Both the position numbers and the translations under genes were made by a program. Under the pieces are notes generated by a model. That model saw only the letters and a list, made by a program, of their open reading frames with translations. It made no database searches and was not told the origin of the DNA. From contig NZ_JH597773.1 of NCBI RefSeq assembly GCF_000243335.1, positions 2,385,728-2,449,727 on the forward strand: a DNA stretch of 64,000 nt, given 5' to 3'. How positions within the stretch are numbered: position 1 is the stretch's first letter; the number at the start of each line of letters is the position of its first letter. This document shows positions 1 to 64,000 of the stretch, piece by piece. Origin of the DNA: Leptonema illini DSM 21528. GTDB taxonomy: Bacteria > Spirochaetota > Leptospiria > Leptospirales > Leptonemataceae.

Positions 1-73
1 TTAAAAAGCGGATTCCATCTTCGGGTAACCCCACATTGATCGAATCATCTCCCCATCCGTTCCAGCGTTTCAT
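1..73 (-). CDS. FAD-binding oxidase (alkyl-DHAP synthase-like), N-terminal fragment
   Basis: Only the first 24 codons are inside the window; the gene runs off the left edge. The peptide starts MKRWNGWGDDSINVGLPEDG. A RWNGWGD/E start followed by LPE is typical of FAD-binding oxidases of the alkyldihydroxyacetonephosphate synthase / D-lactate dehydrogenase type. Its ATG overlaps the stop codon of the upstream FadR-like gene by four bases (ATGA), so the two are almost certainly one leftward, translationally coupled operon. The family call rests on about 20 residues and is tentative. Confidence 0.55.
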   Translation of the reverse strand, partial: MKRWNGWGDDSINVGLPEDGIRFL

Positions 74-837
74 CGTCTCCCCCTTTTCTTCGATTTTGTT
101 GATGCCTGTTCGCTTCCTGCCGCCCCACCGGAGGCGGCAAGCCATATATCGATGCTGCGCCTCATCACGATGCGCACCTCTTCGGCGGCTCGCTCCGCAT
201 CGGGCAGAGCGGCCATAAGATCGGAATAAAACATACGTGACGATTCGCGGGCGCCGGGCAGCGAGAAATACAGCTCACCTGCCTGCCTGTAGACCGATGA
301 GAAGCTATTGAGAAGCATCGGATACACAGGATTGCCCGACTCGATACAGAGAAGGCGATGCAGCTGCCAGTCATAGATAGCAAAGGCATCGGCGGCGTCG
401 GTTAACAATGTCGAGCGTTGCAGATAGGCCTCGATTCCGGCTGCGTTGCGCCTCACGGCGGCGTAGCCATAGGCCGGCGCAAGGGCCAGGCGCACATCAA
501 GCAGCGACGAAATCCAGCCTGCATCAAGAAGCTCCTGCCGGGCCAGCGTATCGAGAATCGTCAGGCCGCCCTCTTCTCGATAGTTGCGAATGACGGTCGG
601 CTTGCCGTGCCGTATCTCAATCCAGCCGTCGCGGCTCAGCCGCTGCAACGCCTCGCGCAGAGGCTGACGATTCACGCCCAGCGCCAGAGCAAGCTCTCGC
701 TCTGAAGGCAACGCATCGCCCGGAACGCCTGCCATGATACGATCCAGCAACGCCTTCTCGATATAATCCGAAGGCCGAAGAGCGCCCGGCTCCGGTTCTG
801 TTTTCTCATGAGTTCTTTGCTGTGTCGAAAACGTCAT
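70..837 (-). CDS. fadR: FadR-like fatty-acid-responsive GntR regulator
   Basis: This 255-residue protein resembles E. coli FadR along its whole length, not just in the winged helix. The N-terminal GntR domain (about residues 22-90) has LPSERELALALGVNR, PLREALQRLSRDGW and RHGKPT. These keep the residues equivalent to the FadR DNA contacts (R47, R57, R61, H77). The C-terminal FadR_C domain has ADAFAIYDWQLHRLL, SGNPVY and a late SIDIW; S228 and W232 correspond to E. coli S219 and W223 of the acyl-CoA site. The reading frame stays open upstream to 1101, but the ATG at 837 is chosen because homology starts about 20 residues later and a FadR-type operator lies at 902-921, which must be upstream of the gene. 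It is coupled to the FAD oxidase downstream. The likely role is acyl-CoA-relieved repression of lipid genes, including itself. Confidence 0.85.
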   Translation of the reverse strand: MTFSTQQRTHEKTEPEPGALRPSDYIEKALLDRIMAGVPGDALPSERELALALGVNRQPLREALQRLSRDGWIEIRHGKPTVIRNYREEGGLTILDTLARQELLDAGWISSLLDVRLALAPAYGYAAVRRNAAGIEAYLQRSTLLTDAADAFAIYDWQLHRLLCIESGNPVYPMLLNSFSSVYRQAGELYFSLPGARESSRMFYSDLMAALPDAERAAEEVRIVMRRSIDIWLAASGGAAGSEQASTKSKKRGRR

Positions 838-901
838 TGTATCGCCTTTTCTTTTTCGAGAGCCGGCAGCCCTCACCATTTCGGCATTCAGATCACCCGC
901 T

Positions 902-923
902 CTGGTCGGAGGTCCGACCAGTT
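902..923 (-). promoter_or_regulatory. fadR: FadR-type palindromic operator
   Basis: A perfect 20-bp inverted repeat, CTGGTCGGAGGTCCGACCAG (902-921), sits 65-85 bp upstream of the FadR-like start. Its right part contains the core GGTCCGACC. Read on the minus strand, 907-923 is AACTGGTCGGACCTCCG, close to the enterobacterial FadR consensus (CTGGTC-N-GACC type). The most economical reading is autoregulation. The site could also control the divergent exported-protein gene at 1151. Confidence 0.7.
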
Positions 924-1150
924 CAAATCTGTGAGATTCCAGAAATCCTGTCAAACAAAAAAAAGCGGCTACTGGGGGTGGCCGGGGCGTGGGGGCAAAA
1001 AGGCAGATTGTCCTACTCGCAACTTCCATCGACATATTCGCATCCACTCGACTTTCTGCACTTTGTTTGTCGAAAAAACAGTTGAAACAGAAGCCCCGCA
1101 ATACACTGTTTTCAGTGCCAGGACCTCACAGTCCGATATCGCCAGGGAAT

Positions 1151-2154
1151 ATGAAGCACACACACACCTTCTTTATATCCTTTCAGCTCTCATGCTTCTG
1201 GGGCCTTGCTATACGGGAGCTGAAACACCATCCGGTTTATGGAAGGTCGCCGGTAAGATCACTGTGCCCGATAACAAAGGACGACTACACGCCTGCTCAG
1301 CGAACGGAGTATCCTACATCGCCAATAATGTATCCCTATTATCATCGAGAGATAACGGTTCCACATGGAAGGAAGAGCGATTCCCCGTAGAAACGGTAAC
1401 CATTGTATTCTGCAACCAGCATATTCTCATCGCCGGGAATATTTCTGACCTCAGAGTCAGTCGAGATGGAGGCCTCACCTGGTTGCAAACAACAGGCATT
1501 GACACTCCTCAATGGACGATGGACCCCGTTTTCGCCCGATGTGGCGAGAAGACCTTTGCCGGCATTAGCCAGATCGGCGATATGATAAACACTCCTGACA
1601 GCGGTGTTCTCTATTTACTCAGAGAGCAAACCTGGATACCATACGCCGACTGGAAACGAGGACCCGTCTATCAACTGCATTGCAGTGAACACGGACTCTT
1701 TCTGGGGGACGATACAAATATTGAAATCGTCAAACTGGACGATAGTCCAGTAAGCTGGCAGGTCACACTGAATGATGGCCTTCGGGTCCCCTGTCCGATG
1801 TACCGCTTTGGTTGCGATATCGGTCGCAGTGAACCCTTCCTGACAACGCCCGACGGGATTTTTCTTTTCACAGGCTGGGCTATTTTCAAATTTCGTAAGA
1901 ATTTGACTGGCTGGGATAACACAGGTACGACCATTCCCGATTCTTTCTACGCCGATGAGGTTATACACTGCAAAAATCAGATCTACCTGACCGGGAAAAA
2001 AGGACTGTTCCAGGTAAACTTCCAAGCGCCACCGAATATGGAAATCATTCCCGTCGATGGGCCTCCGGGTTCCGGCCGCAGCTACTGGTCTTCAAATGGT
2101 GACCTGTTATCCATCAATAGTGCTGGCGAGATCTACAGACATCAATGTAATTGA
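1151..2154 (+). pseudogene. exported beta-propeller (Asp-box/BNR) protein, out of frame at a CA repeat
   Basis: The body of this protein (frame open 1169-2154) is an Asp-box beta-propeller: SSRDNGSTWKE and SRDGGLTWLQ match the S-x-D-x-G-x-T-W motif. It contains many cysteines and ends RHQCN. The frame lacks a convincing start. A good start, ATG at 1151 followed by AAG, lies in another frame just upstream. That ATG runs into (CA)5 at 1157-1166 and then terminates at 1390. With four CA units the same ATG would read MKHTHLLYILSALMLLGPCY and continue into the propeller, a textbook export signal. The gene is therefore either switched off by repeat length (phase variation), a recent frameshift, or a sequence error. 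A weak AGGGA lies close before the ATG. Binding target unknown. Confidence 0.6.
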
Positions 2155-2237
2155 CATAGGAACGGGACTACAAGACAGAGAGCGGGTCGGCGCCTTTCAT
2201 TGAAAACAAGCTCTCTTGCATGAAAGATTTCGGTATG

Positions 2238-2270
2238 TGACCGGGGACTCACCATCGTTGTCCCCGGTCA
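2238..2270. terminator. hairpin between convergent genes
   Basis: An 11-bp perfect stem (TGACCGGGGAC at 2238-2248, complement at 2260-2270) with an 11-nt loop lies between two convergent genes. It has no U-tract on either strand, so it is a probable bidirectional terminator by position only. Confidence 0.45.
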
Positions 2271-2303
2271 TATAAACACATTCCGCCCGTGCCAAAGCTC
2301 TTC

Positions 2304-3629
2304 TCACGAATTGCGGAACTGTCGCTCCATCGCCTCATCAATCGGATAAAAATGCACGAACGCAATGCCTGCCATCATCAATGCGATGGGCAATGCCGTG
2401 AGCAGGATGCGGATTCCCGTCAGCGTTCCGTCGCCGAGTGTGCCCGACTCGCCTGCCGATGCGGAGTATCCGGCGAGGTCAAGGCCGAGGCCGGCCAGCA
2501 ATCCGCCCAGGGCAGCGGCGGCCTTGAACGAGAAATAAAAGAAGCCGTAAAAGAGCCCTTCGTGACGCTGCCCTGTTTTCCATTCGCTGTAGTCGATCGT
2601 CGACGGAACCATCGACCAGGGAAAGACGTAGATCGTCGACATGCCGGCGCCGGCGACGATCATCACGGCGATGACGACATACGGATTCGGATTCTCGATC
2701 AATAAAAGCGGAACAAGCATCAACGACAGAAGCGCCATTCCGGCGTTAAACGTAGATTTGCGTCCGATCTTCTTTTCAAGCCTCAGCCACAGCGGAAGCG
2801 TCAGAGCGGCGGCAACAAACAGACTTACAAAGGCAAGAGGAGTAAGAGCCTCGCTGCGCAGGTTATACTTGAAGTAATAATTCACAATCGTCGCCACAAC
2901 GGTGATGGCGGCAAGATGCACGATGATCGCTCCGTTCAGAAGCAGGAACGGCACGTTGCTCTTAACGATGCGCAGGCGCTCGATGAATCCCAGATGCTCC
3001 ACGATCGTAACGCGACTGCGCTCGTAGGTTGTGGCAAAGGTAACGATCGTAAAGACCGCAGCCAGCACACCATAGAGAAGACCGACATAACGAAAGCCTT
3101 CCTGAGGAGTGTCAAACGCATCGACAATCGGACGCGTCGCTCCGCCGACAAAGAGGATGGCCAGGATGGCAAAGGCCATGCGATAGGCGGTGAGGCTTGA
3201 CCTCTCTTCAGGGCTGCTGCTGATGCTTGCCGTGATAGCCCCATAAGGAACAGAGACGATACTGTAGGCCGTCGAAAAAAGCAGGAACGTGACAAGAGCA
3301 TATGCGAACTTCGCCTCGATCTGCGGAGCGGCGACCAGCAGAAAGAAGCTGATGCCGAAGGGAACGGCCCCAAAGAGCAGAAAGGGCCGTTTCTGCCCCC
3401 AGCGGGTTTGCAGCCGGTCGCTGAACGATCCGATCGCCGGATCACAGACGGCATTCCAGAGCTTCGCAATTGCGAAGATAAGACCGGCGGCGGCGGCGCT
3501 TAACCCGAATACGTCGGTAAAATAAAATACGATAAACAGCGTGACGCTCTGAAACGGAATACTTCCGCCGAAATCGCCAAGCGCATAGCCGATCTTTGTC
3601 TTCAAGCTTAATCGTTCTGTGTCTTGCAT
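2304..3629 (-). CDS. GPH-family (MelB-like) sugar:cation symporter
   Basis: This 441-residue membrane protein has the hydrophobic pattern of a 12-helix MFS carrier. The N-terminus (KIGYALGDFGGSIPFQ), WNAVCDPAIGSFSDR and TRWGQKRPF match the glycoside-pentoside-hexuronide:cation symporter family of MelB. Members import sugars or glycosides with Na+ or H+. It is the third gene of a leftward operon after the YdcZ-like protein (5186-5656) and the oxidoreductase (3702-5189), with a 72-bp gap. A carbohydrate or polyol substrate is expected from family and from the oxidoreductase neighbour, but the exact substrate cannot be read from sequence. Confidence 0.85.
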   Translation of the reverse strand: MQDTERLSLKTKIGYALGDFGGSIPFQSVTLFIVFYFTDVFGLSAAAAGLIFAIAKLWNAVCDPAIGSFSDRLQTRWGQKRPFLLFGAVPFGISFFLLVAAPQIEAKFAYALVTFLLFSTAYSIVSVPYGAITASISSSPEERSSLTAYRMAFAILAILFVGGATRPIVDAFDTPQEGFRYVGLLYGVLAAVFTIVTFATTYERSRVTIVEHLGFIERLRIVKSNVPFLLLNGAIIVHLAAITVVATIVNYYFKYNLRSEALTPLAFVSLFVAAALTLPLWLRLEKKIGRKSTFNAGMALLSLMLVPLLLIENPNPYVVIAVMIVAGAGMSTIYVFPWSMVPSTIDYSEWKTGQRHEGLFYGFFYFSFKAAAALGGLLAGLGLDLAGYSASAGESGTLGDGTLTGIRILLTALPIALMMAGIAFVHFYPIDEAMERQFRNS

Positions 3630-3701
3630 GAATCATCCTCTTTCTTCTTTCTCTTTGTGTGGGCGATCATCGCCCGGCTATATTTGAGCCACCCTTTCGT
3701 C

Positions 3702-5189
3702 CTATATATGAAACGCAGCTCGCAGAGGCAGTGCCTCTTCAAGGCGCCCCTCGACCTTCAATCTGCCCTGTAAAAAGGCCGTCTCGATCCTCTTTTTACC
3801 GAGCAATATGGCCGCCCACGTCCCTGCCGGAATCGTTATCGATAAGACGGGCTCGGCGGGTAACCCGACCTCAAGCCTGGGTTTGCCGTCCGCGATATAA
3901 AGACCGAAGGCCATGGCCGGCGCCGATCCGTCGGCAAGCAGCGAGATGCCGATGGTGCTGCTCCAGCCCTTTGCCTGACTCTCATCATAACGATCGAGCA
4001 GGTTCAGCGTAAGCGATTCGGCCTGCGATGCATAACGCTGCGTGCTACCGAAGAGGCGTGCGAGCAATCCCTCTTTCGACTGTAACTTTTTATCTGCGCG
4101 GCGAAGACGCATCCTGGTTAGCAGAGGCCATGTGGAATCAAGCTCTTCGACGAAGACCTCACGGTGTTCGACGGCCGAACGCTGGATGGCCAGGCTGAGG
4201 CGCAGAATCTCATAGCCCGATGTTCCATCAAGATCGGGCTTCGCCCTGCCCTGAATGGATTCGATGAAGTTCTGCGTCGCTCCGCGAAAGCCCTCCAGCC
4301 AGTCCGACGCAATATCTGAAAAATGCTGCCATCCCTTCTCGTTAAAGAGACTGATGATCGGCCCCGTATCAAGACGTCCCGTGCAGCGACGCACGATGGC
4401 GACGCCCCGGCTACCGCTTACCTCGAACCATTCGTCGTTCGCATAATAATCCGAGGGGATGGACAGCTCGGCCGCATGCGCGTACTCGCACATGCCGTAA
4501 CGCATCGGATCTCTGTATTTCCAGGTGACGACGGCAGGCGAATCGATCACCCCGTCGATGGAATCGATCCAGGCATGCACGCGATCGATGGAGCCGAGCA
4601 GATAGGTGGCCGCCGCCCAGAGATGATGACCGTGATCGAAGGTCTGCATGCCGCGTCCTTCTTCGCGCTCCTGCATACGCCATTTCCAGGACGAGGCCGG
4701 AACCTGCCATCCACCGAGACCGCCGCTGATAAACTTGATGCGCAGATTTGTCGGCGTACCTATCTCGCCGGCATCGATCATCTCGCGAAGACGCACAAGC
4801 GGCGGATAATAGATATAGTTATCCGTCAGTCGAAAGACGCATCCCGATGCCTTCATCGCCTCGATCATACGCCGGGCCTTCTTGAGATCGATCGTCATCG
4901 GCTTCTGTAGGGCGACATGCTTCTTTGCCCGCGCGGCGGCGATGACCATGGGCTCATGCAGTTTCTGCGGCGTCAGAATCTCCACGGCGTCGATATCGGG
5001 ATCGGCAAGCAGGGCATCGTAGTCCGTATAAACTCGTTCGGCATTCCATTCCTGTTTACGCTTCGCCACAAGGGTCGGATCGGTATCGCAGACGGCGAAA
5101 ATACGGGCATCTTCGCGGCCCGCATAACCCGGAGCATGCATGTCGGCGATGCGTCCGCAGCCGACGATGGCGACGTGTATCGGTCTCAT
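3702..5189 (-). CDS. Gfo/Idh/MocA oxidoreductase fused to an SCP2-like domain
   Basis: The first ~370 residues are a Gfo/Idh/MocA dehydrogenase: the Rossmann glycine motif IVGCGRIADMHAPGY at 8-22, an LQKP (Q95-K96-P97) where the family usually has EKP, and FDHGHHLWAAA in the substrate domain. The last ~110 residues are extra. They include GLYIADGKPRLEVGLP, a tryptophan followed by AAILLGKK and GRLKVEGRLEEALPL, which resembles a sterol-carrier-protein-2 (SCP2) lipid-binding fold. The 495-residue length exceeds the usual 330-390. Its start overlaps the end of the YdcZ-like gene by four bases. NAD(P)-dependent oxidation or reduction of a sugar-like, perhaps lipid-linked, substrate is inferred. 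The Glu-to-Gln change at EKP is conservative but worth noting. Confidence 0.8.
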   Translation of the reverse strand: MRPIHVAIVGCGRIADMHAPGYAGREDARIFAVCDTDPTLVAKRKQEWNAERVYTDYDALLADPDIDAVEILTPQKLHEPMVIAAARAKKHVALQKPMTIDLKKARRMIEAMKASGCVFRLTDNYIYYPPLVRLREMIDAGEIGTPTNLRIKFISGGLGGWQVPASSWKWRMQEREEGRGMQTFDHGHHLWAAATYLLGSIDRVHAWIDSIDGVIDSPAVVTWKYRDPMRYGMCEYAHAAELSIPSDYYANDEWFEVSGSRGVAIVRRCTGRLDTGPIISLFNEKGWQHFSDIASDWLEGFRGATQNFIESIQGRAKPDLDGTSGYEILRLSLAIQRSAVEHREVFVEELDSTWPLLTRMRLRRADKKLQSKEGLLARLFGSTQRYASQAESLTLNLLDRYDESQAKGWSSTIGISLLADGSAPAMAFGLYIADGKPRLEVGLPAEPVLSITIPAGTWAAILLGKKRIETAFLQGRLKVEGRLEEALPLRAAFHI

Positions 5190-5656
5190 CGCACGACCAG
5201 GATCAGGCCGACAAGCATGAGCGCCAGGCCGCCTATCTTCTTGAACGAGATCGGATCAACGGGCGAACCCAGCCATCCGAAGTGAGAGAGCAGAAGACCG
5301 ATCAACACCTGGCCTGTGACGAGAAGCAGGAATCCCGTCGCCGCCCCGCCCGTGCGCTCAGGAATGAGAAAGGTTACGGCAAAAACGATGGAGGCACCGA
5401 AGGCGCCGGCCAGAAAGAGCGGGCGACTGCCGGCCTGAAAGAGCTCGGTCATCGAGCCCGGGCGGAATACGAAAAAATACACGGCGGCAAGAGTGGCTCC
5501 AATCAGCCAGAAGAACAGATTCGCCGCAGCGGCGGCCTTCATGGGGCTACCGGCGACGGCCTGCATCTCGCCGCCCAGTCGGCCGTTCATGGCAAGGTGA
5601 AGGCCGATGGCCATGCCCACCCCCACCGTAATCAGTGCATAAACTAACTTTTCCAT
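5186..5656 (-). CDS. YdcZ/DUF606-type DMT transporter
   Basis: A 156-residue protein with five predicted membrane helices beginning MEKLVYALITVGVGMAIGLH and carrying ANLFFWLIGA and TGQVLIGLLLSHFGWLG, typical of the small YdcZ (DUF606) members of the drug/metabolite transporter superfamily. It is the first gene of the leftward operon with the oxidoreductase and GPH symporter; its stop overlaps the next start (ATGA). The substrate of the family is not established. Confidence 0.8.
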   Translation of the reverse strand: MEKLVYALITVGVGMAIGLHLAMNGRLGGEMQAVAGSPMKAAAAANLFFWLIGATLAAVYFFVFRPGSMTELFQAGSRPLFLAGAFGASIVFAVTFLIPERTGGAATGFLLLVTGQVLIGLLLSHFGWLGSPVDPISFKKIGGLALMLVGLILVVR

Positions 5657-5978
5657 ATTGAGATCTTCCTGAATGGTTTTTCTGGTTTTATGTTTTTCTC
5701 TATAAAACTTAACCCTATCGATTCCAATCGAATCCAGAGAATCGATTATCTCGATCTATGTAATGAGAACTCCCGTTTACGTAAACGGAAAATTTTGGTC
5801 ATACCAATCCATAAGAAGGCCGTCTTTCAGGTCAAGAGCAATAGAAGGGCTAAATTTCGGACAGTTCAGAGCGGAAAATGGGACGGCGGACCAACTTTGC
5901 CTTCTTTTGACAGAAAAAAAGTCCTCCGCTTCAAAATAGGATTGAACGCTGAGCTTTTTCGTGTACAATTCCTGTCGC
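5657..5978. other. intergenic region between divergent operons
   Basis: A 322-bp AT-rich, non-coding spacer separates the leftward transporter operon from the rightward glycogen synthase. It holds a 16-bp perfect palindrome (5773-5788, listed separately) and several ATCGATT-like words around 5716-5755, including CGATTCCAATCG. Promoters for both directions are expected here, but I could not assign clear -35/-10 pairs. Confidence 0.6.
5773..5788. promoter_or_regulatory. 16-bp perfect palindrome, probable operator
   Basis: CCGTTTACGTAAACGG is a perfect palindrome with a central CG-containing core of the kind bound by LacI/GalR-family repressors. It lies 117 bp upstream of the YdcZ-like start and about 190 bp upstream of the glycogen synthase. 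A sugar-responsive operator for the transporter operon is the simplest reading. No LacI-family gene is in the window. Confidence 0.55.
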
Positions 5979-7805
5979 ATGAGAGAAGCCTGGGTCGTCG
6001 AAACTGCATGGGAGGTCTGCTGGCAGCTGGGTGGCATCTATACCGTTCTTCGTAGCAAGGCGCCTGCGATGACGGCCCGCCTTCAGGATCACTACTGTCT
6101 GGTAGGTCCCTATAATCAGGCCACAGCCTCCATTGAGTTCGAAGAGACGAACGAAGATACGCCCTTTCATCGGGCGGCGGCCGAGCTGGCAGCGAAAGGG
6201 GCACATATCCATTGCGGTCGATGGCTTGTCAGCGGACGTCCGCTTGTCGTGCTCATCGACTTCCTCGCCTCCTGGAATAAGATCGCCGAGTGTAAGTACT
6301 TTTTCTGGAAGGATCATCAGATCGACGCCGGCGACGAGGCTGAGGTGAACGACGTCGTGCTTTTCGGCTACCTTGTCGCCGACTTCTTTCAGCAGCTGCA
6401 GGCGCAGATCGCCCTTCTTCCCGAGGCCGAACGTTACCCTGTCATCGGACATTTCCATGAATGGATGGGAGGGGCGGCCATCCCCATTTTAAAGAAGCGC
6501 CACGTCGGCATAGCGACGGTCTTTACGACACATGCAACGCTGCTCGGTCGCTATCTTGCGTCCGATGATCCTTTCTTCTACGGGCGGCTTCCGTCCATCG
6601 ACGCCTACAGAGCGGCCGGCGATCGCGGCATCTACAACCGCTTCGCCATCGAACGGGCCGCCGCACACGGCGCCGACTGTTTCACGACCGTGAGCGACAT
6701 CACCGCCGTCGAGGCCGAACATCTGCTCGGACGCCGGCCCGATCAGGTTCTACCGAACGGTCTGAACATACGACGCTTTGCCGCTCTTCACGAATTCCAG
6801 AACCTGCATCAGCTTTACAAGCAGGCCATCCATGAATTCGTCATGGGTCATTTTTACCCGAGTTATACATTCGACCTCGATAAGACGCTCTATCTTTTCA
6901 CGGCCGGTCGCTACGAATACCGCAACAAAGGCATGGACCTTTTCATAGAGTCGCTGGCGAGGCTGAACTTCAGACTGAAAGAAGAGAAATCGGATCAAAC
7001 CGTCGTCGCCTTCATCGTCACAAAGGCGCCCGTGCGCGCCATCAGCGTCGACGTTCTCAAAAGCCAGATGATGTTTCGCGATCTGAAGCATACGTGCGAG
7101 CGCATCAGCCATCGTATGACCGAACGCCTTCTGTATTCGGCCGCTCTCGGCAAGGTGCCGACGATTGAAGATCTGCTCGAAGAGAGCTCGCAGATGGCGC
7201 TGAAGCGGCAGCATCACGCCTGGAGGCGCCAGGGATGGCCGGCCATCTGCACGCATGACATGCTGCATGACGCCGAAGACGCCGTCCTGAATCAGCTGCG
7301 CACCTGTCATCTGTATAACGCACCGGAAGATCCGGTCAAGGTCGTCTATCATCCGGAGTTCCTGACCGGTACGAGTCCGCTGCTCGGCCTGGACTACGAT
7401 CAATTTGTTCGCGGAACACATCTGGGCGTATTCCCGAGCTATTATGAGCCATGGGGCTATACTCCGATGGAATGCGCCGCCCTGGGCATCCCCTCGATTA
7501 CAAGCGACCTTGCGGGCTTCGGTTCGTATATTCAGCGTCAGATGCCCGATCACGAAGAGAAAGGCCTGTACGTCTGCCGCCGTAATATGCTCAGCTTCGA
7601 CGACAGCGCCAATCATCTCGTCGATCAGCTCATGAGCTTTATCAAAACGAACCGTCGCGACCGCATCGAGATGCGAAACCGCGTGGAGAGCACCAGCGAC
7701 CAGTTCGACTGGAACGTGCTTGTCGAGAACTACTGGAAGGCGCATGACCTGTCGCTCTCGTTCTTCGAGCGCTTACAGAAGGGCGGATCTACAAAAGCGG
7801 AATAG
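5979..7805 (+). CDS. GT3-family (eukaryote-like) glycogen synthase
   Basis: This 608-residue protein matches the glycogen synthases of animals and fungi (glycosyltransferase family 3), not the bacterial GlgA family GT5. Diagnostic blocks, in order, are VVETAWEVCWQLGGIYTVLR near the N-terminus, HFHEWMGGAAIP, FTTHATLLGRYLA, LPNGLNIRRFAALHEFQNLH, AGRYEYRNKGMDLFIESLAR and FPSYYEPWGYTPMECAALG. It should extend alpha-1,4-glucan from UDP-glucose. The ATG at 5979 is preferred over a GTG at 5961 because homology begins four residues in; no strong ribosome site is visible. The regulatory arginine cluster of the eukaryotic enzymes is not obvious. It stands alone, without branching or debranching enzymes nearby. 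Confidence 0.9.
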   Translation: MREAWVVETAWEVCWQLGGIYTVLRSKAPAMTARLQDHYCLVGPYNQATASIEFEETNEDTPFHRAAAELAAKGAHIHCGRWLVSGRPLVVLIDFLASWNKIAECKYFFWKDHQIDAGDEAEVNDVVLFGYLVADFFQQLQAQIALLPEAERYPVIGHFHEWMGGAAIPILKKRHVGIATVFTTHATLLGRYLASDDPFFYGRLPSIDAYRAAGDRGIYNRFAIERAAAHGADCFTTVSDITAVEAEHLLGRRPDQVLPNGLNIRRFAALHEFQNLHQLYKQAIHEFVMGHFYPSYTFDLDKTLYLFTAGRYEYRNKGMDLFIESLARLNFRLKEEKSDQTVVAFIVTKAPVRAISVDVLKSQMMFRDLKHTCERISHRMTERLLYSAALGKVPTIEDLLEESSQMALKRQHHAWRRQGWPAICTHDMLHDAEDAVLNQLRTCHLYNAPEDPVKVVYHPEFLTGTSPLLGLDYDQFVRGTHLGVFPSYYEPWGYTPMECAALGIPSITSDLAGFGSYIQRQMPDHEEKGLYVCRRNMLSFDDSANHLVDQLMSFIKTNRRDRIEMRNRVESTSDQFDWNVLVENYWKAHDLSLSFFERLQKGGSTKAE

Positions 7806-7913
7806 CCCCTTCTTGCAGTTTCTGGTGGCAGTGCCACGGCCATGGCGAATACGGGCCGGCAAAATCCACATGAAAGGGCTTGCCCCGTCGCCTGACGCTG
7901 CAAAAACGGAGGC

Positions 7914-8450
7914 ATGAGGGCCTTTTTCAAGCTCACTGTCGCCTTTTCGCTCCTGGCCGGATGCGGGGTGAACACCGATTCGCCGGTCTACCCCATCTCG
8001 TCGCTTCTTGCGATCGGCGCTCCGACGCTGGTCAACCTCGAACCCGTCGCCTCCACCGATCCCGATGTCGCTCCGTATTTCAAGGTCTCTTATTTCGTAA
8101 CGAATCAGGAAGATGAGTTCATCGGCTACAACCTCTACGTGAGCAAGGTTCTGCTTTCAAGTGAGGCCATCATTACCGGAACTGCCGGATCGCCCTATCT
8201 GCCCGACGGCCTTGATCCGACCTTTCGCCACACGAACGATGAAGCAAGCACGCTCTCGACCGACTTAAAGACAGAGACGATCTCGTATTTCAAACCGCCG
8301 CCGTCGCCTGAGCATTTTCAATACTGTCGCGTCTATTATTTTGCCCTGCGAGCGGTGCTTTTAAACGGCCAGTACTCGCAGCCCGGACCGCAGCTTTCGG
8401 CCTGCATCACCGATGCGAACCACTGCCCTACCAGCAATGACTGCAACTGA
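7914..8450 (+). CDS. hypothetical lipoprotein
   Basis: A 178-residue protein starting MRAFFKLTVAFSLLAGCG, a signal peptide ending in a clear lipobox (LLAGC), so it should be lipid-anchored. The mature part resembles a small beta-rich domain with a cluster of cysteines at the end (CITDANHCPTSNDCN). I do not recognise the family. The next gene, rsmI, begins within or just after its stop codon, so the two are probably co-transcribed. Confidence 0.75.
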   Translation: MRAFFKLTVAFSLLAGCGVNTDSPVYPISSLLAIGAPTLVNLEPVASTDPDVAPYFKVSYFVTNQEDEFIGYNLYVSKVLLSSEAIITGTAGSPYLPDGLDPTFRHTNDEASTLSTDLKTETISYFKPPPSPEHFQYCRVYYFALRAVLLNGQYSQPGPQLSACITDANHCPTSNDCN

Positions 8451-8454
8451 AGAA

Positions 8455-9135
8455 ATGCCGGCCGGCCTCTATGTGGCCGCCACGCCCATCGGAAATCTGC
8501 GCGATATCACGCTTCGCGTTCTTGACGCCTTGAAGTCGGCCGATCTTATCATGGCCGAAGATACGCGCAAGGCCGGCCTGCTCTTGAAGCACTTCGAGAT
8601 CTCAAATGCTCTGAAATCCTTTCGTATCCATCGGATGCGCGAAGATACGGAGTATGCTTTGCGCGAGCTTGCGGCGGGTAAATCCATCGTTTTTGTCACC
8701 GACGCAGGCACCCCCGGAATCTCAGATCCCGTCTCGCATCTGATCCGTGAGATCCGTCAGCGCAAGCTTTCGGTGCCGGTCATCCCCCTGCCCGGTGCCT
8801 CGGCCATGACGGCAGCCCTGTCGGTCAGCGGCTGGCAGGCCAATCCGTCGGTTTTTGCCGGATTTCTGAGCCCGAAGTCGGGTAAAAGGCGAAAAAGCCT
8901 TGAACAGATGAGAGAATTCGACGGAGTGATAGTGATCTACGAGTCGGTGCATCGCATCGACCGGCTGCTCGAAGAGATTGTGCAGATTCTGCCCGACCGG
9001 CCCGTGCTTGTCGGCCGTGAGATCACCAAGATCCACGAGCAGTTTATTGAGATTCCGCCGGGCGGGCCGATCCCCGATTTCGTCAGAAAGGGCGAATTTA
9101 CGGTTCTTGTGGGGCGCCCCGATGACGGAAAATAA
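8455..9135 (+). CDS. rsmI: 16S rRNA (cytidine1402-2'-O)-methyltransferase
   Basis: This ~226-residue protein has the RsmI (YraL) signature blocks LYVAATPIGNLRDITLR, AEDTRKAGLLLKHF, FVTDAGTPGISDPV, PLPGASAMTAALSVSG and the late VGREITKIHEQF. RsmI 2'-O-methylates C1402 in the decoding centre of 16S rRNA using SAM. The ATG at 8455 is four bases after the upstream stop and gives the usual short N-terminus; an alternative ATG at 8437 would add six residues inside the lipoprotein gene. Confidence 0.92.
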   Translation: MPAGLYVAATPIGNLRDITLRVLDALKSADLIMAEDTRKAGLLLKHFEISNALKSFRIHRMREDTEYALRELAAGKSIVFVTDAGTPGISDPVSHLIREIRQRKLSVPVIPLPGASAMTAALSVSGWQANPSVFAGFLSPKSGKRRKSLEQMREFDGVIVIYESVHRIDRLLEEIVQILPDRPVLVGREITKIHEQFIEIPPGGPIPDFVRKGEFTVLVGRPDDGK

Positions 9136-9194
9136 GAAGAAAATGTTTCACTTTTTCGAGCATCCGACCGATATTGTGATTGAGGTAAATCCTG

Positions 9195-9488
9195 ATGGTT
9201 GTGGATAAAGTAGGCGGCATAGGTCCCGGATACGGACCGAAGAAGATTCAGACGAAAGCAGAGGTCAATCGAACCGATGCTCCGAAGGATAACGTGACGA
9301 TCTCTGATGCGGCCATGCGTCAGCAGAACATCGATCGCGTGAAGAAGCTTGCTCTGTCCACCGAGAACCGCACGGATAAGCTGAAAGAGGTGCGCGAGCG
9401 TCTGGCCGAGGGTGTGTACGATAACCCGTCCGACGAGATCCTTGGAAAGGCCGCCGATCAGATTACCGATTTCTTTCTCACTCGCTGA
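9195..9488 (+). CDS. FlgM-like anti-sigma-28 family protein
   Basis: A 97-residue charged protein with the FlgM layout: a flexible N-terminus, NVTISDAAMRQQNIDRVKK, and a C-terminal helical part with RTDKLKEVRERLAEGVYDN followed by EILGKAADQITDFFL. The pattern (S-x-A then R-x-x-K-x-x-x-V-R-x-x-L-x-x-G-x-Y) is the sigma-28-binding half of FlgM. It would hold the flagellar sigma factor FliA inactive. GAGGT lies about 9 bases before the ATG, and a strong terminator follows. FlgM is poorly conserved, so the call is probable, not certain. Confidence 0.65.
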   Translation: MVVDKVGGIGPGYGPKKIQTKAEVNRTDAPKDNVTISDAAMRQQNIDRVKKLALSTENRTDKLKEVRERLAEGVYDNPSDEILGKAADQITDFFLTR

Positions 9489-9515
9489 AAGCCGCTTTAG
9501 CTCTGAGAATAAAAG

Positions 9516-9539
9516 GCCGGGATAACACCCGGCTTTTTT
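9516..9539 (+). terminator. rho-independent terminator
   Basis: A GCCGGG/CCCGGC stem with a 6-nt loop (ATAACA) is followed by six T and then ATTT. It ends the rightward transcript of the FlgM-like gene and rsmI. Confidence 0.85.
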
Positions 9540-9551
9540 ATTTGGGGCGGC

Positions 9552-9788
9552 TCAATATGACTTTTCTTCGCAACTCTCCCTCTTTTGAAGGTAAACCGCA
9601 CACGCCGCGATTGCCACAGATTCCCACCCGAAATCAGAATCCACAATGTTCAACCCAAGGGCGTCCAGACAATTGGGCCGATAGATATCCTCCAGATCTG
9701 CTTCGCAGGCACTCCTGGGAGTTAGATCGGTGCATCTGACAGATAGGAAGATTATCAAAATCAGTATCGTAGGTTTCAGTAACTTCAC
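9552..9788 (-). CDS. small cysteine-rich lipoprotein
   Basis: With a GTG start at 9788, which has GGAG eight bases upstream, this encodes 78 residues beginning with a short basic segment, the hydrophobic run PTILILIIFLSVRC and then TDLTPRSACEADLED. The LSVRC is a relaxed spirochaetal lipobox. The mature peptide has four further cysteines that could form disulfides in the periplasm. I do not recognise a family. The open frame extends to 9824, but the ribosome site supports the internal GTG. Confidence 0.55.
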   Translation of the reverse strand: MKLLKPTILILIIFLSVRCTDLTPRSACEADLEDIYRPNCLDALGLNIVDSDFGWESVAIAACAVYLQKRESCEEKSY

Positions 9789-9835
9789 TATGTTTCTCCG
9801 TTTTGACTTCCAGCCTCTCGACAAATCCTTATGCT

Positions 9836-10030
9836 AATCAGGCTGTCGAACATAAGACTTTTGTCCACGAAATACACAAAAGGCGCGAAAGTTTCGATCC
9901 GAAATCAGAAAGTAAACCTGACGGCATCTTGCTGCTATCCGGCGAACATGGAGCAACAAGATGGCTTGCAAACGCCCCCTCCCTTTTCGGCTTTCTCAGC
10001 GCCCCCCGTGCCCTCTGTAGTTAATCGGTT
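9836..10030 (-). repeat. dispersed intergenic repeat, degenerate copy A
   Basis: Most of the 459-bp gap between the small lipoprotein and glyA is a worn copy of a repeat also seen at 21835-24340 and 55430-55760. The diagnostic word is CACGAAATACACAAAAGGCG (from 9866), the reverse complement of the CGCGCTTTT..GTATTTCGCGG word in the other copies. GTGCCCTCTGTAGTTAA near 10010 matches the CTCTGTGGTTAA end of the family. No gene is visible in it. Confidence 0.6.
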
Positions 10031-10150
10031 CCGGTTCTTTCACTAAACCGCACAGGGTCGTGCTTTGCCAACCCAGCAGGATCCCAGGCAGCAATCTCTG
10101 CCCTAAAAACCTGCTTGCCACCGCCGGCGCTGCTCTGTAGATTTGCCTTA

Positions 10151-10195
10151 CCTGCATGACTGACGCGTTCGAGGAGCACCTCGAGGGAGTGCAGG
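10151..10195 (+). other. glyA: two-stem hairpin in the glyA leader
   Basis: In the 5' leader of glyA, an outer CCTGCA/TGCAGG pair (10151-10156 with 10190-10195) encloses a six-bp TCGAGG-AGCA-CCTCGA hairpin (10169-10184). It ends 52 bp before the start codon. It does not match a riboswitch I know; it could be an attenuator, a protein-binding site or a terminator-like stem. Confidence 0.4.
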
Positions 10196-10247
10196 GAATT
10201 CACGCCGTGCGTCTGGGCGCCTTAATCTCTAATTGCAGGAGGAGCCC

Positions 10248-11504
10248 ATGACCGCTCAAACCGATAATACGCTGAAATCCATCGACAGCGAGGTATTCAA
10301 CCTCGTTCGCTCTGAGGAGTCGTATCAGCGCTCGACCATCCGCCTTATCGCCAGCGAGAACTATACGTCCCGTGCCGTTCTCGAAGCGTGTGGCACAGTA
10401 TTCCAGAACAAATACTCCGAGGGTTATCCGGGGGCCCGCTTTTATCAGGGGCAGATTAACTGCGACGCCCTGGAACGCCTGGCCATCGATCGCGCAAAGG
10501 CGCTTTTCGGAGCGGAGCATGCAAACGTGCAGCCCTACTCGGGCTCGCCGGCTAACCTTGCCGTGTACCTTGCCTTCGCAAAGCCCGGCGATACGATCCT
10601 CGGCCTTAACCTGAGCCACGGCGGACATCTGACGCACGGCTCAAAGGCCAGCGTTACGGGCAAATGGTTCAACGCCGTGCATTACAATCTCAATCCCGAT
10701 ACGGGCCTGCTCGATTACGACGAGATCCGTCGTCTTGCTCTCGAACACCGACCGAAGCTTCTGATCGCCGGGCATTCGGCGTACCCGCGGCAGCTTGATT
10801 TCGCTAAGTTTCGCGAGATTGCCGACGAAAGCGGAGCGATTCTCTTCGTTGATATGGCGCATTTCGCAGGTCTTGTCGCAGGCGGGGCGCATGCGAATCC
10901 CGTTCCGTTTGCCGATGTCGTGACGACGACTACGCATAAGACGCTGCGCGGTCCGCGCGGAGCGATGATCCTCTGCAAAGAGGTGCACGCAAAGGCCATC
11001 GATAAAGCGGTGTTCCCGGGACTTCAAGGCGGACCGCATAACTCGACGACTGGCGGCATCGCCGTCGCCCTGAAAGAGGCCGCTACTCCGGCCTTTAAAG
11101 AATACGCCCATGCCGTCGTCGCCAACGCGAAAACCCTTGCCGCCGAGCTTTCGGCTAAAGGATTCAAGCTCGTCTCGGGCGGAACGGATAACCATCTGAT
11201 CTTGATCGATCTGACGAATAAAGGCATCACCGGCAAGGAGATGGCCATCGCCCTTGAAGCGGCCGGCATCGTGCTGAACTATAATACGGTGCCGGGCGAG
11301 ACGCGGCCGGCCTTTGATCCGTCGGGAATTCGACTCGGAACGCCGTCCGTAACCAGCCGCGGCTTCGGCGTCGGCGAGATGAAACGCATCGCCGAATGGA
11401 TGGATGCGGTGGCATCGGATGCAAAGAATACCGATAAGCTGGCCTCTATTGCCCGTGACGTTGCGACGCTGTGCAGCGGTTTTCCCGTGCCTGGAATCGA
11501 TTGA
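10248..11504 (+). CDS. glyA: serine hydroxymethyltransferase
   Basis: This 418-residue PLP enzyme interconverts serine and glycine while loading tetrahydrofolate with a one-carbon unit. It has the SHMT blocks IRLIASENYTS, NKYSEGYPGARFY, NVQPYSGSPANLAVY, LSHGGHLTHG, VDMAHFAGLVAGG and the PLP-lysine segment VTTTTHKTLRGPRGA. The ATG at 10248 has GGAGGAG immediately upstream at good spacing; a TTG at 10233 in the same frame is not needed. Monocistronic by layout. Confidence 0.97.
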   Translation: MTAQTDNTLKSIDSEVFNLVRSEESYQRSTIRLIASENYTSRAVLEACGTVFQNKYSEGYPGARFYQGQINCDALERLAIDRAKALFGAEHANVQPYSGSPANLAVYLAFAKPGDTILGLNLSHGGHLTHGSKASVTGKWFNAVHYNLNPDTGLLDYDEIRRLALEHRPKLLIAGHSAYPRQLDFAKFREIADESGAILFVDMAHFAGLVAGGAHANPVPFADVVTTTTHKTLRGPRGAMILCKEVHAKAIDKAVFPGLQGGPHNSTTGGIAVALKEAATPAFKEYAHAVVANAKTLAAELSAKGFKLVSGGTDNHLILIDLTNKGITGKEMAIALEAAGIVLNYNTVPGETRPAFDPSGIRLGTPSVTSRGFGVGEMKRIAEWMDAVASDAKNTDKLASIARDVATLCSGFPVPGID

Positions 11505-12036
11505 GGAAATAAAAGCCTTCCCTATAGGCAGATGATTGTTGTAAGGCAGGCGTCGCGATGGCAGCGGCGCCGGCTTAACCTTGCTCACTTCATGTTTCAA
11601 GATCCTGTACCGTCAGCCCGGTAATGCCCGATATTTCGTTGAAAGGGTAACCCTTCTTGAGCATAGCCCTTACAGTCACGTGCGCCTGCATCTCTATGTT
11701 GATCCTGCGGCCTCTTGAATCCCTTGCAAGGATATCGAGAATCGCATTCTTATCGTCGATGGCCTCACCGGGTAGTTCCGGGTTTTGAATAATGGGGGAC
11801 TGGAAGTTGATGAGGAGGCCAGCATAAAGTCGGGCGCGACATAATTTCGTTACTGTCGCGGCAAAAATGTTCCGGTAATCTTATTATGTCGCCGGTGAAG
11901 GACCTCACGCAGCCATTAACATCTCGAAGTCATGAAGTCTCTGCATTTTTTCCACAGGGACGCTTGTTTTTGCTGGACCGATTAACTATTGGGCAGTAAA
12001 ATCATCTATCGACTGCAAACATGCAATAAACCATTC
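11505..12036. other. left border of the accessory island
   Basis: A 532-bp gap between glyA and vsr. It contains a decayed Rpn-type nuclease fragment (11590-11831, listed separately), followed by about 200 bp of AT-rich sequence in which I see no gene. The base composition drops here and stays lower until about 16.9 kb. Confidence 0.6.
11590..11831 (-). pseudogene. remnant of an Rpn/PD-(D/E)XK nuclease-transposase gene
   Basis: Reading leftward, an open frame of about 80 codons gives INFQSPIIQNPELPGEAIDD, then AILDILARDSRGRRINIEMQ, the nuclease core of the Rpn (recombination-promoting nuclease, YhgA-like) family. It then jumps directly to KKGYPFNEISGITGLTVQDL, which belongs to the C-terminus of such proteins. 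The N-terminus and the whole middle are missing, so this is an internally deleted relic. It marks past mobile-element activity at the edge of the Vsr-methylase island. Confidence 0.7.
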
Positions 12037-12444
12037 ATGACCGACGTCTTTTCTAAAGAACAGCGCTCCTGGATTATGGGTCGCGTAAAGGGATCAGGAA
12101 ACAAAACCACGGAGCTTGCCCTGATTGCGCTTTTTCGCAAATACCGAATCACCGGTTGGCGTAGGGGCAGCAACTTACCCGGAAGGCCGGATTTTGTGTT
12201 CCCGACTGTCAGGGTCGCTATCTTCGCCGACGGCTGCTTCTGGCATGGTCATGACTGTAGAAATACCCAGCCCCTTGGAAACGGCAGCTTCTGGCGCGAA
12301 AAAGTCGAAAAGAATAGAAAGCGAGATCGCCGAGTAAGCCGAAAATTAAGATCTATGGGCTGGTCGGTTTACCGGATTTGGGAATGCCGAATAAAAAAAA
12401 GGAAGCTGCCGGCCACTCTTCTGGCCAAAGTCGGACCTTCATAA
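12037..12444 (+). CDS. vsr: very-short-patch repair endonuclease (Vsr)
   Basis: A 135-residue Vsr-type nuclease. It has the family start (MTDVFSKEQRSWIMGRVKG), LPGRPDFVFPTVRVAIFADG with the catalytic aspartate, the GCFWHGHDC block with the metal-site histidine and zinc ligands, FWREKVEKNRKRDRR and the late VYRIWEC. Vsr nicks T:G mismatches left by deamination of 5-methylcytosine, or, in some R-M contexts, acts as the restriction nuclease. The ATG at 12037 is chosen by homology; the open frame reaches 11989. It is four bases upstream of the GHKL gene and forms one operon with it, the receiver gene and the cytosine methylase. Confidence 0.92.
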   Translation: MTDVFSKEQRSWIMGRVKGSGNKTTELALIALFRKYRITGWRRGSNLPGRPDFVFPTVRVAIFADGCFWHGHDCRNTQPLGNGSFWREKVEKNRKRDRRVSRKLRSMGWSVYRIWECRIKKRKLPATLLAKVGPS

Positions 12445-12448
12445 TCAT

Positions 12449-15355
12449 ATGAAACGCGTATCATTCAAAACCCGGGCGAGAGTAGTCGACCTTCTCGGAC
12501 GTGAGCAAATTGCCGATGCACCCACCGCGCTTACGGAGCTTTTGAAGAATGCCGTCGACGCTCAGGCCGAAACAGTGACGATTCACTTCCACTCTCAAGC
12601 GGGCCTTCTCGAAGTCAGCGACGACGGGCTTGGCATGCGACCGGAGGACTTGATGGACCGCTGGCTGGTGCTTGCCACGGACTCCCGGCACGGTAAGCCA
12701 GATCCGGAATGGTATAAATATGCAACACCGGAGCAAACAAAACGCTTACAGCACGATAAGCCTTTCGGTGAGAAAGGCATCGGACGACTTGCCGTGGCCA
12801 GTCTTGGAAATGGCGTTCTCGTATGGACGAGATGGGGTAAAGGCAAAAATTTTAAGCGCTCAATGGCCCTCGTTCACTGGCATCTTTTTCGGTATCCCAA
12901 GCTGAATCTCGATGATGTCTATATACCGTTTATGGAACTGGGGGCTCAGGATAACCCCAAAGATGCGGCAAAGCTTCTACTCGAGTCTCTAAAGGATTGG
13001 TACGAGAGACATAGCAAGGATTTCTATATCGATAAAAAATCCTCCATTGATCCGAAAACGATCAGCAATGACATAAAGCGAGGCTTTGCGCAGGCCATAG
13101 ACTCTATCGTTGATTATCATGCAGACTCACCGGGGACCAGCTTTTTTATTCTTTCCACAACTGATGAAGTTCCGGATATTTTTCAATCCGGAGCGGAAAG
13201 GAAAGGAGAAAGTAATTGGCCCTCAGAGGGATTGCGCGCTATTCTTGGTTTTTGCAACCCATTCTCCGATGATGCTCCTCGCATCAAAATTGAAGCCTTC
13301 GCAGACGACCGACCAGCGTTTGAAGGGAAGAATGATTTCTGGAAATCGAAAGATTTTGAAGAGTGTGATTACTTTATTCATCTCCGCTCTAACTCGGAAG
13401 GATTCGTTAAAGGAGAGATTAGACATTATTCAAAAAAAATAAAATACGAATTTCAAACGCCACAATTGCCGCCGCAAAGTGATTATCCTGGCCCGTTCGA
13501 AATCAAGCTTGGATATGTTCTCGGTAAGCCGGAAGAATCACGATTAACACCGGATCGATTCGCATACTTCAGTAAAAAGTTGGAGGATATCGGCGCTCTT
13601 TACGTCTACCGAAACGGCATAAGGGTCATGCCATACGGTAGACAGGATACAGACTTTTTGGAATTCGAATATAGGCGCAGTTTAAACGCTGGCACTTATG
13701 TATTCTCCCATCGACGTATGTTCGGGTATATCGGAATCGATTCCGAAAATAACCCTGGCCTCATCGACAAGGCTGGGCGCGAAGGATTGATCAAAAACAA
13801 GTATTACCGGGGGCTATACAAGATCGCTACGTCAATCTTTATCGATATTGCTAAGACCCATTTCGCAACCAAAGTTAAGAAAGAACAGAAATTGAAACTG
13901 GATACGGCCTTAAGAGCGGAAATAGAGGTGCAGACCCGTTCTTTCTTAGAAGAGTTTAAAAAATCCCGAAAATATTTGAGCGAAGCCGAAAAGCTTCTCG
14001 AAAAAAAATACGCCGACCTGTATTCTCGCTCCAAGGATATAGAGAGAAGTTCAATTGATACAATCGATCGATTTTTCCAAGATTTAGAAGCTCTACGAGA
14101 TCGTTTCCGGCTTGATATAGATACTATGTCAATGGAAATCCCTTCCCTTGCTTCTCCCTCACCGAAAGTCCTCGCTGCGTGGGATTCTTACCAGACAGAC
14201 CGCCAACAATTTGAAATCCGCTGGAACCGAGACCTGCTCCAGCTTCAGCGAAAACTATCTGCGGCCTTAAAGCGTAACGCGGACAAAATTAAATATCTAA
14301 ATAAACTGAGAACGCGCCTATCGAGCAATGAACTCCGTATCCAAGCAAGGTTAGAGCAGAAGCGAGACCGTCTAATCGATGGGGCTCGCCAGATTGCCGA
14401 AAAAAAAGCGCCGATATGGTTCAACAACCATGTTGAAAAAATAAAGAGGATCCCCCGCGATCTGCTTGGTGAAGATCCACCTCAAGCAGTCGTCAATGGG
14501 TCTGACCAAGCCGCTGTCGATTTTGAGGATGCGATCCTAAAGCAAGATATTGTAGCCAAGGGCGAACTCGAGCCTTACTGGGAAGGTATTTTAACCGATA
14601 TCGAGCGAATAGCCACCGCACGCAGCATGGATGGCGCCGTAGGTGCCTTGAGTCGTGAAATGGAAGCCCTCAAGGAACGAGAATTCGTGTACATTGAACT
14701 TGCGCAGCTTGGTCTAATTGTCGAAGGGATCGACCATGAGTATCGCACGCTCTTCTCTCAAGCGAAGAAAGACTTCAAAACTCTGCGCTCCGGCAAAAAT
14801 ACAGTCGACAGCGAAACTTTCGATCACCTGTACTCCGTCTTTAACGCGATCAATGAAAAGATCGAATCCCTAGCTCCTCTATATCGAGCAGGAAGAAGAA
14901 GATACGAAACGGTAACAGGCGACAGCATCCTAAGCTTCATAAAAAGTCGCTTCCAACAGGAATACGAGACTGGCTTGATTCAAGTAGACAAGTCCTTCTC
15001 AACGTTAAGATGGAGCAGCACAAACAGGTCAGTTCTATTTGCTGCCATCATCAACGTAATCAACAATGCCCTTTATTGGATTGAGAAATCGGTCACCCCA
15101 AAGGAGATCCGGATCACTCTAGATCACGAGGATTTTGTGATCTCCGATTCGGGCCCCGGGGTGGCACCGAGAGATGCGGACCGAATCTTCGAACCGTTCT
15201 TCTCCCGCAAGCCCTCAGGACGAGGCTTAGGACTGTATCTCTCCAAAACGGCGATGCAACAGCATGGCATGGATTTAACGCTGGCAGACGAGCCGAGGAA
15301 AAAGGCCCTCCAAGGGGCTAACTTTGTTTTCAAGAAACCCGAACAGGAAGAATGA
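12449..15355 (+). CDS. double-GHKL ATPase: MORC/Hsp90-like N-terminus and histidine-kinase-like C-terminus
   Basis: A 968-residue protein with two ATPase modules. The N-terminal GHKL domain has TELLKNAVDA (E30, N34), VSDDGLGM (D59, G60, G62) and GEKGIGRLAVASLG (107-120), as in Hsp90, MutL and prokaryotic MORC/paraMORC proteins. The middle (about 460-720) is rich in charged heptads and probably coiled-coil. At 753-769, LGLIVEGIDHEYRTLF resembles a histidine-kinase dimerisation helix with phospho-acceptor H763. The C-terminus is a HATPase_c domain with INVINNALYW (~868-877), ISDSGPG (~898-904), FEPFFSRK and GRGLGLYLSKTAM. It lies between vsr and the receiver-domain gene (1-bp gap). Prokaryotic MORC-type ATPases are known to travel with restriction-modification genes; a sensor/motor of a defence system is inferred. 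Confidence 0.85.
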   Translation: MKRVSFKTRARVVDLLGREQIADAPTALTELLKNAVDAQAETVTIHFHSQAGLLEVSDDGLGMRPEDLMDRWLVLATDSRHGKPDPEWYKYATPEQTKRLQHDKPFGEKGIGRLAVASLGNGVLVWTRWGKGKNFKRSMALVHWHLFRYPKLNLDDVYIPFMELGAQDNPKDAAKLLLESLKDWYERHSKDFYIDKKSSIDPKTISNDIKRGFAQAIDSIVDYHADSPGTSFFILSTTDEVPDIFQSGAERKGESNWPSEGLRAILGFCNPFSDDAPRIKIEAFADDRPAFEGKNDFWKSKDFEECDYFIHLRSNSEGFVKGEIRHYSKKIKYEFQTPQLPPQSDYPGPFEIKLGYVLGKPEESRLTPDRFAYFSKKLEDIGALYVYRNGIRVMPYGRQDTDFLEFEYRRSLNAGTYVFSHRRMFGYIGIDSENNPGLIDKAGREGLIKNKYYRGLYKIATSIFIDIAKTHFATKVKKEQKLKLDTALRAEIEVQTRSFLEEFKKSRKYLSEAEKLLEKKYADLYSRSKDIERSSIDTIDRFFQDLEALRDRFRLDIDTMSMEIPSLASPSPKVLAAWDSYQTDRQQFEIRWNRDLLQLQRKLSAALKRNADKIKYLNKLRTRLSSNELRIQARLEQKRDRLIDGARQIAEKKAPIWFNNHVEKIKRIPRDLLGEDPPQAVVNGSDQAAVDFEDAILKQDIVAKGELEPYWEGILTDIERIATARSMDGAVGALSREMEALKEREFVYIELAQLGLIVEGIDHEYRTLFSQAKKDFKTLRSGKNTVDSETFDHLYSVFNAINEKIESLAPLYRAGRRRYETVTGDSILSFIKSRFQQEYETGLIQVDKSFSTLRWSSTNRSVLFAAIINVINNALYWIEKSVTPKEIRITLDHEDFVISDSGPGVAPRDADRIFEPFFSRKPSGRGLGLYLSKTAMQQHGMDLTLADEPRKKALQGANFVFKKPEQEE

Positions 15356-15356
15356 A

Positions 15357-16874
15357 ATGACGGCGACGATTGAAGACTTGAGATCTCAAATAGCAAGGAA
15401 ATATTGCAGGACTTTGACCGTTATCGACGATGATGCCTACCAAACCGGAACCTGGGAATCAACGAACCCTGTGATTGACGAAACGTACGTAGCTCTCGTA
15501 AAGAAGTGTAACGAGGATTCTATTCTTTGCCATTTGCAGTACTATCCAAACGGAAAATTGGGCGGCCCCGATATTGAATTTTACAAAAAATATTATGATC
15601 GAGCTGTTCAAACCGCAAAAAACTCTGAGGTTGTAATCCTCGATTGGTATCTCGGTGCTGAAAGTTCGGAGCACTCTATTGCTTTGCTCAAAGAGCTTGC
15701 AGCGGACGGAGCTCTGCGATTTGTGATCGTATATACCAAGCATAAGGAAGATGCGACGAGTAGTCTGGAATCCGAAGGCTATCATCGATTAACTATCTCC
15801 ACGAATCACTCCAACTCGCCTGTCGAAGACGACGATACTTTTCAACCCATTGGGGTGCACGACAGCCAGACGGCAGCCGTTGATTTTTTTTCCAATGAAA
15901 ATAGCAGTATCTTCATCTTGGTACAGGATAAGCCTTCGGAACCTGAGAAAAATACGCCTGATCTCTTAACGCTCATTACCCAACTGATGCTGGCTGCCTA
16001 CCCTGACTTCCTTCATTGGGCTGGATTGGAGTTGCATACTTTCATCCGCGAGAAAATGCCCCAATTAATATCCAAGCTGCCGACTGGCACTGACCACGCA
16101 ATCGTGTATCAGAGCTTATTTACCGATCTCCCGGACGATGTTGCCCACCAAGTTGCAGTTATTCATCTTGAACAGATGGAGCACGAACTTTTCAAAGAGC
16201 CCTTACAAGCGGTTTGCGATTTATATCTTCACCAAGCCATTGAGAAAGACAAGGAATGGACCAAAATCAAGGACGAGCCGACGATAAAGAAAAGGGATAA
16301 CGCTCGAACAAAAATAAACGAAAAAGAAAAAACGGGAACAAATGGGTTGAAACTCACCACTGCTATGAATCAACCTGATTCAGCCTTTCGGGCACATACC
16401 AAGCTTGCCTATATACAAGAGTCCTACATTGACATCAGTCAAGAAAAGCTATTACTGAGGCGAGGAACCATCTTCAAGAAGAAGCAGGCCACCGACGATG
16501 GATGGGATTTCCTGCTATGCATTACACCAGAGTGCGATCTTTACAGATTAAATGACGGACAACATATTCATTTTATTCAAGGAAGACGTAAGGACAATCT
16601 TGACAAGACTAGCGGTCCTTTGTTTTTTCAAACCTTTGTGTCGGAGTCTACCCAAATCGAATGGGAAAGCTTTCGAACCAAGGTAATTCTCGCACCGACA
16701 GGCAGCGCTGCCGGCTTTCCATCTATCTCAGATGCGGCTTTCACTGATTACGAATACGTTGGCCAAATCAAAAGTCGGTTTGTCGATCGCATAATGCAAC
16801 GTGGCTGGTCACAGCAAACACGTGTTGGCGTCGATACTGCAGAATATATAAGGTTTGTTAGAAGTGAGAAGTAA
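15357..16874 (+). CDS. receiver-domain protein with a large uncharacterised C-terminus
   Basis: A 505-residue protein. Its first ~135 residues look like a divergent response-regulator receiver: TVIDDDAYQ (acidic pair at 24-26), VVILDWYLGAE with candidate phospho-aspartate D96, and RFVIVYTKHKE with T127. The β-α spacing is stretched between the first two motifs by an insertion of about 40 residues. The remainder has no DNA-binding output domain I recognise; a conserved-looking FLLCITPECDLYRL lies at ~395-410. It starts one base after the GHKL/kinase stop codon and overlaps the methylase by 11 bases, so all four island genes are tightly coupled. The natural partner for phosphotransfer is H763 of the upstream protein. 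Confidence 0.75.
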   Translation: MTATIEDLRSQIARKYCRTLTVIDDDAYQTGTWESTNPVIDETYVALVKKCNEDSILCHLQYYPNGKLGGPDIEFYKKYYDRAVQTAKNSEVVILDWYLGAESSEHSIALLKELAADGALRFVIVYTKHKEDATSSLESEGYHRLTISTNHSNSPVEDDDTFQPIGVHDSQTAAVDFFSNENSSIFILVQDKPSEPEKNTPDLLTLITQLMLAAYPDFLHWAGLELHTFIREKMPQLISKLPTGTDHAIVYQSLFTDLPDDVAHQVAVIHLEQMEHELFKEPLQAVCDLYLHQAIEKDKEWTKIKDEPTIKKRDNARTKINEKEKTGTNGLKLTTAMNQPDSAFRAHTKLAYIQESYIDISQEKLLLRRGTIFKKKQATDDGWDFLLCITPECDLYRLNDGQHIHFIQGRRKDNLDKTSGPLFFQTFVSESTQIEWESFRTKVILAPTGSAAGFPSISDAAFTDYEYVGQIKSRFVDRIMQRGWSQQTRVGVDTAEYIRFVRSEK

Positions 16875-17886
16875 ACCGACTGCCATCGATCTCTTCAGCG
16901 GATGCGGCGGAATGACGCAGGGGTTGAAGTCCGCGGGCTTTAGCGTTTTAGCCTCCGCCGAAATTCTTGCCGTAGCGCGTGAGACGTATCACGACAATCA
17001 TCCCGAAGTTCGCCAGTATACCGATGTGCGGCGGTTAACAGGAGCGACGCTGCTATCCGATTTGAATTTGCGCCCAGGCGAGCTTGATCTTCTCGCAGGC
17101 TGCCCGCCCTGTCAGGGTTTCTCGACCATTCGCACGAGGAATAAGCCGAATCCGGTCGCCGACGAGCGCAATGAACTGATTTTCGATTTTTTACGACTTG
17201 CGCTTGCTCTACGACCGAAAGCCATCCTCATGGAAAACGTCCCGGGTTTGATGAAGGATCGCCGTTTAGAAAAAACGGCTCGTAGACTGCGAGCCGCAGG
17301 GTATGACGTTGAGGTCGACGTCATCGATGCGGCGGATTTCGGCGTACCGCAGCGCCGGAAGCGGATGATATTAGTGGCGACGCGAACCGGCAGAGCCAGT
17401 CTTCCCTCGGGGGACAGCAAACAGCGCACCGTCGCCGATGCTATCCGTGATCTGCCGAAGGCGGGGAAATCGGGAATACACTGGCATGACCTGAAACGAG
17501 ATCACTCGGAAAAGGTGATGAATATAATCCGCCGTATTTCGAAGGACGGGGGTAGCAGGAGCGACCTCGGAAAGGAGCAATTGGAATGCCACAAGCGAAC
17601 GGACGGCTTTCGCGACGTTTACGGTCGATTATCCTGGAACAAAGTCAGTTCCACGATCACCCGATCATGCGTTAACCCTTCTAAAGGAAGGTTTATTCAT
17701 CCCGAAGAAGACAGGGCTATCACGGTTTTCGAGGCTGCTCTATTGCAATCCTTCCCGAAGTCATATCGATTTTCCCGATCGATTAATCTGACCGAGGTCA
17801 CATCCATGATCGGTGAAGCCTTGCCCCCTTTGTTCGCCAAGAAGCAAGGCTTACATATCCGTCGAAAGATTCTGAACCGCCAATAA
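16864..17886 (+). CDS. DNA cytosine-5 methyltransferase (Dcm-like)
   Basis: A ~340-residue C5-methylase with all core motifs in order: DLFSGCGGMTQGLKSAGF (I), AGCPPCQGFSTIR (IV, catalytic Cys), LMENVPGLMKD (VI), GVPQRRKRMILVATR (VIII) and a late IGEALPPLFAKK (X). The target-recognition region between VIII and X is short (~130 residues). It should methylate a specific sequence that Vsr would police for deamination. The GTG at 16864 is taken as start; it overlaps the receiver gene by 11 bases. A TTG at 16855 is also possible. Confidence 0.93.
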   Translation: MRSKPTAIDLFSGCGGMTQGLKSAGFSVLASAEILAVARETYHDNHPEVRQYTDVRRLTGATLLSDLNLRPGELDLLAGCPPCQGFSTIRTRNKPNPVADERNELIFDFLRLALALRPKAILMENVPGLMKDRRLEKTARRLRAAGYDVEVDVIDAADFGVPQRRKRMILVATRTGRASLPSGDSKQRTVADAIRDLPKAGKSGIHWHDLKRDHSEKVMNIIRRISKDGGSRSDLGKEQLECHKRTDGFRDVYGRLSWNKVSSTITRSCVNPSKGRFIHPEEDRAITVFEAALLQSFPKSYRFSRSINLTEVTSMIGEALPPLFAKKQGLHIRRKILNRQ

Positions 17887-17910
17887 CCCCTCCAGCACGC
17901 ATCCATCCGA

Positions 17911-17957
17911 ACCCCGCCTGGCACTCAACCAAACAACAAAAGTGCCACCCGCGGGGT
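17911..17957. terminator. bipartite hairpin between convergent genes
   Basis: ACCCCGC (17911) and GGCACT (17920) pair with AGTGCC (17941) and GCGGGGT (17951), forming a long interrupted stem between the methylase and mrp, which converge here. There is no clear U-tract. It probably insulates both ends. Confidence 0.55.
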
Positions 17958-17980
17958 GAGGAATGAGATGCGTGCGGGAG

Positions 17981-19036
17981 TTATTTATACTTCTCGACTT
18001 CGACTGCCAGTTTCTGCGCCAGTTCAGTGTAGGACTTGCGCATCGCGTCGTCGGCGTTATCCGAGATCGAGGCGGGTTTGCCCGATTCGCCGGCTTCCAT
18101 GACGTCGGGCTGCAGCGGCAGCGATCCGAGGAAAGGAACGCGGTATTTTGCGGCGAAGGCGGTGCCGCCGTTCTTCGAGAAGATATGCGAGGTCTTGCCG
18201 CAATGCGGGCATACGAACTCGGCCATATTCTCGACGACGCCTAAGATCGGTATCTTCACTTCCTGGAACATGGCGACGGCTCGCGTCGCGTCCTGGATGG
18301 CGACGTTCTGCGGAGTCGTGACGACAAGGGCGCCGTCGAGGTCGATGAGCTGGGCCAGCGAAAGCTGTACGTCGCCGGTGCCGGGCGGAAGGTCGATGAG
18401 CAGGAAGTCGAGCTCGCCCCACATGATTTCGTAGAGGAACTGTTCGACGGCCTTGCCGAGCATCGGGCCTCTCCAGATGACGGCCTGATCGGGATTCAAA
18501 AGAAAGCTGAACGACATGACCTTCACGCCGTATTTCTCGGGCGGGCTGATCTTATTCTTGCCGTCGCCTGTAAGCGAGAGCTTGCCGTCGAATCCGAACA
18601 TCTTGCCTATCGACGGTCCGTAGATGTCGGCGTCGAGAACGCCTACTTTCAGGCCCATCTGCGCCATGGCAGCGGCGAGGTTGGCCGTTACGGTGGACTT
18701 GCCGACGCCGCCTTTGCCTGATCCGACGGCGATGACGTTTTTCACGCCACGGATGCGGTTTCCAAGCGGTTCGGGTTGCAGCTCGGGATCATATTCAAAG
18801 CGGATCTTGAACTTGCCGGGAATGCCCACCTTGCCCAGGACTCCGCGCAGCTGCGACTCAAGGCCGATCTGCACGCGACGATCTTCGTCGGGGCTTTTTA
18901 CGATGATGCGGAGTTGTTCGCCGTCTTCTTCGACGCGGCCAAACATACCGAGATCAAAGAGGTTTTCTTTAAAAGTAGGATGTTCGACCTTAGTGAGAGC
19001 TTCTTTCACCTTCGATTCGATTTCGGTCAGATTCAT
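17981..19036 (-). CDS. mrp: Mrp/ApbC-type Fe-S cluster carrier ATPase
   Basis: A 351-residue protein with an N-terminal MIP18/DUF59 domain (about 1-90) and a C-terminal MinD-like P-loop ATPase. Motifs are VGSGKGGVGKSTVTANLAAA (deviant Walker A), LDADIYGPSIGKMFG, LIDLPPGTGDVQLSLAQL and a CPHCG pair that would hold a bridging Fe-S cluster in the dimer. It should transfer [4Fe-4S] clusters to apo-proteins in the cytoplasm. Monocistronic by layout. Confidence 0.95.
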   Translation of the reverse strand: MNLTEIESKVKEALTKVEHPTFKENLFDLGMFGRVEEDGEQLRIIVKSPDEDRRVQIGLESQLRGVLGKVGIPGKFKIRFEYDPELQPEPLGNRIRGVKNVIAVGSGKGGVGKSTVTANLAAAMAQMGLKVGVLDADIYGPSIGKMFGFDGKLSLTGDGKNKISPPEKYGVKVMSFSFLLNPDQAVIWRGPMLGKAVEQFLYEIMWGELDFLLIDLPPGTGDVQLSLAQLIDLDGALVVTTPQNVAIQDATRAVAMFQEVKIPILGVVENMAEFVCPHCGKTSHIFSKNGGTAFAAKYRVPFLGSLPLQPDVMEAGESGKPASISDNADDAMRKSYTELAQKLAVEVEKYK

Positions 19037-19222
19037 AGATCCTCATTTTAGGAGTGTTAGGTGTTGATAAGGAAAATAATACCAATCCTCCGACTCAGCC
19101 AGAAAAAAGGGAGAATCGCCCGTTTTCCCGTTCAACGGGTCGCAAGGCCACCTTCATAACTTGCTATCGACGCATGCCCGGCTTCTTCTCGACAGCACTG
19201 GCAGGGCGGAAATTCCATTCGT

Positions 19223-19933
19223 ATGGGCTCGCTGGGAGACGGTATCCATACGGAAGGACGCTTCACGTTCGGAGGAGACGTGCCGGAACGCTTCGAAGAA
19301 CACGCCCGCCGCTCCATTCCGCTCTATGACGAAGGGCATGAGCTTATACTGAAGATAAGCGACTCCTTTATCGGCGAGAATTCCGTCGTTTACGATCTCG
19401 GCTGCTCTACGGGTCGCCTGCTCTATCGCCTCGCCGAGAGACATGCCGCTCAGGGCATCCGCTGTGTCGGAGTGGAGCGCGAAGAGGCGATGATCGAATA
19501 TGCGCGCCGTCAGAATGCGCATCCGGCGATTGAATATAAGGCCGAAGACGTGCTGGAGTTCGATCTCGGTCAGGAGAAGGCCGATCTGATCATCTGCTAT
19601 TATACCGTGCAGTTCGTGCGGCCGGCGGTGAGGCAGGATCTGATCAACCGGATCTTTCAGGGATTGCGGTGGGGGGGCGCTCTGCTGCTTTTCGAGAAAA
19701 CCAGAGGCCCCGATGCCCGTTTTCAGGATCTGCTGACGGGTCTGTACAACGATTTCAAGCTGGATCGCGGCTATGAGGCCTCTGAAATTCTACGAAAATC
19801 GCAGTCCCTGCGAGGAGTTCTTGAGCCATTTTCTACGCAGGGGAACCTCGACTTGCTTGCACGTGCGGGTTTCCAGGATTGTATGACCATACTGAAATAT
19901 ATCTGCTTTGAAGGGATGATTGCAATCAAATGA
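19223..19933 (+). CDS. CmoA-like SAM-dependent methyltransferase
   Basis: A 236-residue class I methyltransferase fold. It has VYDLGCSTGRLLYRLAER (SAM glycine motif), VGVEREEAMIEYARRQ, YYTVQFVRPAVRQDLINRIF and WGGALLLFEKTRGPDARFQD, then YNDFKLDRGYEASEILRKSQ. Much of this parallels CmoA, which makes carboxy-S-adenosylmethionine for tRNA wobble uridine. No CmoB is nearby, so the exact reaction is uncertain. Its stop overlaps the next gene's start by four bases. Confidence 0.7.
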   Translation: MGSLGDGIHTEGRFTFGGDVPERFEEHARRSIPLYDEGHELILKISDSFIGENSVVYDLGCSTGRLLYRLAERHAAQGIRCVGVEREEAMIEYARRQNAHPAIEYKAEDVLEFDLGQEKADLIICYYTVQFVRPAVRQDLINRIFQGLRWGGALLLFEKTRGPDARFQDLLTGLYNDFKLDRGYEASEILRKSQSLRGVLEPFSTQGNLDLLARAGFQDCMTILKYICFEGMIAIK

Positions 19934-20697
19934 AAAGCTTCATGATCACGGTCGGGAATTTCTTTTTTCGCTGGAGGGACACGGCCTTCTCTCTGATCTT
20001 TCTCGGCGGACTGGTTCTGATCGCGTATCCGCGGCCCGGCTACTGGGTAACGGGATGGTTCGGCGATCTGCAGGTCGATCAGATCCTCTCCCTTCTCGGA
20101 CTTCTGCTTGCGCTGTCGGGCATCGGAGTGCGCGCCCTTGTGATCGGCTTCATCTACGTGAAACGTGCGGGCGATCGTAAAAAGATCCACGCCGACGAGC
20201 TCTTTCGCGACGGCCTGTTCGCACATTCGCGCAATCCGCTGTACGTCGGCAACCTGCTCGTCGTCACCGGAGCGATGTTCACGGTGAACCTGGGGCTCTT
20301 CTGGTTTATCGTTCTGCCTTTCTTCTACTTCGTCTATTATTGCATCATTTTCGCCGAAGAAGACTTCCTCTCGAAAAAATTCGGAGCCGGCTATGCCGAG
20401 TATATGACGACGGTCAACCGTCTGTTTCCCGGCAACCTCGGCAAACTGAGCAGCTCGTTTAAAGGCCTGACCTTCCTCTTCAAAAGAGTCGTCAAGGTCG
20501 AGCATGCTTCGACGTCGCTGATCCTCTTCTCGGTACTTGCGGCAAATCTTCTGAAGTTCCGTTACCGTTACGGCATCGATTATGATACGGCCCTGCAGCA
20601 ATCTCTGATCGCCGGTATCGTTATCGTGCTGCTCTATTTCATCACGGCCACGTCGCTGAAGCAGGCGGGTAAACTGGAATGGAATCAGAACGACTGA
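19930..20697 (+). CDS. isoprenylcysteine/phospholipid methyltransferase-like membrane protein
   Basis: A 255-residue polytopic membrane protein. The segment FAHSRNPLYVGNLLVVTGA, followed by a hydrophobic stretch, EEDFLSKKFGAGYAEYMTTV and a late R, is the signature of the ICMT/PEMT-like integral membrane methyltransferases. The usual E-E-x-x-L and Y-x-x-Y elements are present. The substrate is unknown (a lipid or small molecule). It is coupled to the upstream CmoA-like gene and to the small membrane protein that follows. Confidence 0.8.
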   Translation: MKSFMITVGNFFFRWRDTAFSLIFLGGLVLIAYPRPGYWVTGWFGDLQVDQILSLLGLLLALSGIGVRALVIGFIYVKRAGDRKKIHADELFRDGLFAHSRNPLYVGNLLVVTGAMFTVNLGLFWFIVLPFFYFVYYCIIFAEEDFLSKKFGAGYAEYMTTVNRLFPGNLGKLSSSFKGLTFLFKRVVKVEHASTSLILFSVLAANLLKFRYRYGIDYDTALQQSLIAGIVIVLLYFITATSLKQAGKLEWNQND

Positions 20698-21059
20698 GCG
20701 ACCTCGTTTCTTGGCCGCTGCTTGCCCTGGGCATCGTTCTTACGCTGATCGGAGTGTCGCCGCTTCTTACAGCGGCGGCCATCATGGCGGGCCTGATGCC
20801 GAAGCCCGAGACGATGCAGATCGGCGGCATGTTTCTCTCGGCCGCCTTCTTTCTTGCAACGGGCCTGCCCGCTCTCTTTTCGTTCGTGCTGCGTGAGAAG
20901 GCCTCTTCACGTACGCTCGCCCGGGTGACCGGTGGGCTGCTTCTGATTTTCGCCCTAGCCTTCCCGTTCACGCTTGCGATTAACGTTCCGTTTTTTATTC
21001 CGCTGTTTTTCTATGTTAGCGGGGCCACTGGAATCTGGGCGCTTCTGCGGAGTAGATAA
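20679..21059 (+). CDS. small hypothetical membrane protein
   Basis: A 126-residue protein with four predicted hydrophobic segments (for example WPLLALGIVLTLIGVSPLL and GGLLLIFALAFPFTLAINV). Its start lies inside the end of the preceding methyltransferase gene (19-bp overlap), so it belongs to the same operon. Its 3' end overlaps the convergent rsfS gene by 44 bp. No family recognised. Confidence 0.65.
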   Translation: MESERLSDLVSWPLLALGIVLTLIGVSPLLTAAAIMAGLMPKPETMQIGGMFLSAAFFLATGLPALFSFVLREKASSRTLARVTGGLLLIFALAFPFTLAINVPFFIPLFFYVSGATGIWALLRSR

Positions 21060-21705
21060 CGGGAGCGTCGCCCCAGAGCTTTTCGAGGTTGTAGTAGTTC
21101 CGCTGCTCCTGCACGAAAACGTGCAGCACGACATCGACGAAGTCGTGAATGACCCATCCCGATTCCACATCAAGCGGTCGTATCTTTTTATTTGTCAGAT
21201 GCTCGCCAAAACGACGCGAGATCTCACGAGCCGTCGTTCCGAGCTGAAGCGATGATCCGGCCGTTGCGATCATAAAGAAGCAGAAATACGGATTCACATC
21301 TTCCAGATTCATCACCTTGATATCGGTGAGCTTCTTCTCATCGAGAAAGGCGACCAGATCCTCAACAAGCTTGCGGATCACGGGATCTGACGATGGCTTG
21401 CGATACTCTGCTTCGACTGCAGGCCGCTGCGCTTTGACGACGTCGGCCTTCTTCGCAGGGGCGACCTTCTTAACCGGCTTTATCGCTTCTTTTTCAGTCG
21501 CCTTTATGGTCTTTTTTGTGGCCTTTTTTGCGGTCTTTTTCACCGTCTTCGTTACAGCCTTCTTAACGGCCTTTTTTACGGCCTTCTTTGCGGGCGTGAC
21601 GGCCGATCTTTCGACCGACTTCTTTGCCGTCGCCGGGGATTTCTTTGCCGTCGTTTTCTTCGCTTCTTTCGTAACGCTCTTTTTTACGGATTTCTTTGTC
21701 GCCAT
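21016..21705 (-). CDS. rsfS: ribosomal silencing factor RsfS with a lysine-rich, H1-like N-terminal tail
   Basis: The C-terminal ~115 residues are RsfS (DUF143): VIRKLVEDLVAFLDEKKLTD, FCFFMIATAGSSLQLGTTA, and GWVIHDFVDVVLHVF followed by YYNLEKLWGDAP. RsfS binds ribosomal protein uL14 and blocks subunit joining in starvation. The first ~100 residues are instead repeats of K-K-A-V-K and A-K-K-T (such as KKAVKKAVKKAVTKTVKKTA), like histone H1 or chlamydial Hc1 tails. Ordinary RsfS is about 105-130 residues. The ATG at 21705, with AGGA eight bases upstream, sets the tail's start. The tail would be highly positive and could bind RNA or DNA. Confidence 0.88.
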   Translation of the reverse strand: MATKKSVKKSVTKEAKKTTAKKSPATAKKSVERSAVTPAKKAVKKAVKKAVTKTVKKTAKKATKKTIKATEKEAIKPVKKVAPAKKADVVKAQRPAVEAEYRKPSSDPVIRKLVEDLVAFLDEKKLTDIKVMNLEDVNPYFCFFMIATAGSSLQLGTTAREISRRFGEHLTNKKIRPLDVESGWVIHDFVDVVLHVFVQEQRNYYNLEKLWGDAPVIYSAEAPRFQWPR

Positions 21706-21834
21706 TTTAAGATTCCTGAATGATTTCTGAGAGACACGTTTTGAGCCCCTACGGCGAAAATCCATAGCAAGCGCACCGGTAAAGTAAATTCGAAGCAAGC
21801 AGAAGCTGCCCTGCTCTTTGCGTGCGGGCGAGTG

Positions 21835-22073
21835 AACCTCAGAGAGCACTGAGCACGCAGAGAATAGGCAGAGCAGTGTACCACAGAGGACCCGGAGGAC
21901 CCGGAGAAGACCAGAGAGAAGAATACTTAGAGGACTATCTCCTCCCGTTCTCTTTCGCGCCTTTAGCGTATTTCTCGGTCAACAACTTTTCTTCTTTTCT
22001 CTCTTCCTGCGCGTCCTCTGAGACCTCAGCAGTTAAACCTCTTTGCGTCATCCTGAATAGAGAAATTCAACCA
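21835..22073. repeat. dispersed intergenic repeat, copy B (downstream of the intron)
   Basis: Non-coding sequence between rsfS and the group II intron. It carries CCACAGAGGACCCGGAGGAC near 21890, CTTTCGCGCCTTTAGCGTAT at 21952-21971 and a CCTCTGAGACCTCAGCAGTTAAAC end. The same ordered words occur in the copies at 24012-24340 and 55430-55760. In plus-strand terms, the intron separates this copy from the next one and interrupts a CCTCCG/TGGTTGAA junction. Confidence 0.7.
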
Positions 22074-24011
<1,938 letters not shown>

Positions 24012-24340
24012 CGGAGGCACGGAGAAATCTAAAAGAAAAGCCGGGAGAAGGGATCGGGCCATCAATCCTTCCTCAACCGTTCATTCTCCCCGTGGTCAAT
24101 TCCCTCCGCGTCCCCTGAGCCCTCTGCGGTTAAACTTCTTTGCTGCGATGCTACGAGAAAAACCACGACAAGCTACCACGGAGAACCCGGAGAAGACCAG
24201 AGAGAAGAATATTTGGAGCCCCGTCCCATTTCGCGCTTTTAGCGTATTTCGCGGTTAAAAACTCTTCTTCTTTTCTCTCTTTTCTCCGCGCCATCAGGGA
24301 CCTCTGTGGTGAATCCTTCTTCCCTCGCTGTCCCTCGTAA
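24012..24340. repeat. dispersed intergenic repeat, copy C (upstream flank of the intron)
   Basis: A 336-bp gap between the intron and the LytR_C lipoprotein gene is filled by repeat sequence. It has CCGGAGGCACGGAGAAATC at the intron edge, CCTCTGCGGTTAAAC near 24120, CCACGGAGAACCCGGAGAAG near 24178, TTTCGCGCTTTTAGCGTATT at 24229-24248 and CCTCTGTGGTGAATC near 24302. It thus seems to hold two nested or tandem partial copies. No gene visible. Confidence 0.7.
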
Positions 24341-24347
24341 CGTTCTG

Positions 24348-25448
24348 CTATTCCTTCAGCAGGGATTTCATGTTGAAGTCCTTGCCCATGATAACCGTTG
24401 CATGCAGATCGAGAGCACGGCGTCTGAAAAAGACGCGATTCTCTGACAGGCCGAGCAATTCCATAAGCAGCCGTGCCTTTCTGAAGTCTCCGGAATGCTC
24501 GATGGCCGTCGAATGAGCGAAGTCCTGACTGCGATAGTTATCCGTATTGAGTACGCGCACGCCGCGATTGTGAACGAGATCTTTCACCCGAGACGCAAGC
24601 CGGCTTGTATCGGTTCCGTTTAACACCTGAATCGGAAAACCGTCCACTTTAGTCTTCAGCGATTTTACATAATCGTTATACAGGAATTCAGCCCGATCGG
24701 CCTTGAAAAGCAACACCTTCTCGCCGAAACCTGCCGTGCCGAGTTCCAGAGGCGCTTCCATGACCGAGACGTCGAAGGGTCGGTCCGATCCAAAAAGCAG
24801 AAGAAGCTCGCGAAACTTCTCTTCAGAGAGATCGGTATCGAGTAAAGAATGCATCAGCTTGATCTGCTCGGGCCTGTCGATCTGATCCATCTTTCCTGGC
24901 AGCTGCCATAAGACGTTCATGAGCACGCTCTCTGCGCGAAACAGGCGATCGATGTCTGCCAGATACTCCGATCCCTTCTCAAATTTTCCTTTTGCCAGAG
25001 AGAACTCTTTTGCCTGCTCTCCAGAGAAGAGTTGCACTCCGTCAGGATACTGGAATTTACCTTTATCAAAGATCACGGGATCCTCGACAAAGAAATCGAC
25101 CCCTTCGGTTAAATCGATCAGACGTGAGAGAGACTCAGGGCTGATCGTGATCTGATGATCATGCCCTTTTCCCGTGATCTCCTTCATCGGATCGCCGAAT
25201 ACTCCAAAGCCCTTACGTAACGGATCAGCCGTCGTCTCGGTGCGGGCCTCGGTATTCACGAAAAAGAAAAGGGCGCGACGCTCTGTCGGGAAGATCACAA
25301 GCCGACCGTAAAGGAAAAGAGACTTATCGTTCTTATCCTGCAGGGATAGCCTGATATGAATCGGATCTTCGGAAGTGGTGAAGTCTCCGCCGCCAAACGA
25401 GCAGGCGGTCAGCATTAACCCAATCAGAATAGTTAACAGACGCTTCAT
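24348..25448 (-). CDS. lipoprotein with LytR_C-type domain
   Basis: A 366-residue protein starting MKRLLTILIGLMLTACSFGG, a signal peptide with lipobox LTAC. The C-terminal ~95 residues (FPIQVLNGTDTSRLASRVKD, RGVRVLNTDNY, ARLLMELLGL, VIMGKDF) match the LytR_C domain seen at the end of LytR-CpsA-Psr proteins. The middle weakly resembles a LytR/CpsA-like domain. It overlaps the flhA stop by four bases and is the last gene of the flagellar operon, so a cell-envelope role linked to periplasmic flagella is inferred. Confidence 0.75.
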   Translation of the reverse strand: MKRLLTILIGLMLTACSFGGGDFTTSEDPIHIRLSLQDKNDKSLFLYGRLVIFPTERRALFFFVNTEARTETTADPLRKGFGVFGDPMKEITGKGHDHQITISPESLSRLIDLTEGVDFFVEDPVIFDKGKFQYPDGVQLFSGEQAKEFSLAKGKFEKGSEYLADIDRLFRAESVLMNVLWQLPGKMDQIDRPEQIKLMHSLLDTDLSEEKFRELLLLFGSDRPFDVSVMEAPLELGTAGFGEKVLLFKADRAEFLYNDYVKSLKTKVDGFPIQVLNGTDTSRLASRVKDLVHNRGVRVLNTDNYRSQDFAHSTAIEHSGDFRKARLLMELLGLSENRVFFRRRALDLHATVIMGKDFNMKSLLKE

Positions 25449-27568
25449 GCGACGGATTCCTCGGCCTTGCGCAGATTCATAATCGATACGGCCTCAACGT
25501 TGGTTTCGTTCGTGATCTCTTCATGAGCCAGAACGGCAAAGTTACGCTGCGGAAAGAGACGCTCCAGCAGCGTGAAAAGACCGGCGCGAATCGAGCGACT
25601 CGCCAGAAATAGCGGGAAGTAGCCCTGCTGATTCGCCTTTGACACCTCTTCGGCCAGGGCCTGCTGAAGCGCCTGTTGAAAATCGGGTTTCAGCGCCATA
25701 ATAAAGCCCTCTTCGGGATCTCGGTGAATGCCTTCACGCAGCCTGCGATCGATATCGGGATGTACCGAGATGCAGCGAATCGTGCGCTTGTCGTCCTGAT
25801 ACTCGGCGATGATCTGTCGGCGCAAAGACTGGCGCACCGATTCGGTTAACAGATAGGGGTCGCCCTGCGAACGATCGGCGTTTGATGCGATGGCTTCCAT
25901 AATGCGTGACATATTGCGAATCGAGACGTTTTCTTTGAGAAGGCTCTGCAAGACGATCTGAATCGTTCCCAGGCCGACCTTCTTCTCGGAAAGCACTTCG
26001 TCGACGACGACGGGATTCTCTTCGCGGACGGTATCGACGATGCTTTTGATCTGCTGGCGTCCCATGATCTCCTGACTGTTCTGCTGGATCATGCCCGACA
26101 GATGCGTGGCGATGACCGTAGACGGATCGACGACGTCGTAATCAAGGCCTTCGGCCTCGCTCTTGCGATCCGGAGTGATCCAGTAGGCCGGCAGGTTATA
26201 CGTGGGCTCGCGAATCTCGGTCAGTCCTTCGATCGGGCCTCTCGTGCGTCCCGTATTGATCGCAAGCAGATGATCGGGCTCGACGCTCGACTGAGCGATC
26301 GTCGTGCCATGCAGCCGGATCGCATACTCGTCGGCCTCAAGGTTCATGTTGTCGCGAATCCGCACAGGAGGAACGATCAGGCCCAGATCCATCGCAAAGC
26401 GACGACGCAGACGCGAAACCTGCTCAAGCAGAGTACCGCCCGATTTTGGATCCACAAGCGGAATCAGGTTATACCCCACTTCCACCTCAAGAGGCTCGGA
26501 TTTCAGGTGTTCGAGATAGGACTCGGGTTTCGTCTCTTCTTTCTTCTGCGTCTCTTCTTTCTTCTGTTGTTCGACAAGAACCTTTGCCGCCTTATCGACG
26601 CGGTAGGCAAGAAAGATCAGACCTCCGCCCAGTATAAAGAGAGCCGTCGTCGGAAAGCCAGGAATAAAACCCGAGAGTACAAGCAGGCCACCCGTAATAT
26701 AAAGCGTCGTCGGTGAGGCAAGCAGCTGCTTCTTCAATTCTTCGGGCAGCGATTCATCGGCCGCCGAACGTGAAACGATAATACCTGTGGCAGTGGAGAT
26801 CAGAAGCGCCGGGATCTGCGAAACAAGACCGTCACCGATCGTGAAGCGCGTATACACCTCAAGAGCATCGGTGAAGTTCATGCCCATGAGCGTAAGACCG
26901 ATAACGATGCCTCCGATGATGTTTACGGCGGTGACGATCAGCCCGAGACGGACGTCGCCCTGAACGAATTTTGAAGCACCGTCCATCGAACCGTAAAAAT
27001 CCATCTCTTTCTGTAAAAGCTGGCGGCGACGACGCGCCTCTTTCTCGTCGATATAACCGGCCGTCTGATCGGCATCGATGGCAAGCTGCTTACCGGGTAA
27101 CGAATCAAGGGCGAACCTTGCGGCCACTTCAGAGACACGAGTGGCGCCCTTTGTAATGACGATGATCTGAACGAGGGTCAGGATAACGAAGATCACGACT
27201 CCCACAACAAGCCCCGACGTCGAACCGCCGCCACCCACGACGAACGTACCGAATGCTGTGATCATCGAAGAATCGGCGGCTGCTCCTTTCGTGAGAATGA
27301 GTCGGGTCGTCGAGATGTTCACGGCGATACGATAGATCGTCGTAATCAAAAGCAGGGTCGGAAAGCTGCTGAAATCGGCCGGGCTCGTGCTGGAAAGCGC
27401 CGTCAGAAGAATCAGCAATCCGGTAAGAAGGCTGATGCCGATCAGAAGATCGAGCAGCACTCCAGGCAACGGAATGATGATAAGCGCCAGGATAAAGACG
27501 ACGCCTAATCCAAGGACGGCATCGCTGTTGCCCGCGTAGCGGCGTATCGTTTTTAAGATGTCATCCAC
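25445..27568 (-). CDS. flhA: flagellar export gate protein FlhA
   Basis: A 707-residue FlhA. The N-terminal half has eight predicted membrane helices (LGLGVVFILALIIIPLPGVL and following) and the FHIPEP-family segment FALDSLPGKQLAIDADQTAG with EARRRRQLLQKEMDFYGSMD. The C-terminal half is the cytoplasmic substrate-docking domain (from about 360), with VRIRDNMNLEADEYAIRLHG. The start is a GTG at 27568 with GAGG ten bases upstream. It is the core of the flagellar type III export apparatus. Confidence 0.96.
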   Translation of the reverse strand: MDDILKTIRRYAGNSDAVLGLGVVFILALIIIPLPGVLLDLLIGISLLTGLLILLTALSSTSPADFSSFPTLLLITTIYRIAVNISTTRLILTKGAAADSSMITAFGTFVVGGGGSTSGLVVGVVIFVILTLVQIIVITKGATRVSEVAARFALDSLPGKQLAIDADQTAGYIDEKEARRRRQLLQKEMDFYGSMDGASKFVQGDVRLGLIVTAVNIIGGIVIGLTLMGMNFTDALEVYTRFTIGDGLVSQIPALLISTATGIIVSRSAADESLPEELKKQLLASPTTLYITGGLLVLSGFIPGFPTTALFILGGGLIFLAYRVDKAAKVLVEQQKKEETQKKEETKPESYLEHLKSEPLEVEVGYNLIPLVDPKSGGTLLEQVSRLRRRFAMDLGLIVPPVRIRDNMNLEADEYAIRLHGTTIAQSSVEPDHLLAINTGRTRGPIEGLTEIREPTYNLPAYWITPDRKSEAEGLDYDVVDPSTVIATHLSGMIQQNSQEIMGRQQIKSIVDTVREENPVVVDEVLSEKKVGLGTIQIVLQSLLKENVSIRNMSRIMEAIASNADRSQGDPYLLTESVRQSLRRQIIAEYQDDKRTIRCISVHPDIDRRLREGIHRDPEEGFIMALKPDFQQALQQALAEEVSKANQQGYFPLFLASRSIRAGLFTLLERLFPQRNFAVLAHEEITNETNVEAVSIMNLRKAEESVA

Positions 27569-27615
27569 GTCTGTTCAACCTCATTCCTACAAGCTGTCTC
27601 AAAAATAGCCGCACT

Positions 27616-28803
27616 TCACCGCGCCATTCGACGGAACCGCTCCAGTTTCTGGAATATTAGAACGATCGAGCGAAAGAAGTTCTCGGGAATCTCTTCGCCG
27701 ATCTCCACCTGATCATAAAGCGCCCTCGCAAGCGGCGGATTCTCTTCTATATGAACGCCGTTCTCGCGAGCGATGCGCCGGATCATCAGCGCAAGGCTAT
27801 CCTGCCCTTTGGCCACAACAAGCGGCGCCGAGGCCTGAAGCGGATCATAACGCAGAGCGACGGCGAAGTGCGTCGGGTTCGTCACGATGACGTCCGCCGT
27901 CGGCACTTCATCGAGCATTTGTCGGTTCTGTCGCATCTGCATCGCCCGCTCACGCTGCCGCTGTCGCAGCATCGGATCGCCCACGTCCTCTTTCAATTCA
28001 CGCTTCACGTCTGAGATGGACATCTTCAGGTTCTCAAGGTATTCGAACCGCTGGTAATAATAATCGGGAATGGCGATCGCGAGAAGAAAGACGCCCGTGG
28101 CGATCAACAGCTTGAAGGCGATGCTACCAAATAAAGCCACCGCTCCGCGCAGCTCCATGCCCGACGTCTTGAGCATCGGGATCAGGTCATCAATAACGAT
28201 AAGATACGCGAGAAAGCCGACGGCGATTACCTGTACGAGCACTTTGAGCAGATTCACAAAGTTGCGGCGCACCGGAAGCACACGCTTGAAATCGGGAATC
28301 AGACGCTCCAGCTGAAACTCAAGCGGTCGCGTCGTGAACATGAATCCGACCTGAACGAGATTGCCGACGATACCGAGGATCATGGCTATGATCAGAACCG
28401 GAAAGATAATCGCACCTGTCTGAAAAAAGAAATCGCGCAGGAGCAGTCGCACCTCTTCTTCACCGAATCCCGTGCCTACCGAGGCGATGCGGCTCAGATA
28501 GATGCGAAAGACCTGAAAGATACGCTCGGCCATAAAACCGGCAAACAGAAAGAGCATCACGGCAGAACCGAGAAGCACAAGGGCTCCGGGCAGATCCTGT
28601 GAGCGCGGAACATTACCGCGTTCCCGCTCCTCACGCTTGCGCCTTTCCGTCGGATCTTCGGTACGTCCCTCATCTTCGGCCGCGAAACGCTGCAGATCGA
28701 TAAAGACGTCGGGATACGAAAGGACGGATAACGCGAAAAATCCGGATTCAACCGGCCTGTTCTTCCATTCAAGGAAATCTTGATCAAGGAACGTCGGGGT
28801 CAT
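27616..28803 (-). CDS. flhB: flagellar export switch protein FlhB
   Basis: A 395-residue FlhB with an N-terminal charged segment (EDPTERRKREERERGNVPRS), four membrane helices and the C-terminal autocleavage motif in VIVTNPTHFAVALRYDP (cleavage between N and P), followed by ARENGVHIEENPPLARALYD. About 50 residues precede the usual FlhB start, which is longer than typical. The ATG at 28803 overlaps the fliR stop (ATGA). FlhB sets export specificity for rod/hook versus filament substrates. Confidence 0.95.
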   Translation of the reverse strand: MTPTFLDQDFLEWKNRPVESGFFALSVLSYPDVFIDLQRFAAEDEGRTEDPTERRKREERERGNVPRSQDLPGALVLLGSAVMLFLFAGFMAERIFQVFRIYLSRIASVGTGFGEEEVRLLLRDFFFQTGAIIFPVLIIAMILGIVGNLVQVGFMFTTRPLEFQLERLIPDFKRVLPVRRNFVNLLKVLVQVIAVGFLAYLIVIDDLIPMLKTSGMELRGAVALFGSIAFKLLIATGVFLLAIAIPDYYYQRFEYLENLKMSISDVKRELKEDVGDPMLRQRQRERAMQMRQNRQMLDEVPTADVIVTNPTHFAVALRYDPLQASAPLVVAKGQDSLALMIRRIARENGVHIEENPPLARALYDQVEIGEEIPENFFRSIVLIFQKLERFRRMAR

Positions 28804-29624
28804 GTCGCCCCCTTCGGCCATGCGTTCAGCATCTCGCCGATCAAATCATACATGTGCTGGAACGAATCGCGCATGAGCGGTATGATCACGGGCATGAGCA
28901 CGGCCAGGATAACAAGCCCGACCATGACGTTGATCTGAAGGCCCATGTTCATCAGATTGAGCTGCGGCGCGGCCTTGCCCGCCACACCGAGCGCCACCGA
29001 CGTAATAAAGAGGATGCCAGTTAGAGGCAGCCCGATACGCAGCGCCGTCAGGAACATCACTCCGAAGGCCTGGTCGACGTAGGCCAGAAGTCCGCCCATC
29101 GTTTGAATATCAAGCACCAACGTAGGCGCCTGCTGAAACGAATAGCTGAGGGCGCGAAAGACGTGCAGATACGCCGGTACGTAATAGCCGTCGAGCTCGA
29201 AGTCGACCGAAAGAAAAAGCAGGATGGCGATCATATTCTTGAGCGTGCCCAGAATCGGAATCGAAACCTGCGCCTGCGGATCAAGAACCTCAGAAAACGA
29301 TACGCCCATCTGAATACTGAAGAATTCGCCAGCCAGGATAAAGGCGGCAAATACGATCTGCAACAGATAGCCGATCATGACGCCGATGAAGGCCTGCGAG
29401 GCGATCTCGAGAATGTATAACGGCATCGCATCAAACGACGTCGCCGACAGAAAGTTGCGCACGACGGGATACAGCACTCCGGCGATAAAAAGCGCAAGGA
29501 TGGCGCGCACGCGATACGGAACGCCCTCCGCCGACAGAATGGGCATAGTAAAGAGAAGGCCCGTCGTTCTTGCGAAGACGAGCAACCAGCTCCAGAATCC
29601 GTCGCTGTAGGCCGCAAGCTGCAT
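28800..29624 (-). CDS. fliR: flagellar export protein FliR
   Basis: A 274-residue integral membrane protein with FliR features: LLVFARTTGLLFTMPILSA, EFFSIQMGVSFSEVLDPQAQ, and a late LMNMGLQINVMVGLVIL. FliR joins FliP and FliQ in the helical export pore. It begins one base after fliQ and overlaps flhB, a layout typical of this operon. Confidence 0.94.
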   Translation of the reverse strand: MQLAAYSDGFWSWLLVFARTTGLLFTMPILSAEGVPYRVRAILALFIAGVLYPVVRNFLSATSFDAMPLYILEIASQAFIGVMIGYLLQIVFAAFILAGEFFSIQMGVSFSEVLDPQAQVSIPILGTLKNMIAILLFLSVDFELDGYYVPAYLHVFRALSYSFQQAPTLVLDIQTMGGLLAYVDQAFGVMFLTALRIGLPLTGILFITSVALGVAGKAAPQLNLMNMGLQINVMVGLVILAVLMPVIIPLMRDSFQHMYDLIGEMLNAWPKGAT

Positions 29625-29625
29625 G

Positions 29626-29889
29626 TCAGAACCTCGCGATCAGAGCGAACATCTCCTTCGTATAATCGACCGTCGTATGCAGGATGTAGGCTGCGAACAG
29701 CATGATGGCGAGAAAGACCGACACCAGTTTCGGCACGAAGGTCAGCGTCTGCTCCTGAATCGACGTCGTCGTCTGAAGCACCGAGATGACGAGTCCGGTC
29801 ACCATGCTGAAGATAAGCACGGGCGCCGAGATCTTCAGCGTTACGATCAGAGCGTCGTAGATGATTTTAATGACGTCGGTTTCCTGCAT
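29626..29889 (-). CDS. fliQ: flagellar export protein FliQ
   Basis: An 87-residue protein with two membrane helices, containing APVLIFSMVTGLVISVLQTT followed by TSIQEQTLTFVPKLVSVFLA, the FliQ signature. AGGA lies upstream of the ATG. It completes the FliPQR pore between fliP and fliR. Confidence 0.95.
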   Translation of the reverse strand: MQETDVIKIIYDALIVTLKISAPVLIFSMVTGLVISVLQTTTSIQEQTLTFVPKLVSVFLAIMLFAAYILHTTVDYTKEMFALIARF

Positions 29890-29896
29890 ATCGTCC

Positions 29897-30676
29897 TCAC
29901 ATCACGTAAGATTGCACAAGGTTGTAGGTGATCAGATGCCATCCGTCTACAAGGATGAAGAGGATGATCTTAAAAGGCATCGAGATCATTGCCGGCGGTA
30001 GCATGATCATACCCATCGACATCAGCGTCGAGGCGACGACAAGATCGATGACGATAAACGGAATAAAAATCAGGATGCCGATGATAAAGGCCTTCTTGAT
30101 CTCGCTCAACATGAATGCCGGAATTAGAATGTACGAATCGATATCATCGACCGATTTGATGTCCTTGAGGTTCTTTCCCGAAAGCTTTGTGAAGAGAGCG
30201 ATCTCCTTCGCCCCATCCTTGCCGATCTGCTTGATCATGAACTTGCGGAACGGAACCATGCCCTTCTCGATAAAGGTCGGAGTGCTCATCTTATCGCCGC
30301 TGATATAAGGCGTGAGCGCCGTCTGGTTAAACTCGCGAAACGTCGGCGCCATGATAAAGAACGTCAGAAAAAGCGCCAGACCGAAAAGCACCTGATTCGG
30401 CGGCATGTTCTGTAGCGCAAGGGCGCGACGCACGAAGTCAAAAACGATGACGACCTTCGTAAAGGACGTCATCATCATGATCAGGGCCGGCGCCAGGCTG
30501 AGCACCGTAACAAGCATGATCAGGGCAAGAGACGTCGACGCCTCCTGTCCGCTGCGAGCGGCGCGCACGTTATCGAGGACAGGTATGGGAAGGCCCGGGA
30601 TCTCCTGCGCAAGCAGAGGATCGGCAATCAGCAGCGCTGCCAGGCTGACGAGAAATAGGACGACTCTGCGTTTCAT
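29897..30676 (-). CDS. fliP: flagellar export protein FliP
   Basis: A 259-residue FliP with a cleavable signal peptide ([20 protein letters not shown], then LLAQ) and four membrane helices. Signature blocks are [60 protein letters not shown] and [19 protein letters not shown]. It nucleates the export pore. It follows fliO after a 229-bp spacer and precedes fliQ by 7 bp. Confidence 0.96.
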
Positions 30677-30905
30677 AACCCCGGATCACGATTGGCCGGA
30701 ACTCCGGCCTGTACAGAAAAAAATTGCCCCCGATAAAAAAATTATGTCACATGCCGTCGACACTGGCCTGTAATTTGCGGTTTAACATGGCACCGATACT
30801 GGCCCATTTTTTTCCGGTTTATCTTGCCGGCAAAACGGGCTGTCTCTTCCGGTTCATCCTGGCGCCGATACCGGCCTCTTGTTTCGCCCGTCCTCCGCCG
30901 CCGTA
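30677..30905 (-). repeat. fliO-fliP spacer with imperfect repeats
   Basis: This 229-bp spacer inside an otherwise tightly packed operon has no gene. It holds three imperfect direct copies of a short word (GTCGACACTGGCC near 30754, ACCGATACTGGCC near 30791, GCCGATACCGGCC near 30863), each followed within ~35 bp by a CCGGTTTA- or TTTCG-like stretch. Function unknown. Confidence 0.4.
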
Positions 30906-31757
30906 CTAACGCTCCGGCTCTTCCTGCTCTGGCTTCGTCGATCGCCGGATCTTTCGGTTCTGCATCTGCAGCAGATCTTTCAGGCGATCGGGCGGAACGT
31001 CCTCGCCCGTCTTCTCGCCATTCAGAAGATCCATGAAATCGGGACGATCCTTCACTCGCTCGCCGCCCCAGAACTTGAACTCGCCCTGCTTGATCGATTT
31101 CTGCACGGCATCAAGCAGCGAGGTTGCCGTCGGCTTCGGACGGCTCTGATGCCACAGACGAATGCGCTCCGCCGTCGTCGCACTGTCGATCTCATAGACG
31201 AGACGCACGCCCTGCTCTGACACGCCAAGCACAAGCAGCTGCCCCGCAAGATCGACGATCTGCAAGAACTTACCCGGCATAAGCGGCACCGATGCAAGCA
31301 CCTCCACAGGCCCTTCTTGTGGATGCAGGATGCCTGCCTTCTTTTTGAAGAAGCGAACAAAGAGATAGAGACCGCCGCCCATCAATCCGGCAATCAAAAC
31401 AAAGCGAAAAAGAAGTCCGATAAACGACGGCGCCGCATCATCGGCAAAGAGCGCACCTGGCGGAGTTGCGGGTTGCGTCGCTTCCGGTTCTGCGGTACCG
31501 GGCTGCGCAGCGGGCTGCTCGGATTCCGACTCCTGCGCCGGCGCTCCCTCACCCTGAAGCTCCTTCATCCAGCTCTCTTCGATAGCCTTCTCCTGCGCCC
31601 TCTCCTGCGGATTGCGCGGAGCGGGGTCCTCTCGCTTCTCACGAGACTCAGGTCTCTCGCGCCGCTCCTCTCTGCGCTCACGAGAAGGCTTCTCCTGCGC
31701 CAGAAGCAGGCCCGGAAAAAGTGCAATCAGAAGAAAAACGGAAAGCGTACGGCGCAT
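30906..31757 (-). CDS. fliO: flagellar biosynthesis protein FliO
   Basis: A 283-residue FliO-like protein. It has a signal peptide (MRRTLSVFLLIALFPGLLLA), a long Arg/Glu-rich and then Pro/Ala/Glu-rich linker (about 22-125), one membrane helix (FRFVLIAGLMGGGLYLFVRF) and the cytoplasmic FliO domain (GPVEVLASVPLMPGKFLQIV, LLVLGVSEQGVRLVYEID). FliO chaperones FliP assembly. The reading frame stays open far upstream (to 32063) only because of the tandem repeat there; the ATG at 31757 is chosen by the signal peptide. Confidence 0.88.
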   Translation of the reverse strand: MRRTLSVFLLIALFPGLLLAQEKPSRERREERRERPESREKREDPAPRNPQERAQEKAIEESWMKELQGEGAPAQESESEQPAAQPGTAEPEATQPATPPGALFADDAAPSFIGLLFRFVLIAGLMGGGLYLFVRFFKKKAGILHPQEGPVEVLASVPLMPGKFLQIVDLAGQLLVLGVSEQGVRLVYEIDSATTAERIRLWHQSRPKPTATSLLDAVQKSIKQGEFKFWGGERVKDRPDFMDLLNGEKTGEDVPPDRLKDLLQMQNRKIRRSTKPEQEEPER

Positions 31758-31907
31758 CGATTCCAGTATGCAATCTGGCGAAATCGTGTACACAATTTTT
31801 TCGGGAAGAGCAGACGCTGAGCGGATGGGCGGGAATAGCGAGACGCTATGAACGGCCGGCATGGCAGCAAAGCGGGAAGATACGAGCAGGCCGGCGTGAG
31901 CGGGGCT

Positions 31908-32078
31908 GGAGCATGCGGGAAGGCAAGCGTGCGACCGTGACGGGAGCGTGCGGGAAGGCAAGCGTGGCCGTGATGGGAGCATGCGGGAAGGCAAGCGTCG
32001 GGCGCCACGGGAGCGTGCGGGAAGGCCAGTGTGTAGCCGTGATGGGAGCATGCGGGAGGGCAAACTTCGGGCGCCATT
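31908..32078 (+). repeat. 34-bp tandem repeat, five units
   Basis: Units begin GGAGC(A/G)TGCGGGA at 31908, 31943, 31976, 32010 and 32045 (period 33-35 bp). Each reads roughly GGAGCATGCGGGAAGGCAAG followed by CGT and a variable CGTGATG or GGGCGCCACG end. Three further units (one worn) lie at 32840-32940 on the other side of vapBC. The reverse strand reads through as a PSRMLPSR-type peptide, which is an artefact of the repeat. Confidence 0.85.
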
Positions 32079-32127
32079 TTTTTCTTGACAAACTGGAAAA
32101 AATGCAACGAGGGGGTGCCCCGTGACG

Positions 32128-32172
32128 CTGCATGAAATCTGATTGACATTTCATGCAGTCGTGTGCTACATT
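32128..32172 (+). promoter_or_regulatory. vapB promoter with inverted-repeat operator
   Basis: An 11-bp perfect inverted repeat (CTGCATGAAAT at 32128-32138, ATTTCATGCAG at 32148-32158) encloses nine bases. It covers the -35 box TTGACA (32143-32148). A -10-like TACATT lies at 32167-32172, 18 bp later. The ribosome site GGAAGGGG and the ATG at 32190 follow. Such an operator fits autorepression by a VapB dimer or VapBC complex. Confidence 0.75.
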
Positions 32173-32189
32173 ATGAGCGGAAGGGGTAT

Positions 32190-32468
32190 ATGGCAATACT
32201 ACAGGTAAGAGATATTGATGACCGACTCTACTCTCTTCTGCGCGACAGGGCGAGGCTGGAGAACAGGTCCATCAGTCAGGAGGTGGTAACGATTCTCGAA
32301 GCATATCTGGCCAATCCGGCAATGCATTCGGCCAATCCAACACGCGACTTCCTGTCGCTAACCGGATCATGGGAAGATAATCGTTCGTCGGCCGAGATAG
32401 TTCAAGAGATCAGGCGGATGAGGAAAAACAGCCGACGCTTTGAGGATGCCGATGTCCTATTTGATTGA
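32190..32468 (+). CDS. vapB: VapB/FitA-type antitoxin
   Basis: A 92-residue protein whose N-terminus (MAILQVRDIDDRLYSLLRDR and the following ENRSISQEVVTILE) is an Arc/MetJ-type ribbon-helix-helix DNA-binding domain, as in FitA/VapB antitoxins. The C-terminal half would wrap the toxin. It overlaps the VapC-like gene by 17 bp and has a palindromic operator upstream. It neutralises the PIN-domain toxin and should repress its own promoter. Confidence 0.85.
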   Translation: MAILQVRDIDDRLYSLLRDRARLENRSISQEVVTILEAYLANPAMHSANPTRDFLSLTGSWEDNRSSAEIVQEIRRMRKNSRRFEDADVLFD

Positions 32469-32853
32469 TACGGATATCATCATTTACAGCATTAAGGGAA
32501 ATTCTACCGTTCATGACAATTTCTCCCGGAACGAGAAGATCCCCAAGTCCATCTCGGTTATCACATACGGAGAGCTTTTATCTGGAGCAAAGAAATCGCA
32601 AAACCCGGCCAGGAACCTTGCCGTCGTTTATCGTATTCGCGAGTTATTCCCTGTCATCGATGTAGATAGAGCCGTCATCGAAACGTTCAGTGATCTCAAA
32701 GCTCGAGGCCAGAGGACAGGCAGCGTCGTCGATGACATGGACCTTTTGATTGCAGCAACGGCGCTGACTTACAATCTAACGCTTGTCACAAACAACATAA
32801 AGCATTTTCAAAAGATCGAAGGCTTGAAGATCGAAAACTGGAGCAAGCCGTGA
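32452..32853 (+). CDS. vapC: VapC-type PIN-domain ribonuclease toxin
   Basis: A 133-residue PIN-domain protein: SYLIDTDIIIY with the first catalytic aspartate(s), YGELLSGA with the glutamate, VDDMDLLIAATAL with further acidic residues, and VTNNIKHF where many PIN toxins have T-N-D; the last acidic position is Asn here. VapC toxins cut tRNA or rRNA. ATG at 32452 with GAGG five bases upstream is preferred over in-frame TTG/ATG codons at 32440/32446. Its last codons run into a worn unit of the 34-bp repeat (from 32840). Confidence 0.85.
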   Translation: MSYLIDTDIIIYSIKGNSTVHDNFSRNEKIPKSISVITYGELLSGAKKSQNPARNLAVVYRIRELFPVIDVDRAVIETFSDLKARGQRTGSVVDDMDLLIAATALTYNLTLVTNNIKHFQKIEGLKIENWSKP

Positions 32854-32960
32854 AGGCCAGCCTGGGCCATAACGGGAGCATGCGGGAGGGCCAGCGTGGC
32901 TGTGATGGGAGCGTGCGAGAGGGCAAACGTCGGGCGCGATTTTTTTTCTTGACAAACCGG
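32840..32960 (+). repeat. 34-bp tandem repeat, second array and cap
   Basis: Three units begin at 32840 (worn; it forms the end of vapC), 32875 and 32908. They are followed by the same T-rich cap as the first array: GTCGGGCGC, eight T, CTTGACAAACCGG (32929-32960). The next ~45 bp (to 33005) also echo the vapB operator region (CGAAATCTGATTGATTC). A third, unaccompanied cap lies at 33804-33845. Confidence 0.8.
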
Positions 32961-33033
32961 TATTGTTTACGGCGGCCCCTCCGAAATCTGATTGATTCTC
33001 CATGAAGCGATAGGAACGTTTCGATAGTGCAAT

Positions 33034-33675
33034 ATGTCTGCCCGCGAAAGACAGAGAATCTTCGACCTGTACCACAAGCAGTACGTCGAGTTGAACTTCG
33101 AGCGACTTGAGCTCTGGAAGGCCGCCCGGCAGCATCTTCAGTCCGAGAACGTACTCTACGTCGGCTCCTCCATCCATATCACTCCGTCCTTTGTTTTTCA
33201 GAGTGTCACTTATGTTGATCCCGGCACGGGAGCCCGTGACTTCTTTCAAGATCTATCAGCCGTGAAAGACCTGATTCGCTCACAGGCTATCTACCGAAGC
33301 GATCCTTACGTTGCCTTCCTACCGGACGACATCCGCACCTGTACGCAGCTGCGTCCTGACTCGTATGAGCTTGTCATCACAGGCTACTCCGGCGCGATCG
33401 GCCGGTACTGCTGGCCTTATCTGCGCGCAAACGGGCACTATCTGTCGAATAACCATGAAGGGGATGTCGTCGATCTTCTTCTGCTGCCTGATGCGCAGTA
33501 CACGGGATACTTTGCGAAAGCCCATCGACAGTATGCGTTTCACGCCACGACCGATGTCAGTTCGATCCTGCCTCCGCCTGTCAGCTATAAGGGACACCGA
33601 ACCGGACAGATCTCTTATCTGGAGAATGAGCGTTACTACCTCGTCAAGAAGCGTGCGGGTGTTGCGCGGAATTAA
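33034..33675 (+). CDS. hypothetical protein
   Basis: A 213-residue soluble protein. ENVLYVGSSIHITPSFVFQS followed by VTYVDPG looks like the first two strands of a Rossmann fold (β-turn with G-S-S, then acidic end of strand two), and YELVITGYSGAIGRYCWPYL like a later strand. A nucleotide- or SAM-binding protein is possible, but I do not recognise the family. It stands between two copies of the T-rich cap repeat, like a separate module. Confidence 0.7.
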   Translation: MSARERQRIFDLYHKQYVELNFERLELWKAARQHLQSENVLYVGSSIHITPSFVFQSVTYVDPGTGARDFFQDLSAVKDLIRSQAIYRSDPYVAFLPDDIRTCTQLRPDSYELVITGYSGAIGRYCWPYLRANGHYLSNNHEGDVVDLLLLPDAQYTGYFAKAHRQYAFHATTDVSSILPPPVSYKGHRTGQISYLENERYYLVKKRAGVARN

Positions 33676-33802
33676 GGCTGGAGTATGACGGATGTCATCG
33701 TCGTATGCTATAAGCGGAGGCATGGATTCCACTCTGAGGGCCGTTAACGGAGAAGCCTCTGCGCCTGCTGCGTACCATACGCAGAGGCGCAGAGGCTATT
33801 GT

Positions 33803-33845
33803 CGGGCGCCCTCGGATTTTTTATTGACAGGCAACGGGCCAAACA
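33803..33845 (+). repeat. third copy of the T-rich cap element
   Basis: TTGTCGGGCGCCCTCGGATT followed by TTTTATTGACAGGCAACGG matches the caps at 32063-32098 and 32927-32960, but no 34-bp units precede it. It stands 25 bp upstream of the SH3-like gene and supplies a TTGACA at 33824-33829, so it may act as a promoter. A GTTAGGC word follows at 33857. Confidence 0.55.
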
Positions 33846-33869
33846 GGAGAAATGCGTTAGGCGGATGCC

Positions 33870-34646
33870 ATGTGCAGATTTATAAACAAAAGCAGCCTTT
33901 TTCTGATTTTCACGCTCTCAGCGCTGAGCTGCTCGCTTGCTGCCGATGAGCCTGATCAACTTCGTGTGGCGACTCGGAAGGGCCTGTATCTGCGTGAAGC
34001 CCCGAGCACAACGGCCCCGAAGATCAAGCTTGTTCCATATAGAGGTGGTGTAACCAGAATCACCGTAACCAATGTCATAGCGGAAATCGATGGCATCACT
34101 GCTCCCTGGATTCAGGTTTCATATAAAGACAAAACAGGTTATATGTTCGGTGGCTACCTCACGCATTTACCATTACCATCGACGAATTGCACGTCTCTCT
34201 CCCAATACTGGAAGCAGATACACGGCGAGAGTAGCCTTCGCAGATACTATCAGATCGCACAGAAGAACAGCAAAAACGAATACATTACTCAGGAACGAGA
34301 ATATTCCGAAGAACCTGCAATTGATTACAACAGCCAGTTGCTCATATTGGAAGAAAAGGGCTCCGCAAGCGCAATGCGGTTCGAAAGCTGGACGATTAAC
34401 GGTGCTGGATCGGAGTCGCTCACATTCAAGAGAGGAACGGCGACCGATGCGTATCTCATCCTGCTTCTTTGCGGTCCACGGGGTATTGAAACGCTTTCTT
34501 TCTTCCGCTCGAATAATCATCAGTGCATCTATGACGATGTGGGAACCTATTCCATCAGCCTCAAAGAATCGACTGACTCGACGACTGTTCGTATTGACGG
34601 CAACCTCGGTCCGACAAGCGGGGATTGTCCAGGCCCGAAAAATTAG
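33870..34646 (+). CDS. exported SH3b-domain protein (paralogue 1)
   Basis: A 258-residue protein with a signal peptide (NKSSLFLIFTLSALSCSLAA), perhaps a lipoprotein at ALSC. It is followed by a bacterial SH3-like domain (about 30-105): LRVATRKGLYLREAPSTTAP, KIKLVPYRGGVT, WIQVSYKDKTGYMFGGYL. The C-terminal half is unrecognised. The SH3 part is related to that of the protein at 35660, so the two are paralogues. Such domains usually bind peptidoglycan or cell-wall peptides. Confidence 0.75.
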   Translation: MCRFINKSSLFLIFTLSALSCSLAADEPDQLRVATRKGLYLREAPSTTAPKIKLVPYRGGVTRITVTNVIAEIDGITAPWIQVSYKDKTGYMFGGYLTHLPLPSTNCTSLSQYWKQIHGESSLRRYYQIAQKNSKNEYITQEREYSEEPAIDYNSQLLILEEKGSASAMRFESWTINGAGSESLTFKRGTATDAYLILLLCGPRGIETLSFFRSNNHQCIYDDVGTYSISLKESTDSTTVRIDGNLGPTSGDCPGPKN

Positions 34647-34819
34647 GAGCATGCGGGTAACGGGGCTCGGGAAGGTTTCACCGACATACTCACAACACAG
34701 CATCTCTGAAATGGCCGATAAAAACCGATTGACATTTCTTCCACACCTTTAGACCATGAGTCCATGATCCACCTGCAATCCATACGAATATGATGCCCTT
34801 CCGGCGCGTATTCTCGTAT

Positions 34820-34895
34820 TGGGATGTAGCTCAGGTGGTGAGAGCGGCGACCTTATAAGCCGCGTCTGTCGCGGGTTCGAATCCCGTCATCCCGA
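34820..34895 (+). tRNA. tRNA-Ile (anticodon TAT), atypical
   Basis: A cloverleaf can be folded: acceptor TGGGATG/CATCCCG (34820-34826, 34888-34894; first pair U-G), TA at 8-9, D stem GCTC/GAGC, anticodon stem GCGAC/GCCGC with one A-C mismatch, loop CTTATAA with anticodon TAT (reads AUA, Ile), T arm GCGGG-TTCGAAT-CCCGT, discriminator A. The variable region is seven bases rather than five, and CCA is not encoded. Most bacteria read AUA with a CAT anticodon modified to lysidine, so a TAT isoacceptor in an accessory region is unusual. It may be functional or decaying. Confidence 0.7.
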
Positions 34896-35061
34896 CTGAA
34901 GCCGCTCAGGAATCATTCAACATGCTACGAATCCAGCCAGTCCGAATCGGCATCCATATCCACGGCCAGCTCATGTTTCTGGGAAATGCGGTAATGGCCC
35001 GCTGTATGTATGCCCTCGGGAATTCAGGCATTAGCGCAGCAACGGGCACAGGCTCTGGCAA

Positions 35062-35415
35062 ATGAAACGCTATCTTTACACCATCAGCCTGTTCGTTCTC
35101 GTCAATTGTGTTCCTTCCCTCAACGAAAAGGAGCGGATTCAACTCTATGAAGCCGGCATTCATCTCATGCACAACCATCCCCAAAGTAAGCTCCGTTACG
35201 CGACAGGCCTGCCACCGGAGATTAAAGATTTAGGCCCGAGTCGCGTTTACTTGAGAGACGAAGGGCTCTATATCGTAACATTCTCGTTCTTCGTAGAAGA
35301 GCATGGATTCTTCATTCCCCGAGCGAAAAACAACGAGAACAACCTATCTGAGCACGGCGATCCATCATACAAGCATATCGGCAATGGCGTCTACAGATTC
35401 CGTATTAAGGGCTGA
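35062..35415 (+). CDS. small hypothetical lipoprotein
   Basis: A 117-residue protein starting MKRYLYTISLFVLVNCVPSL, a signal peptide with a relaxed lipobox (LVNC). The mature part ends in HIGNGVYRFRIKG and is probably a small beta-rich domain. No family recognised. It lies 166 bp after the tRNA and in the same direction as the surrounding small genes. Confidence 0.6.
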   Translation: MKRYLYTISLFVLVNCVPSLNEKERIQLYEAGIHLMHNHPQSKLRYATGLPPEIKDLGPSRVYLRDEGLYIVTFSFFVEEHGFFIPRAKNNENNLSEHGDPSYKHIGNGVYRFRIKG

Positions 35416-35420
35416 ATGCA

Positions 35421-35663
35421 ATGACCTACAACTCTCAACGAAATGCCGCCCTTGATCCAGACCGACCGATTGAACAACGAGCATCACATCTGCGCTCCTG
35501 CGCCCTGCTTGTGGGCCGACAGAGGTCAGCTCAAAGATCAACGATCATAGCAACCATGAAGAACGACTTGAGCGTCAGTATAGAACACGATCTTGCTTCT
35601 GAAGATATCATGCGCTGCGTTCAATATCTTGATCGCTTGAAAGAGGAGTTAAATCGCCGATGA
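35421..35663 (+). CDS. small hypothetical protein
   Basis: An 80-residue open frame between the lipoprotein and the second SH3-like gene, whose start codon overlaps its stop (ATGA). The C-terminal part (SVSIEHDLASEDIMRCVQYL) looks like a short amphipathic helix region. There is no signal peptide and no recognised family. Support comes from spacing and coupling, not from homology. Confidence 0.4.
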   Translation: MTYNSQRNAALDPDRPIEQRASHLRSCALLVGRQRSAQRSTIIATMKNDLSVSIEHDLASEDIMRCVQYLDRLKEELNRR

Positions 35664-36382
35664 AAGTCACGTATATCTTCATTAATAGTGTATTGACTGC
35701 CTTGATATTCTTCTCTGACCCGGCATTTGCCGATCCCGCCTACATCACAGGCAGCTCGGTCAATATTCGCAAGGCGCCCGATATCAAGGCGCCAGTGGTC
35801 AAGGTCGTTCCATTCTTGCAACCGGTAACCATTATTGAAGAGGGACCGTTTGTGGAAGTCTCTGGAATAGGACGAAACCTCTGGTATCGAATCGAAACCG
35901 GCGGCAGGACGGGATGGGTATTCGGTAGCTTTGTTACGAAGAACTATTGCCTGAATTCAAGCGGACAGGTGCTTGTTTATGCTCAGGCATACGATGTTTA
36001 TGGTGCCACTTCATTATTTCGAATTGGCTTCATGCGTGACGAAGGGCCTTTAAAGTATCAGATAGAAGCCTCGTCCGTTTCCCTGTCTCCATCGTGCACA
36101 TATCTTGCTACGGATTCCGGTTCAGATATCATCGGCTTGATTGCCTTTTATAAGGCAGCCAAACCCGACTCCCGACCAATATTCCAGGCAACGCACGATC
36201 GCGGGGAACTGGTATGGGAAGGAGAATGCTTAACTTTCCATGACATCCAGTATATCGGAAACGGCTGCACGCTCTGGAAGGAAAAGCAATTCTGCAATGG
36301 GTCGGTTGCCGAAACAGGCCGGACCGGTCGATCAATATTCCACGAAACGGCATCGACCCCTGACCGGCGCTGCAACCAATGA
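35660..36382 (+). CDS. exported SH3b-domain protein (paralogue 2)
   Basis: A 240-residue protein with a signal peptide (YIFINSVLTALIFFSDPAFA) and an SH3-like domain (about 27-95): SSVNIRKAPDIKAPVVKVVP, LWYRIETGGRTGWVFGSFVT. The C-terminal half contains six or more cysteines and no recognised fold. It parallels the protein at 33870 in domain order and length, pointing to a duplicated module. Probably periplasmic or outer-membrane associated. Confidence 0.75.
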   Translation: MKVTYIFINSVLTALIFFSDPAFADPAYITGSSVNIRKAPDIKAPVVKVVPFLQPVTIIEEGPFVEVSGIGRNLWYRIETGGRTGWVFGSFVTKNYCLNSSGQVLVYAQAYDVYGATSLFRIGFMRDEGPLKYQIEASSVSLSPSCTYLATDSGSDIIGLIAFYKAAKPDSRPIFQATHDRGELVWEGECLTFHDIQYIGNGCTLWKEKQFCNGSVAETGRTGRSIFHETASTPDRRCNQ

Positions 36383-36483
36383 ACCCGGAACCCTCGTATA
36401 CGACAAGTTTATGATAGAGAACGATTCCTTCGTTCTGAAAGCATTCCAATCGGTCAAGCGAAGGCAATGAAGGAATACTCTGC

Positions 36484-36957
36484 ATGAGGCAAAGCGACTG
36501 GCAAACCATGATCAAGGATGCCGGGACGTTCGATGAAAAACTTCGGATCGTCTGCGAGGCCCTTAATGAATATCCGGATGACTATGACTTGCTCATCATG
36601 AAAGGCGATTTTATCCAGCTTGCCGATGATAGCGAATACGATCTCGAAGAAGCAAAACGGCAGTATGAACAGGCGTTGAGCATCGATCCCGCCCGACCGG
36701 AAGCCTGCGCGTCCCTCGGTTATTTCCACTATGCCATCCTTGATGACGATGAGGAGCAGAGCTATGGTTTCGCAAGTCCTTGAACATACGACCAACAGCC
36801 GAAGCCGTCATCGGCGTAGCGAAAATATTGCTCGACAGAGGTAAACGAGCGGAGGCAGTAGATTACCTCAATTACATGAATAGATCGATCCATGACAGGA
36901 CCATTCTCTCCTTCATCGAAACTCTTGAGACAACGGATTCGCTCGGCCATGATTAAT
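36484..36957 (+). pseudogene. TPR-like protein with a frameshift near 36770
   Basis: The first frame (36484-36783) encodes a TPR-like start: FDEKLRIVCEALNEYPDDYD, then YEQALSIDPARPEACASLGY. It runs into a stop at 36783. A shift of one base near 36770 joins it to FRKSLNIRPTAEAVIGVAKI, then LLDRGKRAEAVDYLNYMNRS, ending at 36957. The joined product of about 157 residues has a continuous TPR pattern. Either the gene is broken, or there is a sequencing error; a programmed frameshift is less likely, as no clear slippery heptamer is seen. Confidence 0.7.
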
Positions 36958-36983
36958 GAGGAAGCTCTTACCTGCTTCATCCC

Positions 36984-37574
36984 ATGCTTGCACAAAATAG
37001 AAAAGATACTCTGACGCTCTCTTTTGCTGTAACCTTCAGCATCATAGCGTCTCTCTTTCTCTATGCGGTCATTCTGCCGAACTATTCTTTCGGCAGAGCC
37101 TGCTCCCTTTTTGATGGAGTGGCTTTGCCTGATCGTTCAGGTTATATACTCTATCACAGCGGTTTACTTCTGTACTCGATAATACTGCTCGGTCTTTTTT
37201 TCGTCATCTTTCCACATCGCGCGGACCGGAGTTCGCTGTTCCGTCTGATCCTCTGCGCTCTTCTCATTTATCCGCCCTGGTGGATTCTCATTGATTCGCC
37301 CCTTATTTTGAGCTTTATGGCTGCTTTGCTGCTTTCTCCTCCGGAGCCCGCAGCGTTTTCAGCTATTGCTATTGGTCTATCTCTACTCGTCATCGTCCCC
37401 GTAACTCTGCTATTCCTGCTTACGGCGATCTTGCTTCGCTTTATACTCAACCTGCACACAACGCGCATCCGCCTTTTTCTGTTCCATGCGACCGCCGTGG
37501 CCACAGGCATTGTCTTCGGCTACTTCGCCCTTGCTGAATTTCTGAAGCCTTTCTTTCCGCCCCTCTACGAATAA
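36984..37574 (+). CDS. hypothetical membrane protein
   Basis: A 196-residue protein with about five hydrophobic segments (for example LSFAVTFSIIASLFLYAVIL and LLLYSIILLGLFFVIF). No family recognised. Its position after the TPR gene and its direction suggest membership of the accessory gene run. Confidence 0.6.
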   Translation: MLAQNRKDTLTLSFAVTFSIIASLFLYAVILPNYSFGRACSLFDGVALPDRSGYILYHSGLLLYSIILLGLFFVIFPHRADRSSLFRLILCALLIYPPWWILIDSPLILSFMAALLLSPPEPAAFSAIAIGLSLLVIVPVTLLFLLTAILLRFILNLHTTRIRLFLFHATAVATGIVFGYFALAEFLKPFFPPLYE

Positions 37575-37637
37575 TCCTCCTCCCCCTTTTTTTGAGATGC
37601 CGGATCAGCCCTTCATTCCTTCATTCTAATTCTATTT

Positions 37638-38270
37638 ATGGATGCCAATTTCTGGTTACAGCGCTGGGATGAGAACAACATCGGCTTTCACGGAAACGAG
37701 GCCAATGCCCTTCTCGTAGAACACCTTCCCTCGCTCGGTCTGACTGCGAACAGTCGCGTTTTTCTTCCGCTTTGCGGCAAGACTCTTGATATCGCCTATC
37801 TGCTCTCGCGCGGCTATCGCGTCGTCGGAGCGGAACTGAGCGAGAAGGCCATCGAACAGCTTTTCGACGATCTGGGAGCCCGACCCGAAATCGTCGATAT
37901 CGGCGGCCTCAAACACTACCGTGCAGATAACCTCGATATCTTTGTCGGCGACATCTTTCATGTTTCGCGATTCCTGCTCGGTACCGTCGATGCGATCTAT
38001 GATCGAGCCGCTCTTGTCGCCCTTCCGCCGGCCATGCGCAAAGAATACAGCAAACATCTCATGCATCTGACCGAGACGTCGCCGCAGCTGCTCATCACCT
38101 ATGAATACGATCAGACGGTCGTGCCGGGCCCGCCTTTCTCGGTGAGCAAGGATGAGGTGCACGAACACTATGATGCGGCCTATACCGTGAAACATCTTGC
38201 ACGCATCGAAGCGCCATTGCGCGGCAGCGTACCGGCCGAGGAGAACGTATGGTTGCTGCAACAGCGATAA
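37638..38270 (+). CDS. tpm: thiopurine S-methyltransferase family protein
   Basis: A 210-residue SAM-dependent methyltransferase of the TPMT family: FWLQRWDENNIGFHGNEAN, RVFLPLCGKTLDIAYLLSRG, VVGAELSEKAIEQLFDD, DAIYDRAALVALPPAMRKEY and YEYDQTVVPGPPFSV. Bacterial members methylate and detoxify tellurite, selenite or aromatic thiols. The following membrane-protein gene starts 22 bp before its stop. Confidence 0.9.
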   Translation: MDANFWLQRWDENNIGFHGNEANALLVEHLPSLGLTANSRVFLPLCGKTLDIAYLLSRGYRVVGAELSEKAIEQLFDDLGARPEIVDIGGLKHYRADNLDIFVGDIFHVSRFLLGTVDAIYDRAALVALPPAMRKEYSKHLMHLTETSPQLLITYEYDQTVVPGPPFSVSKDEVHEHYDAAYTVKHLARIEAPLRGSVPAEENVWLLQQR

Positions 38271-38686
38271 AACCCGGCTCGCAGGCCAGTACCAGAATGC
38301 CGCGCATCCTGCTTTCCGTAGATTCCCTGGCCGCCCTGTCCGTCGGACTGATAACGCTTCTTATAACGCCGTTTCTTGCAGATCTGTACGGCTGGACCGA
38401 GGGCTTTACCCGCTTCATGGCCGCGGTAAATATCGCCTATGGTTCCTTCTCGGGTGTGCAGGCCTGGCTCTTTTTGCGGCATGGGCGACTGTTCCGGCCG
38501 GCTGTGCTTCTGCTTGTCATCGCAAACGCCGCCTGGATCGGTCACTGCCTCGCGCAGATCTGGTACCTCTATGATACGGCGACCTTTTTCGGGCTTGCCC
38601 AGCTCGGACTCGAAGCGATCTTCGTCGGCGGTCTGGCCGCCCTTGAAGCGCTCTATGTGCTGCCGTTAACCGATGATCGCTCTTAA
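38249..38686 (+). CDS. small membrane protein
   Basis: A 145-residue protein with four predicted membrane helices (SLAALSVGLITLLITPFLAD, AVLLLVIANAAWIGHCLAQI and others). The pattern recalls small membrane proteins annotated near methyltransferases, but I cannot name a family. It overlaps the tpm gene by 22 bp, so it is co-transcribed; a later in-frame ATG at 38297 is also possible as start. Confidence 0.6.
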   Translation: MVAATAIKPGSQASTRMPRILLSVDSLAALSVGLITLLITPFLADLYGWTEGFTRFMAAVNIAYGSFSGVQAWLFLRHGRLFRPAVLLLVIANAAWIGHCLAQIWYLYDTATFFGLAQLGLEAIFVGGLAALEALYVLPLTDDRS

Positions 38687-38703
38687 CGTTAAGAAACAGT
38701 AGA

Positions 38704-38946
38704 CTAACGTTCTTCCAGAAGCTCCGGAAGAGAGTCCCACATCTGTGCGAGCACGATCAGATCAGGGAGAAACGCCTTTAGCTGGCGCCCCGTGATTGAG
38801 TGGCACTTATGGCCTCCTCCGCGCGAGGGGCTCGCCGAGATCTGTTCGCCGGAGAGGTACATCGTCCCCATAGTCCACCGCCATTTTTTCGCCAGCTCAT
38901 CAAAAAGACGCAACGAAGGGCCGGCATGCCGCAGGGCCTCCGCCAC
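38704..38946 (-). CDS. small hypothetical protein, possibly frameshifted
   Basis: From a GTG at 38946 this encodes 80 residues including SLRLFDELAKKWRWTMGTMY and KAFLPDLIVLAQMWDSLPEL. In an overlapping frame just upstream, an ATG at 39008 starts MVTEVIAFSLVVIAILLHPE, a plausible membrane anchor that then runs out of frame. The gene may therefore be a membrane-anchored protein broken by a frameshift around 38945. No family recognised. Confidence 0.4.
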   Translation of the reverse strand: MAEALRHAGPSLRLFDELAKKWRWTMGTMYLSGEQISASPSRGGGHKCHSITGRQLKAFLPDLIVLAQMWDSLPELLEER

Positions 38947-39118
38947 ACTTCTGGATGCAACAGGATTGCTATCACAACGAGTGAGAACGCTATGACTTCC
39001 GTTACCATTTTCTTACTTTGATCTTCCTATTGCCTCATTCATATCGGCGTTTTCCCCCCAGGCTGATATCTGACAATTCTCGTTGACCCGGCCCGCTTCT
39101 TCCGTCTATGCTCTTCCA

Positions 39119-39680
39119 ATGAGCGGTCCGATACGCATTTACTCCAATACCGAGACAGAACTAAAGCATTTTTATCGGGTATTTCTGGTTCTCTCTTTAT
39201 TGCTTCTCTCTGCTGCGATCGCCATCTGGATTCTCCTGGTCAGGGACCAACTGACCGGTGAACCTGCGCTGAACCGGTGAACCTGCGCTGAACCGGTGGC
39301 CCTTTGTGCTGTACATACTCCTGCTGGCCCTGGCTCTGCTCTGTTCCGCCTTTACGATCATGGCGCGCACCGGAGCAAGGTGGAATCACGTCTCTCATTT
39401 TCTGGTTACGCTTCCCATCGCTGGAATGATGTTCCCTGTAGTGGGAACGATACTGTGCGGATACTGTTTGAAAAAGATCGCCGGCCCCGAGCTGCCCGAA
39501 CTCATGTTTTCTCGTAAGCCCTTCAGACGCCGCTACAGAGGACCGGATATGCATCCGAGAGTTTATACGAAGGTTCCCTTTCGCAAAAGCAACATACCCG
39601 GAATAGCGAGCCTATCTTTTATCATAGCCACCCATGTCTTCTACCTGAGCATGAGCCTTTTCTATGCTATCACGGACTGA
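39119..39680 (+). pseudogene. membrane protein interrupted by a 19-bp tandem duplication
   Basis: Two adjacent frames are halves of one gene. The first (39119-39280) starts MSGPIRIYSNTETELKHFYR, has a membrane helix and ends RDQLTGEPALNR-stop. The unit CCGGTGAACCTGCGCTGAA occurs twice in tandem (39255-39273, 39274-39292). With one copy removed, the frame runs on as ALNRWPFVLYILLLALALLC into the second half and ends at 39680, giving about 180 residues with four membrane helices. The duplication is thus the inactivating (or reversible) mutation. Family unknown. Confidence 0.8.
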
Positions 39681-39733
39681 GCGCCGCGAGATCACGGTCC
39701 GGATGCTGCCCTCATAGCCCTACCATACCGCCC

Positions 39734-39886
39734 TTAAAAAGGCCCTTGCTCCGTCAGCAGCCCGCGGATCATAAGCATCAGCTCGGGGATCTGCGACAGC
39801 TCCCCCGTAAGAATCACCTTTAACGCACGGCGTCCTTCATAATAAACGCATTCGACGCGACCGCCTGATGTGGCGCCGCTGTTCAT
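39734..39886 (-). CDS. possible small hypothetical protein
   Basis: A 50-residue open frame, MNSGATSGGRVECVYYEGRR, then ALKVILTGELSQIPELMLMI, that looks protein-like (alternating beta and amphipathic helix). It diverges from, and its start abuts, the DUF4180-like gene. There is no ribosome site of note. Weak support. Confidence 0.3.
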   Translation of the reverse strand: MNSGATSGGRVECVYYEGRRALKVILTGELSQIPELMLMIRGLLTEQGPF

Positions 39887-40205
39887 GACGGCCATTGCCG
39901 AGCTGACAGGCGAGCTGCTGCTCGAATCGGTGGGGGATTTTCTTGATCTGCTTGCGAACGCTCCGAGCTCAAGCATCGTCATTAAAAAAACGTCAATCCA
40001 CGAATCCTTCTTCGATCTGCGCACGCAGTTTGCCGGCGAGATCATGCAGAAGGTGACGAACTACGGCGTGCGTCTGGGCATCGTCGGCGATTTCTCGATC
40101 TATTCGAGCAAAAACCTCGCCGACTTTATGCGCGAGAGCAACCGATCCAACCGCGTCGTTTTCGTCGATACGGTGGACGAGGCCCTGCGTCGCCTCGACG
40201 GTTAA
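39885..40205 (+). CDS. DUF4180-family protein
   Basis: A 106-residue protein matching the DUF4180 pattern: GDFLDLLANAPSSSIVIKKT, FFDLRTQFAGEIMQKVTNYG, VRLGIVGDFSIYSSKNLADF, ESNRSNRVVFVDTVDEALRR. The function of the family is unknown. An in-frame GTG at 39870 is the alternative start. Its last four bases overlap the convergent rpiB gene. Confidence 0.8.
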   Translation: MTAIAELTGELLLESVGDFLDLLANAPSSSIVIKKTSIHESFFDLRTQFAGEIMQKVTNYGVRLGIVGDFSIYSSKNLADFMRESNRSNRVVFVDTVDEALRRLDG

Positions 40206-40645
40206 CGATCTTCGAGTTCGGCCAGACGGGCAAGCTGCCGCCTGTTCCATTCATCCGTGCTTTTCTCGGTGTCAAACCATGCATCAAGAATCTCACGGGC
40301 GCGGACCGGCGTGATCAGCCGGGTGCTTAACGCAAGTACGTTCGCATGATTCCAGATTCGGGCCCCTTTTGCCGTTTCCGGATCGATGCAGAGGGCGGCA
40401 CGAATGCCGCGCAGCTTGTTGGCGGCGATGCTTGCGCCGGTGCCGGTATAGCAGAGAACGATGGCCTCGTCGGCCTCGCCGCTTTGCACCTGTCTGGCCG
40501 CCTCAGCCGTGACGGCCGGCCAGTCGGCTGCCGTGTCGCCTTTACGAGGCCCGTGGTAAAACACGACATGCCCTCGCTTCTGACATTCGAGCTGCAATAC
40601 GTCGACGAGCTCGCAGTATTCGTCGCTTGATATGGCTATTTTCAT
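40202..40645 (-). CDS. rpiB: RpiB/LacAB-family sugar-phosphate isomerase
   Basis: A 147-residue isomerase of the RpiB/LacA/LacB family: MKIAISSDEY at the N-terminus, then IVLCYTGTGASIAANKLRGI with the catalytic cysteine, RAALCIDPETAKGARIWNHA and NVLALSTRLITPVRAREILD. It should interconvert ribose-5-P and ribulose-5-P or a related pair. The ATG at 40645 is chosen by homology; the open frame continues upstream to 40732. Confidence 0.88.
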   Translation of the reverse strand: MKIAISSDEYCELVDVLQLECQKRGHVVFYHGPRKGDTAADWPAVTAEAARQVQSGEADEAIVLCYTGTGASIAANKLRGIRAALCIDPETAKGARIWNHANVLALSTRLITPVRAREILDAWFDTEKSTDEWNRRQLARLAELEDR

Positions 40646-40790
40646 TTCGCGCCTCCCGCTCCTCCTGCCGGCTCTTCCGGAATAAGAACCCGTCCCGAAC
40701 GGGTTCCGCAACACAAGAAGCGTTGCCCGCATGCTCTATTTCGATCGACAACCCGATTGACCGCTTCGTTGCATCCGGTTCTCTGGGTCT

Positions 40791-41699
40791 GTGCCGATCC
40801 TCTTTTTTTTCCTGACCGCCCTTCTTCATACGATGGTGCTGCTTCTTCCACTCTTTTTTGATTTCATGATTATTCCGGGCTATGCAGGACTATTTTTTCT
40901 GATCTCCCTCCCTCTGTCGATGCTTGCTCCGCGCGTCGGCGGCCTGAAGCGATGGCATTTTCTCGCCTTTCTGCCCGTGCTTTTTCTTATTGAGCGGCTT
41001 GTTCTGATGTTGCTTGAACGTCTTCCAGGCCTCATCCCCGCCACCGTCTTGCAAACGCAGGAATTCGTGAACGGGATCGCTCCAACGGGCATTATCAGCA
41101 GCCTTGGAGTCTATTTCTTTGCGAGCATGATCGCGATGATCTCACTTCTCTTACAGGAGAAGAGATCGATTCTCTATATCCATCGCATCGTCGATACTGA
41201 GGATGAATGGAACAGGGTATTCGCCTGGCTTCGCGACAACGATGCTGCCGGCGACATGAGCGAATTCCGCTGGCGCCTGATGCAGAATCGATGCTTTGCC
41301 TTTGTCGCCGTCGTCGCCGACCGCATTCTTGCAAGCGTCCTTCTTACGCCTGGAAAGCCGGGCGTGGTTTTCATTTCGGATTTCGTCTTTCGCGAGAACG
41401 AGATCGGGCTCGAATTACTTTCGGGCCTTCTCGGTCGCCCCGAACTGCGTAAGGTGAAGCAGATTCATTTTATCAGTCGTCTGCCCGACGATACGCCGCA
41501 GAATTCCGAGGCCATGCCCGAAACCTGGCTACGCCAGCTTTATTCCGAGGATTGTTTTCAGGTCGTTCCCGCTGATGCGATGGGCGAGCTTCGCGAATTC
41601 TCGCCCGACGGCTCGGCGCTGCGTCCGTTTGCGCTCGCACGTCCACTTTTTACGTTTCTGCCCGAGGCGGCCCTTGAAGCAGAGGCAAAAAACACTTGA
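40791..41699 (+). CDS. hypothetical membrane protein
   Basis: A 302-residue protein beginning with a GTG. The first ~125 residues have four hydrophobic segments ([20 protein letters not shown] and following); the remaining ~175 are soluble and begin around [21 protein letters not shown] do not recognise the family. It lies 37 bp upstream of the universal stress protein gene and may be co-transcribed with it. Confidence 0.6.
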
Positions 41700-41736
41700 A
41701 AATCGCCGAAAAATCAGAAAGCTGTACATCATATCT

Positions 41737-42168
41737 ATGAAACGTTTTATGAAAAAGATCCTCATTCCCATCGACGGCTCTGAAAGCTCGAAAAAGGGAT
41801 TGGAGATGGGTTTATCGATCGCTGAATCCGCAGGAGCCAGCGTTACCGTTCTCGAAGTCATCGAGGAGTTTGGTCCGCTTCCTGGCTACTATGAGGCTCC
41901 TCCGGCAAACGTCAATCGAGTGAAGTGGGTATCAGAGCAGCGATTCGAGAAGGTTCACGACCCGCTCGATAAAACCAAGGTTAAATGGGATCGCCGCGTC
42001 GAAGAAGGCTATGCCGCCGAAACCATCGTGCGTATCGCCGAAGAAGGAAAATACGACCTCATCGTTATCGGCAGCCGTGGTATGAACTTTTTAGGCCGTT
42101 TCCTGCTTGGTTCCGTGTCGGATCGCGTCGTGCATCACGCTCCGTGCAGCGTTCTCGTAGTCCGCTGA
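41737..42168 (+). CDS. universal stress protein (UspA family)
   Basis: A 143-residue UspA-fold protein: [20 protein letters not shown] at the start and the ATP-binding [20 protein letters not shown] (G-2x-G-9x-G-S pattern) followed by [11 protein letters not shown]. Single-domain ATP-binding type. Likely a stress-protective cytoplasmic dimer. The ATG at 41749 is an alternative start. Confidence 0.92.
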
Positions 42169-42207
42169 GCTTTAGCCGCTCCGACTATTGCTATTGTTCT
42201 ATCGTAA

Positions 42208-43236
<1,029 letters not shown>

Positions 43237-43259
43237 TCTGACAGGACAACACATCTACG

Positions 43260-43285
43260 AAGGCGGGCGCAATCCCGCCTTTTTT
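43260..43285 (+). terminator. rho-independent terminator after gap
   Basis: AAGGCGGG, a six-base loop and CCCGCCTT followed by TTTT. It lies between gap and pgk, so some pgk transcripts may come from read-through or from a separate promoter. Confidence 0.85.
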
Positions 43286-43326
43286 GCGCCATAACCGACT
43301 AAACCGTATTAACACGAGGAAACCGC

Positions 43327-44526
43327 ATGGATTATTCAAAGATCAAAAATATCGATCAGATCGACGTAAATGGTAAACGCGTACTGATCCGAGTCGACTT
43401 CAACGTGCCCGTAAAGGGCGGAGTCGTCACCAACGACCTGCGCATCCGTGCCGCTCTGCCGACGATTGAATCGCTCTTGAAGCGAGGCGGACGTCTGATT
43501 CTCGTCTCGCATCTCGGCCGTCCTAAAGGCAAGGTCGACGCACAGTACAGCATGAAGCCCGTACAGGAGGCCCTTGCGAAGCTTGTTTCTGTTCCCGTGC
43601 ATTTCTGCGAAACGATCGAATCGCTGAAAGGGGCGTCAGAATCGCTGAAACCAGGCGAGATCCTGCTTTTCGAGAACATCCGTTTTTATGCAGGCGAAGA
43701 GAAAAACGATCCCGATCTTTCGGCGAAGCTTGCTGAAGCGGGCGACGTCTATGTTAACGACGCCTTCGGTACGGCGCACAGAGCACATGCCTCCACCGAG
43801 GGGGTGGCCAGGCTTCTCCGTCCGGCCGTATGCGGCTACCTCATGAAGAAAGAGCTCGATTTTCTCGGCAAGGCCGTGAGCCATCCCGAGAAGCCCTATG
43901 TGGCCATCATCGGCGGAGCGAAGATCTCGGGTAAGATCGACGTGATTGAGAACCTGGCCTCAAAGGTCGACCATCTGCTGATCGGCGGCGCCATGATGTT
44001 TACGTTCAACAAGGCAAAAGGACTGCCGACGGGTAAATCGCTTGTCGAAGAGGATCGCGTCGAGATGGCGAAGGACCTGCTGGCGCGCTTCGGGCAGACG
44101 ATCCTCTTGCCCACGGATTGCATGGTCTCGACGAGCTTCGATTTCGAGAAGATGACGGTCGGGCCTTTAAAATCGGTGGCCGTTGACGCTCTCGGCTCCG
44201 ACGACATCGGACTTGATATCGGCCCCGACACGATTGCACGGTATCGTGATCTTCTTCTTTCGGCTCGCACGGTCGTCTGGAACGGACCGATGGGTGTGTT
44301 CGAGGTCGATAGCACGGCTAAAGGCACATTCGCTCTTGCCGATGCGTTAGCCGAAGCGACATCAAAAGGTGCGACGACGGTGATCGGCGGCGGGGATTCG
44401 GCGGCAGCCGTCGAGAAGGCCGGTCTTGCCGACCGCGTATCGCACGTATCGACGGGCGGAGGCGCTTCGCTGGAATTCCTTGAAGGCAAAGAGCTACCTG
44501 GGGTTGCGGCGCTCGATCGCAACTGA
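43327..44526 (+). CDS. pgk: phosphoglycerate kinase
   Basis: A 399-residue PGK: VLIRVDFNVPVKGGVVTNDL, LVSHLGRPKGKVDAQYSMKP, NDAFGTAHRAHASTEGVARL, AIIGGAKISGKIDVIENL, VWNGPMGVFEVDSTAKGTF and VIGGGDSAAAVEKAGLADRV. It makes ATP from 1,3-bisphosphoglycerate. CACGAGGAAACCGC precedes the ATG, giving a good ribosome site. Follows gap as in many glycolytic operons. Confidence 0.98.
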   Translation: MDYSKIKNIDQIDVNGKRVLIRVDFNVPVKGGVVTNDLRIRAALPTIESLLKRGGRLILVSHLGRPKGKVDAQYSMKPVQEALAKLVSVPVHFCETIESLKGASESLKPGEILLFENIRFYAGEEKNDPDLSAKLAEAGDVYVNDAFGTAHRAHASTEGVARLLRPAVCGYLMKKELDFLGKAVSHPEKPYVAIIGGAKISGKIDVIENLASKVDHLLIGGAMMFTFNKAKGLPTGKSLVEEDRVEMAKDLLARFGQTILLPTDCMVSTSFDFEKMTVGPLKSVAVDALGSDDIGLDIGPDTIARYRDLLLSARTVVWNGPMGVFEVDSTAKGTFALADALAEATSKGATTVIGGGDSAAAVEKAGLADRVSHVSTGGGASLEFLEGKELPGVAALDRN

Positions 44527-44580
44527 TGCGGCGACAGATACGGCCAGCAAAGCCTGCCTCTCTCACAACGAGAGAACAAA

Positions 44581-44610
44581 AAACCCCGACCGGAAATGGT
44601 CGGGGTTTTT
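44581..44610 (+). terminator. rho-independent terminator after pgk
   Basis: An 11-bp stem AAACCCCGACC/GGTCGGGGTTT with a GGAAAT loop and a T-run. On the minus strand the A-rich side gives T's as well, so it may serve the convergent nrfA too. Confidence 0.9.
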
Positions 44611-44682
44611 CTTTTTCCGGCTTGAGCCTGTCCGAGCCCTCTTCGGAGCAGGCGCCGCCTTCAATTGATCAAAGTAGCTCGC

Positions 44683-46077
44683 TTAACGTGGAACGGCCTT
44701 CTGTCCTTTTCTCGAATAGTCGATGGAAAGTCCGAGTACGCGGGCCGACTCCTGAGGAGCGTGAAAACCGGTGGAGTTCTCGGCTTCGACAAAGTCAAAG
44801 AGGAACTGCGCCTTGCGCTGGTAATCACGGGCCTGTGTCAGAGCGGCATCCGATGCGCCTTTATCGCGAGCCTTCTTGATATCCTGGATCAGATCGATCA
44901 GTGCATCAAAGGCGACGTTACGCAGCTGCCAGTGGCTATCCTGAATGACGTCGATGCGCTTCTGCAGCTGATCCTCGGGTAACGAATGGCATGTTCCGCA
45001 CGATGCCTGCGTATTCATATACGGGCTTCGCACCTGGTGATCGCTGATCTTGGCGTTGCCCTCACGCTTGAACGGCATATGACAATCCGAACAGGTGACT
45101 CCGGAACGAGCATGAATGCCCTGAGAGAACATCTCGAACTCAGGATGTTGCGCCTTCAATGTCGGAGCGCCGGTCTCTTTATGCGTCCAGTCTTTGAATC
45201 CAACCTTGTCGTAGTAAGCGAGAATCTGATCGGCCTTGAGTCCTTCGGACCACGGATACGTCAGGGTCTTTTCCTGACCTTTAAAATAATACTCCACGTG
45301 GCATTGAGCACAGACATAAGTGCGCATCTCCTGACGGGTCGCATCTCTGTTCACGTCATAGTCCTTGATGCCCTGCGTCGCCTTAAAGGCCTTGAGGCCT
45401 TCCATCAGCGCCGGTCGGGTAACGCGTAGAGACATATCGGTGGCGTTATGACAGTCGATACAGGCGACGGGATGATCGACATGCTCTTTTACCTCGACGT
45501 ATTTCATGGCGTTCATCTTATGAAAGCCGTCGATGATGTCGCCGTTGCCCAGCTTCTTCATGGCGCCATAGGTGGAGGCATGGCAGTTCACACAGGTGCC
45601 AGGCTGACCGACCTTCTGGCGCTCGGTGTAGATCTGGTCTTCAAGCATGTAGGCATGCCCGCGCTCTTCACGAAAATCCTTCGAGAAGGCGTAGCCCGCC
45701 CACATCGTCACAAGCCGCGGATCTTCGTGCAGCTTCGACTGAGCCACCACCGATCGCGGATCGGCCTCAGTCGGCGTATGAGGCATGGCCTCGCTACCGC
45801 CGTAACGCGTGCGACGCATGTCGGCCGTTTTCAGGTAATCTTCGTATTGCATGGGGAAGTTCTTTCCCCAGATGGCCGGATCATTTGTGTCGTCGGTGAT
45901 TTCAACGACGCGAAAAAACGCATGCCGCGCCTGCTCTCTTTTCGAGACGATGTCGACAAGCAAGTACGATAGCAAGCCTCCAACAACAAACCCGAGCACC
46001 GTCGTGATGAAAAAACGACGGTTCCGATGTTCGGGATCATTGTAGAAAGCGGTGAGACGATCGAGGAACTGTTTCAT
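44683..46077 (-). CDS. nrfA: pentahaem cytochrome c nitrite reductase NrfA (CxxCH at haem 1)
   Basis: A 464-residue NrfA with an N-terminal membrane anchor or uncleaved signal (about 22-42). It has the NrfA block DPRLVTMWAGYAFSKDF and five haem sites: CVNCH (162), CIDCH (206), CAQCH (256), then CSDCH and CGTCH. The segment CAQCHVEYYF and the preceding HARSGVT before CSDCH contain the active-site Tyr and His. Most NrfA have CxxCK at haem 1; this one has CxxCH, a known variant. It reduces nitrite to ammonium in the periplasm. nrfH lies 75 bp upstream. Confidence 0.94.
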   Translation of the reverse strand: MKQFLDRLTAFYNDPEHRNRRFFITTVLGFVVGGLLSYLLVDIVSKREQARHAFFRVVEITDDTNDPAIWGKNFPMQYEDYLKTADMRRTRYGGSEAMPHTPTEADPRSVVAQSKLHEDPRLVTMWAGYAFSKDFREERGHAYMLEDQIYTERQKVGQPGTCVNCHASTYGAMKKLGNGDIIDGFHKMNAMKYVEVKEHVDHPVACIDCHNATDMSLRVTRPALMEGLKAFKATQGIKDYDVNRDATRQEMRTYVCAQCHVEYYFKGQEKTLTYPWSEGLKADQILAYYDKVGFKDWTHKETGAPTLKAQHPEFEMFSQGIHARSGVTCSDCHMPFKREGNAKISDHQVRSPYMNTQASCGTCHSLPEDQLQKRIDVIQDSHWQLRNVAFDALIDLIQDIKKARDKGASDAALTQARDYQRKAQFLFDFVEAENSTGFHAPQESARVLGLSIDYSRKGQKAVPR

Positions 46078-46152
46078 TTTAGCTCTCCTGCTTTTCTTTT
46101 TTTATTTCCGTTCGAGATGAGGTTTTCCCGTTTCCCGTTTCTGGACTCTTTC

Positions 46153-46596
46153 TCAGTGACCGGCGTTCTGATGACATCCAAGGCAGTTGATGGCATCGCG
46201 GTGCTCGGTCGTAGCCGCTTTGTAAAAAAGGTCTCCATGACAATTCAAACAGGCCTTCTCGGCGATTGCGCGATTCCTGTCGTTCACGCGAATCGGTTCG
46301 GGATAGCGGCCCGTTGTAAATGCCCAGGAGTGATTGAAGCCGTTCAGCGCCTTTGTCAGATACTTTCCTGCAAAGCCTGGCGGCGTGTGACAGTCGTTGC
46401 ATTGAGCTGCCTGCCTGTGCAGCCCCGTTACCCATCCGGTGTATTGCTCCTGCATGACATGACAGTTCGTGCAGGCTTCGCTCCGATCAGAAAGATAGGA
46501 GTATCCCTTCGCGTACACGAAGGTATAGAAGCCAAGTCCAAGAACCAGTCCGGCCATTACGGGCAGGGCAATGAATTTTAAAGGGATTGAGCCCAT
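46153..46596 (-). CDS. nrfH: tetrahaem quinol dehydrogenase NrfH
   Basis: A 147-residue NapC/NirT-family protein: one N-terminal membrane helix (LPVMAGLVLGLGFYTFVYA) and four haem sites CTNCH, CNDCH, CLNCH and CLGCH. It passes electrons from menaquinol to NrfA at the membrane. It is the first gene of the nrfHA pair. Confidence 0.94.
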   Translation of the reverse strand: MGSIPLKFIALPVMAGLVLGLGFYTFVYAKGYSYLSDRSEACTNCHVMQEQYTGWVTGLHRQAAQCNDCHTPPGFAGKYLTKALNGFNHSWAFTTGRYPEPIRVNDRNRAIAEKACLNCHGDLFYKAATTEHRDAINCLGCHQNAGH

Positions 46597-46865
46597 GCTG
46601 CCGTGATTCTGACACTTCGTTCAGAATATGCAACCCTTTTTTGGATTTAACAGTCATGGACTCGGATTTTACTTGAGAATCACATCCACACGTGCAGGAT
46701 ATACCCGCCCAGGGTAACCCTGACCATCGCTGTTTGCTCCACTACGGAAAAGCAAACCGGCTCAGGTCTTCTTTAATAGGAAGATAATCGTTAATGATCT
46801 CTAACTATACATAATGCGAAGACCCGATGCCAGAGATAATGTATCGATTCATATACTGGAAGATA

Positions 46866-47441
46866 TCAACTTTTTTTTCTGCTCTTCCAGGGAATGTCAG
46901 TGGTTCCGGCAAGATGGTTGGCAAATCGCGCGGCAACAAATAGATAGTCAGACAAGCGATTGACGTATTTCAGAGCACCAGCCAGAACAAGCTCGGGACG
47001 TTCTTCGTGTACCGATGTCATCTGTCTTTCAAGACGGCGACAGACGGTACGTGCCAGATGTAAAAACGATGCAGCCGTCGTTCCTCCTGGTAGAATAAAG
47101 GACTTCATCGGCTCCAGTTGATCGTTCATACGATCAATGGCCAGCTCAAGAGCATGCACGTCGGCCTCTTCGATGACGGACACTCCGGCGTCGCGATAAT
47201 AACCGGCCAGCTCCGCTCCCAGTTCAAAGAGCAGGCACTGTTGCTCTTGCATTTCGCGAAGCAGCTGTCGGCGCTCCTCACCCGGCTCATCGCCGACGAT
47301 GCGCGAAGTTACAAGGCCGAGCACGGCGTTCAACTCATCGGCCGTACCGTACATCTCCACGCGCAGATCATGCTTGGGTACGCGCTCTCCGGTAGCCAGG
47401 CCTGTCATGCCTCCATCGCCTTTCTTTGTATAGATCTTCAT
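46866..47441 (-). CDS. PduO-type ATP:cob(I)alamin adenosyltransferase
   Basis: A 191-residue protein with the PduO fold motifs KIYTKKGDGGMTGLATGERV (ATP-binding start), VEMYGTADELNAVLGLV, FILPGGTTAASFLHLARTVC, RRLERQMT and LKYVNRLSDYLFVAARFAN. It transfers adenosine to cobalamin to make coenzyme B12. Monocistronic or with tmk upstream (76-bp gap). Confidence 0.94.
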   Translation of the reverse strand: MKIYTKKGDGGMTGLATGERVPKHDLRVEMYGTADELNAVLGLVTSRIVGDEPGEERRQLLREMQEQQCLLFELGAELAGYYRDAGVSVIEEADVHALELAIDRMNDQLEPMKSFILPGGTTAASFLHLARTVCRRLERQMTSVHEERPELVLAGALKYVNRLSDYLFVAARFANHLAGTTDIPWKSRKKS

Positions 47442-47517
47442 CTCTTCCTCCTTTAGATCAGCGCTCGCAGCCTTTTCGCGGCTTTCGAGACAGGTTTCGC
47501 ATATGTTTCAATCGCTC

Positions 47518-48171
47518 TCAGTCATCTCCCGCTTTTGCAAGCGTCGCCGCCACCTGCCCGGCAACCACTTGAACCGGCAACGCCGCATCAATGATCACCG
47601 CACTGGCCGGCAATACTTCTCTGTAGGCGTCTCTGATGCGACGCCAGCGATCAGGCCTTTCAAAGACCTCACGATCGCCCGAGCGGGCCTGCATGCGCGC
47701 GAAGGCCGTCTTCTCATCGATATCAAGAAAGATGAGCAGATCGGGACGCGGAAAGTCTGCAAACTCAGCAAGTACGCCTTTCGGGCCGATATCGGCAAAG
47801 GCGCCCTGATAGGCGGCGGTTGAATAAAGATAACGGTCCTGAACGACGATCTCGCCGCGAGAAAGGGACGGCCGCACAAAGGTTTGCAGATTCACCTCGC
47901 GATCGGCACGGAAAAGCCTGATCCACTCCCGGAACTCCGTGGGCTCATCGGAGGAGAGTCGCTTGCGTATTTCAAGGCCCGTTTCCAGCGAGGTGGGCTC
48001 GCGAAGAAAGACGACGGTACGGCTTCGCAGACGATCGACGGCCGACCGGGCCTCTTCGACGACCGGTACCGCTCCCTGAATCCAGTCTGAGAGGACTTGC
48101 AGAGCGGTCGTTTTCCCGGCGCCATCCATGCCTTCGACGACGCAGAAAAGACCTTTTTTTCGAACGTTCAT
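47518..48171 (-). CDS. tmk: thymidylate kinase
   Basis: A 217-residue dTMP kinase: FCVVEGMDGAGKTTALQVLS (P-loop), VVFLREPTSLETGLEIRKRL, IVVQDRYLYSTAAYQGAFAD, and RPDLLIFLDIDEKTAFARMQ. The start at 48171 is the ATG whose peptide leads directly to the P-loop; the open frame reaches 48759 across the divergent gene. It makes dTDP for DNA synthesis. Confidence 0.93.
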   Translation of the reverse strand: MNVRKKGLFCVVEGMDGAGKTTALQVLSDWIQGAVPVVEEARSAVDRLRSRTVVFLREPTSLETGLEIRKRLSSDEPTEFREWIRLFRADREVNLQTFVRPSLSRGEIVVQDRYLYSTAAYQGAFADIGPKGVLAEFADFPRPDLLIFLDIDEKTAFARMQARSGDREVFERPDRWRRIRDAYREVLPASAVIIDAALPVQVVAGQVAATLAKAGDD

Positions 48172-48243
48172 GAGAAATGTATTTACCTGATTCTGCTGCG
48201 ATGCTACTGGTTCCTGGCCCCGGCAATCTGCAAGGAAAACAAT

Positions 48244-49632
48244 ATGGAAAATCGAGCCCTTCAAGAACTCTGGAATCAACCGACCAGAAAGCGAAGCATC
48301 GGAAAGCTCGTATACGAAATCCTCTTCGTAACCGTCGCCGTCATCAACTATATTCTGCTGCTTTTTGATGCCCTGTATCTTTATAAGATGCCCTACTTTC
48401 GCATGACGATGCGCGACGTGCTTCTCAGGCAGGCTCCGGCCATCGTTGAGACCTACGATTCCGTAAAAGGCATTCAGCCGCATCGCTTCACCGTCGCCTA
48501 CGAGAACGACTACAGAGCGCTGAAGATCGCCTTCGAAGATCTTGCCACGGCTCCTCTGCTTGAGCGGCCGGCAAGAGAGCAGCGCATCACCGAACTGCTT
48601 GCCTCGCTTACCGAGCACAGCCGCGACATGATCGATCGCCGCGGCGTCGATAGCCACTTCTATCTCGCCGAAAAGGACGGTGTGCTTGAAATGGTGAAGA
48701 ACATCATTCGCGAGCATCTTCCGAACGAAGAGAATTCGGCAAAGCAGGGCTTCGCGCATTTCTTCAGTCGCGAGAATCTAACCGATGAACGCCGGGCCGA
48801 CGAATTTGCCTTCTTCGAGAAAGAGATCCTGCCTCTCATGCAGGAAAACTACTTTCGCTGGATCGGTGAAGACGGCGAGAAGACCGATTACTTCTATCGC
48901 ATCGATCGCTGGTTCGTTCTCTTCTTTCTTATAGACTTCCTGTTCCGCTGGGCAGGCGCCATTCGCGGCCGGGCTTACCGACGCTGGTATCTCTTTCCCG
49001 TGCATCATTTTTACGAGATCGTTATGCTGTATCCGCCGCATTATTCGGCCGCCCTGCGTCTTCTGCGTATCATTCCCATCTATCTGCGTATGAAGCGGAA
49101 TCGCTTTATTCCCGACGATGGTCTGATGCCGAACATCATTCATGATAACGCGCAGATCATCGCCGCCGAGATTTCTGGCCTTGTCGCATTAAACATCCTC
49201 GACCAGGCAAAGAGCTCTCTCGAAACGAGCGGACGCCTGAACCTCTCGCCGGGCACGACCGAGGCCGTCGAAAAGCTGCTGGCCGCCCGCATGGATCAGT
49301 TCAGCCGGCGTGTGATGCCCGAGATCGAGCCGCAGATCACCGAGATGGTACAGTACTCGATCAACCGTGCGATGGAGCCTTATCTTTTATCGCCGCTGGG
49401 CCCTGTCATCCGCCTTGTTTTGCTGAACGTGCATGCGACGATTCGCGAAGGCCTGGAGGCAGCCTTCTCCGGACCCGAGGGTACGGAACGTCTCAGTCGC
49501 ATTCTCCAGAAGGCGACACATGAGCTGCTTATGAGTCTTACCGACGCTCAATCGCAGGAGTCGCTTATTCGCGATATCACAATCTTTCTCGATCGTTTCA
49601 AGAAGGACCTCGAAGAGCAGATGCAGCGCTGA
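48244..49632 (+). CDS. hypothetical membrane protein
   Basis: A 462-residue protein. One hydrophobic segment near the N-terminus (YEILFVTVAVINYILLLFDA) is followed by a soluble region to ~220. A second membrane part (YRIDRWFVLFFLIDFLFRWA) with Arg-rich RIIPIYLRMKRNRF recalls voltage-sensor-like ion-channel segments. The C-terminal ~170 residues are helical. No definite family. AAGGA precedes the ATG at 48244; the region divergent from tmk holds the promoter. Confidence 0.65.
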   Translation: MENRALQELWNQPTRKRSIGKLVYEILFVTVAVINYILLLFDALYLYKMPYFRMTMRDVLLRQAPAIVETYDSVKGIQPHRFTVAYENDYRALKIAFEDLATAPLLERPAREQRITELLASLTEHSRDMIDRRGVDSHFYLAEKDGVLEMVKNIIREHLPNEENSAKQGFAHFFSRENLTDERRADEFAFFEKEILPLMQENYFRWIGEDGEKTDYFYRIDRWFVLFFLIDFLFRWAGAIRGRAYRRWYLFPVHHFYEIVMLYPPHYSAALRLLRIIPIYLRMKRNRFIPDDGLMPNIIHDNAQIIAAEISGLVALNILDQAKSSLETSGRLNLSPGTTEAVEKLLAARMDQFSRRVMPEIEPQITEMVQYSINRAMEPYLLSPLGPVIRLVLLNVHATIREGLEAAFSGPEGTERLSRILQKATHELLMSLTDAQSQESLIRDITIFLDRFKKDLEEQMQR

Positions 49633-49730
49633 AAGGCGCTCCGAGCATTGACTCTGGCCGACTCGCCGCTCGCCCTTTCCTCTCATCGAAAAAGGAATGC
49701 CTGCAAAGCGGCCCGTGAGTTCCTGAACTC

Positions 49731-51122
49731 ATGAGCCGCGACCTCTTCTCGCCAGCCGCTCCGCTGCCCGAACGCCTTCGCCCCGATCGCATGTCGGATT
49801 TTCAGGGACAGTCCGACCTCGTGCAGAGGCTACAGAAGGCCCCTCTTCATTCCATGATCCTGTACGGTCCGCCTGGCTGCGGCAAGACGACCCTTGCCCG
49901 CCTTCTTGCAAGGAATTCGGGCCGTCCCTTTCATCTGCTCTCAGCGGTGTCGTGTGGTATCAAAGAGGTGCGCGAGATCATCGATAAAGGGCGCCAGGGC
50001 GGAGGCGTGATCCTCTTTCTGGACGAGATCCATCGCTTTAATAAGAGCCAGCAGGACGCCCTGTTGCATGCCGTCGAAGACGGGTCGGTTCTATTAATCG
50101 GCGCCACAACGGAGAATCCATCGTTCGAGGTCATCGGTCCGCTGCTTTCGCGCTGTCAGGTTTATCGTTTGAAGGCTCTTGATGAAGAGCAGCTTGAGGC
50201 CATCCTCGAACGCGGCCTTTCAGAATGCGAACGCGTAGCCGGACGCCCCATCGATCGCACGCTTTTTCGCGAGCATGTGCGCGAGCCTCTTCTCGAAGCG
50301 GCCGGTGGCGATGCGCGCAAGATGCTGCGCTTTCTCGAACTTCTTGTTGAAGAGGCTCGATCTTCAGAGAGGGCGAGCACTCAGCATGATGACAGTGCAG
50401 CGGCAGCCATCGCCATTACCGAAGAGCACGTGAAGTCCGTTCTTTCCGGCAGGGTGCGGCTCTATGACCGGCAGGGCGAGAACCACTTCGACTATGTGAG
50501 CGCCTTCATCAAATCACTTCGCGGATCTGATCCCGATGCAGCCCTTCTTTATCTGGCCGTTATGATCGAAGGCGGCGAAGATCCGCTTTTCATCGCCCGC
50601 CGAATGATCATCTTCGCGTCCGAAGATATCGGCAACGCATCGCCGACAGCGTTAACCATGGCCGTTTCGACCTTTCAGGCTCTGGAGCGCATCGGTATGC
50701 CCGAAGGCCGCATCGTGCTCGGTCAGTGCGCCACCTTTCTCGCCGCCTCGCCGAAAAGCAACGCCTCGTATGTGGCGATCAACGAGGCCCTTGCGCGGGT
50801 AAGCGGCCGACGCATTCCCGTTCCCGATCATCTGCGCAACGCACCGACGGCGACGCATAGAGCGGAGGGAGCGGGACGTGGTTATCAATATCCTCATGAC
50901 TTTCCGGGGCACTTCGTCGAAGAGAATTACTTTCCCGAGGGAGAAAAACGCCAGTTTTACAGGGCCTCACGACAGGGACAGGAGGCCCGTATCGCCGATC
51001 GATTGCAGTATCTCTTCCCGGAACGCCGTTATCCGGCAGCGCCGCAGATGCCGAAAGATCGCCCCTCCAGCTCCGGGGCCGATGCTTCTTCTGCCGACGA
51101 GAAATCAGCGGCCGACGAATGA
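49731..51122 (+). CDS. rarA: replication-associated recombination protein RarA (MgsA)
   Basis: A 463-residue AAA+ ATPase: the RarA start [20 protein letters not shown], Walker [19 protein letters not shown], Walker [21 protein letters not shown], sensor 1 [12 protein letters not shown], arginine finger region [11 protein letters not shown], and the C-terminal MgsA block [20 protein letters not shown] with [16 protein letters not shown]. It acts at stalled forks with SSB. It ends 49 bp from the convergent macrodomain gene. Confidence 0.95.
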
Positions 51123-51170
51123 GAGGGCATGCGCTTATTGGAGCGGCCAGGACTGAAAGCTCTGATACGA

Positions 51171-51671
51171 TCAGAGACCCAGCATACTTCTGTACAGGCG
51201 TAAGTTCTCGTCGTCGAAACAGCAGAAGATTACATGCAGCGAATCGGCCGTCGCCAGAAAATCCTGAACGGCCTTCACGGCGATTTGAGCGGCCTCTTCT
51301 TTCGGATAACCATAAACGCCCGTGCTGATATTCGGGAAGGCGACGCTGTGCAGCCCGTTTTCAACGGCAAGCTTGAGCGAGCTTTTATAGCATGATGCAA
51401 GAAGAGCGGCCTCGCCCTGCGAACCGCCTCTAAAAATCGGGCCCACCGTATGAATGACATGCCTGGCCTTGAGACGGTAACCGCCCGTTATACGAGCCTC
51501 GCCGGTCGGGCATCCGCCCAGGGTGCGGCATTCCGCCAGAAGCTCGGGCCCGGCAACTCTATGAATGGCGCCATCCACTCCTCCGCCGCCAAGCAAAGAG
51601 CTGTTCGCCGCATTCACGATAGCATCGACGTCAAGCTTCGTGATATCTCCCTGTAGAACGTCGATCTTCAT
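51171..51671 (-). CDS. macrodomain protein (ADP-ribose / O-acetyl-ADP-ribose hydrolase type)
   Basis: A 166-residue macrodomain of the MacroD/YmdB type: [40 protein letters not shown] and [11 protein letters not shown], then [19 protein letters not shown]. These are the ADP-ribose-binding loops. It overlaps nadD by four bases (ATGA). A role in removing ADP-ribosyl or acetyl groups from NAD-derived metabolites fits the NAD-synthesis neighbour. Confidence 0.93.
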
Positions 51672-52354
51672 GCTTCTTCTCTGTACAGGCCGACATGCTT
51701 GATGTAGGCGAAGACGGACTGCGGCAGGCATGCCTTCAGCTGCTCGAATCCGGCGCCCGTAGCGATGGCCTGACGCAGATACGTTGAGGAGCAGGCAGGC
51801 GGCTCAAACGGTATCAAATAAACGTTTGCGACGGGAAAGAATCCCTGAAGCCGGCGGCGCCAGCTCTGCACCTGCGCATCGTCGATGCCGGCGCGATAAA
51901 CGACATAGAGCGGAACACGTCCGAGAATCCAATCGGCCTCTTTCCATTGATCGAAGGATTCGAGGCTATCGGCTCCGATTAGGAGGGCCGTATCTATGCC
52001 GTCGTCGAGGCTCTGAAGCGTCTCGGCCGTATAACTCGGGCCCGGACGACGTAGCTCGGCATCCGAGATAGCGATGCGGGCCTGAAGATCATCCGAAAGG
52101 CCCTGCACGGCCAGCTCAAGCATCTTGAGTCGATGCTCTGCCGGCGCATACTGCCCGGTCCCCTTGAAAGGAGACCGCCCGGCCGGCATGAGCAACACGG
52201 AGCGGGCCAGATCATGTTCGATCACATAGCGGATCAGTGCGAGATGACCGAGATGAACGGGGTTGAACGAACCGCCATAGAGCATGCGGCCCGCCGGCGG
52301 CGGAGTCTTCAACGCATCGCCGCCTCGTAGAATCGAAAGAAGCCTCTCTTTCAT
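51668..52354 (-). CDS. nadD: nicotinate-nucleotide adenylyltransferase
   Basis: A 228-residue Nad[21 protein letters not shown] with the HxGH nucleotidyl-transfer motif, [31 protein letters not shown] and [13 protein letters not shown]. It makes deamido-NAD+ from nicotinate mononucleotide. It is the middle of a proA-nadD-macrodomain operon: its ATG shares one base with the proA stop and its stop overlaps the macrodomain start. Confidence 0.93.
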
Positions 52355-53643
52355 CAGCTTCGGATCTGGCCCTCACCCGACATCACATACGTCGTCGTCG
52401 TCAGATCTCGCACGCCCATCGGACCGCGCACATGCAGTCGCCCGGTGGAGATGCCTACCTCGGCCCCCATGCCCATCTGCCCGCCATCGTGAAAGCGAGT
52501 CGAACAGTTCACAAAGACGGCGGCCGAATCGACCATACGCTCAAAGCTGCGCGCAGATTCAAGGCTCCGCGTCAGGATGGCCTCGGAATGACCACTGCCA
52601 TATTTATAGATGAAATCTACGGCCTGCTCCAGCGAATCGACTATTTTCACAGAAAGGCGTTCGTCCAGATACTCCGATCCGTATTCCAGATCGGCGTCGG
52701 TCATTTTTTCAACAGAGGGGTAAATGGCATGGCTGCGCTCGCATCCGATCAGGCGGGCCCCTCTGAGAGCAAGGCCGGCCAGCAGCTGCTCCGTATAAGG
52801 AAAACGCGAATGCACAAGCAGATTCTCGATCGCGTTACAGACAGAAGGCCGCTGTAGCTTTGCGTTAGCCGCCACCTCAATGGCCTGATCGAGATCGGCG
52901 CTTTCGTCGATAAACATCGTACAGACGCCTTTATCATGCTTCACGACGGGGATGCGCGTATTCTGCGAAACAAAGCGGATCAGCCCTTCGCCGCCGCGCG
53001 GAACGACAAGATCAATACGATCGTCACGCTCCAGCAGAGCAAGCATGCAGGCACGATCCGTCTCTTCGACGAGCTGCAAAACGCCCGAAGGCAATCCGCA
53101 TATCTCAATCGCCTCGACGAAAATGCGATAGAGGGCGACATTCGAGTGAAAGGCCTCTTTGCCTCCGCGAAGAATGGCCGCATTTCCGCTTTTGATGCAG
53201 AGCGCTCCGACGTCGACGGTGACGTTCGGGCGGGATTCATACACCGTGAAAACGACGCCAAGCGGAACGCGCTTCTGCACCATCTGCACGCCGCTCACAA
53301 GCGTCTGCCCGCGAATCACCTCGCCGACAGGATCGGCAAAGGCGGCAATCTCGCGCACCGCCTTCGCCATAGCGACGATACGCGGAACGTCAAGGCGCAG
53401 ACGATCCTTCATCGCCGACGACATGCCCGACGATACGGCCGCCTCAAGGTCAAGGGCGTTCGCCGTCAGTATGTCCTTCTGCCGCTCATCGGTTTCAAGC
53501 AGCTCTGCAAGTTTTATGAGGATGCCATTTCGTGTGGCAGTGTCGGCCTGACGTATATGGCGAAAGGCATGCCGGGCGTCGGCCGTCAGATCATCGACAT
53601 ACGGCCGGAATGATGCCACCGTTTCGTCGGTCATGGTTTGCAT
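52354..53643 (-). CDS. proA: gamma-glutamyl phosphate reductase
   Basis: A 429-residue ProA of the aldehyde dehydrogenase superfamily: VPLGVVFTVYESRPNVTVDV, LCIKSGNAAILRGGKEAFHS, RIDLVVPRGGEGLIRFVSQN, and KLQRPSVCNAIENLLVH with the catalytic cysteine, then STRFHDGGQMGMGAEVGIST. It makes glutamate semialdehyde for proline. The ATG at 53643 has AGGAGG six bases upstream; another ATG (53649) abuts the site too closely. Confidence 0.95.
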   Translation of the reverse strand: MQTMTDETVASFRPYVDDLTADARHAFRHIRQADTATRNGILIKLAELLETDERQKDILTANALDLEAAVSSGMSSAMKDRLRLDVPRIVAMAKAVREIAAFADPVGEVIRGQTLVSGVQMVQKRVPLGVVFTVYESRPNVTVDVGALCIKSGNAAILRGGKEAFHSNVALYRIFVEAIEICGLPSGVLQLVEETDRACMLALLERDDRIDLVVPRGGEGLIRFVSQNTRIPVVKHDKGVCTMFIDESADLDQAIEVAANAKLQRPSVCNAIENLLVHSRFPYTEQLLAGLALRGARLIGCERSHAIYPSVEKMTDADLEYGSEYLDERLSVKIVDSLEQAVDFIYKYGSGHSEAILTRSLESARSFERMVDSAAVFVNCSTRFHDGGQMGMGAEVGISTGRLHVRGPMGVRDLTTTTYVMSGEGQIRS

Positions 53644-53764
53644 GGTCATCCTCCTGAACCTGAAATAAGACGATTTCTCTATCAGAGCCCGCAACAAAAC
53701 TGGATCTGATAAAACGAAAACGCCTTATCCCCTGTCCTCTGCAATGATTTCTGTGTCAACGAGT

Positions 53765-55132
53765 TCAGGATTTAGCCGTCGAGGCCAGCTCCTGTAACTC
53801 GCTGTGCACCTGCTGTTCGTCGCGTTCGAAATTGGCCATGATGTAGATCCAGATAAGCGAGCACGGAATCCAGAAAAGAATCGAGATCGAAAGCGCCAGG
53901 GTGCGATCGGGAATCATGGTCAGGAACAGGGCGCTGATCGCAGGCCCGAGTCCGCGACCGAGGTCGTCGGTCAGGTTATAGACGGCAAAGACGGCGCTGC
54001 GATTGCGCGGCGAGTTCGTATTGATAAGGATGGCGCGCACGTTTGAGCCCGTCAGACTGATAAGAAAGCCCGTTCCGATATTGAGAACGATAAAGAGCGG
54101 CGTATTCACGATAGAATCGGCCTGAAGCAGATACAGCGACGGAAAGACGCCGAGAAAGGTCGTCACGCCGCAGAAGATCGGCTGTAGCTTTTTATTGCGG
54201 TTATACAGCCACTGGCCGATGATGCCGCCGAAAAAAGTGCCTGCGAAGACGCCGACGGCGGCAAGCGTCACAAGACCGGCCGCCTCGTCTTTCGCAAAGG
54301 AGTAGTGACGTTCGTAGTAGTCCATCATAAACGTGAAAAAGACGCCCCAGGGAACGGTGCCCGGAATGCCCTGTAAGAAGATACCGAGGTTCGTCTTGCT
54401 GCTGAGCACGGCCCGCAGATCCTTCATCGTGAAGCGGTGCGCTTCCATCGAAAGATCTTCGGCGATGCCTTCAAGCTCCTTCTCTGCTCCGCCACGCACG
54501 GGCTCCGGACAGAACAGCCAGTACACAAGGGCGAAGAGAAAAGACGGAGCGGCCACGACGATGAAGCTCGTCCGCCACCCGTTTATCGGATCGGCCTGGC
54601 CGAGAGTGCCGCCCACAAGCTGACCGACGCCGATGCCCAGGCCCATGGCCAGCGAGAGATAGCCGGCGGCGACGGCACGGTGACGGCTTGTGAAATAATC
54701 CCCCAGAACCGAGAAGAGAAGCGGGAATACGCCGCCAAGACCGAATCCGGTTAACGTGCGCAGAATGGCGAATTCGGTGAAGGTCGTGGCGAATCCTGAA
54801 AGAAGGCACGTGCCCTCGCCCAGCACCAGGGTAAAAAGCAGAAGGTTCTTGCGCGAATAACGCTGCGACAGATAACCCATGCTGAGCGAAACCGCTCCAC
54901 CCAGTATGAAGAAGAGAACGGGGATAACGCCGCCCAGATACCAGTCGACATCGGCATCGGTATTCAGACCGAGGGAGCGGCCGATATTCTGCAGATTGGG
55001 AGCGATCAGGTTTTGATCGGCGAAGAGGAAGAAGGCGATGGCTGACACCATCCAGAAGGCAAGAATACCCCGCCATCCGTGTTTTTTTAGATCGCCCAGA
55101 CCGATGTAGTCCAGGGTCGTTTTCTTTTGCAT
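53765..55132 (-). CDS. MFS transporter (Spinster-like)
   Basis: A 455-residue major facilitator with 12 predicted helices. It has MGYLSQRYSRKNLLLF (the A-like loop between helices 2 and 3), ILRTLTGFGLGGVFPLLFSV, and VYNLTDDLGRGLGPAISALF. The pattern resembles Spinster-like and sugar/organic acid carriers. The substrate cannot be predicted. Stands alone. Confidence 0.85.
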   Translation of the reverse strand: MQKKTTLDYIGLGDLKKHGWRGILAFWMVSAIAFFLFADQNLIAPNLQNIGRSLGLNTDADVDWYLGGVIPVLFFILGGAVSLSMGYLSQRYSRKNLLLFTLVLGEGTCLLSGFATTFTEFAILRTLTGFGLGGVFPLLFSVLGDYFTSRHRAVAAGYLSLAMGLGIGVGQLVGGTLGQADPINGWRTSFIVVAAPSFLFALVYWLFCPEPVRGGAEKELEGIAEDLSMEAHRFTMKDLRAVLSSKTNLGIFLQGIPGTVPWGVFFTFMMDYYERHYSFAKDEAAGLVTLAAVGVFAGTFFGGIIGQWLYNRNKKLQPIFCGVTTFLGVFPSLYLLQADSIVNTPLFIVLNIGTGFLISLTGSNVRAILINTNSPRNRSAVFAVYNLTDDLGRGLGPAISALFLTMIPDRTLALSISILFWIPCSLIWIYIMANFERDEQQVHSELQELASTAKS

Positions 55133-55811
55133 GAAACCCTCCGGCTTAGACCGTGCTTTTCTATTTTGATTCTGTCACTATCGACGCATGTTTCGCTGGC
55201 GCAAACCTTCAATCAAAGACGCTCACCGGACCGCGCAGTTCGCGCCGCTTTCAGGGCGTCCGTTACAGGGGCATTTCGAGGAAAACAGGCATCGCGACTG
55301 TGAGCAGAAGAGCATGCGCGGTGATCCAGCGCAAGCGTTTTCCGGGCCGCGGAGGGTACGGCCCCCCGTTGCCACAGAATTCGTCCGACCGGATGCTGGT
55401 TAGCAAGAGAGGGCAGAGGCAGGCAAGATAAAGCCAGGAGACCACGGAAACACAGAGAGAATGAACGACGGAGGGAGGTCAGAAGGCGGGAACTGGGTAA
55501 CAGCAATGCATCATCACTTCTGGTAGCTCACTGCTAAAGAGATTTCGGAAAAATCCTTTTGACCGCGAAAAGCGCGAATTACGCGAACCTTGAATACTGG
55601 GATCACAGGGACATCCGGTGCAGGCAACAGGTGAAGCGTAAAGATTCATTTGCTTCAATCCATGCTCTGGTTTTCTTTCGCGCTTTTCGTGTATTTCGCG
55701 GTTAACAAATTCTTTCTTTTCTTTCTTCCTGCGTGCCTCCGTGATTCACCCTCTTATGCCTTTCCTTGAAGCGAAGATAGAGCAGAAGAAACAACCAGTG
55801 AGACACGGAGG
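55133..55811. other. intergenic region with dispersed repeat copy D
   Basis: A 679-bp gene-free stretch. The first ~290 bp hold nothing I recognise (short open frames on both strands there overlap each other and look spurious). From about 55430 a repeat copy begins. There is no toxin gene downstream of the antitoxin that follows at 55812. Confidence 0.65.
55430..55760. repeat. dispersed intergenic repeat, copy D
   Basis: Has both inverted parts: GACCACGGAAACACAGAGAG (55440) faces CCTGCGTGCCTCCGTGATTC (~55729), and ACCGCGAAAAGCGCGAATTA (55562) faces TTTCGCGCTTTTCGTGTATT followed by TCGCGGTTAAC (55675-55705). The arrangement suggests a miniature inverted-repeat-like element. Related copies lie at 9836, 21835 and 24012. 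Confidence 0.7.
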
Positions 55812-56054
55812 TTAATAATGGCGGGCTTCACTGAGTTTCTGTCGGATTCGCTTGAAGACTTCCTCGGTTGGAATTCCTTCTACCTTACCATCTTCAAATT
55901 CCTTCCACCGACGTCTGGCTTCTGCAAGCCAGGCTTTTTTAACCTCTGGATCCACCTCTTTCATTTCAAGACCGAGCTCGATTGCCAGGATCTCTTTATC
56001 TTCCGGGCTGAGTTCGTTCACAATCTGCCGGGCTTCGTCCAGTGTCCTTGCCAT
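55812..56054 (-). CDS. orphan addiction-module antitoxin
   Basis: An 80-residue charged protein: RTLDEARQIVNELSPEDKEI, LAIELGLEM and a C-terminal RRRWKEFEDGKVEGIPTEEV. This is the layout of the small putative addiction-module proteins usually paired with a RelE/ParE-type toxin. No toxin gene follows on either side. GAGG lies eight bases before the ATG at 56054; a GTG at 56063 with GGAG is the alternative start. Confidence 0.75.
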   Translation of the reverse strand: MARTLDEARQIVNELSPEDKEILAIELGLEMKEVDPEVKKAWLAEARRRWKEFEDGKVEGIPTEEVFKRIRQKLSEARHY

Positions 56055-56369
56055 CTTCGCCACCTCGTCTCCAATAGAATCATTTTTTCAGCATCTTCGT
56101 CCATTCATTTTTCTGAGGCTCTCGCGGCTTCAGCTTCGCCCATACCGGGCATTTAACAGGCAACGCGCTGAAACAGGGTCATGGCTGACGACCTTAACTG
56201 AGATACTGGAACGTTCTCCGTGTTTGACGCACCAGAGAATAAAGGGATTAATCCACCGAAAAGACGCCCACACTACCATCCTCTCTCATGAAACGTTTCA
56301 CCAGTCTGCGGACTTTGCTACTCATCATAAAGCAAAAGAGCCTGCTCATCACAGGCTCTTATCGATCTA

Positions 56370-57071
56370 TCAAGGCATGTTCTGCTTCTGCTGTTCCATC
56401 AGCTCTTTGTTTTTGCGGATCTGCTCGACGACGGTTTCGAAGCTCTTCTGCTTTTCTTTTTCAAAGCGCTCGAAGATGGCGAAGCGCTGTTTTTCGTAGG
56501 CGTCCAGAACGCCCTGCACCAGTTCTTTGCCATCCGATACGACCTTGTTGCCGGCCTCGCAATCGACGCTTCGCGAACCGGTCGCATCGCTGACGTTGAC
56601 GACGCCTTCATCAACAAGCACCGATGATTGTTCGGCATTTGCATCGACGATGAACTCCGTTCCGCGCACGCCGGCGATGGCCGTCGGAGCATGCACCGTC
56701 AGATTCAGGTCTTTGCCCGATTCCTTCGACGCCTTACCAAGAAGGGTGCCGTTATTGAGGCGCAGGGCCAGCGTCGATCCTTTCTCGTCGCGGGCGATAC
56801 CCTCGATGACAAGTGAAGAATTGGCGGCCACCTTTACAAGTACGCCCGACGAGAGCTGCAGGCTGAGCTCGCCGCCCGCTCCCGTTCTGATCTCGTCTTT
56901 CTCCTGGATCAGATCCTTCACCTTTGCCGGCTGCACCTTTCCGTTTCTAACAAGCGAGGCATCGCCTTTCTTGAAGACGACAAGGGCAAGTTTAACTGGA
57001 TCGGCCTGTAGAGGCAGGGCGGCAATCATCGCCGCCGACAGGATAAGCGCCTGCAAGTATTTCATTTTCAT
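56370..57071 (-). CDS. exported FecR-domain protein
   Basis: A 233-residue protein with a signal peptide (MKYLQALILSAAMIAALPLQ, then AD). A FecR-type domain (about 30-180) carries GDASLVRNGKVQPAKVKDLI, IRTGAGGELSLQLSSG, VHAPTAIAGVRGTEFIVDAN. The C-terminal ~45 residues are a charged coiled helix (RFAIFERFEKEKQKSFETVV). Spirochaetal FecR-like proteins are periplasmic. GAGGAG lies six bases before the start ATG at 57071. No cognate FecI sigma factor is nearby. Confidence 0.8.
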   Translation of the reverse strand: MKMKYLQALILSAAMIAALPLQADPVKLALVVFKKGDASLVRNGKVQPAKVKDLIQEKDEIRTGAGGELSLQLSSGVLVKVAANSSLVIEGIARDEKGSTLALRLNNGTLLGKASKESGKDLNLTVHAPTAIAGVRGTEFIVDANAEQSSVLVDEGVVNVSDATGSRSVDCEAGNKVVSDGKELVQGVLDAYEKQRFAIFERFEKEKQKSFETVVEQIRKNKELMEQQKQNMP

Positions 57072-57239
57072 TTTTCTCTCCTCGTATTGGCTGCCTGTGC
57101 AGCGCCTTTCTCTATTCCGGCCATCCACTCGAATGCCGCAATTCCTTAGACAGTAAAAACCGGGCAGAGTTCATTACAGACAATCTGAAAAACCGACATC
57201 CGCGCTGGCTTTTTTGCGAGTGACTTCTGAAGTCCGACA

Positions 57240-59240
57240 TCAGAAGTCTTTTGCCAGCCGCTCATACTCATCGAGACATTCGGCATTGGCAAGGGATTCC
57301 CGATTCGTCACCGGCCTGCTCTCGAAAATATTGCGCACGGCAATCTCCACCTTCTTCATATTCCTCGTATAAGGAATCTCTGTCACCGAAAAAATATGAT
57401 CGGGAACATGACGCGGAGATGCCTTCTCTTTCAGCTCTCGTTTGATCTTCGTACGCAGCTCATCATCAAGCGTATGCGATCCGCGAAGCGTCACAAAGAG
57501 CATCACGCTCACCTCACCTTTCAGCGACGGACCGATCACCAGGCTATCGGCGATCTCGGGGATGCCGTCGACGACGCGATAGAGATCGGCCGTTCCGATT
57601 CTCACCCCTCCCGGATTCAGCGTTGCATCGGATCTTCCCTGGATGCGGAACCCGCCGCTCTCTGTGCGAATGATAAAATCGCCATGCCGCCATACGCCGG
57701 GAAAGGTCTCGAAGTAGGCCGCCTCATAGCGGCTGCCATCTTCATCGTTCCAGAAGAACAGCGGCTGCGAAGGAAAAGGCTTGCGACAGATCAGCTCGCC
57801 TTCTTTTCTCGGTGGCTGCGACAGGCATTCTTCGTTTACGACATCGACATCCATTCCAAGGCCGGCGCACTGGATCTCGCCGCGATGCACGGGCAGAAGC
57901 GGATTGCCGAGCACAAAGCATCCGTTCAGGTCGGTGCCTCCGCTGATCGAGCAGAGCTGCACGTCGGATTTAATGCGCCCATAAACGAAATCAAACTGCT
58001 CGGGAAGAAGCGGCGATCCCGTCGAAAGGATCGAACGCATAGACGTCAGATCCAGCCCCGTTAAGTCAAACTCCGATCGTTCGAGGGCGGCAAGATAACC
58101 GGCGCTTGTTCCAAAAACGTTAACCCGCGCATCGGCGGCCATCTTCCAGAGCACGTTTGCATCGGGCGTAAACGGATGCCCGTCATACAGAACCGGCGTG
58201 GCGCCCACAGCGAGCGAAGAAGCCAGCCAGTTCCACATCATCCATCCGCATGTAGTGAAGTAGAAGATGCGCTCCTCTGCTTTCAGATCGGTATGCAGCA
58301 TCAATTCTTTCAGATGATTGAGAAGAACGCCGGGACCCTGCACCATACACTTCGGAAGCCCCGTGGTTCCCGACGAATACATGATATATACGGGATGCGA
58401 GAACGGCAGACGATGAAAGACAGGAAGATCCTGCTCGGCTAACGTCATGGGAATCGTCGCGGGCGTTGGCGCTTCGCCGGTCGATCCGGCCACTGGCTTA
58501 GCTGCCGGCACAGGCTCTATAAAGTCGCCGAACGGACTTTCAGGGTTATCCAGAGACACGACAATCGTGCGCCTCAGATCGGGCAATCCGGCGACGATCT
58601 GATCGAGCTCGGATCTTTTATCGACGATGCGTCCCCGGTAGAGCACGGCATCCGCTGCGAAAAGCAACGTCGGGCGAATCTGCTGAAAGCGATCGAGCAC
58701 GGCCCGTGCCGCAAAATCCGGAGCGCTGCTTGAAAATACGGCACCGAGAGAAAGGGCGGCGATCATGATGAGCATCGTCTCGGGTATATTCGGCAGATAG
58801 GCGGCGATACGGTCGCCGGGCTGCACACCGGCCGCCTTCATGGCAAGCTGCAGACGCCGCACGGTAACGGCGATCTGTGCCGAGCTGAGCTCGCGACGCA
58901 GGCCATCCTCGCGATAAAAAAGCATGCGAGTGGTATGGCCGCGACCTTCACGACAATCGGCCATGATATGACGCATGAGGTTTTCGGCCATGTTGATACG
59001 CAGAGAAGGAAAGAAGCGCGTATCCTGAAATTTGCGCGCCGGCTGAATGGCAGGCTCGACATCGCCTTCGTAGATCAGCTCGGCGAAGTCAAGGAACTCA
59101 CGCCAGAACTGATCCGTATGATCGACAGACCAGCGATAGAGCGACGGCCAGTCGTTTATCTGCGGGCTGCGTTTGATGTGCTCGATAAAATGATGAAGTT
59201 GCGTTTGCTCTATGTGTTGCGGCTTCCAGAGGATGGTCAT
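57240..59240 (-). CDS. acetoacetyl-CoA synthetase
   Basis: A 666-residue adenylate-forming ligase of the acetoacetate-CoA ligase type. It starts MTILWKPQHIEQTQLHHFIE, with FFPSLRINMAENLM, the P-loop-like YIMYSSGTTGLPKCMVQGPG, SISGGTDLNGCFVLGNPLLP, GFRIQGRSDATLNPGGVRIG (hinge and C-terminal domain) and PYTRNMKKVEIAVRNIFESR with the acylation lysine region. It activates acetoacetate or a similar short keto-acid with ATP and CoA, which fits use of lipids as carbon source. Confidence 0.9.
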   Translation of the reverse strand: MTILWKPQHIEQTQLHHFIEHIKRSPQINDWPSLYRWSVDHTDQFWREFLDFAELIYEGDVEPAIQPARKFQDTRFFPSLRINMAENLMRHIMADCREGRGHTTRMLFYREDGLRRELSSAQIAVTVRRLQLAMKAAGVQPGDRIAAYLPNIPETMLIMIAALSLGAVFSSSAPDFAARAVLDRFQQIRPTLLFAADAVLYRGRIVDKRSELDQIVAGLPDLRRTIVVSLDNPESPFGDFIEPVPAAKPVAGSTGEAPTPATIPMTLAEQDLPVFHRLPFSHPVYIMYSSGTTGLPKCMVQGPGVLLNHLKELMLHTDLKAEERIFYFTTCGWMMWNWLASSLAVGATPVLYDGHPFTPDANVLWKMAADARVNVFGTSAGYLAALERSEFDLTGLDLTSMRSILSTGSPLLPEQFDFVYGRIKSDVQLCSISGGTDLNGCFVLGNPLLPVHRGEIQCAGLGMDVDVVNEECLSQPPRKEGELICRKPFPSQPLFFWNDEDGSRYEAAYFETFPGVWRHGDFIIRTESGGFRIQGRSDATLNPGGVRIGTADLYRVVDGIPEIADSLVIGPSLKGEVSVMLFVTLRGSHTLDDELRTKIKRELKEKASPRHVPDHIFSVTEIPYTRNMKKVEIAVRNIFESRPVTNRESLANAECLDEYERLAKDF

Positions 59241-59347
59241 GAACGTCTCCGGAACTCTGCTTACTTACGCGAGTGGACGACGCAAGCAGTTTTTTGAATA
59301 GGAGTTCAGGAGAGGTGCACCCGTAGCGTGCACCGTCATCAATATGC

Positions 59348-59968
59348 TCAATAGCCTTCGCGGGGCTGATAGGCGTCGGCCTGAACGGTTTCGTTCAGCT
59401 TCTCAATGGCAAACTTATACCGGCTGCTGCGAGCCAGCTCTTCGTCGTTCGATGCCGTCGAAACGGGACCGATAAAATTATAGTGCAGTCGAAACGGAGC
59501 GGTGCGAAAAAGCAGCGTTTCAGGCGTTCCCGTTACGAGATTTCCAGGCTCGATGGCAAAGGGGCGATCGAGAACAAGCACGGGTATCTTGATGTTATAA
59601 CGCTTCACATCTTCCATCACACGGGCGATGAGATGTTCGCGAATCTGACCTGCGTCCGTCGTCTGCACGCCTTCAACGCCGTTCTTTTCGAGATCGGGCT
59701 CCAGCGTAAGATACATGGGTACGCCAAGGCGGCTTGCCTCTTCGTAAAAGCGCTCCAGCGCCGGCAGCTCTTCGATGCATGGCTTGCACGTGGGGCTGTA
59801 AAAGTTCAGCACAACGGCCGGCGCCTGCAAAGACGCAAGCTGCACCTGCTTTCCGTCGGCCGTCCAGCCGCTCAATTGATCCACTCCGAGATTGGATCGC
59901 TGTTTCGGGCTGCACATAGCGAGCGCGAAAAGCGAGACGACAGGAAGGAGGACGGCGATACGTTTCAT
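59348..59968 (-). CDS. thioredoxin-like (TlpA-type) lipoprotein
   Basis: A 206-residue protein with a signal peptide and lipobox (KRIAVLLPVVSLFALAMC). The thioredoxin fold has APAVVLNFYSPTCKPCIEEL with the redox pair C-x-x-C, as in TlpA/ResA proteins, and FALGN-like IPVLVLDRPFAIEPG near the cis-proline region. It probably reduces disulfides of cytochromes or other envelope proteins. The ATG at 59968 is chosen by the signal peptide. Confidence 0.82.
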   Translation of the reverse strand: MKRIAVLLPVVSLFALAMCSPKQRSNLGVDQLSGWTADGKQVQLASLQAPAVVLNFYSPTCKPCIEELPALERFYEEASRLGVPMYLTLEPDLEKNGVEGVQTTDAGQIREHLIARVMEDVKRYNIKIPVLVLDRPFAIEPGNLVTGTPETLLFRTAPFRLHYNFIGPVSTASNDEELARSSRYKFAIEKLNETVQADAYQPREGY

Positions 59969-60024
59969 TGAAGTAATAGAAAAAAGAAACCAGCGCAGGG
60001 GCAAGCTAAAAGCCCCGACGCCCG

Positions 60025-60771
60025 TCAGAGTTTCAATCTCTTGAAAACAAACTCCGGAATGCTGCGGATGATCAGCATGATATAGCGCCACATCCAGAGC
60101 GTGTAAATGACGTCCTTCTTCTTATATAAGGCTCTAAAAATGTCTTTCGCCGTCTGCTCGGGCCTCGCCGTAATCGGAGCAGGCAGAGGCATGCCGGCCG
60201 TCATAGCCGTCCTGACAAAACCTGGTTTCACCGTAAGCACCTGTATGCCGCTTTGAAACAGTCTGTTCCGCAGACCCGACAGATACGCAGTAAAACCGGC
60301 CTTCGCCGATCCATAGAGATAGTTGCTCTGACGTCCGCGATCGCCGGCAACGGAACTGACGCCGACGATGGCCCGTCGACCTTCCTGCTTTAAAAGATAC
60401 GCAGCGGCCTTCTCAAGAATCAGAGCCTGTCCCGTGTAATTCGACTCAATAATACGAAGCGCCTCTTCAGCATCATCCTGACCTCTGGACTGTTCGCCTA
60501 AATACCCGGCAAAGGTGGCCACAAGCGTTACTCCCTTCAGTGAACTGAAACAGGAAGAGCGGCTCTTCTCAGACGTGATGTCAAGCGTGATGCACTCAAC
60601 GGCGACGCCGTAACGTATGCGAAGATTCGCCGCATCGGCCTCGATCTCTTTCGGCCGTCGCACGGCCAGCACAAGGTCGGTCTTCTCACGCGCAAGCAGT
60701 TCGGCGAAGGCACGTGCCATATCTGATCCGGCTCCCATGATCAGGGCTTTTTTGAAAAGTGGTTCTTTCAT
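60025..60771 (-). CDS. DprE2-like short-chain dehydrogenase
   Basis: A 248-residue SDR: KKALIMGAGSDMARAFAELL (NAD site), CITLDITSEK, VGVSSVAGDRGRQSNYLYGS with the catalytic Ser and the Y-x-x-x-K (YGSAK). The late basic, hydrophobic tail (RYIMLIIRSIPEFVFKRL) fits membrane association. It resembles DprE2, which reduces decaprenylphosphoryl-2-keto-ribose to the arabinose form. The DprE1-like gene lies 116 bp upstream on the same strand, completing the epimerase pair. Confidence 0.78.
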   Translation of the reverse strand: MKEPLFKKALIMGAGSDMARAFAELLAREKTDLVLAVRRPKEIEADAANLRIRYGVAVECITLDITSEKSRSSCFSSLKGVTLVATFAGYLGEQSRGQDDAEEALRIIESNYTGQALILEKAAAYLLKQEGRRAIVGVSSVAGDRGRQSNYLYGSAKAGFTAYLSGLRNRLFQSGIQVLTVKPGFVRTAMTAGMPLPAPITARPEQTAKDIFRALYKKKDVIYTLWMWRYIMLIIRSIPEFVFKRLKL

Positions 60772-60887
60772 CGTTCTCTCTATGCTTCAGTCAAATAAAA
60801 AGGATATCTGTTTTCTTTCATCGACTACTCGTATCGGGCACTTCTTTTCGAGGGGGCCTTCTCGCGTCGATGCGCTCTATTCATCGA

Positions 60888-62255
60888 TCAGAGCTTCAGC
60901 CTCTGTGAAAGCAGCGATTGAAAACGCCCTTTCGGATCGACCTTCTTGCGAATCGCCAGAAATTCTTTCGTGGCAGGATACATACGCCGGAGCATCTCGG
61001 CCTTAAGGCGAGCATCTTTCGTGAGGTACACTCTGCCCCCGAAAGACTGCACGATCTCATCCAGACGATCAAGGAACTCCATCATACCGGGTCGGATCGC
61101 AAAATCCATTGCAAGCGAATAGCCGAGCAGCGGAAAGGAAAGCGGAAATTGTGGAGGGGCGCCCTTCTTGCCCGCCTGCGGAACGGCCATCGGATCGCCA
61201 CAGCGCTTGAAGACGACAAGAAACGAACCGAGACGATGCGATGAGATCTCATCAAGAATACGAACCATTCCGTCATAGGCCGTGCGATCGGGTAAGACGA
61301 ACTGATACTGCAAGAATCCGGCCCGGCCGTAGATACGATTCCAGTTATGAATGAAATCAAGCGGATAAAAGAACTTATCGTAGTCGACCAGTCCTTCCTT
61401 CTTTTTCGCAAGATGCGACGAATATACGGCAAGGTTAAACGCCTGAACGGTAAGAGAGTTAAGAACGAACGACGGCAGAACAAACGGAACGGTTAACGGC
61501 AGTTTGTGCGGTAGAGCGAAAGGCTCTTTTTCGTACTTTGTTCCGGCCACGTCTTTCAGAGTGGCATGCTCGCCTGTAAAAAGGATTCCGCGACCGCGCG
61601 AACGTCCGCGGGCAAGGCAATCCATCCAGGAAACCGTATACGTGCTGTGCTCATGCTCGTTGATCAGCGTGAACATCTCGTCGAGATCGCGGGCCTTGTA
61701 GCTCACCTGCCGGATCATCGACGTTTCGATTCTCTTCATATAGAAAGAGACATCGAGAATTAATCCGGTCAGCCCCATGCCGCCAGCCGTCGCACGAAAG
61801 AGATCGGCATTTTTAACCGCCGAGCATTCCTGCACCGATCCGTCGGCCATAAGCAGTCGGATGCGCGTCACGTGACGACAGAACGATCCTGAAACATGAT
61901 GGTTCTTACCGTGCACATCGGAGGCGACGGCTCCGCCCACCGTTACGAATTTCGTGCCCGGCGTGACGGGAAGAAACCATCCGCGCGGCACAAAGGTGTC
62001 GAGTATTTCTTGAAGTGAGACGCCGGCCTCGCAGGTAAGAAGCCCGCTCTTCTCGTCAAAAGACAAGAATCGGTTACGCGGCAGATCATTGAATACGCGA
62101 CCGGATAACGAGGCGTCGCCATACGAGCGACCGAGGCCGCGAGCAATGACGGGCTCTTTGCCGAGCATCGATGAAATCGCCTCGGGTCGGATCGACTCGA
62201 TCTCTTCGGCTTCGATAACCGGGTACATTCCCCAGTTCGCTATCGTCTTTTTCAT
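60888..62255 (-). CDS. DprE1-like FAD-dependent decaprenylphosphoryl-ribose oxidase
   Basis: A 455-residue FAD protein of the DprE1 type. FAD-domain motifs are IARGLGRSYGDASLSG, FLPVTPGTKFVTVGGAVASD and VHGKNHHVSGSFCRHVTRI. C-terminal blocks are GFLQYQFVLPDRTAYDGM, LVVFKRCGDP, GYSLAMDFAIRPGM and GGRVYLTKDARL. In mycobacterial DprE1 the residue at the benzothiazinone-reactive position (Cys387, in N-V-C-V-D-F) is here Ala (S-L-A-M-D-F). It oxidises the 2' position of a polyprenyl-phospho-ribose-like lipid, then the DprE2-like enzyme reduces it. Confidence 0.82.
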   Translation of the reverse strand: MKKTIANWGMYPVIEAEEIESIRPEAISSMLGKEPVIARGLGRSYGDASLSGRVFNDLPRNRFLSFDEKSGLLTCEAGVSLQEILDTFVPRGWFLPVTPGTKFVTVGGAVASDVHGKNHHVSGSFCRHVTRIRLLMADGSVQECSAVKNADLFRATAGGMGLTGLILDVSFYMKRIETSMIRQVSYKARDLDEMFTLINEHEHSTYTVSWMDCLARGRSRGRGILFTGEHATLKDVAGTKYEKEPFALPHKLPLTVPFVLPSFVLNSLTVQAFNLAVYSSHLAKKKEGLVDYDKFFYPLDFIHNWNRIYGRAGFLQYQFVLPDRTAYDGMVRILDEISSHRLGSFLVVFKRCGDPMAVPQAGKKGAPPQFPLSFPLLGYSLAMDFAIRPGMMEFLDRLDEIVQSFGGRVYLTKDARLKAEMLRRMYPATKEFLAIRKKVDPKGRFQSLLSQRLKL

Positions 62256-62595
62256 ACGTTGCGACCATTTCCAAGCGTCGGGGCGCCTTTGCCACCATTT
62301 TCAACGGCATCTGTATGCTGAAAGCGAAACACTTAGCGTCCGGACGCAGGAATGGAATCTCACAGATTTTCCACTGCAAAAAAAGCAGCGCCCCATCAGC
62401 AAGAGGAGTGGAAAGAATGAGCGGTTTCATCATACTGGAAAAATCAGCTTTTCAAGCGACATAATCAAATCGGCTCTTTTCTCCTGAAACGGGAACGCCG
62501 GAACAAATTATGTCTCTTGAAAACGGCCGTTGCCTTTAACTCAGGGCTGAGTTATACATCGACCACATAAAAAGAGAGAACAGGGAAGGACATCC
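62256..62595. other. intergenic region upstream of dnaA
   Basis: A 340-bp spacer between the divergent DprE1-like gene and dnaA. It should contain promoters for both. I see TTTTCCACT (~62369) and TTATACATC (~62552), each one or more mismatches from the DnaA-box consensus, and no cluster of good boxes or AT-rich unwinding region. An origin is not supported on this evidence. A ribosome site (GGGAAGGA) precedes the dnaA ATG at 62596. Confidence 0.5.
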
Positions 62596-63912
62596 ATGTC
62601 AGATACGGCACACTCCGAATGGGATTTATGCAAGCAGACGCTGCGCACACGGATTCCGGAACCATTTTATAACACCTTTATCGAACCGTTACGAGCCTTT
62701 CAAACCGACGAAAGCGTGCTTTCTCTTGTCGTGCCCGAGGCAAGATTGAAAGAGCATATCGAAATGAGGTATGGATCGCTTCTGCGCGAAGCGGTACAGC
62801 AGCATTTTCCCGCGCAGATCTCGCTCGTGCGTTTGCAGAACGCCGATGAGCTGCCGGCTCGCCCCCTTCCCGACGCCGTGCGACGCTCCGTTCTCGAAAA
62901 AGCGACCGCTAAGGTTAACCATGACAGGCCCATCCAGTGGGATGGACGCTTCCTGCCTCATCCGGCGCTTGCCGAAGAGCTTGCCTCGCTTCTTAAGCTG
63001 AAGAAGTTCTATCGCCCCGTGTATATTAGCGGCGGCGCAGGATCAGGAAAAAGCGTTTTTGCACGCAAGTGGGTTGAACATTTCGAGGGTCGGGCTGCCT
63101 ATCTTTCGCTTCCGGAGTTTCTGGAAAGCTTCGTCTCGTCCATCCGCTCGCAGAAAACGCTTGAATGGAAGAGCGAACTGCGCAGCAACAGCCTGCTCAT
63201 CATCGACGATCTACAGCTTCTGAAAACCACGGCAGCACGCTGTCAGGAAGAGCTGCGCAACCTCATCGACGACTTCGAGCGCGACGAAAAGCTGATCGTA
63301 TTTCTTGCCGATAGAGATCCATCGGCGCTCACAGTGAGCCGCGAGCTGAAATCGCGTCTCATGCCCGCACGCCATATTCATCTGATCTTTCCCGATAAAG
63401 AGACGCGCAAGCAGATCGTGCGCTCCGTTCTTGAAGAAGACGGCTTCACGCTCAAAGAGGACGTCATCGATCATCTTGCGACGAAGATTCCGACCGACAT
63501 GCGTCTGCTCAGGGCGGCCGTGCATCGCCTGAGTTTTCAGAGCACCGATCCGCGGGCGATGGCGGCCGAAGAGGTCGATCGCATCTGCGAGCCGCTTTAC
63601 CGTCATGAACCCGGCGTTCGCCCCGAGATCATTCTTTCCATCGTCGCCGAGTTCTTTCACGTAAGCCCCGACGATATTCGCAGCTCGGCCAAAGACAAAA
63701 AGGTTTCTCTGGCACGACACACCGTCTCGTTTCTCTGTTCGACGATGCTGAATATGACGCTGAGCGAGATCGCACGCATCACAAACCGAAAGGATCATAC
63801 CGGCGTGCTCTATGCGATCAACCGCCTTGAGAAACTGCTTCGCGAAGATCTCTTCCTGACAAGACAGCTTGAAGAGATCAAGGATCGCATCCTTTCAGAG
63901 AGCCGGCGCTGA
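62596..63912 (+). CDS. dnaA: chromosomal replication initiator DnaA
   Basis: A 438-residue DnaA. Domain I: WDLCKQTLRTRIPEPFYNTF. Domain III: Walker A VYISGGAGSGKSVFARKWV, Walker B LLIIDDLQLLKTTAARCQEE, sensor and Arg region RELKSRLMPARHIHL. Domain IV has the signature LARHTVSFLCSTMLNM, then LSEIARITNRKDHTGVLYAI for DnaA-box binding. The linker domain II is short (about 25 residues). Lies 88 bp from the right edge; dnaN, often next, is outside the window. Confidence 0.95.
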   Translation: MSDTAHSEWDLCKQTLRTRIPEPFYNTFIEPLRAFQTDESVLSLVVPEARLKEHIEMRYGSLLREAVQQHFPAQISLVRLQNADELPARPLPDAVRRSVLEKATAKVNHDRPIQWDGRFLPHPALAEELASLLKLKKFYRPVYISGGAGSGKSVFARKWVEHFEGRAAYLSLPEFLESFVSSIRSQKTLEWKSELRSNSLLIIDDLQLLKTTAARCQEELRNLIDDFERDEKLIVFLADRDPSALTVSRELKSRLMPARHIHLIFPDKETRKQIVRSVLEEDGFTLKEDVIDHLATKIPTDMRLLRAAVHRLSFQSTDPRAMAAEEVDRICEPLYRHEPGVRPEIILSIVAEFFHVSPDDIRSSAKDKKVSLARHTVSFLCSTMLNMTLSEIARITNRKDHTGVLYAINRLEKLLREDLFLTRQLEEIKDRILSESRR

Positions 63913-64000
63913 ACCCGACCTGAAACGCGTTCAGCGACACCGGAAGTGTTGCCCGCCTCTTTCAGGCCGCCTGCTTTTTAGCCCGCCTCGCATATTGAAA

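What the first reader, a model, noticed from the sequence alone, without database searches (positions are those of the whole stretch)
12037..17886. Four-gene island: Vsr, double-GHKL MORC/kinase protein, receiver protein, cytosine methylase
Four genes lie head to tail with gaps or overlaps of 4, 1 and -11 bp: Vsr nuclease, a 968-residue two-ATPase protein, a receiver-domain protein and a C5-cytosine methyltransferase. Established knowledge: prokaryotic MORC/paraMORC GHKL ATPases associate with restriction-modification genes, and Vsr with Dcm-type methylases. What stands out is the addition of a histidine-kinase-like half with a candidate phospho-acceptor (H763, LGLIVEGIDHEYRTLF) and a receiver partner with candidate D96. 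Inference: a defence or DNA-quality-control system in which DNA state (methylation, mismatch, invading DNA) is sensed by the MORC-like ATPase and passed by phosphotransfer. The base composition is lower than in the flanks and a nuclease-transposase relic sits at the left edge, as expected for an acquired island. I know of no characterised system with this exact composition.
Basis: partly seen in the sequence, partly recalled or inferred. Interest (0 to 1): 0.9.

Follow-up and report, generated by a model that had tools for sequence, protein, structure and literature searches.

The report
Methylase-linked MORC kinase–response-regulator cassette
A spirochaete carries a horizontally acquired four-gene cassette of a published but functionally untested family, in which a DNA-clamp-like ATPase fused to a histidine kinase sits with its receiver partner and a DNA methylase; relatives lie in known anti-phage hotspots, so it is probably a phage-defence signalling system.

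Summary
Four genes (Vsr, 968-aa double-GHKL protein, receiver protein, C5-methylase) lie head to tail at 12037-17886, at 48.0% GC against 54.5% in the rest of the window. The genome is Leptonema illini 3055T. "No characterised system" holds for function only: Bellieny-Rabelo et al. 2021 (PMC8011034) defined both domains (HEF_HK PF19191, Response_reg_2 PF19192), their linkage, the nearby C5-methylases and Vsr. In 73 complete loci the receiver gene is directly downstream in 73, a C5-methylase is in the locus in 72, Vsr is within 4.5 kb in only 28. New here: models match MORC3 at the N-terminus and histidine kinases at the C-terminus; the receiver protein ends in a conserved, unassigned beta domain; no nuclease gene recurs; relatives sit in a P2 prophage's gpA-gpQ defence hotspot and the E. 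coli leuX defence island. Best reading: methylation-coupled self/non-self sensing by a MORC clamp, relayed by His-Asp phosphotransfer to an unknown output; Vsr is accessory. Defence and direction of sensing are inferred, untested.

The parts
11590..11766 (-). Relic of a PD-(D/E)XK (PDDEXK_2) nuclease-transposase at the left edge of the island
   Evidence: Pfam PF12784 E 1.7e-5, 25.1 bits against cut-off 27.4; translation
12037..12444 (+). Vsr mismatch endonuclease (135 aa from ATG). In the 151-aa TTG numbering, E42, D68, C83, H86 and C90 are invariant in 39 proteins
   Evidence: Pfam PF03852 and NCBIfam TIGR00632 above their cut-offs; conservation
12449..15355 (+). Double-GHKL protein (paraMORC/HEF_HK), 968 aa
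   Evidence: AlphaFold2 mean pLDDT 79.5
12473..13879 (+). MORC-like ATPase head plus transducer, residues 9-477; E30, N34 and K441 invariant
   Evidence: best match MORC3 5ix2_B, Z 18.9, rmsd 4.5 over 338 residues; residue counts
13880..14638 (+). Long helical, coiled-coil-like linker, residues 478-730
   Evidence: secondary structure of the model
14705..14893 (+). HEF_HK dimerisation and phospho-acceptor domain, residues 753-815; H763 codon at 14735-14737
   Evidence: PF19191 E 2.7e-6; H in 88 of 88
14897..15352 (+). Histidine-kinase catalytic ATPase domain, residues 817-968; N869, N873 and G-boxes intact
   Evidence: PF02518; ThkA 3a0t Z 16.8
15357..16874 (+). Receiver (Response_reg_2) protein, 505 aa from ATG (516 aa from TTG 15324)
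   Evidence: PF19192 E 6.1e-24
15402..15866 (+). Receiver domain; phospho-acceptor Asp codon at 15642-15644 (D107 from TTG, D96 from ATG)
   Evidence: match to AdeR receiver Z 11.4; D in 91 of 91
16446..16871 (+). C-terminal beta-rich domain plus long helix, residues 375-516 from TTG; conserved G381, C399, C404, D405, R500, G502; candidate output domain
   Evidence: model secondary structure; conservation; no convincing match in Pfam, NCBIfam or PDB sequences
16855..17886 (+). C5-cytosine DNA methyltransferase, 343 aa (GTG 16864 also possible as start)
   Evidence: PF00145 E 3.7e-60; TIGR00675 above cut-off

Best explanation
The cassette is a divergent member of the published HEF_HK/Response_reg_2 family. 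Shown by computation: it encodes a protein with a MORC-like ATPase head, a long helical linker and an intact HisKA-like kinase core; a receiver protein with an intact acceptor Asp and a conserved extra C-terminal domain; a C5-methylase; and Vsr. Inferred: the methylase marks the host genome; the MORC-like head clamps DNA in an ATP-dependent way and reports non-self or disturbed DNA (unmethylated or recently entered); this triggers autophosphorylation of H763 and transfer to the receiver Asp, which switches the C-terminal domain into an anti-phage or anti-plasmid output. Vsr repairs T:G mismatches from deaminated 5mC and is an accessory, not the effector.
For: Catalytic residues of both GHKL sites and H763 are invariant or nearly so in 88 HK proteins, the receiver Asp in 91. 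HK and RR evolve as a pair (Mantel r 0.92) and are adjacent in 73 of 73 complete loci. A C5-methylase is in 72 of 73 loci, but of varying type and side: HK-MT r 0.55, diverse target-recognition regions. Vsr is near only 28 of 73, so it cannot be the common effector. No nuclease family recurs next to the triad. Folds: MORC3 Z 18.9 and histidine kinases Z about 17, receiver Z 11.4. Context: L094, a P2-like prophage, carries the triad exactly between gpA and portal gpQ, the P2 anti-phage hotspot (PMC9122126). In E. coli, 214 of 5426 genomes match; of four genomes of the main type opened, three have it in a MobH/integrase element at a tRNA-Leu beside ahr-idnK and the fourth has the same element without the tRNA in view; the leuX locus is 'hotspot 37', described as the most occupied E. 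coli defence island (PMC12707154). A related GHKL protein, VcSduA, needs its ATPase Glu for phage defence (PMC12137116).
Against: No phage, phosphotransfer or methylation experiment was found for any member in the searched library. The output domain has no fold assignment, so the effector is unidentified. The model of the window receiver protein is weak outside the receiver (mean pLDDT 63). PADLOC has no model that matches the receiver protein. Hotspots also carry non-defence cargo (PMC9122126). In Leptonema the island stands alone between housekeeping-type genes (glyA-like and mrp-like by my reading).
Confidence: 0.5

Rival explanations
1. Regulator of the methylase or of restriction-modification genes. 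HK and RR form an ordinary cytoplasmic two-component system that tunes expression or activity of the C5-methylase (suggestion of Bellieny-Rabelo et al. 2021).
For: Constant linkage to a C5-methylase; the authors' own suggestion.
Against: The receiver protein has no recognised DNA-binding domain; MORC-like heads act on DNA in characterised relatives (established knowledge); residence in anti-phage hotspots; no restriction enzyme gene to regulate.
Confidence: 0.2
2. DNA repair or quality control. The MutL-like head acts with Vsr at T:G mismatches created by deamination at methylated sites.
For: MutL-like matches; Vsr in a subset; a Vsr-methylase joint reading frame in L052; MutL-Vsr cooperation cited by Iyer 2008.
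Against: Vsr within 4.5 kb in only 28 of 73 complete loci and weakly co-inherited (r 0.46). Does not explain the kinase-receiver relay or the prophage and island residence.
Confidence: 0.1
3. Unusual restriction-modification system with a hidden nuclease, in the HK protein's middle region or the receiver protein's C-terminal domain.
For: The N-terminal head resembles that of BbrUII/HgiDII restriction enzymes (NF050001 E 1.1e-17; PADLOC REase_II E 3e-8); a methylase is nearly always close.
Against: Only the ATPase part matches (63.8 bits against cut-off 550). The conserved C-terminal residues (G, C, C-D, R, G) are not a nuclease motif known to me, and no nuclease domain was found.
Confidence: 0.15

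Closest known systems
HEF_HK (PF19191) / Response_reg_2 (PF19192) two-component-like systems, Bellieny-Rabelo et al. 2021 (PMC8011034)
   Same: HATPase_c_3 + HEF_HK + HATPase_c protein adjacent to a Response_reg_2 protein; C5-methylase neighbour; Vsr in some genera; conserved His and Asp.
   Different: The window pair is divergent (nearest HK 35%, nearest RR 23% identical in this set); the same-strand order Vsr-HK-RR-MTase was not seen in the other loci.
paraMORC GHKL ATPases of restriction-modification operons, Iyer et al. 2008 (PMC2292703)
   Same: N-terminal GHKL+S5-type ATPase module near C5-methylases and Vsr.
   Different: The passages read describe no histidine-kinase half or receiver partner.
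VcSduA, paraMORC3-type Shedu defence protein (PMC12137116)
   Same: GHKL ATPase N-terminus, proposed to control an output domain; phage defence shown there.
   Different: Single protein with a PD-(D/E)xK nuclease; no kinase, receiver or methylase.
BbrUII/HgiDII-family restriction enzymes (NF050001)
   Same: Related GHKL head at the N-terminus.
   Different: Match limited to about 120 residues and far below the family cut-off.
Vsr with C5-methylase (E. coli Dcm-Vsr; Caulobacter ScmA-VsrA, PMC12907096)
   Same: C5-methylase functionally coupled to Vsr.
   Different: No MORC-kinase or receiver in those pairs.

Membership tests
HEF_HK/Response_reg_2 two-component-like system | Response_reg_2 domain above Pfam cut-off | tested here: met
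   85.6 bits against 27
HEF_HK/Response_reg_2 two-component-like system | HEF_HK domain above cut-off with HATPase_c_3 N-terminal and HATPase_c C-terminal (group 1 architecture) | tested here: met
   28.2 bits against 24.1; both HATPase domains above cut-off
HEF_HK/Response_reg_2 two-component-like system | Adjacent HK and RR genes | tested here: met
   gap 1 bp in window; 73 of 73 complete loci
HEF_HK/Response_reg_2 two-component-like system | Conserved core His followed by acidic residue; conserved receiver Asp and acidic pair | tested here: met
   H763-E764, D107, D35-D36
HEF_HK/Response_reg_2 two-component-like system | Phosphotransfer from HK to RR | not testable with these tools
   needs purified proteins
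paraMORC / MORC-like GHKL ATPase | GHKL ATPase plus S5-type transducer with intact Glu/Asn and transducer Lys | tested here: met
   E30, N34, K441 invariant; MORC3 Z 18.9, 338 aligned, rmsd 4.5
Classical type II restriction-modification system | Cognate restriction endonuclease gene next to the methylase | tested here: not met
   none in the window cassette; no nuclease family recurs beside the triad. Vsr is a mismatch endonuclease family and is absent near most loci
Anti-phage defence system | Residence in defence hotspots or prophage cargo loci | tested here: inconclusive
   Met for relatives: P2 gpA-gpQ locus in L094; leuX element in E. coli. Not shown for the window locus itself
Anti-phage defence system | Reduces phage plating | not testable with these tools
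   no experiment found in the searched library
Very-short-patch repair (Vsr) | Vsr family membership with conserved active-site positions | tested here: met
   TIGR00632 111.9 bits against 97.85; conserved E, D, H, C positions

The most novel reading that the evidence does not exclude
A methylation-coupled immune system in which a MORC-type DNA clamp, rather than an ordinary sensory domain, is the input of a true His-Asp phosphorelay, and the receiver protein's unassigned C-terminal domain is a new kind of defence effector.
Probability: 0.35. Interest if true: 0.85.

Novelty: new member of a known kind. Interest (0 to 1): 0.55.

Why it matters
It would link two worlds that are normally separate: MORC/MutL-type DNA-clamping ATPases and two-component phosphorelays. 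It could show what prokaryotic paraMORC proteins sense. Matches are in about 4% of complete E. coli genomes, mostly of a type seen in a mobile element at a known defence island, so the question can be tested directly in a laboratory host.

Tried and rejected
Plasmid tblastn with the receiver protein found nothing, although the double-GHKL protein found full-length relatives with a receiver gene next door; the receiver is too divergent for single-sequence search. A hidden nuclease in the receiver C-terminus was considered: no Pfam or NCBIfam family matches more than a few members weakly, no PDB sequence match is convincing, and Foldseek/VIA hits of the whole model come from the receiver part, so the fold of that domain is untested rather than new. 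Folding it alone was not possible (cap reached). A single conserved methylation motif across the family was considered and not supported: target-recognition regions split into types (median 30% identity against 55% in the catalytic part). Recurring extra operon genes were sought by clustering neighbours; no cluster is in more than 9 loci. The phage collection held no full-length relative. Repeats at the island ends gave only short, chance-like matches. An empty-site comparison was not done, as the search returned no second species of the genus.

Full report
WHAT IS THERE. The four genes are present as described: Vsr 12037-12444, a 968-residue double-GHKL protein 12449-15355, a receiver protein 15357-16874 (a TTG at 15324 gives 516 residues) and a C5-methylase ending at 17886. 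All are assigned by Pfam and, for Vsr and the methylase, by NCBIfam above cut-off. The segment has 48.0% GC against 54.5% for the rest of the window. Just left of it is a fragment of a PDDEXK_2 nuclease-transposase (E 1.7e-5). The assembly size and scaffold number (4,522,760 bases, 3 contigs) equal those published for Leptonema illini 3055T (PMC3746420). Of 48 genomes searched in the class, only this one has Response_reg_2, so horizontal acquisition is likely.

WHAT IS ALREADY PUBLISHED. Bellieny-Rabelo et al. [quoted passage not shown] Iyer et al. 2008 (PMC2292703) described paraMORCs next to methylases and Vsr. Library searches found no experimental study of the system. So the composition is known, the function is not.

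INDEPENDENT TEST OF RECURRENCE. An alignment of four double-GHKL proteins was used to scan public genomes and viral contigs with patterns from this one protein only, giving 86 loci in Proteobacteria, Verrucomicrobiota, Acidobacteria, myxobacteria, Bacteroidota and others. Among 73 loci with enough flanking sequence, the receiver gene is directly downstream in 73, a C5-methylase is in the locus in 72 and adjacent on the same strand in 63, and Vsr is within 4.5 kb in 28 (orders). HK and RR distances correlate at r 0.92, HK and methylase at 0.55, HK and Vsr at 0.46. The methylases differ in target-recognition region and lie before or after the pair. The unit is therefore HK plus RR, served by an exchangeable C5-methylase; Vsr is optional. 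In L052 one reading frame joins Vsr and the methylase.

ANATOMY. Both ATPase sites are intact: E30, N34, G107, G112, K441, N869 and N873 are the same in all 88 HK proteins and the G-boxes in 87, as are H763 and E759 in 88. In 91 receiver proteins the acceptor Asp is invariant and the acidic pair and Thr nearly so. The HK model (mean pLDDT 79.5) matches MORC3 (Z 18.9, 338 residues, rmsd 4.5), Hsp90s and MutL at residues 9-484, and histidine kinases at 745-968 (Z about 16-17). About 250 residues of helix lie between. The receiver model is weaker (mean pLDDT 63), but its first part matches response-regulator receivers (Z up to 11.4). The C-terminal 140 residues form strands and a long helix with near-invariant G381, C399, C404-D405, R500 and G502; no family or solved sequence matches convincingly. 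This is the candidate output domain, and its fold was not searched alone.

CONTEXT. No nuclease family recurs beside the triad, unlike a standard type II restriction-modification system. Integrases do occur near some loci. In L094 the methylase-HK-RR triad lies between P2-type gpA (4578-6611) and the portal gene gpQ (13185-14243), with terminase and scaffold genes following. Rousset et al. 2022 identify exactly this interval as the P2 anti-phage hotspot (PMC9122126). In E. coli, 214 of 5426 complete genomes match. Of four genomes of the main type opened, three show a MobH-relaxase/integrase element at a tRNA-Leu gene next to ahr and idnK, and the fourth has the same element without the tRNA in view. 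A review calls the leuX locus 'hotspot 37', the most occupied E. coli defence island (PMC12707154). In one search the methylase and most of the HK are missing beside an IS1, but the receiver gene remains. Two genomes of the other E. coli type have the triad in insertion-sequence-rich regions elsewhere.

MECHANISM. The most likely working model is that methylation marks self, the MORC-like head clamps and reads DNA, autophosphorylation at H763 is licensed by clamp state through the helical linker, and phosphotransfer to the receiver switches its C-terminal domain. Phosphotransfer is likely from conservation and co-inheritance. Anti-phage purpose is supported by hotspot residence of relatives and by the analogy with VcSduA (PMC12137116). 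What DNA state is sensed, and what the output does, are inference. Vsr fits best as repair of 5mC deamination; work in Caulobacter shows a Vsr-like protein can also make loss of a methylase costly (PMC12907096).

VERDICT. Real and correctly read anatomy; composition published; function open and now easy to test in E. coli. The points added here are the two hotspot contexts, the optional status of Vsr, the exchangeable methylase, the absence of a recurring nuclease partner and the conserved unassigned output domain.

Noticed in passing
window 34820-34896: ARAGORN calls a tRNA-Ile with anticodon UAU, unusual in bacteria, which normally read AUA with a lysidine-modified CAU anticodon. The genome also has a TilS homologue over the family cut-off.
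   Followed up: partly
L052:8202-10001: A single 599-residue reading frame matches both Vsr and the C5-methylase, apparently a natural Vsr-methylase fusion upstream of HK and RR.
   Followed up: no
L106 (E. coli AVS0750): An IS1 sits where the methylase and most of the HK are missing; a 615-bp HK remnant and an intact receiver gene remain, so the receiver alone appears tolerated.
   Followed up: no
L102, L105, L106, L107: In these E. coli elements the triad or its remnant is followed by a gene annotated as a phosphorothioated-DNA-binding restriction endonuclease, then ArdC, MobH relaxase and integrase.
   Followed up: no
G000:C1:3058738-3059739 and G000:C1:3908034-3908978: The genome has two further C5-methylases besides the window's, but only one Vsr.
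   Followed up: no
L009, L010, L011: HK-like proteins without a recognisable receiver gene next to them; in L010 the next gene (599 codons) is annotated as cytochrome P450, which may be a mis-annotation of a different partner.
   Followed up: no

Follow-up and report, generated by a model that had tools for sequence, protein, structure and literature searches.

Fusion of a histidine-kinase module with a MORC/MutL-type ATPase in a cassette with receiver and C5 methylase genes of Leptonema illini

The window, a stretch of 64,000 nucleotides from the genome of Leptonema illini DSM 21528 (contig NZ_JH597773.1), harbors a cassette of four genes in the order Vsr, kinase, receiver and C5 methylase (Table 1). 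The receiver and methylase genes share 20 bases, and for Vsr an ATG at 12037 suits the family start better than the TTG. Vsr enzymes correct the T:G mismatches left when 5-methylcytosine is deaminated. The GC content falls from about 0.58 to 0.43-0.49 over most of the cassette, which is consistent with its acquisition. Neither local repeats nor a tRNA gene was found at the cassette ends, the two genes that flank the cassette are not kept together in related genomes, which thus reveal no empty site, and scans for promoters and terminators gave results near chance. Just upstream lies a serine hydroxymethyltransferase gene (10233-11504); a second such gene (G000:C1:2241047-2242273) is only 49% identical to it. 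Elsewhere in the window, ARAGORN predicts a tRNA-Ile (anticodon TAT, UAU) at 34820-34896 on the forward strand, either real or a miscall, this anticodon being uncommon in bacteria. An ORF at 22182-23546 on the reverse strand resembles, by eye only, a group II intron reverse transcriptase.

Table 1. Features of the cassette, in positions of the window.
Feature	Position	Strand	Basis
Vsr-type endonuclease, 151 aa from TTG	11989..12444	+	TIGR00632 vsr E 3e-32 (above cut-off); Pfam Vsr E 1.9e-18
MORC-ATPase/histidine-kinase fusion	12449..15355	+	ORF, 968 aa
MORC/MutL/Hsp90-type GHKL ATPase + S5 (transducer) module	12473..13900	+	residues about 9-484; PF13589 and MORC3 model match
Helical region, candidate stalk	13799..14686	+	residues about 451-746; AlphaFold2 secondary structure, moderate/low pLDDT
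HEF_HK (DHp-like) domain	14705..14893	+	residues 753-815; PF19191 E 2.7e-6
H763, predicted phospho-accepting His	14735..14737	+	87/87 homologues; aligned with CpxA phospho-His
HATPase_c kinase catalytic domain	15035..15346	+	residues 863-966; PF02518 E 9.8e-23; ThkA CA match
Receiver-like partner protein, 505 aa	15357..16874	+	PF19192 E 6.1e-24; ATG just past kinase stop; ORF open from TTG 15324
D24 of receiver	15426..15428	+	D24 89/89; D25 88/89
D96 of receiver, predicted phospho-acceptor	15642..15644	+	D96 89/89
Receiver C-terminal domain, (T/S)PxCD + RxG motifs	16413..16871	+	motifs; homologue model pLDDT 91.8
C5 cytosine DNA methyltransferase, 343 aa from TTG	16855..17886	+	PF00145 E 3.7e-60; TIGR00675 above cut-off

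The kinase gene encodes a fusion protein in which HATPase_c_3 (PF13589, residues 26-136, E 4.4e-16), HEF_HK and HATPase_c occur in one chain, each above the Pfam cut-off. The first-pass annotation had placed the fusion at 14690-15355: this stretch comprises codons 748-968 and the stop of the ORF 12449-15355, and it holds the kinase part, but the N-terminal ATPase lies outside it. The fusion itself, of a histidine-kinase module to a MORC/MutL-type ATPase, stands, as Pfam profiles, structure comparison and 87 homologues agree on it. A chimeric ORF or assembly artefact was ruled out by the same architecture in 87 records.

Homologues were gathered with a four-member alignment, whose scan found 80 loci on genome contigs and 6 on viral contigs, with 3 more from plasmids; when the single fusion protein was the query, the genome-contig scan gave zero matches. 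Conservation is counted over 87 full-length kinase proteins and 89 receivers. Both search patterns (LGREQIAD and YGR[EQI]D[NT]DF) lie within the N-terminal module, so that conservation of this module is partly selected for; for the same reason, conservation of H763 and of the C-terminal site is not.

The 13 motif residues of the N-terminal ATPase (E30, K33, N34, D37, D58, G60, G62, G107, K109, G110, G112 and, in the S5 domain, K441 and R444) are all present in the window protein and invariant in 87/87 full-length homologues, the D58xGxG and GEKGIGR motifs among them. GHKL motifs I-IV and an S5 domain with its basic finger residue are seen both in the sequence and in the fold: residues 9-475 of an AlphaFold2 model align structurally with the ATPase cassette of MORC3 (5ix2; Z 19.2 over 334 residues, rmsd 4.2), and Hsp90 and MutL score only slightly lower. 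A family-profile search with the N-terminal part also recovers MutL, PMS2 and Hsp90 relatives. The second, MORC/MutL-like GHKL ATPase proposed earlier for the N-terminus is thus borne out by the PF13589 match, the motifs and the fold. The nearest NCBIfam model is that of the BbrUII/HgiDII restriction enzymes (E 1e-17); the N-terminal ATPases are related, but the likeness stops after about 124 residues and scores far under the model cut-off of 550 bits. Iyer and colleagues defined the paraMORC ATPases of restriction operons, for which they proposed DNA looping, and distinguished a strict MORC family by a GhXhhpXXRhl motif in the S5 domain (PMC2292703, 2008). With these operons the window cassette shares the N-terminal GHKL and S5 domains, all ATP motifs and a methylase and Vsr alongside; it differs in a cassette without SFII helicase and in the added C-terminal histidine-kinase module. 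The N-terminal module is filed here as paraMORC-like only.

In the C-terminal module, H763 (codon CAT, context LIVEGIDHEYRTLFSQ) is followed at a distance of 106-165 residues by the N box (N869, N873), the G1 box (D900, G902, G904) and the G2 box (G924, G926, G928). A DHp-like helix with H-E-Y at 763-765 ahead of a full HATPase_c domain had been described before, and PF19191, PF02518 and this spacing agree with that description. The alignment of homologues that the first-pass annotation had suggested for H763 and both ATPase motif sets gives complete conservation of the catalytic residues checked (87/87, with N869, N873, G902, G924, G926 and G928 among the C-terminal residues) except at D900 (86/87). 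The position of E764 is occupied by E in 75 homologues, D in 11 and Q in 1 (E/D in 86/87). In a phmmer search, CpxA is the best solved sequence relative of the C-terminal part (residues 757-949, E 8e-10), and the alignment sets H763 on its phospho-His (IDHEYRT vs. ISHELRT). Like the HisKA kinases CpxA and ZraS, the module has the DHp-CA order, the HE dyad, the N, G1 and G2 boxes and their spacing, with a model Z of about 17; in contrast to them, it has no membrane or ordinary sensor domain, and the MORC module occupies the input position. The H box of the family, unlike that of HisKA kinases, varies past H+1 (G, S, D or T at H+4; HEYRT in the window protein). Neither the T/N at H+4 nor the HisKA proline at H+5 is conserved across the family, and phosphatase activity and the details of transfer may therefore differ from those of HisKA kinases.

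The AlphaFold2 model is a monomer built from an 82-row alignment, with a mean pLDDT of 78.9, a minimum around residues 720-761 and values of 40-62 at the start of the DHp helix. Model and sequence both show a DHp-CA arrangement in which the H box precedes the N, G1 and G2 boxes: residues 755-968 match ZraS (Z 17.1), 749-967 CpxA (Z 16.7) and 817-968 the ThkA CA domain (Z 17.4). The CA domain alone fits at rmsd 2.4-2.6, and DHp and CA superposed together at 10-13; in this model, the high value probably reflects domain orientation. Residues 460-720 had been read as a coiled coil, a view that the model does not favor: with moderate to low confidence it gives about seven helices in series and no single continuous coiled coil. 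These middle helices are plausible as a stalk in the model, and they may act as a lever between the two ATPases.

The HEF_HK (PF19191)/Response_reg_2 (PF19192) family was described in 2021 together with C5 methylase and Vsr (PMC8011034). Its group 1, with 174 of the 222 HEF_HK proteins, has the architecture HATPase_c_3, HEF_HK, HATPase_c (PMC8011034); within the family, the two-ATPase chain, which the first-pass annotation had taken to be uncommon, is thus not rare. Some groups lack one ATPase, and Response_reg_2 receivers carry no other known domain (PMC8011034). The window cassette shares with group 1 the three domains in order, the adjacent Response_reg_2 gene, the C5 methylase and Vsr. It differs in gene order, with Vsr leading and the methylase at the end, in a short and divergent receiver, and in the H box HEYRT, which is nearer to HisKA than in the family majority. 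The literature searched, with few subscription papers and preprints, yielded no functional study or biochemistry for any HEF_HK/Response_reg_2 member. DefensePredictor lists HATPase and REC labels among its unvalidated predicted systems, which are comparable by label only (PMC13092281).

The receiver protein matches Response_reg_2 above the Pfam cut-off, at 11-22% identity to its relatives. The model of a family representative (pLDDT 91.8) combines a receiver domain, a long helical insert and a mainly beta C-terminal domain; its REC-like part resembles the receivers PorX and EvgA, with Z up to 9.8. In the receiver domain of the family, the long helical insert lies between predicted β4 and β5 (residues 144-250 of the L056 receiver, 9960-11714); the window protein seemingly has only a short one. 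For the β5 lysine of the window receiver no confident alignment was obtained. In the C-terminal domain, C393, R489 and G491 (window numbering) are invariant, and the domain has no relative in Pfam, NCBIfam, PADLOC or PDB sequences. Because the receiver part takes up the lists that Foldseek and VIA give for the model as a whole, this domain without a sequence match cannot be called a new fold. A PemK/MazF fold, an idea that came from a weak structure-search match and a visual likeness of motifs, obtains an hhalign probability of 0.1%, although distant folds lie beyond the reach of sequence alone. A tblastn search of plasmids with the window receiver gave no match, because this protein is too divergent; among 100 genomes searched (its own and 99 relatives), the receiver family occurs in the window's own genome only.

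The receiver gene lies immediately downstream of the kinase gene in 89/90 loci, the remaining one being cut by a contig end. The methylase adjoins in 82/90 (66 upstream, 16 downstream), and Vsr is nearby in 35/90. The receiver is the fastest-evolving member (mean identity 28%). Pairwise distances, compared by rank correlation among related sequences and without a significance test, give 0.85 for kinase and receiver, 0.56 for kinase and methylase and 0.52 for receiver and methylase; given the third member, the partial correlations are 0.79, 0.27 and 0.09. This indicates that kinase and receiver form a unit and that the methylase is partly exchangeable. Covariation between the proteins (79 pairs, about 55 effective) does not single out a DHp-receiver contact, as the sequences are too few and clade signal dominates. 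Among 5,426 complete genomes of E. coli, 214 have a DNA match to the kinase gene found in a Brenneria relative, and in 7 of these the match spans almost the whole gene at 73% identity. Both E. coli loci that were inspected carry the methylase-kinase-receiver trio, and the function of the family is therefore testable in a laboratory host.

A plasmid cassette of Campylobacter jejuni (L006) resembles that of the window in its fusion of a MORC ATPase with HATPase_c, an HE dyad (H510), the TPSCD motif of the receiver and a dcm gene. It differs in lacking a HEF_HK match, in a shorter helical region and in dcm on the opposite strand, and its receiver is canonical, Response_reg-like (a weak match, below cut-off), and joined to the TPSCD motif. 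The receiver type has been exchanged and both ends of the pathway kept, which speaks for His-Asp transfer as the connection between them. Two further plasmid genes were seen without a recognised receiver neighbor: one from Hymenobacter (L008, 5974-8502) with a MORC-type ATPase and a separate C-terminal HATPase_c, and one from Agrobacterium (L007, 5623-8136) with only the N-terminal MORC-type ATPase as best match. Further variants may thus exist.

The reading that we consider probable, with some reserve, is a phosphorelay from a soluble histidine kinase to the receiver, with the MORC/MutL-type ATPase as input and an output around C5 methylase restriction or defense. The N-terminal GHKL and S5 module would probably dimerize on ATP as a putative clamp on DNA or a protein-DNA complex, whose state would depend on the neighboring methylase. 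The helical region would relay the state of the clamp to the DHp-CA part, where the CA domain is predicted, from fold and complete conservation, to phosphorylate H763. Adjacency, co-evolution and the conserved Asp point to D96 of the next-gene receiver as the predicted recipient of the phosphoryl group; the receiver C-terminal domain, as putative output, would control or execute the restriction or defense. Vsr would repair the mismatches left by deamination at the cassette. A narrower version is tentative and on balance doubtful: the methylase-kinase-receiver trio would be a self-sufficient restriction or defense system gated by the phosphorelay, with the clamp sensing wrongly methylated DNA and the receiver C-terminal domain acting as effector.

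Alternatively, the kinase-like and receiver proteins would themselves be restriction machinery, their two ATPases driving a DNA-bound complex in which phosphotransfer is at most an internal gate or switch. We regard this as rather unlikely. Most cassettes are without a conserved separate restriction endonuclease (none in E. coli 400660 and, by Pfam and NCBIfam, none besides Vsr in the four genes of the window cassette), and the NCBIfam neighbors of the N-terminal ATPase are restriction enzymes. However, domain searches recognised no nuclease domain in the kinase or receiver protein, and the fully conserved His and Asp argue that phosphotransfer matters. Flanking restriction-type genes were sampled for 107 of 168 candidates; their nuclease domains are few and varied (HNH_2 in 7, Mrr_cat in 5 and AspBHI-type in 4 of the 107). 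An HNH restriction gene labelled 'phosphorothioated DNA-binding' recurs next to the cassette (6/107, e.g., L126, 17013-17885), and the same gene type lies beside the cassette copy of E. coli O55:H7, in an island adjoining a tRNA-Leu gene.

Such variation of nearby restriction genes, the classic two-component parts and the frequent methylase neighbor would also fit a regulatory two-component system that tunes the methylase or nearby mobile restriction genes and has no defense role of its own. This is less likely still, as no DNA-binding output domain was recognised in the receiver and, once the kinase is accounted for, the methylase has co-evolved only loosely with the receiver. A kinase module reduced to a structural relic beside a MORC ATPase working alone, as H boxes degenerate past H+1 and groups lacking one ATPase might suggest, is very improbable given the invariant H763, N- and G-box residues and the Asp residues kept in the partner receiver (D96 and D24).

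The window fusion protein is one more divergent member of the family described in 2021 and introduces no new principle. What is added here is the co-evolution of kinase and receiver as a unit, the looser coupling of the methylase, the receiver-swap variant of Campylobacter and carriage by E. coli. The main interest lies in the MORC module as putative sensor and in the receiver output domain. If the phosphorelay reading is true, a clamp ATPase that feeds into a histidine kinase would tie DNA methylation state to a phosphorelay, and this would bear on the role of the prokaryotic relatives of MORC.
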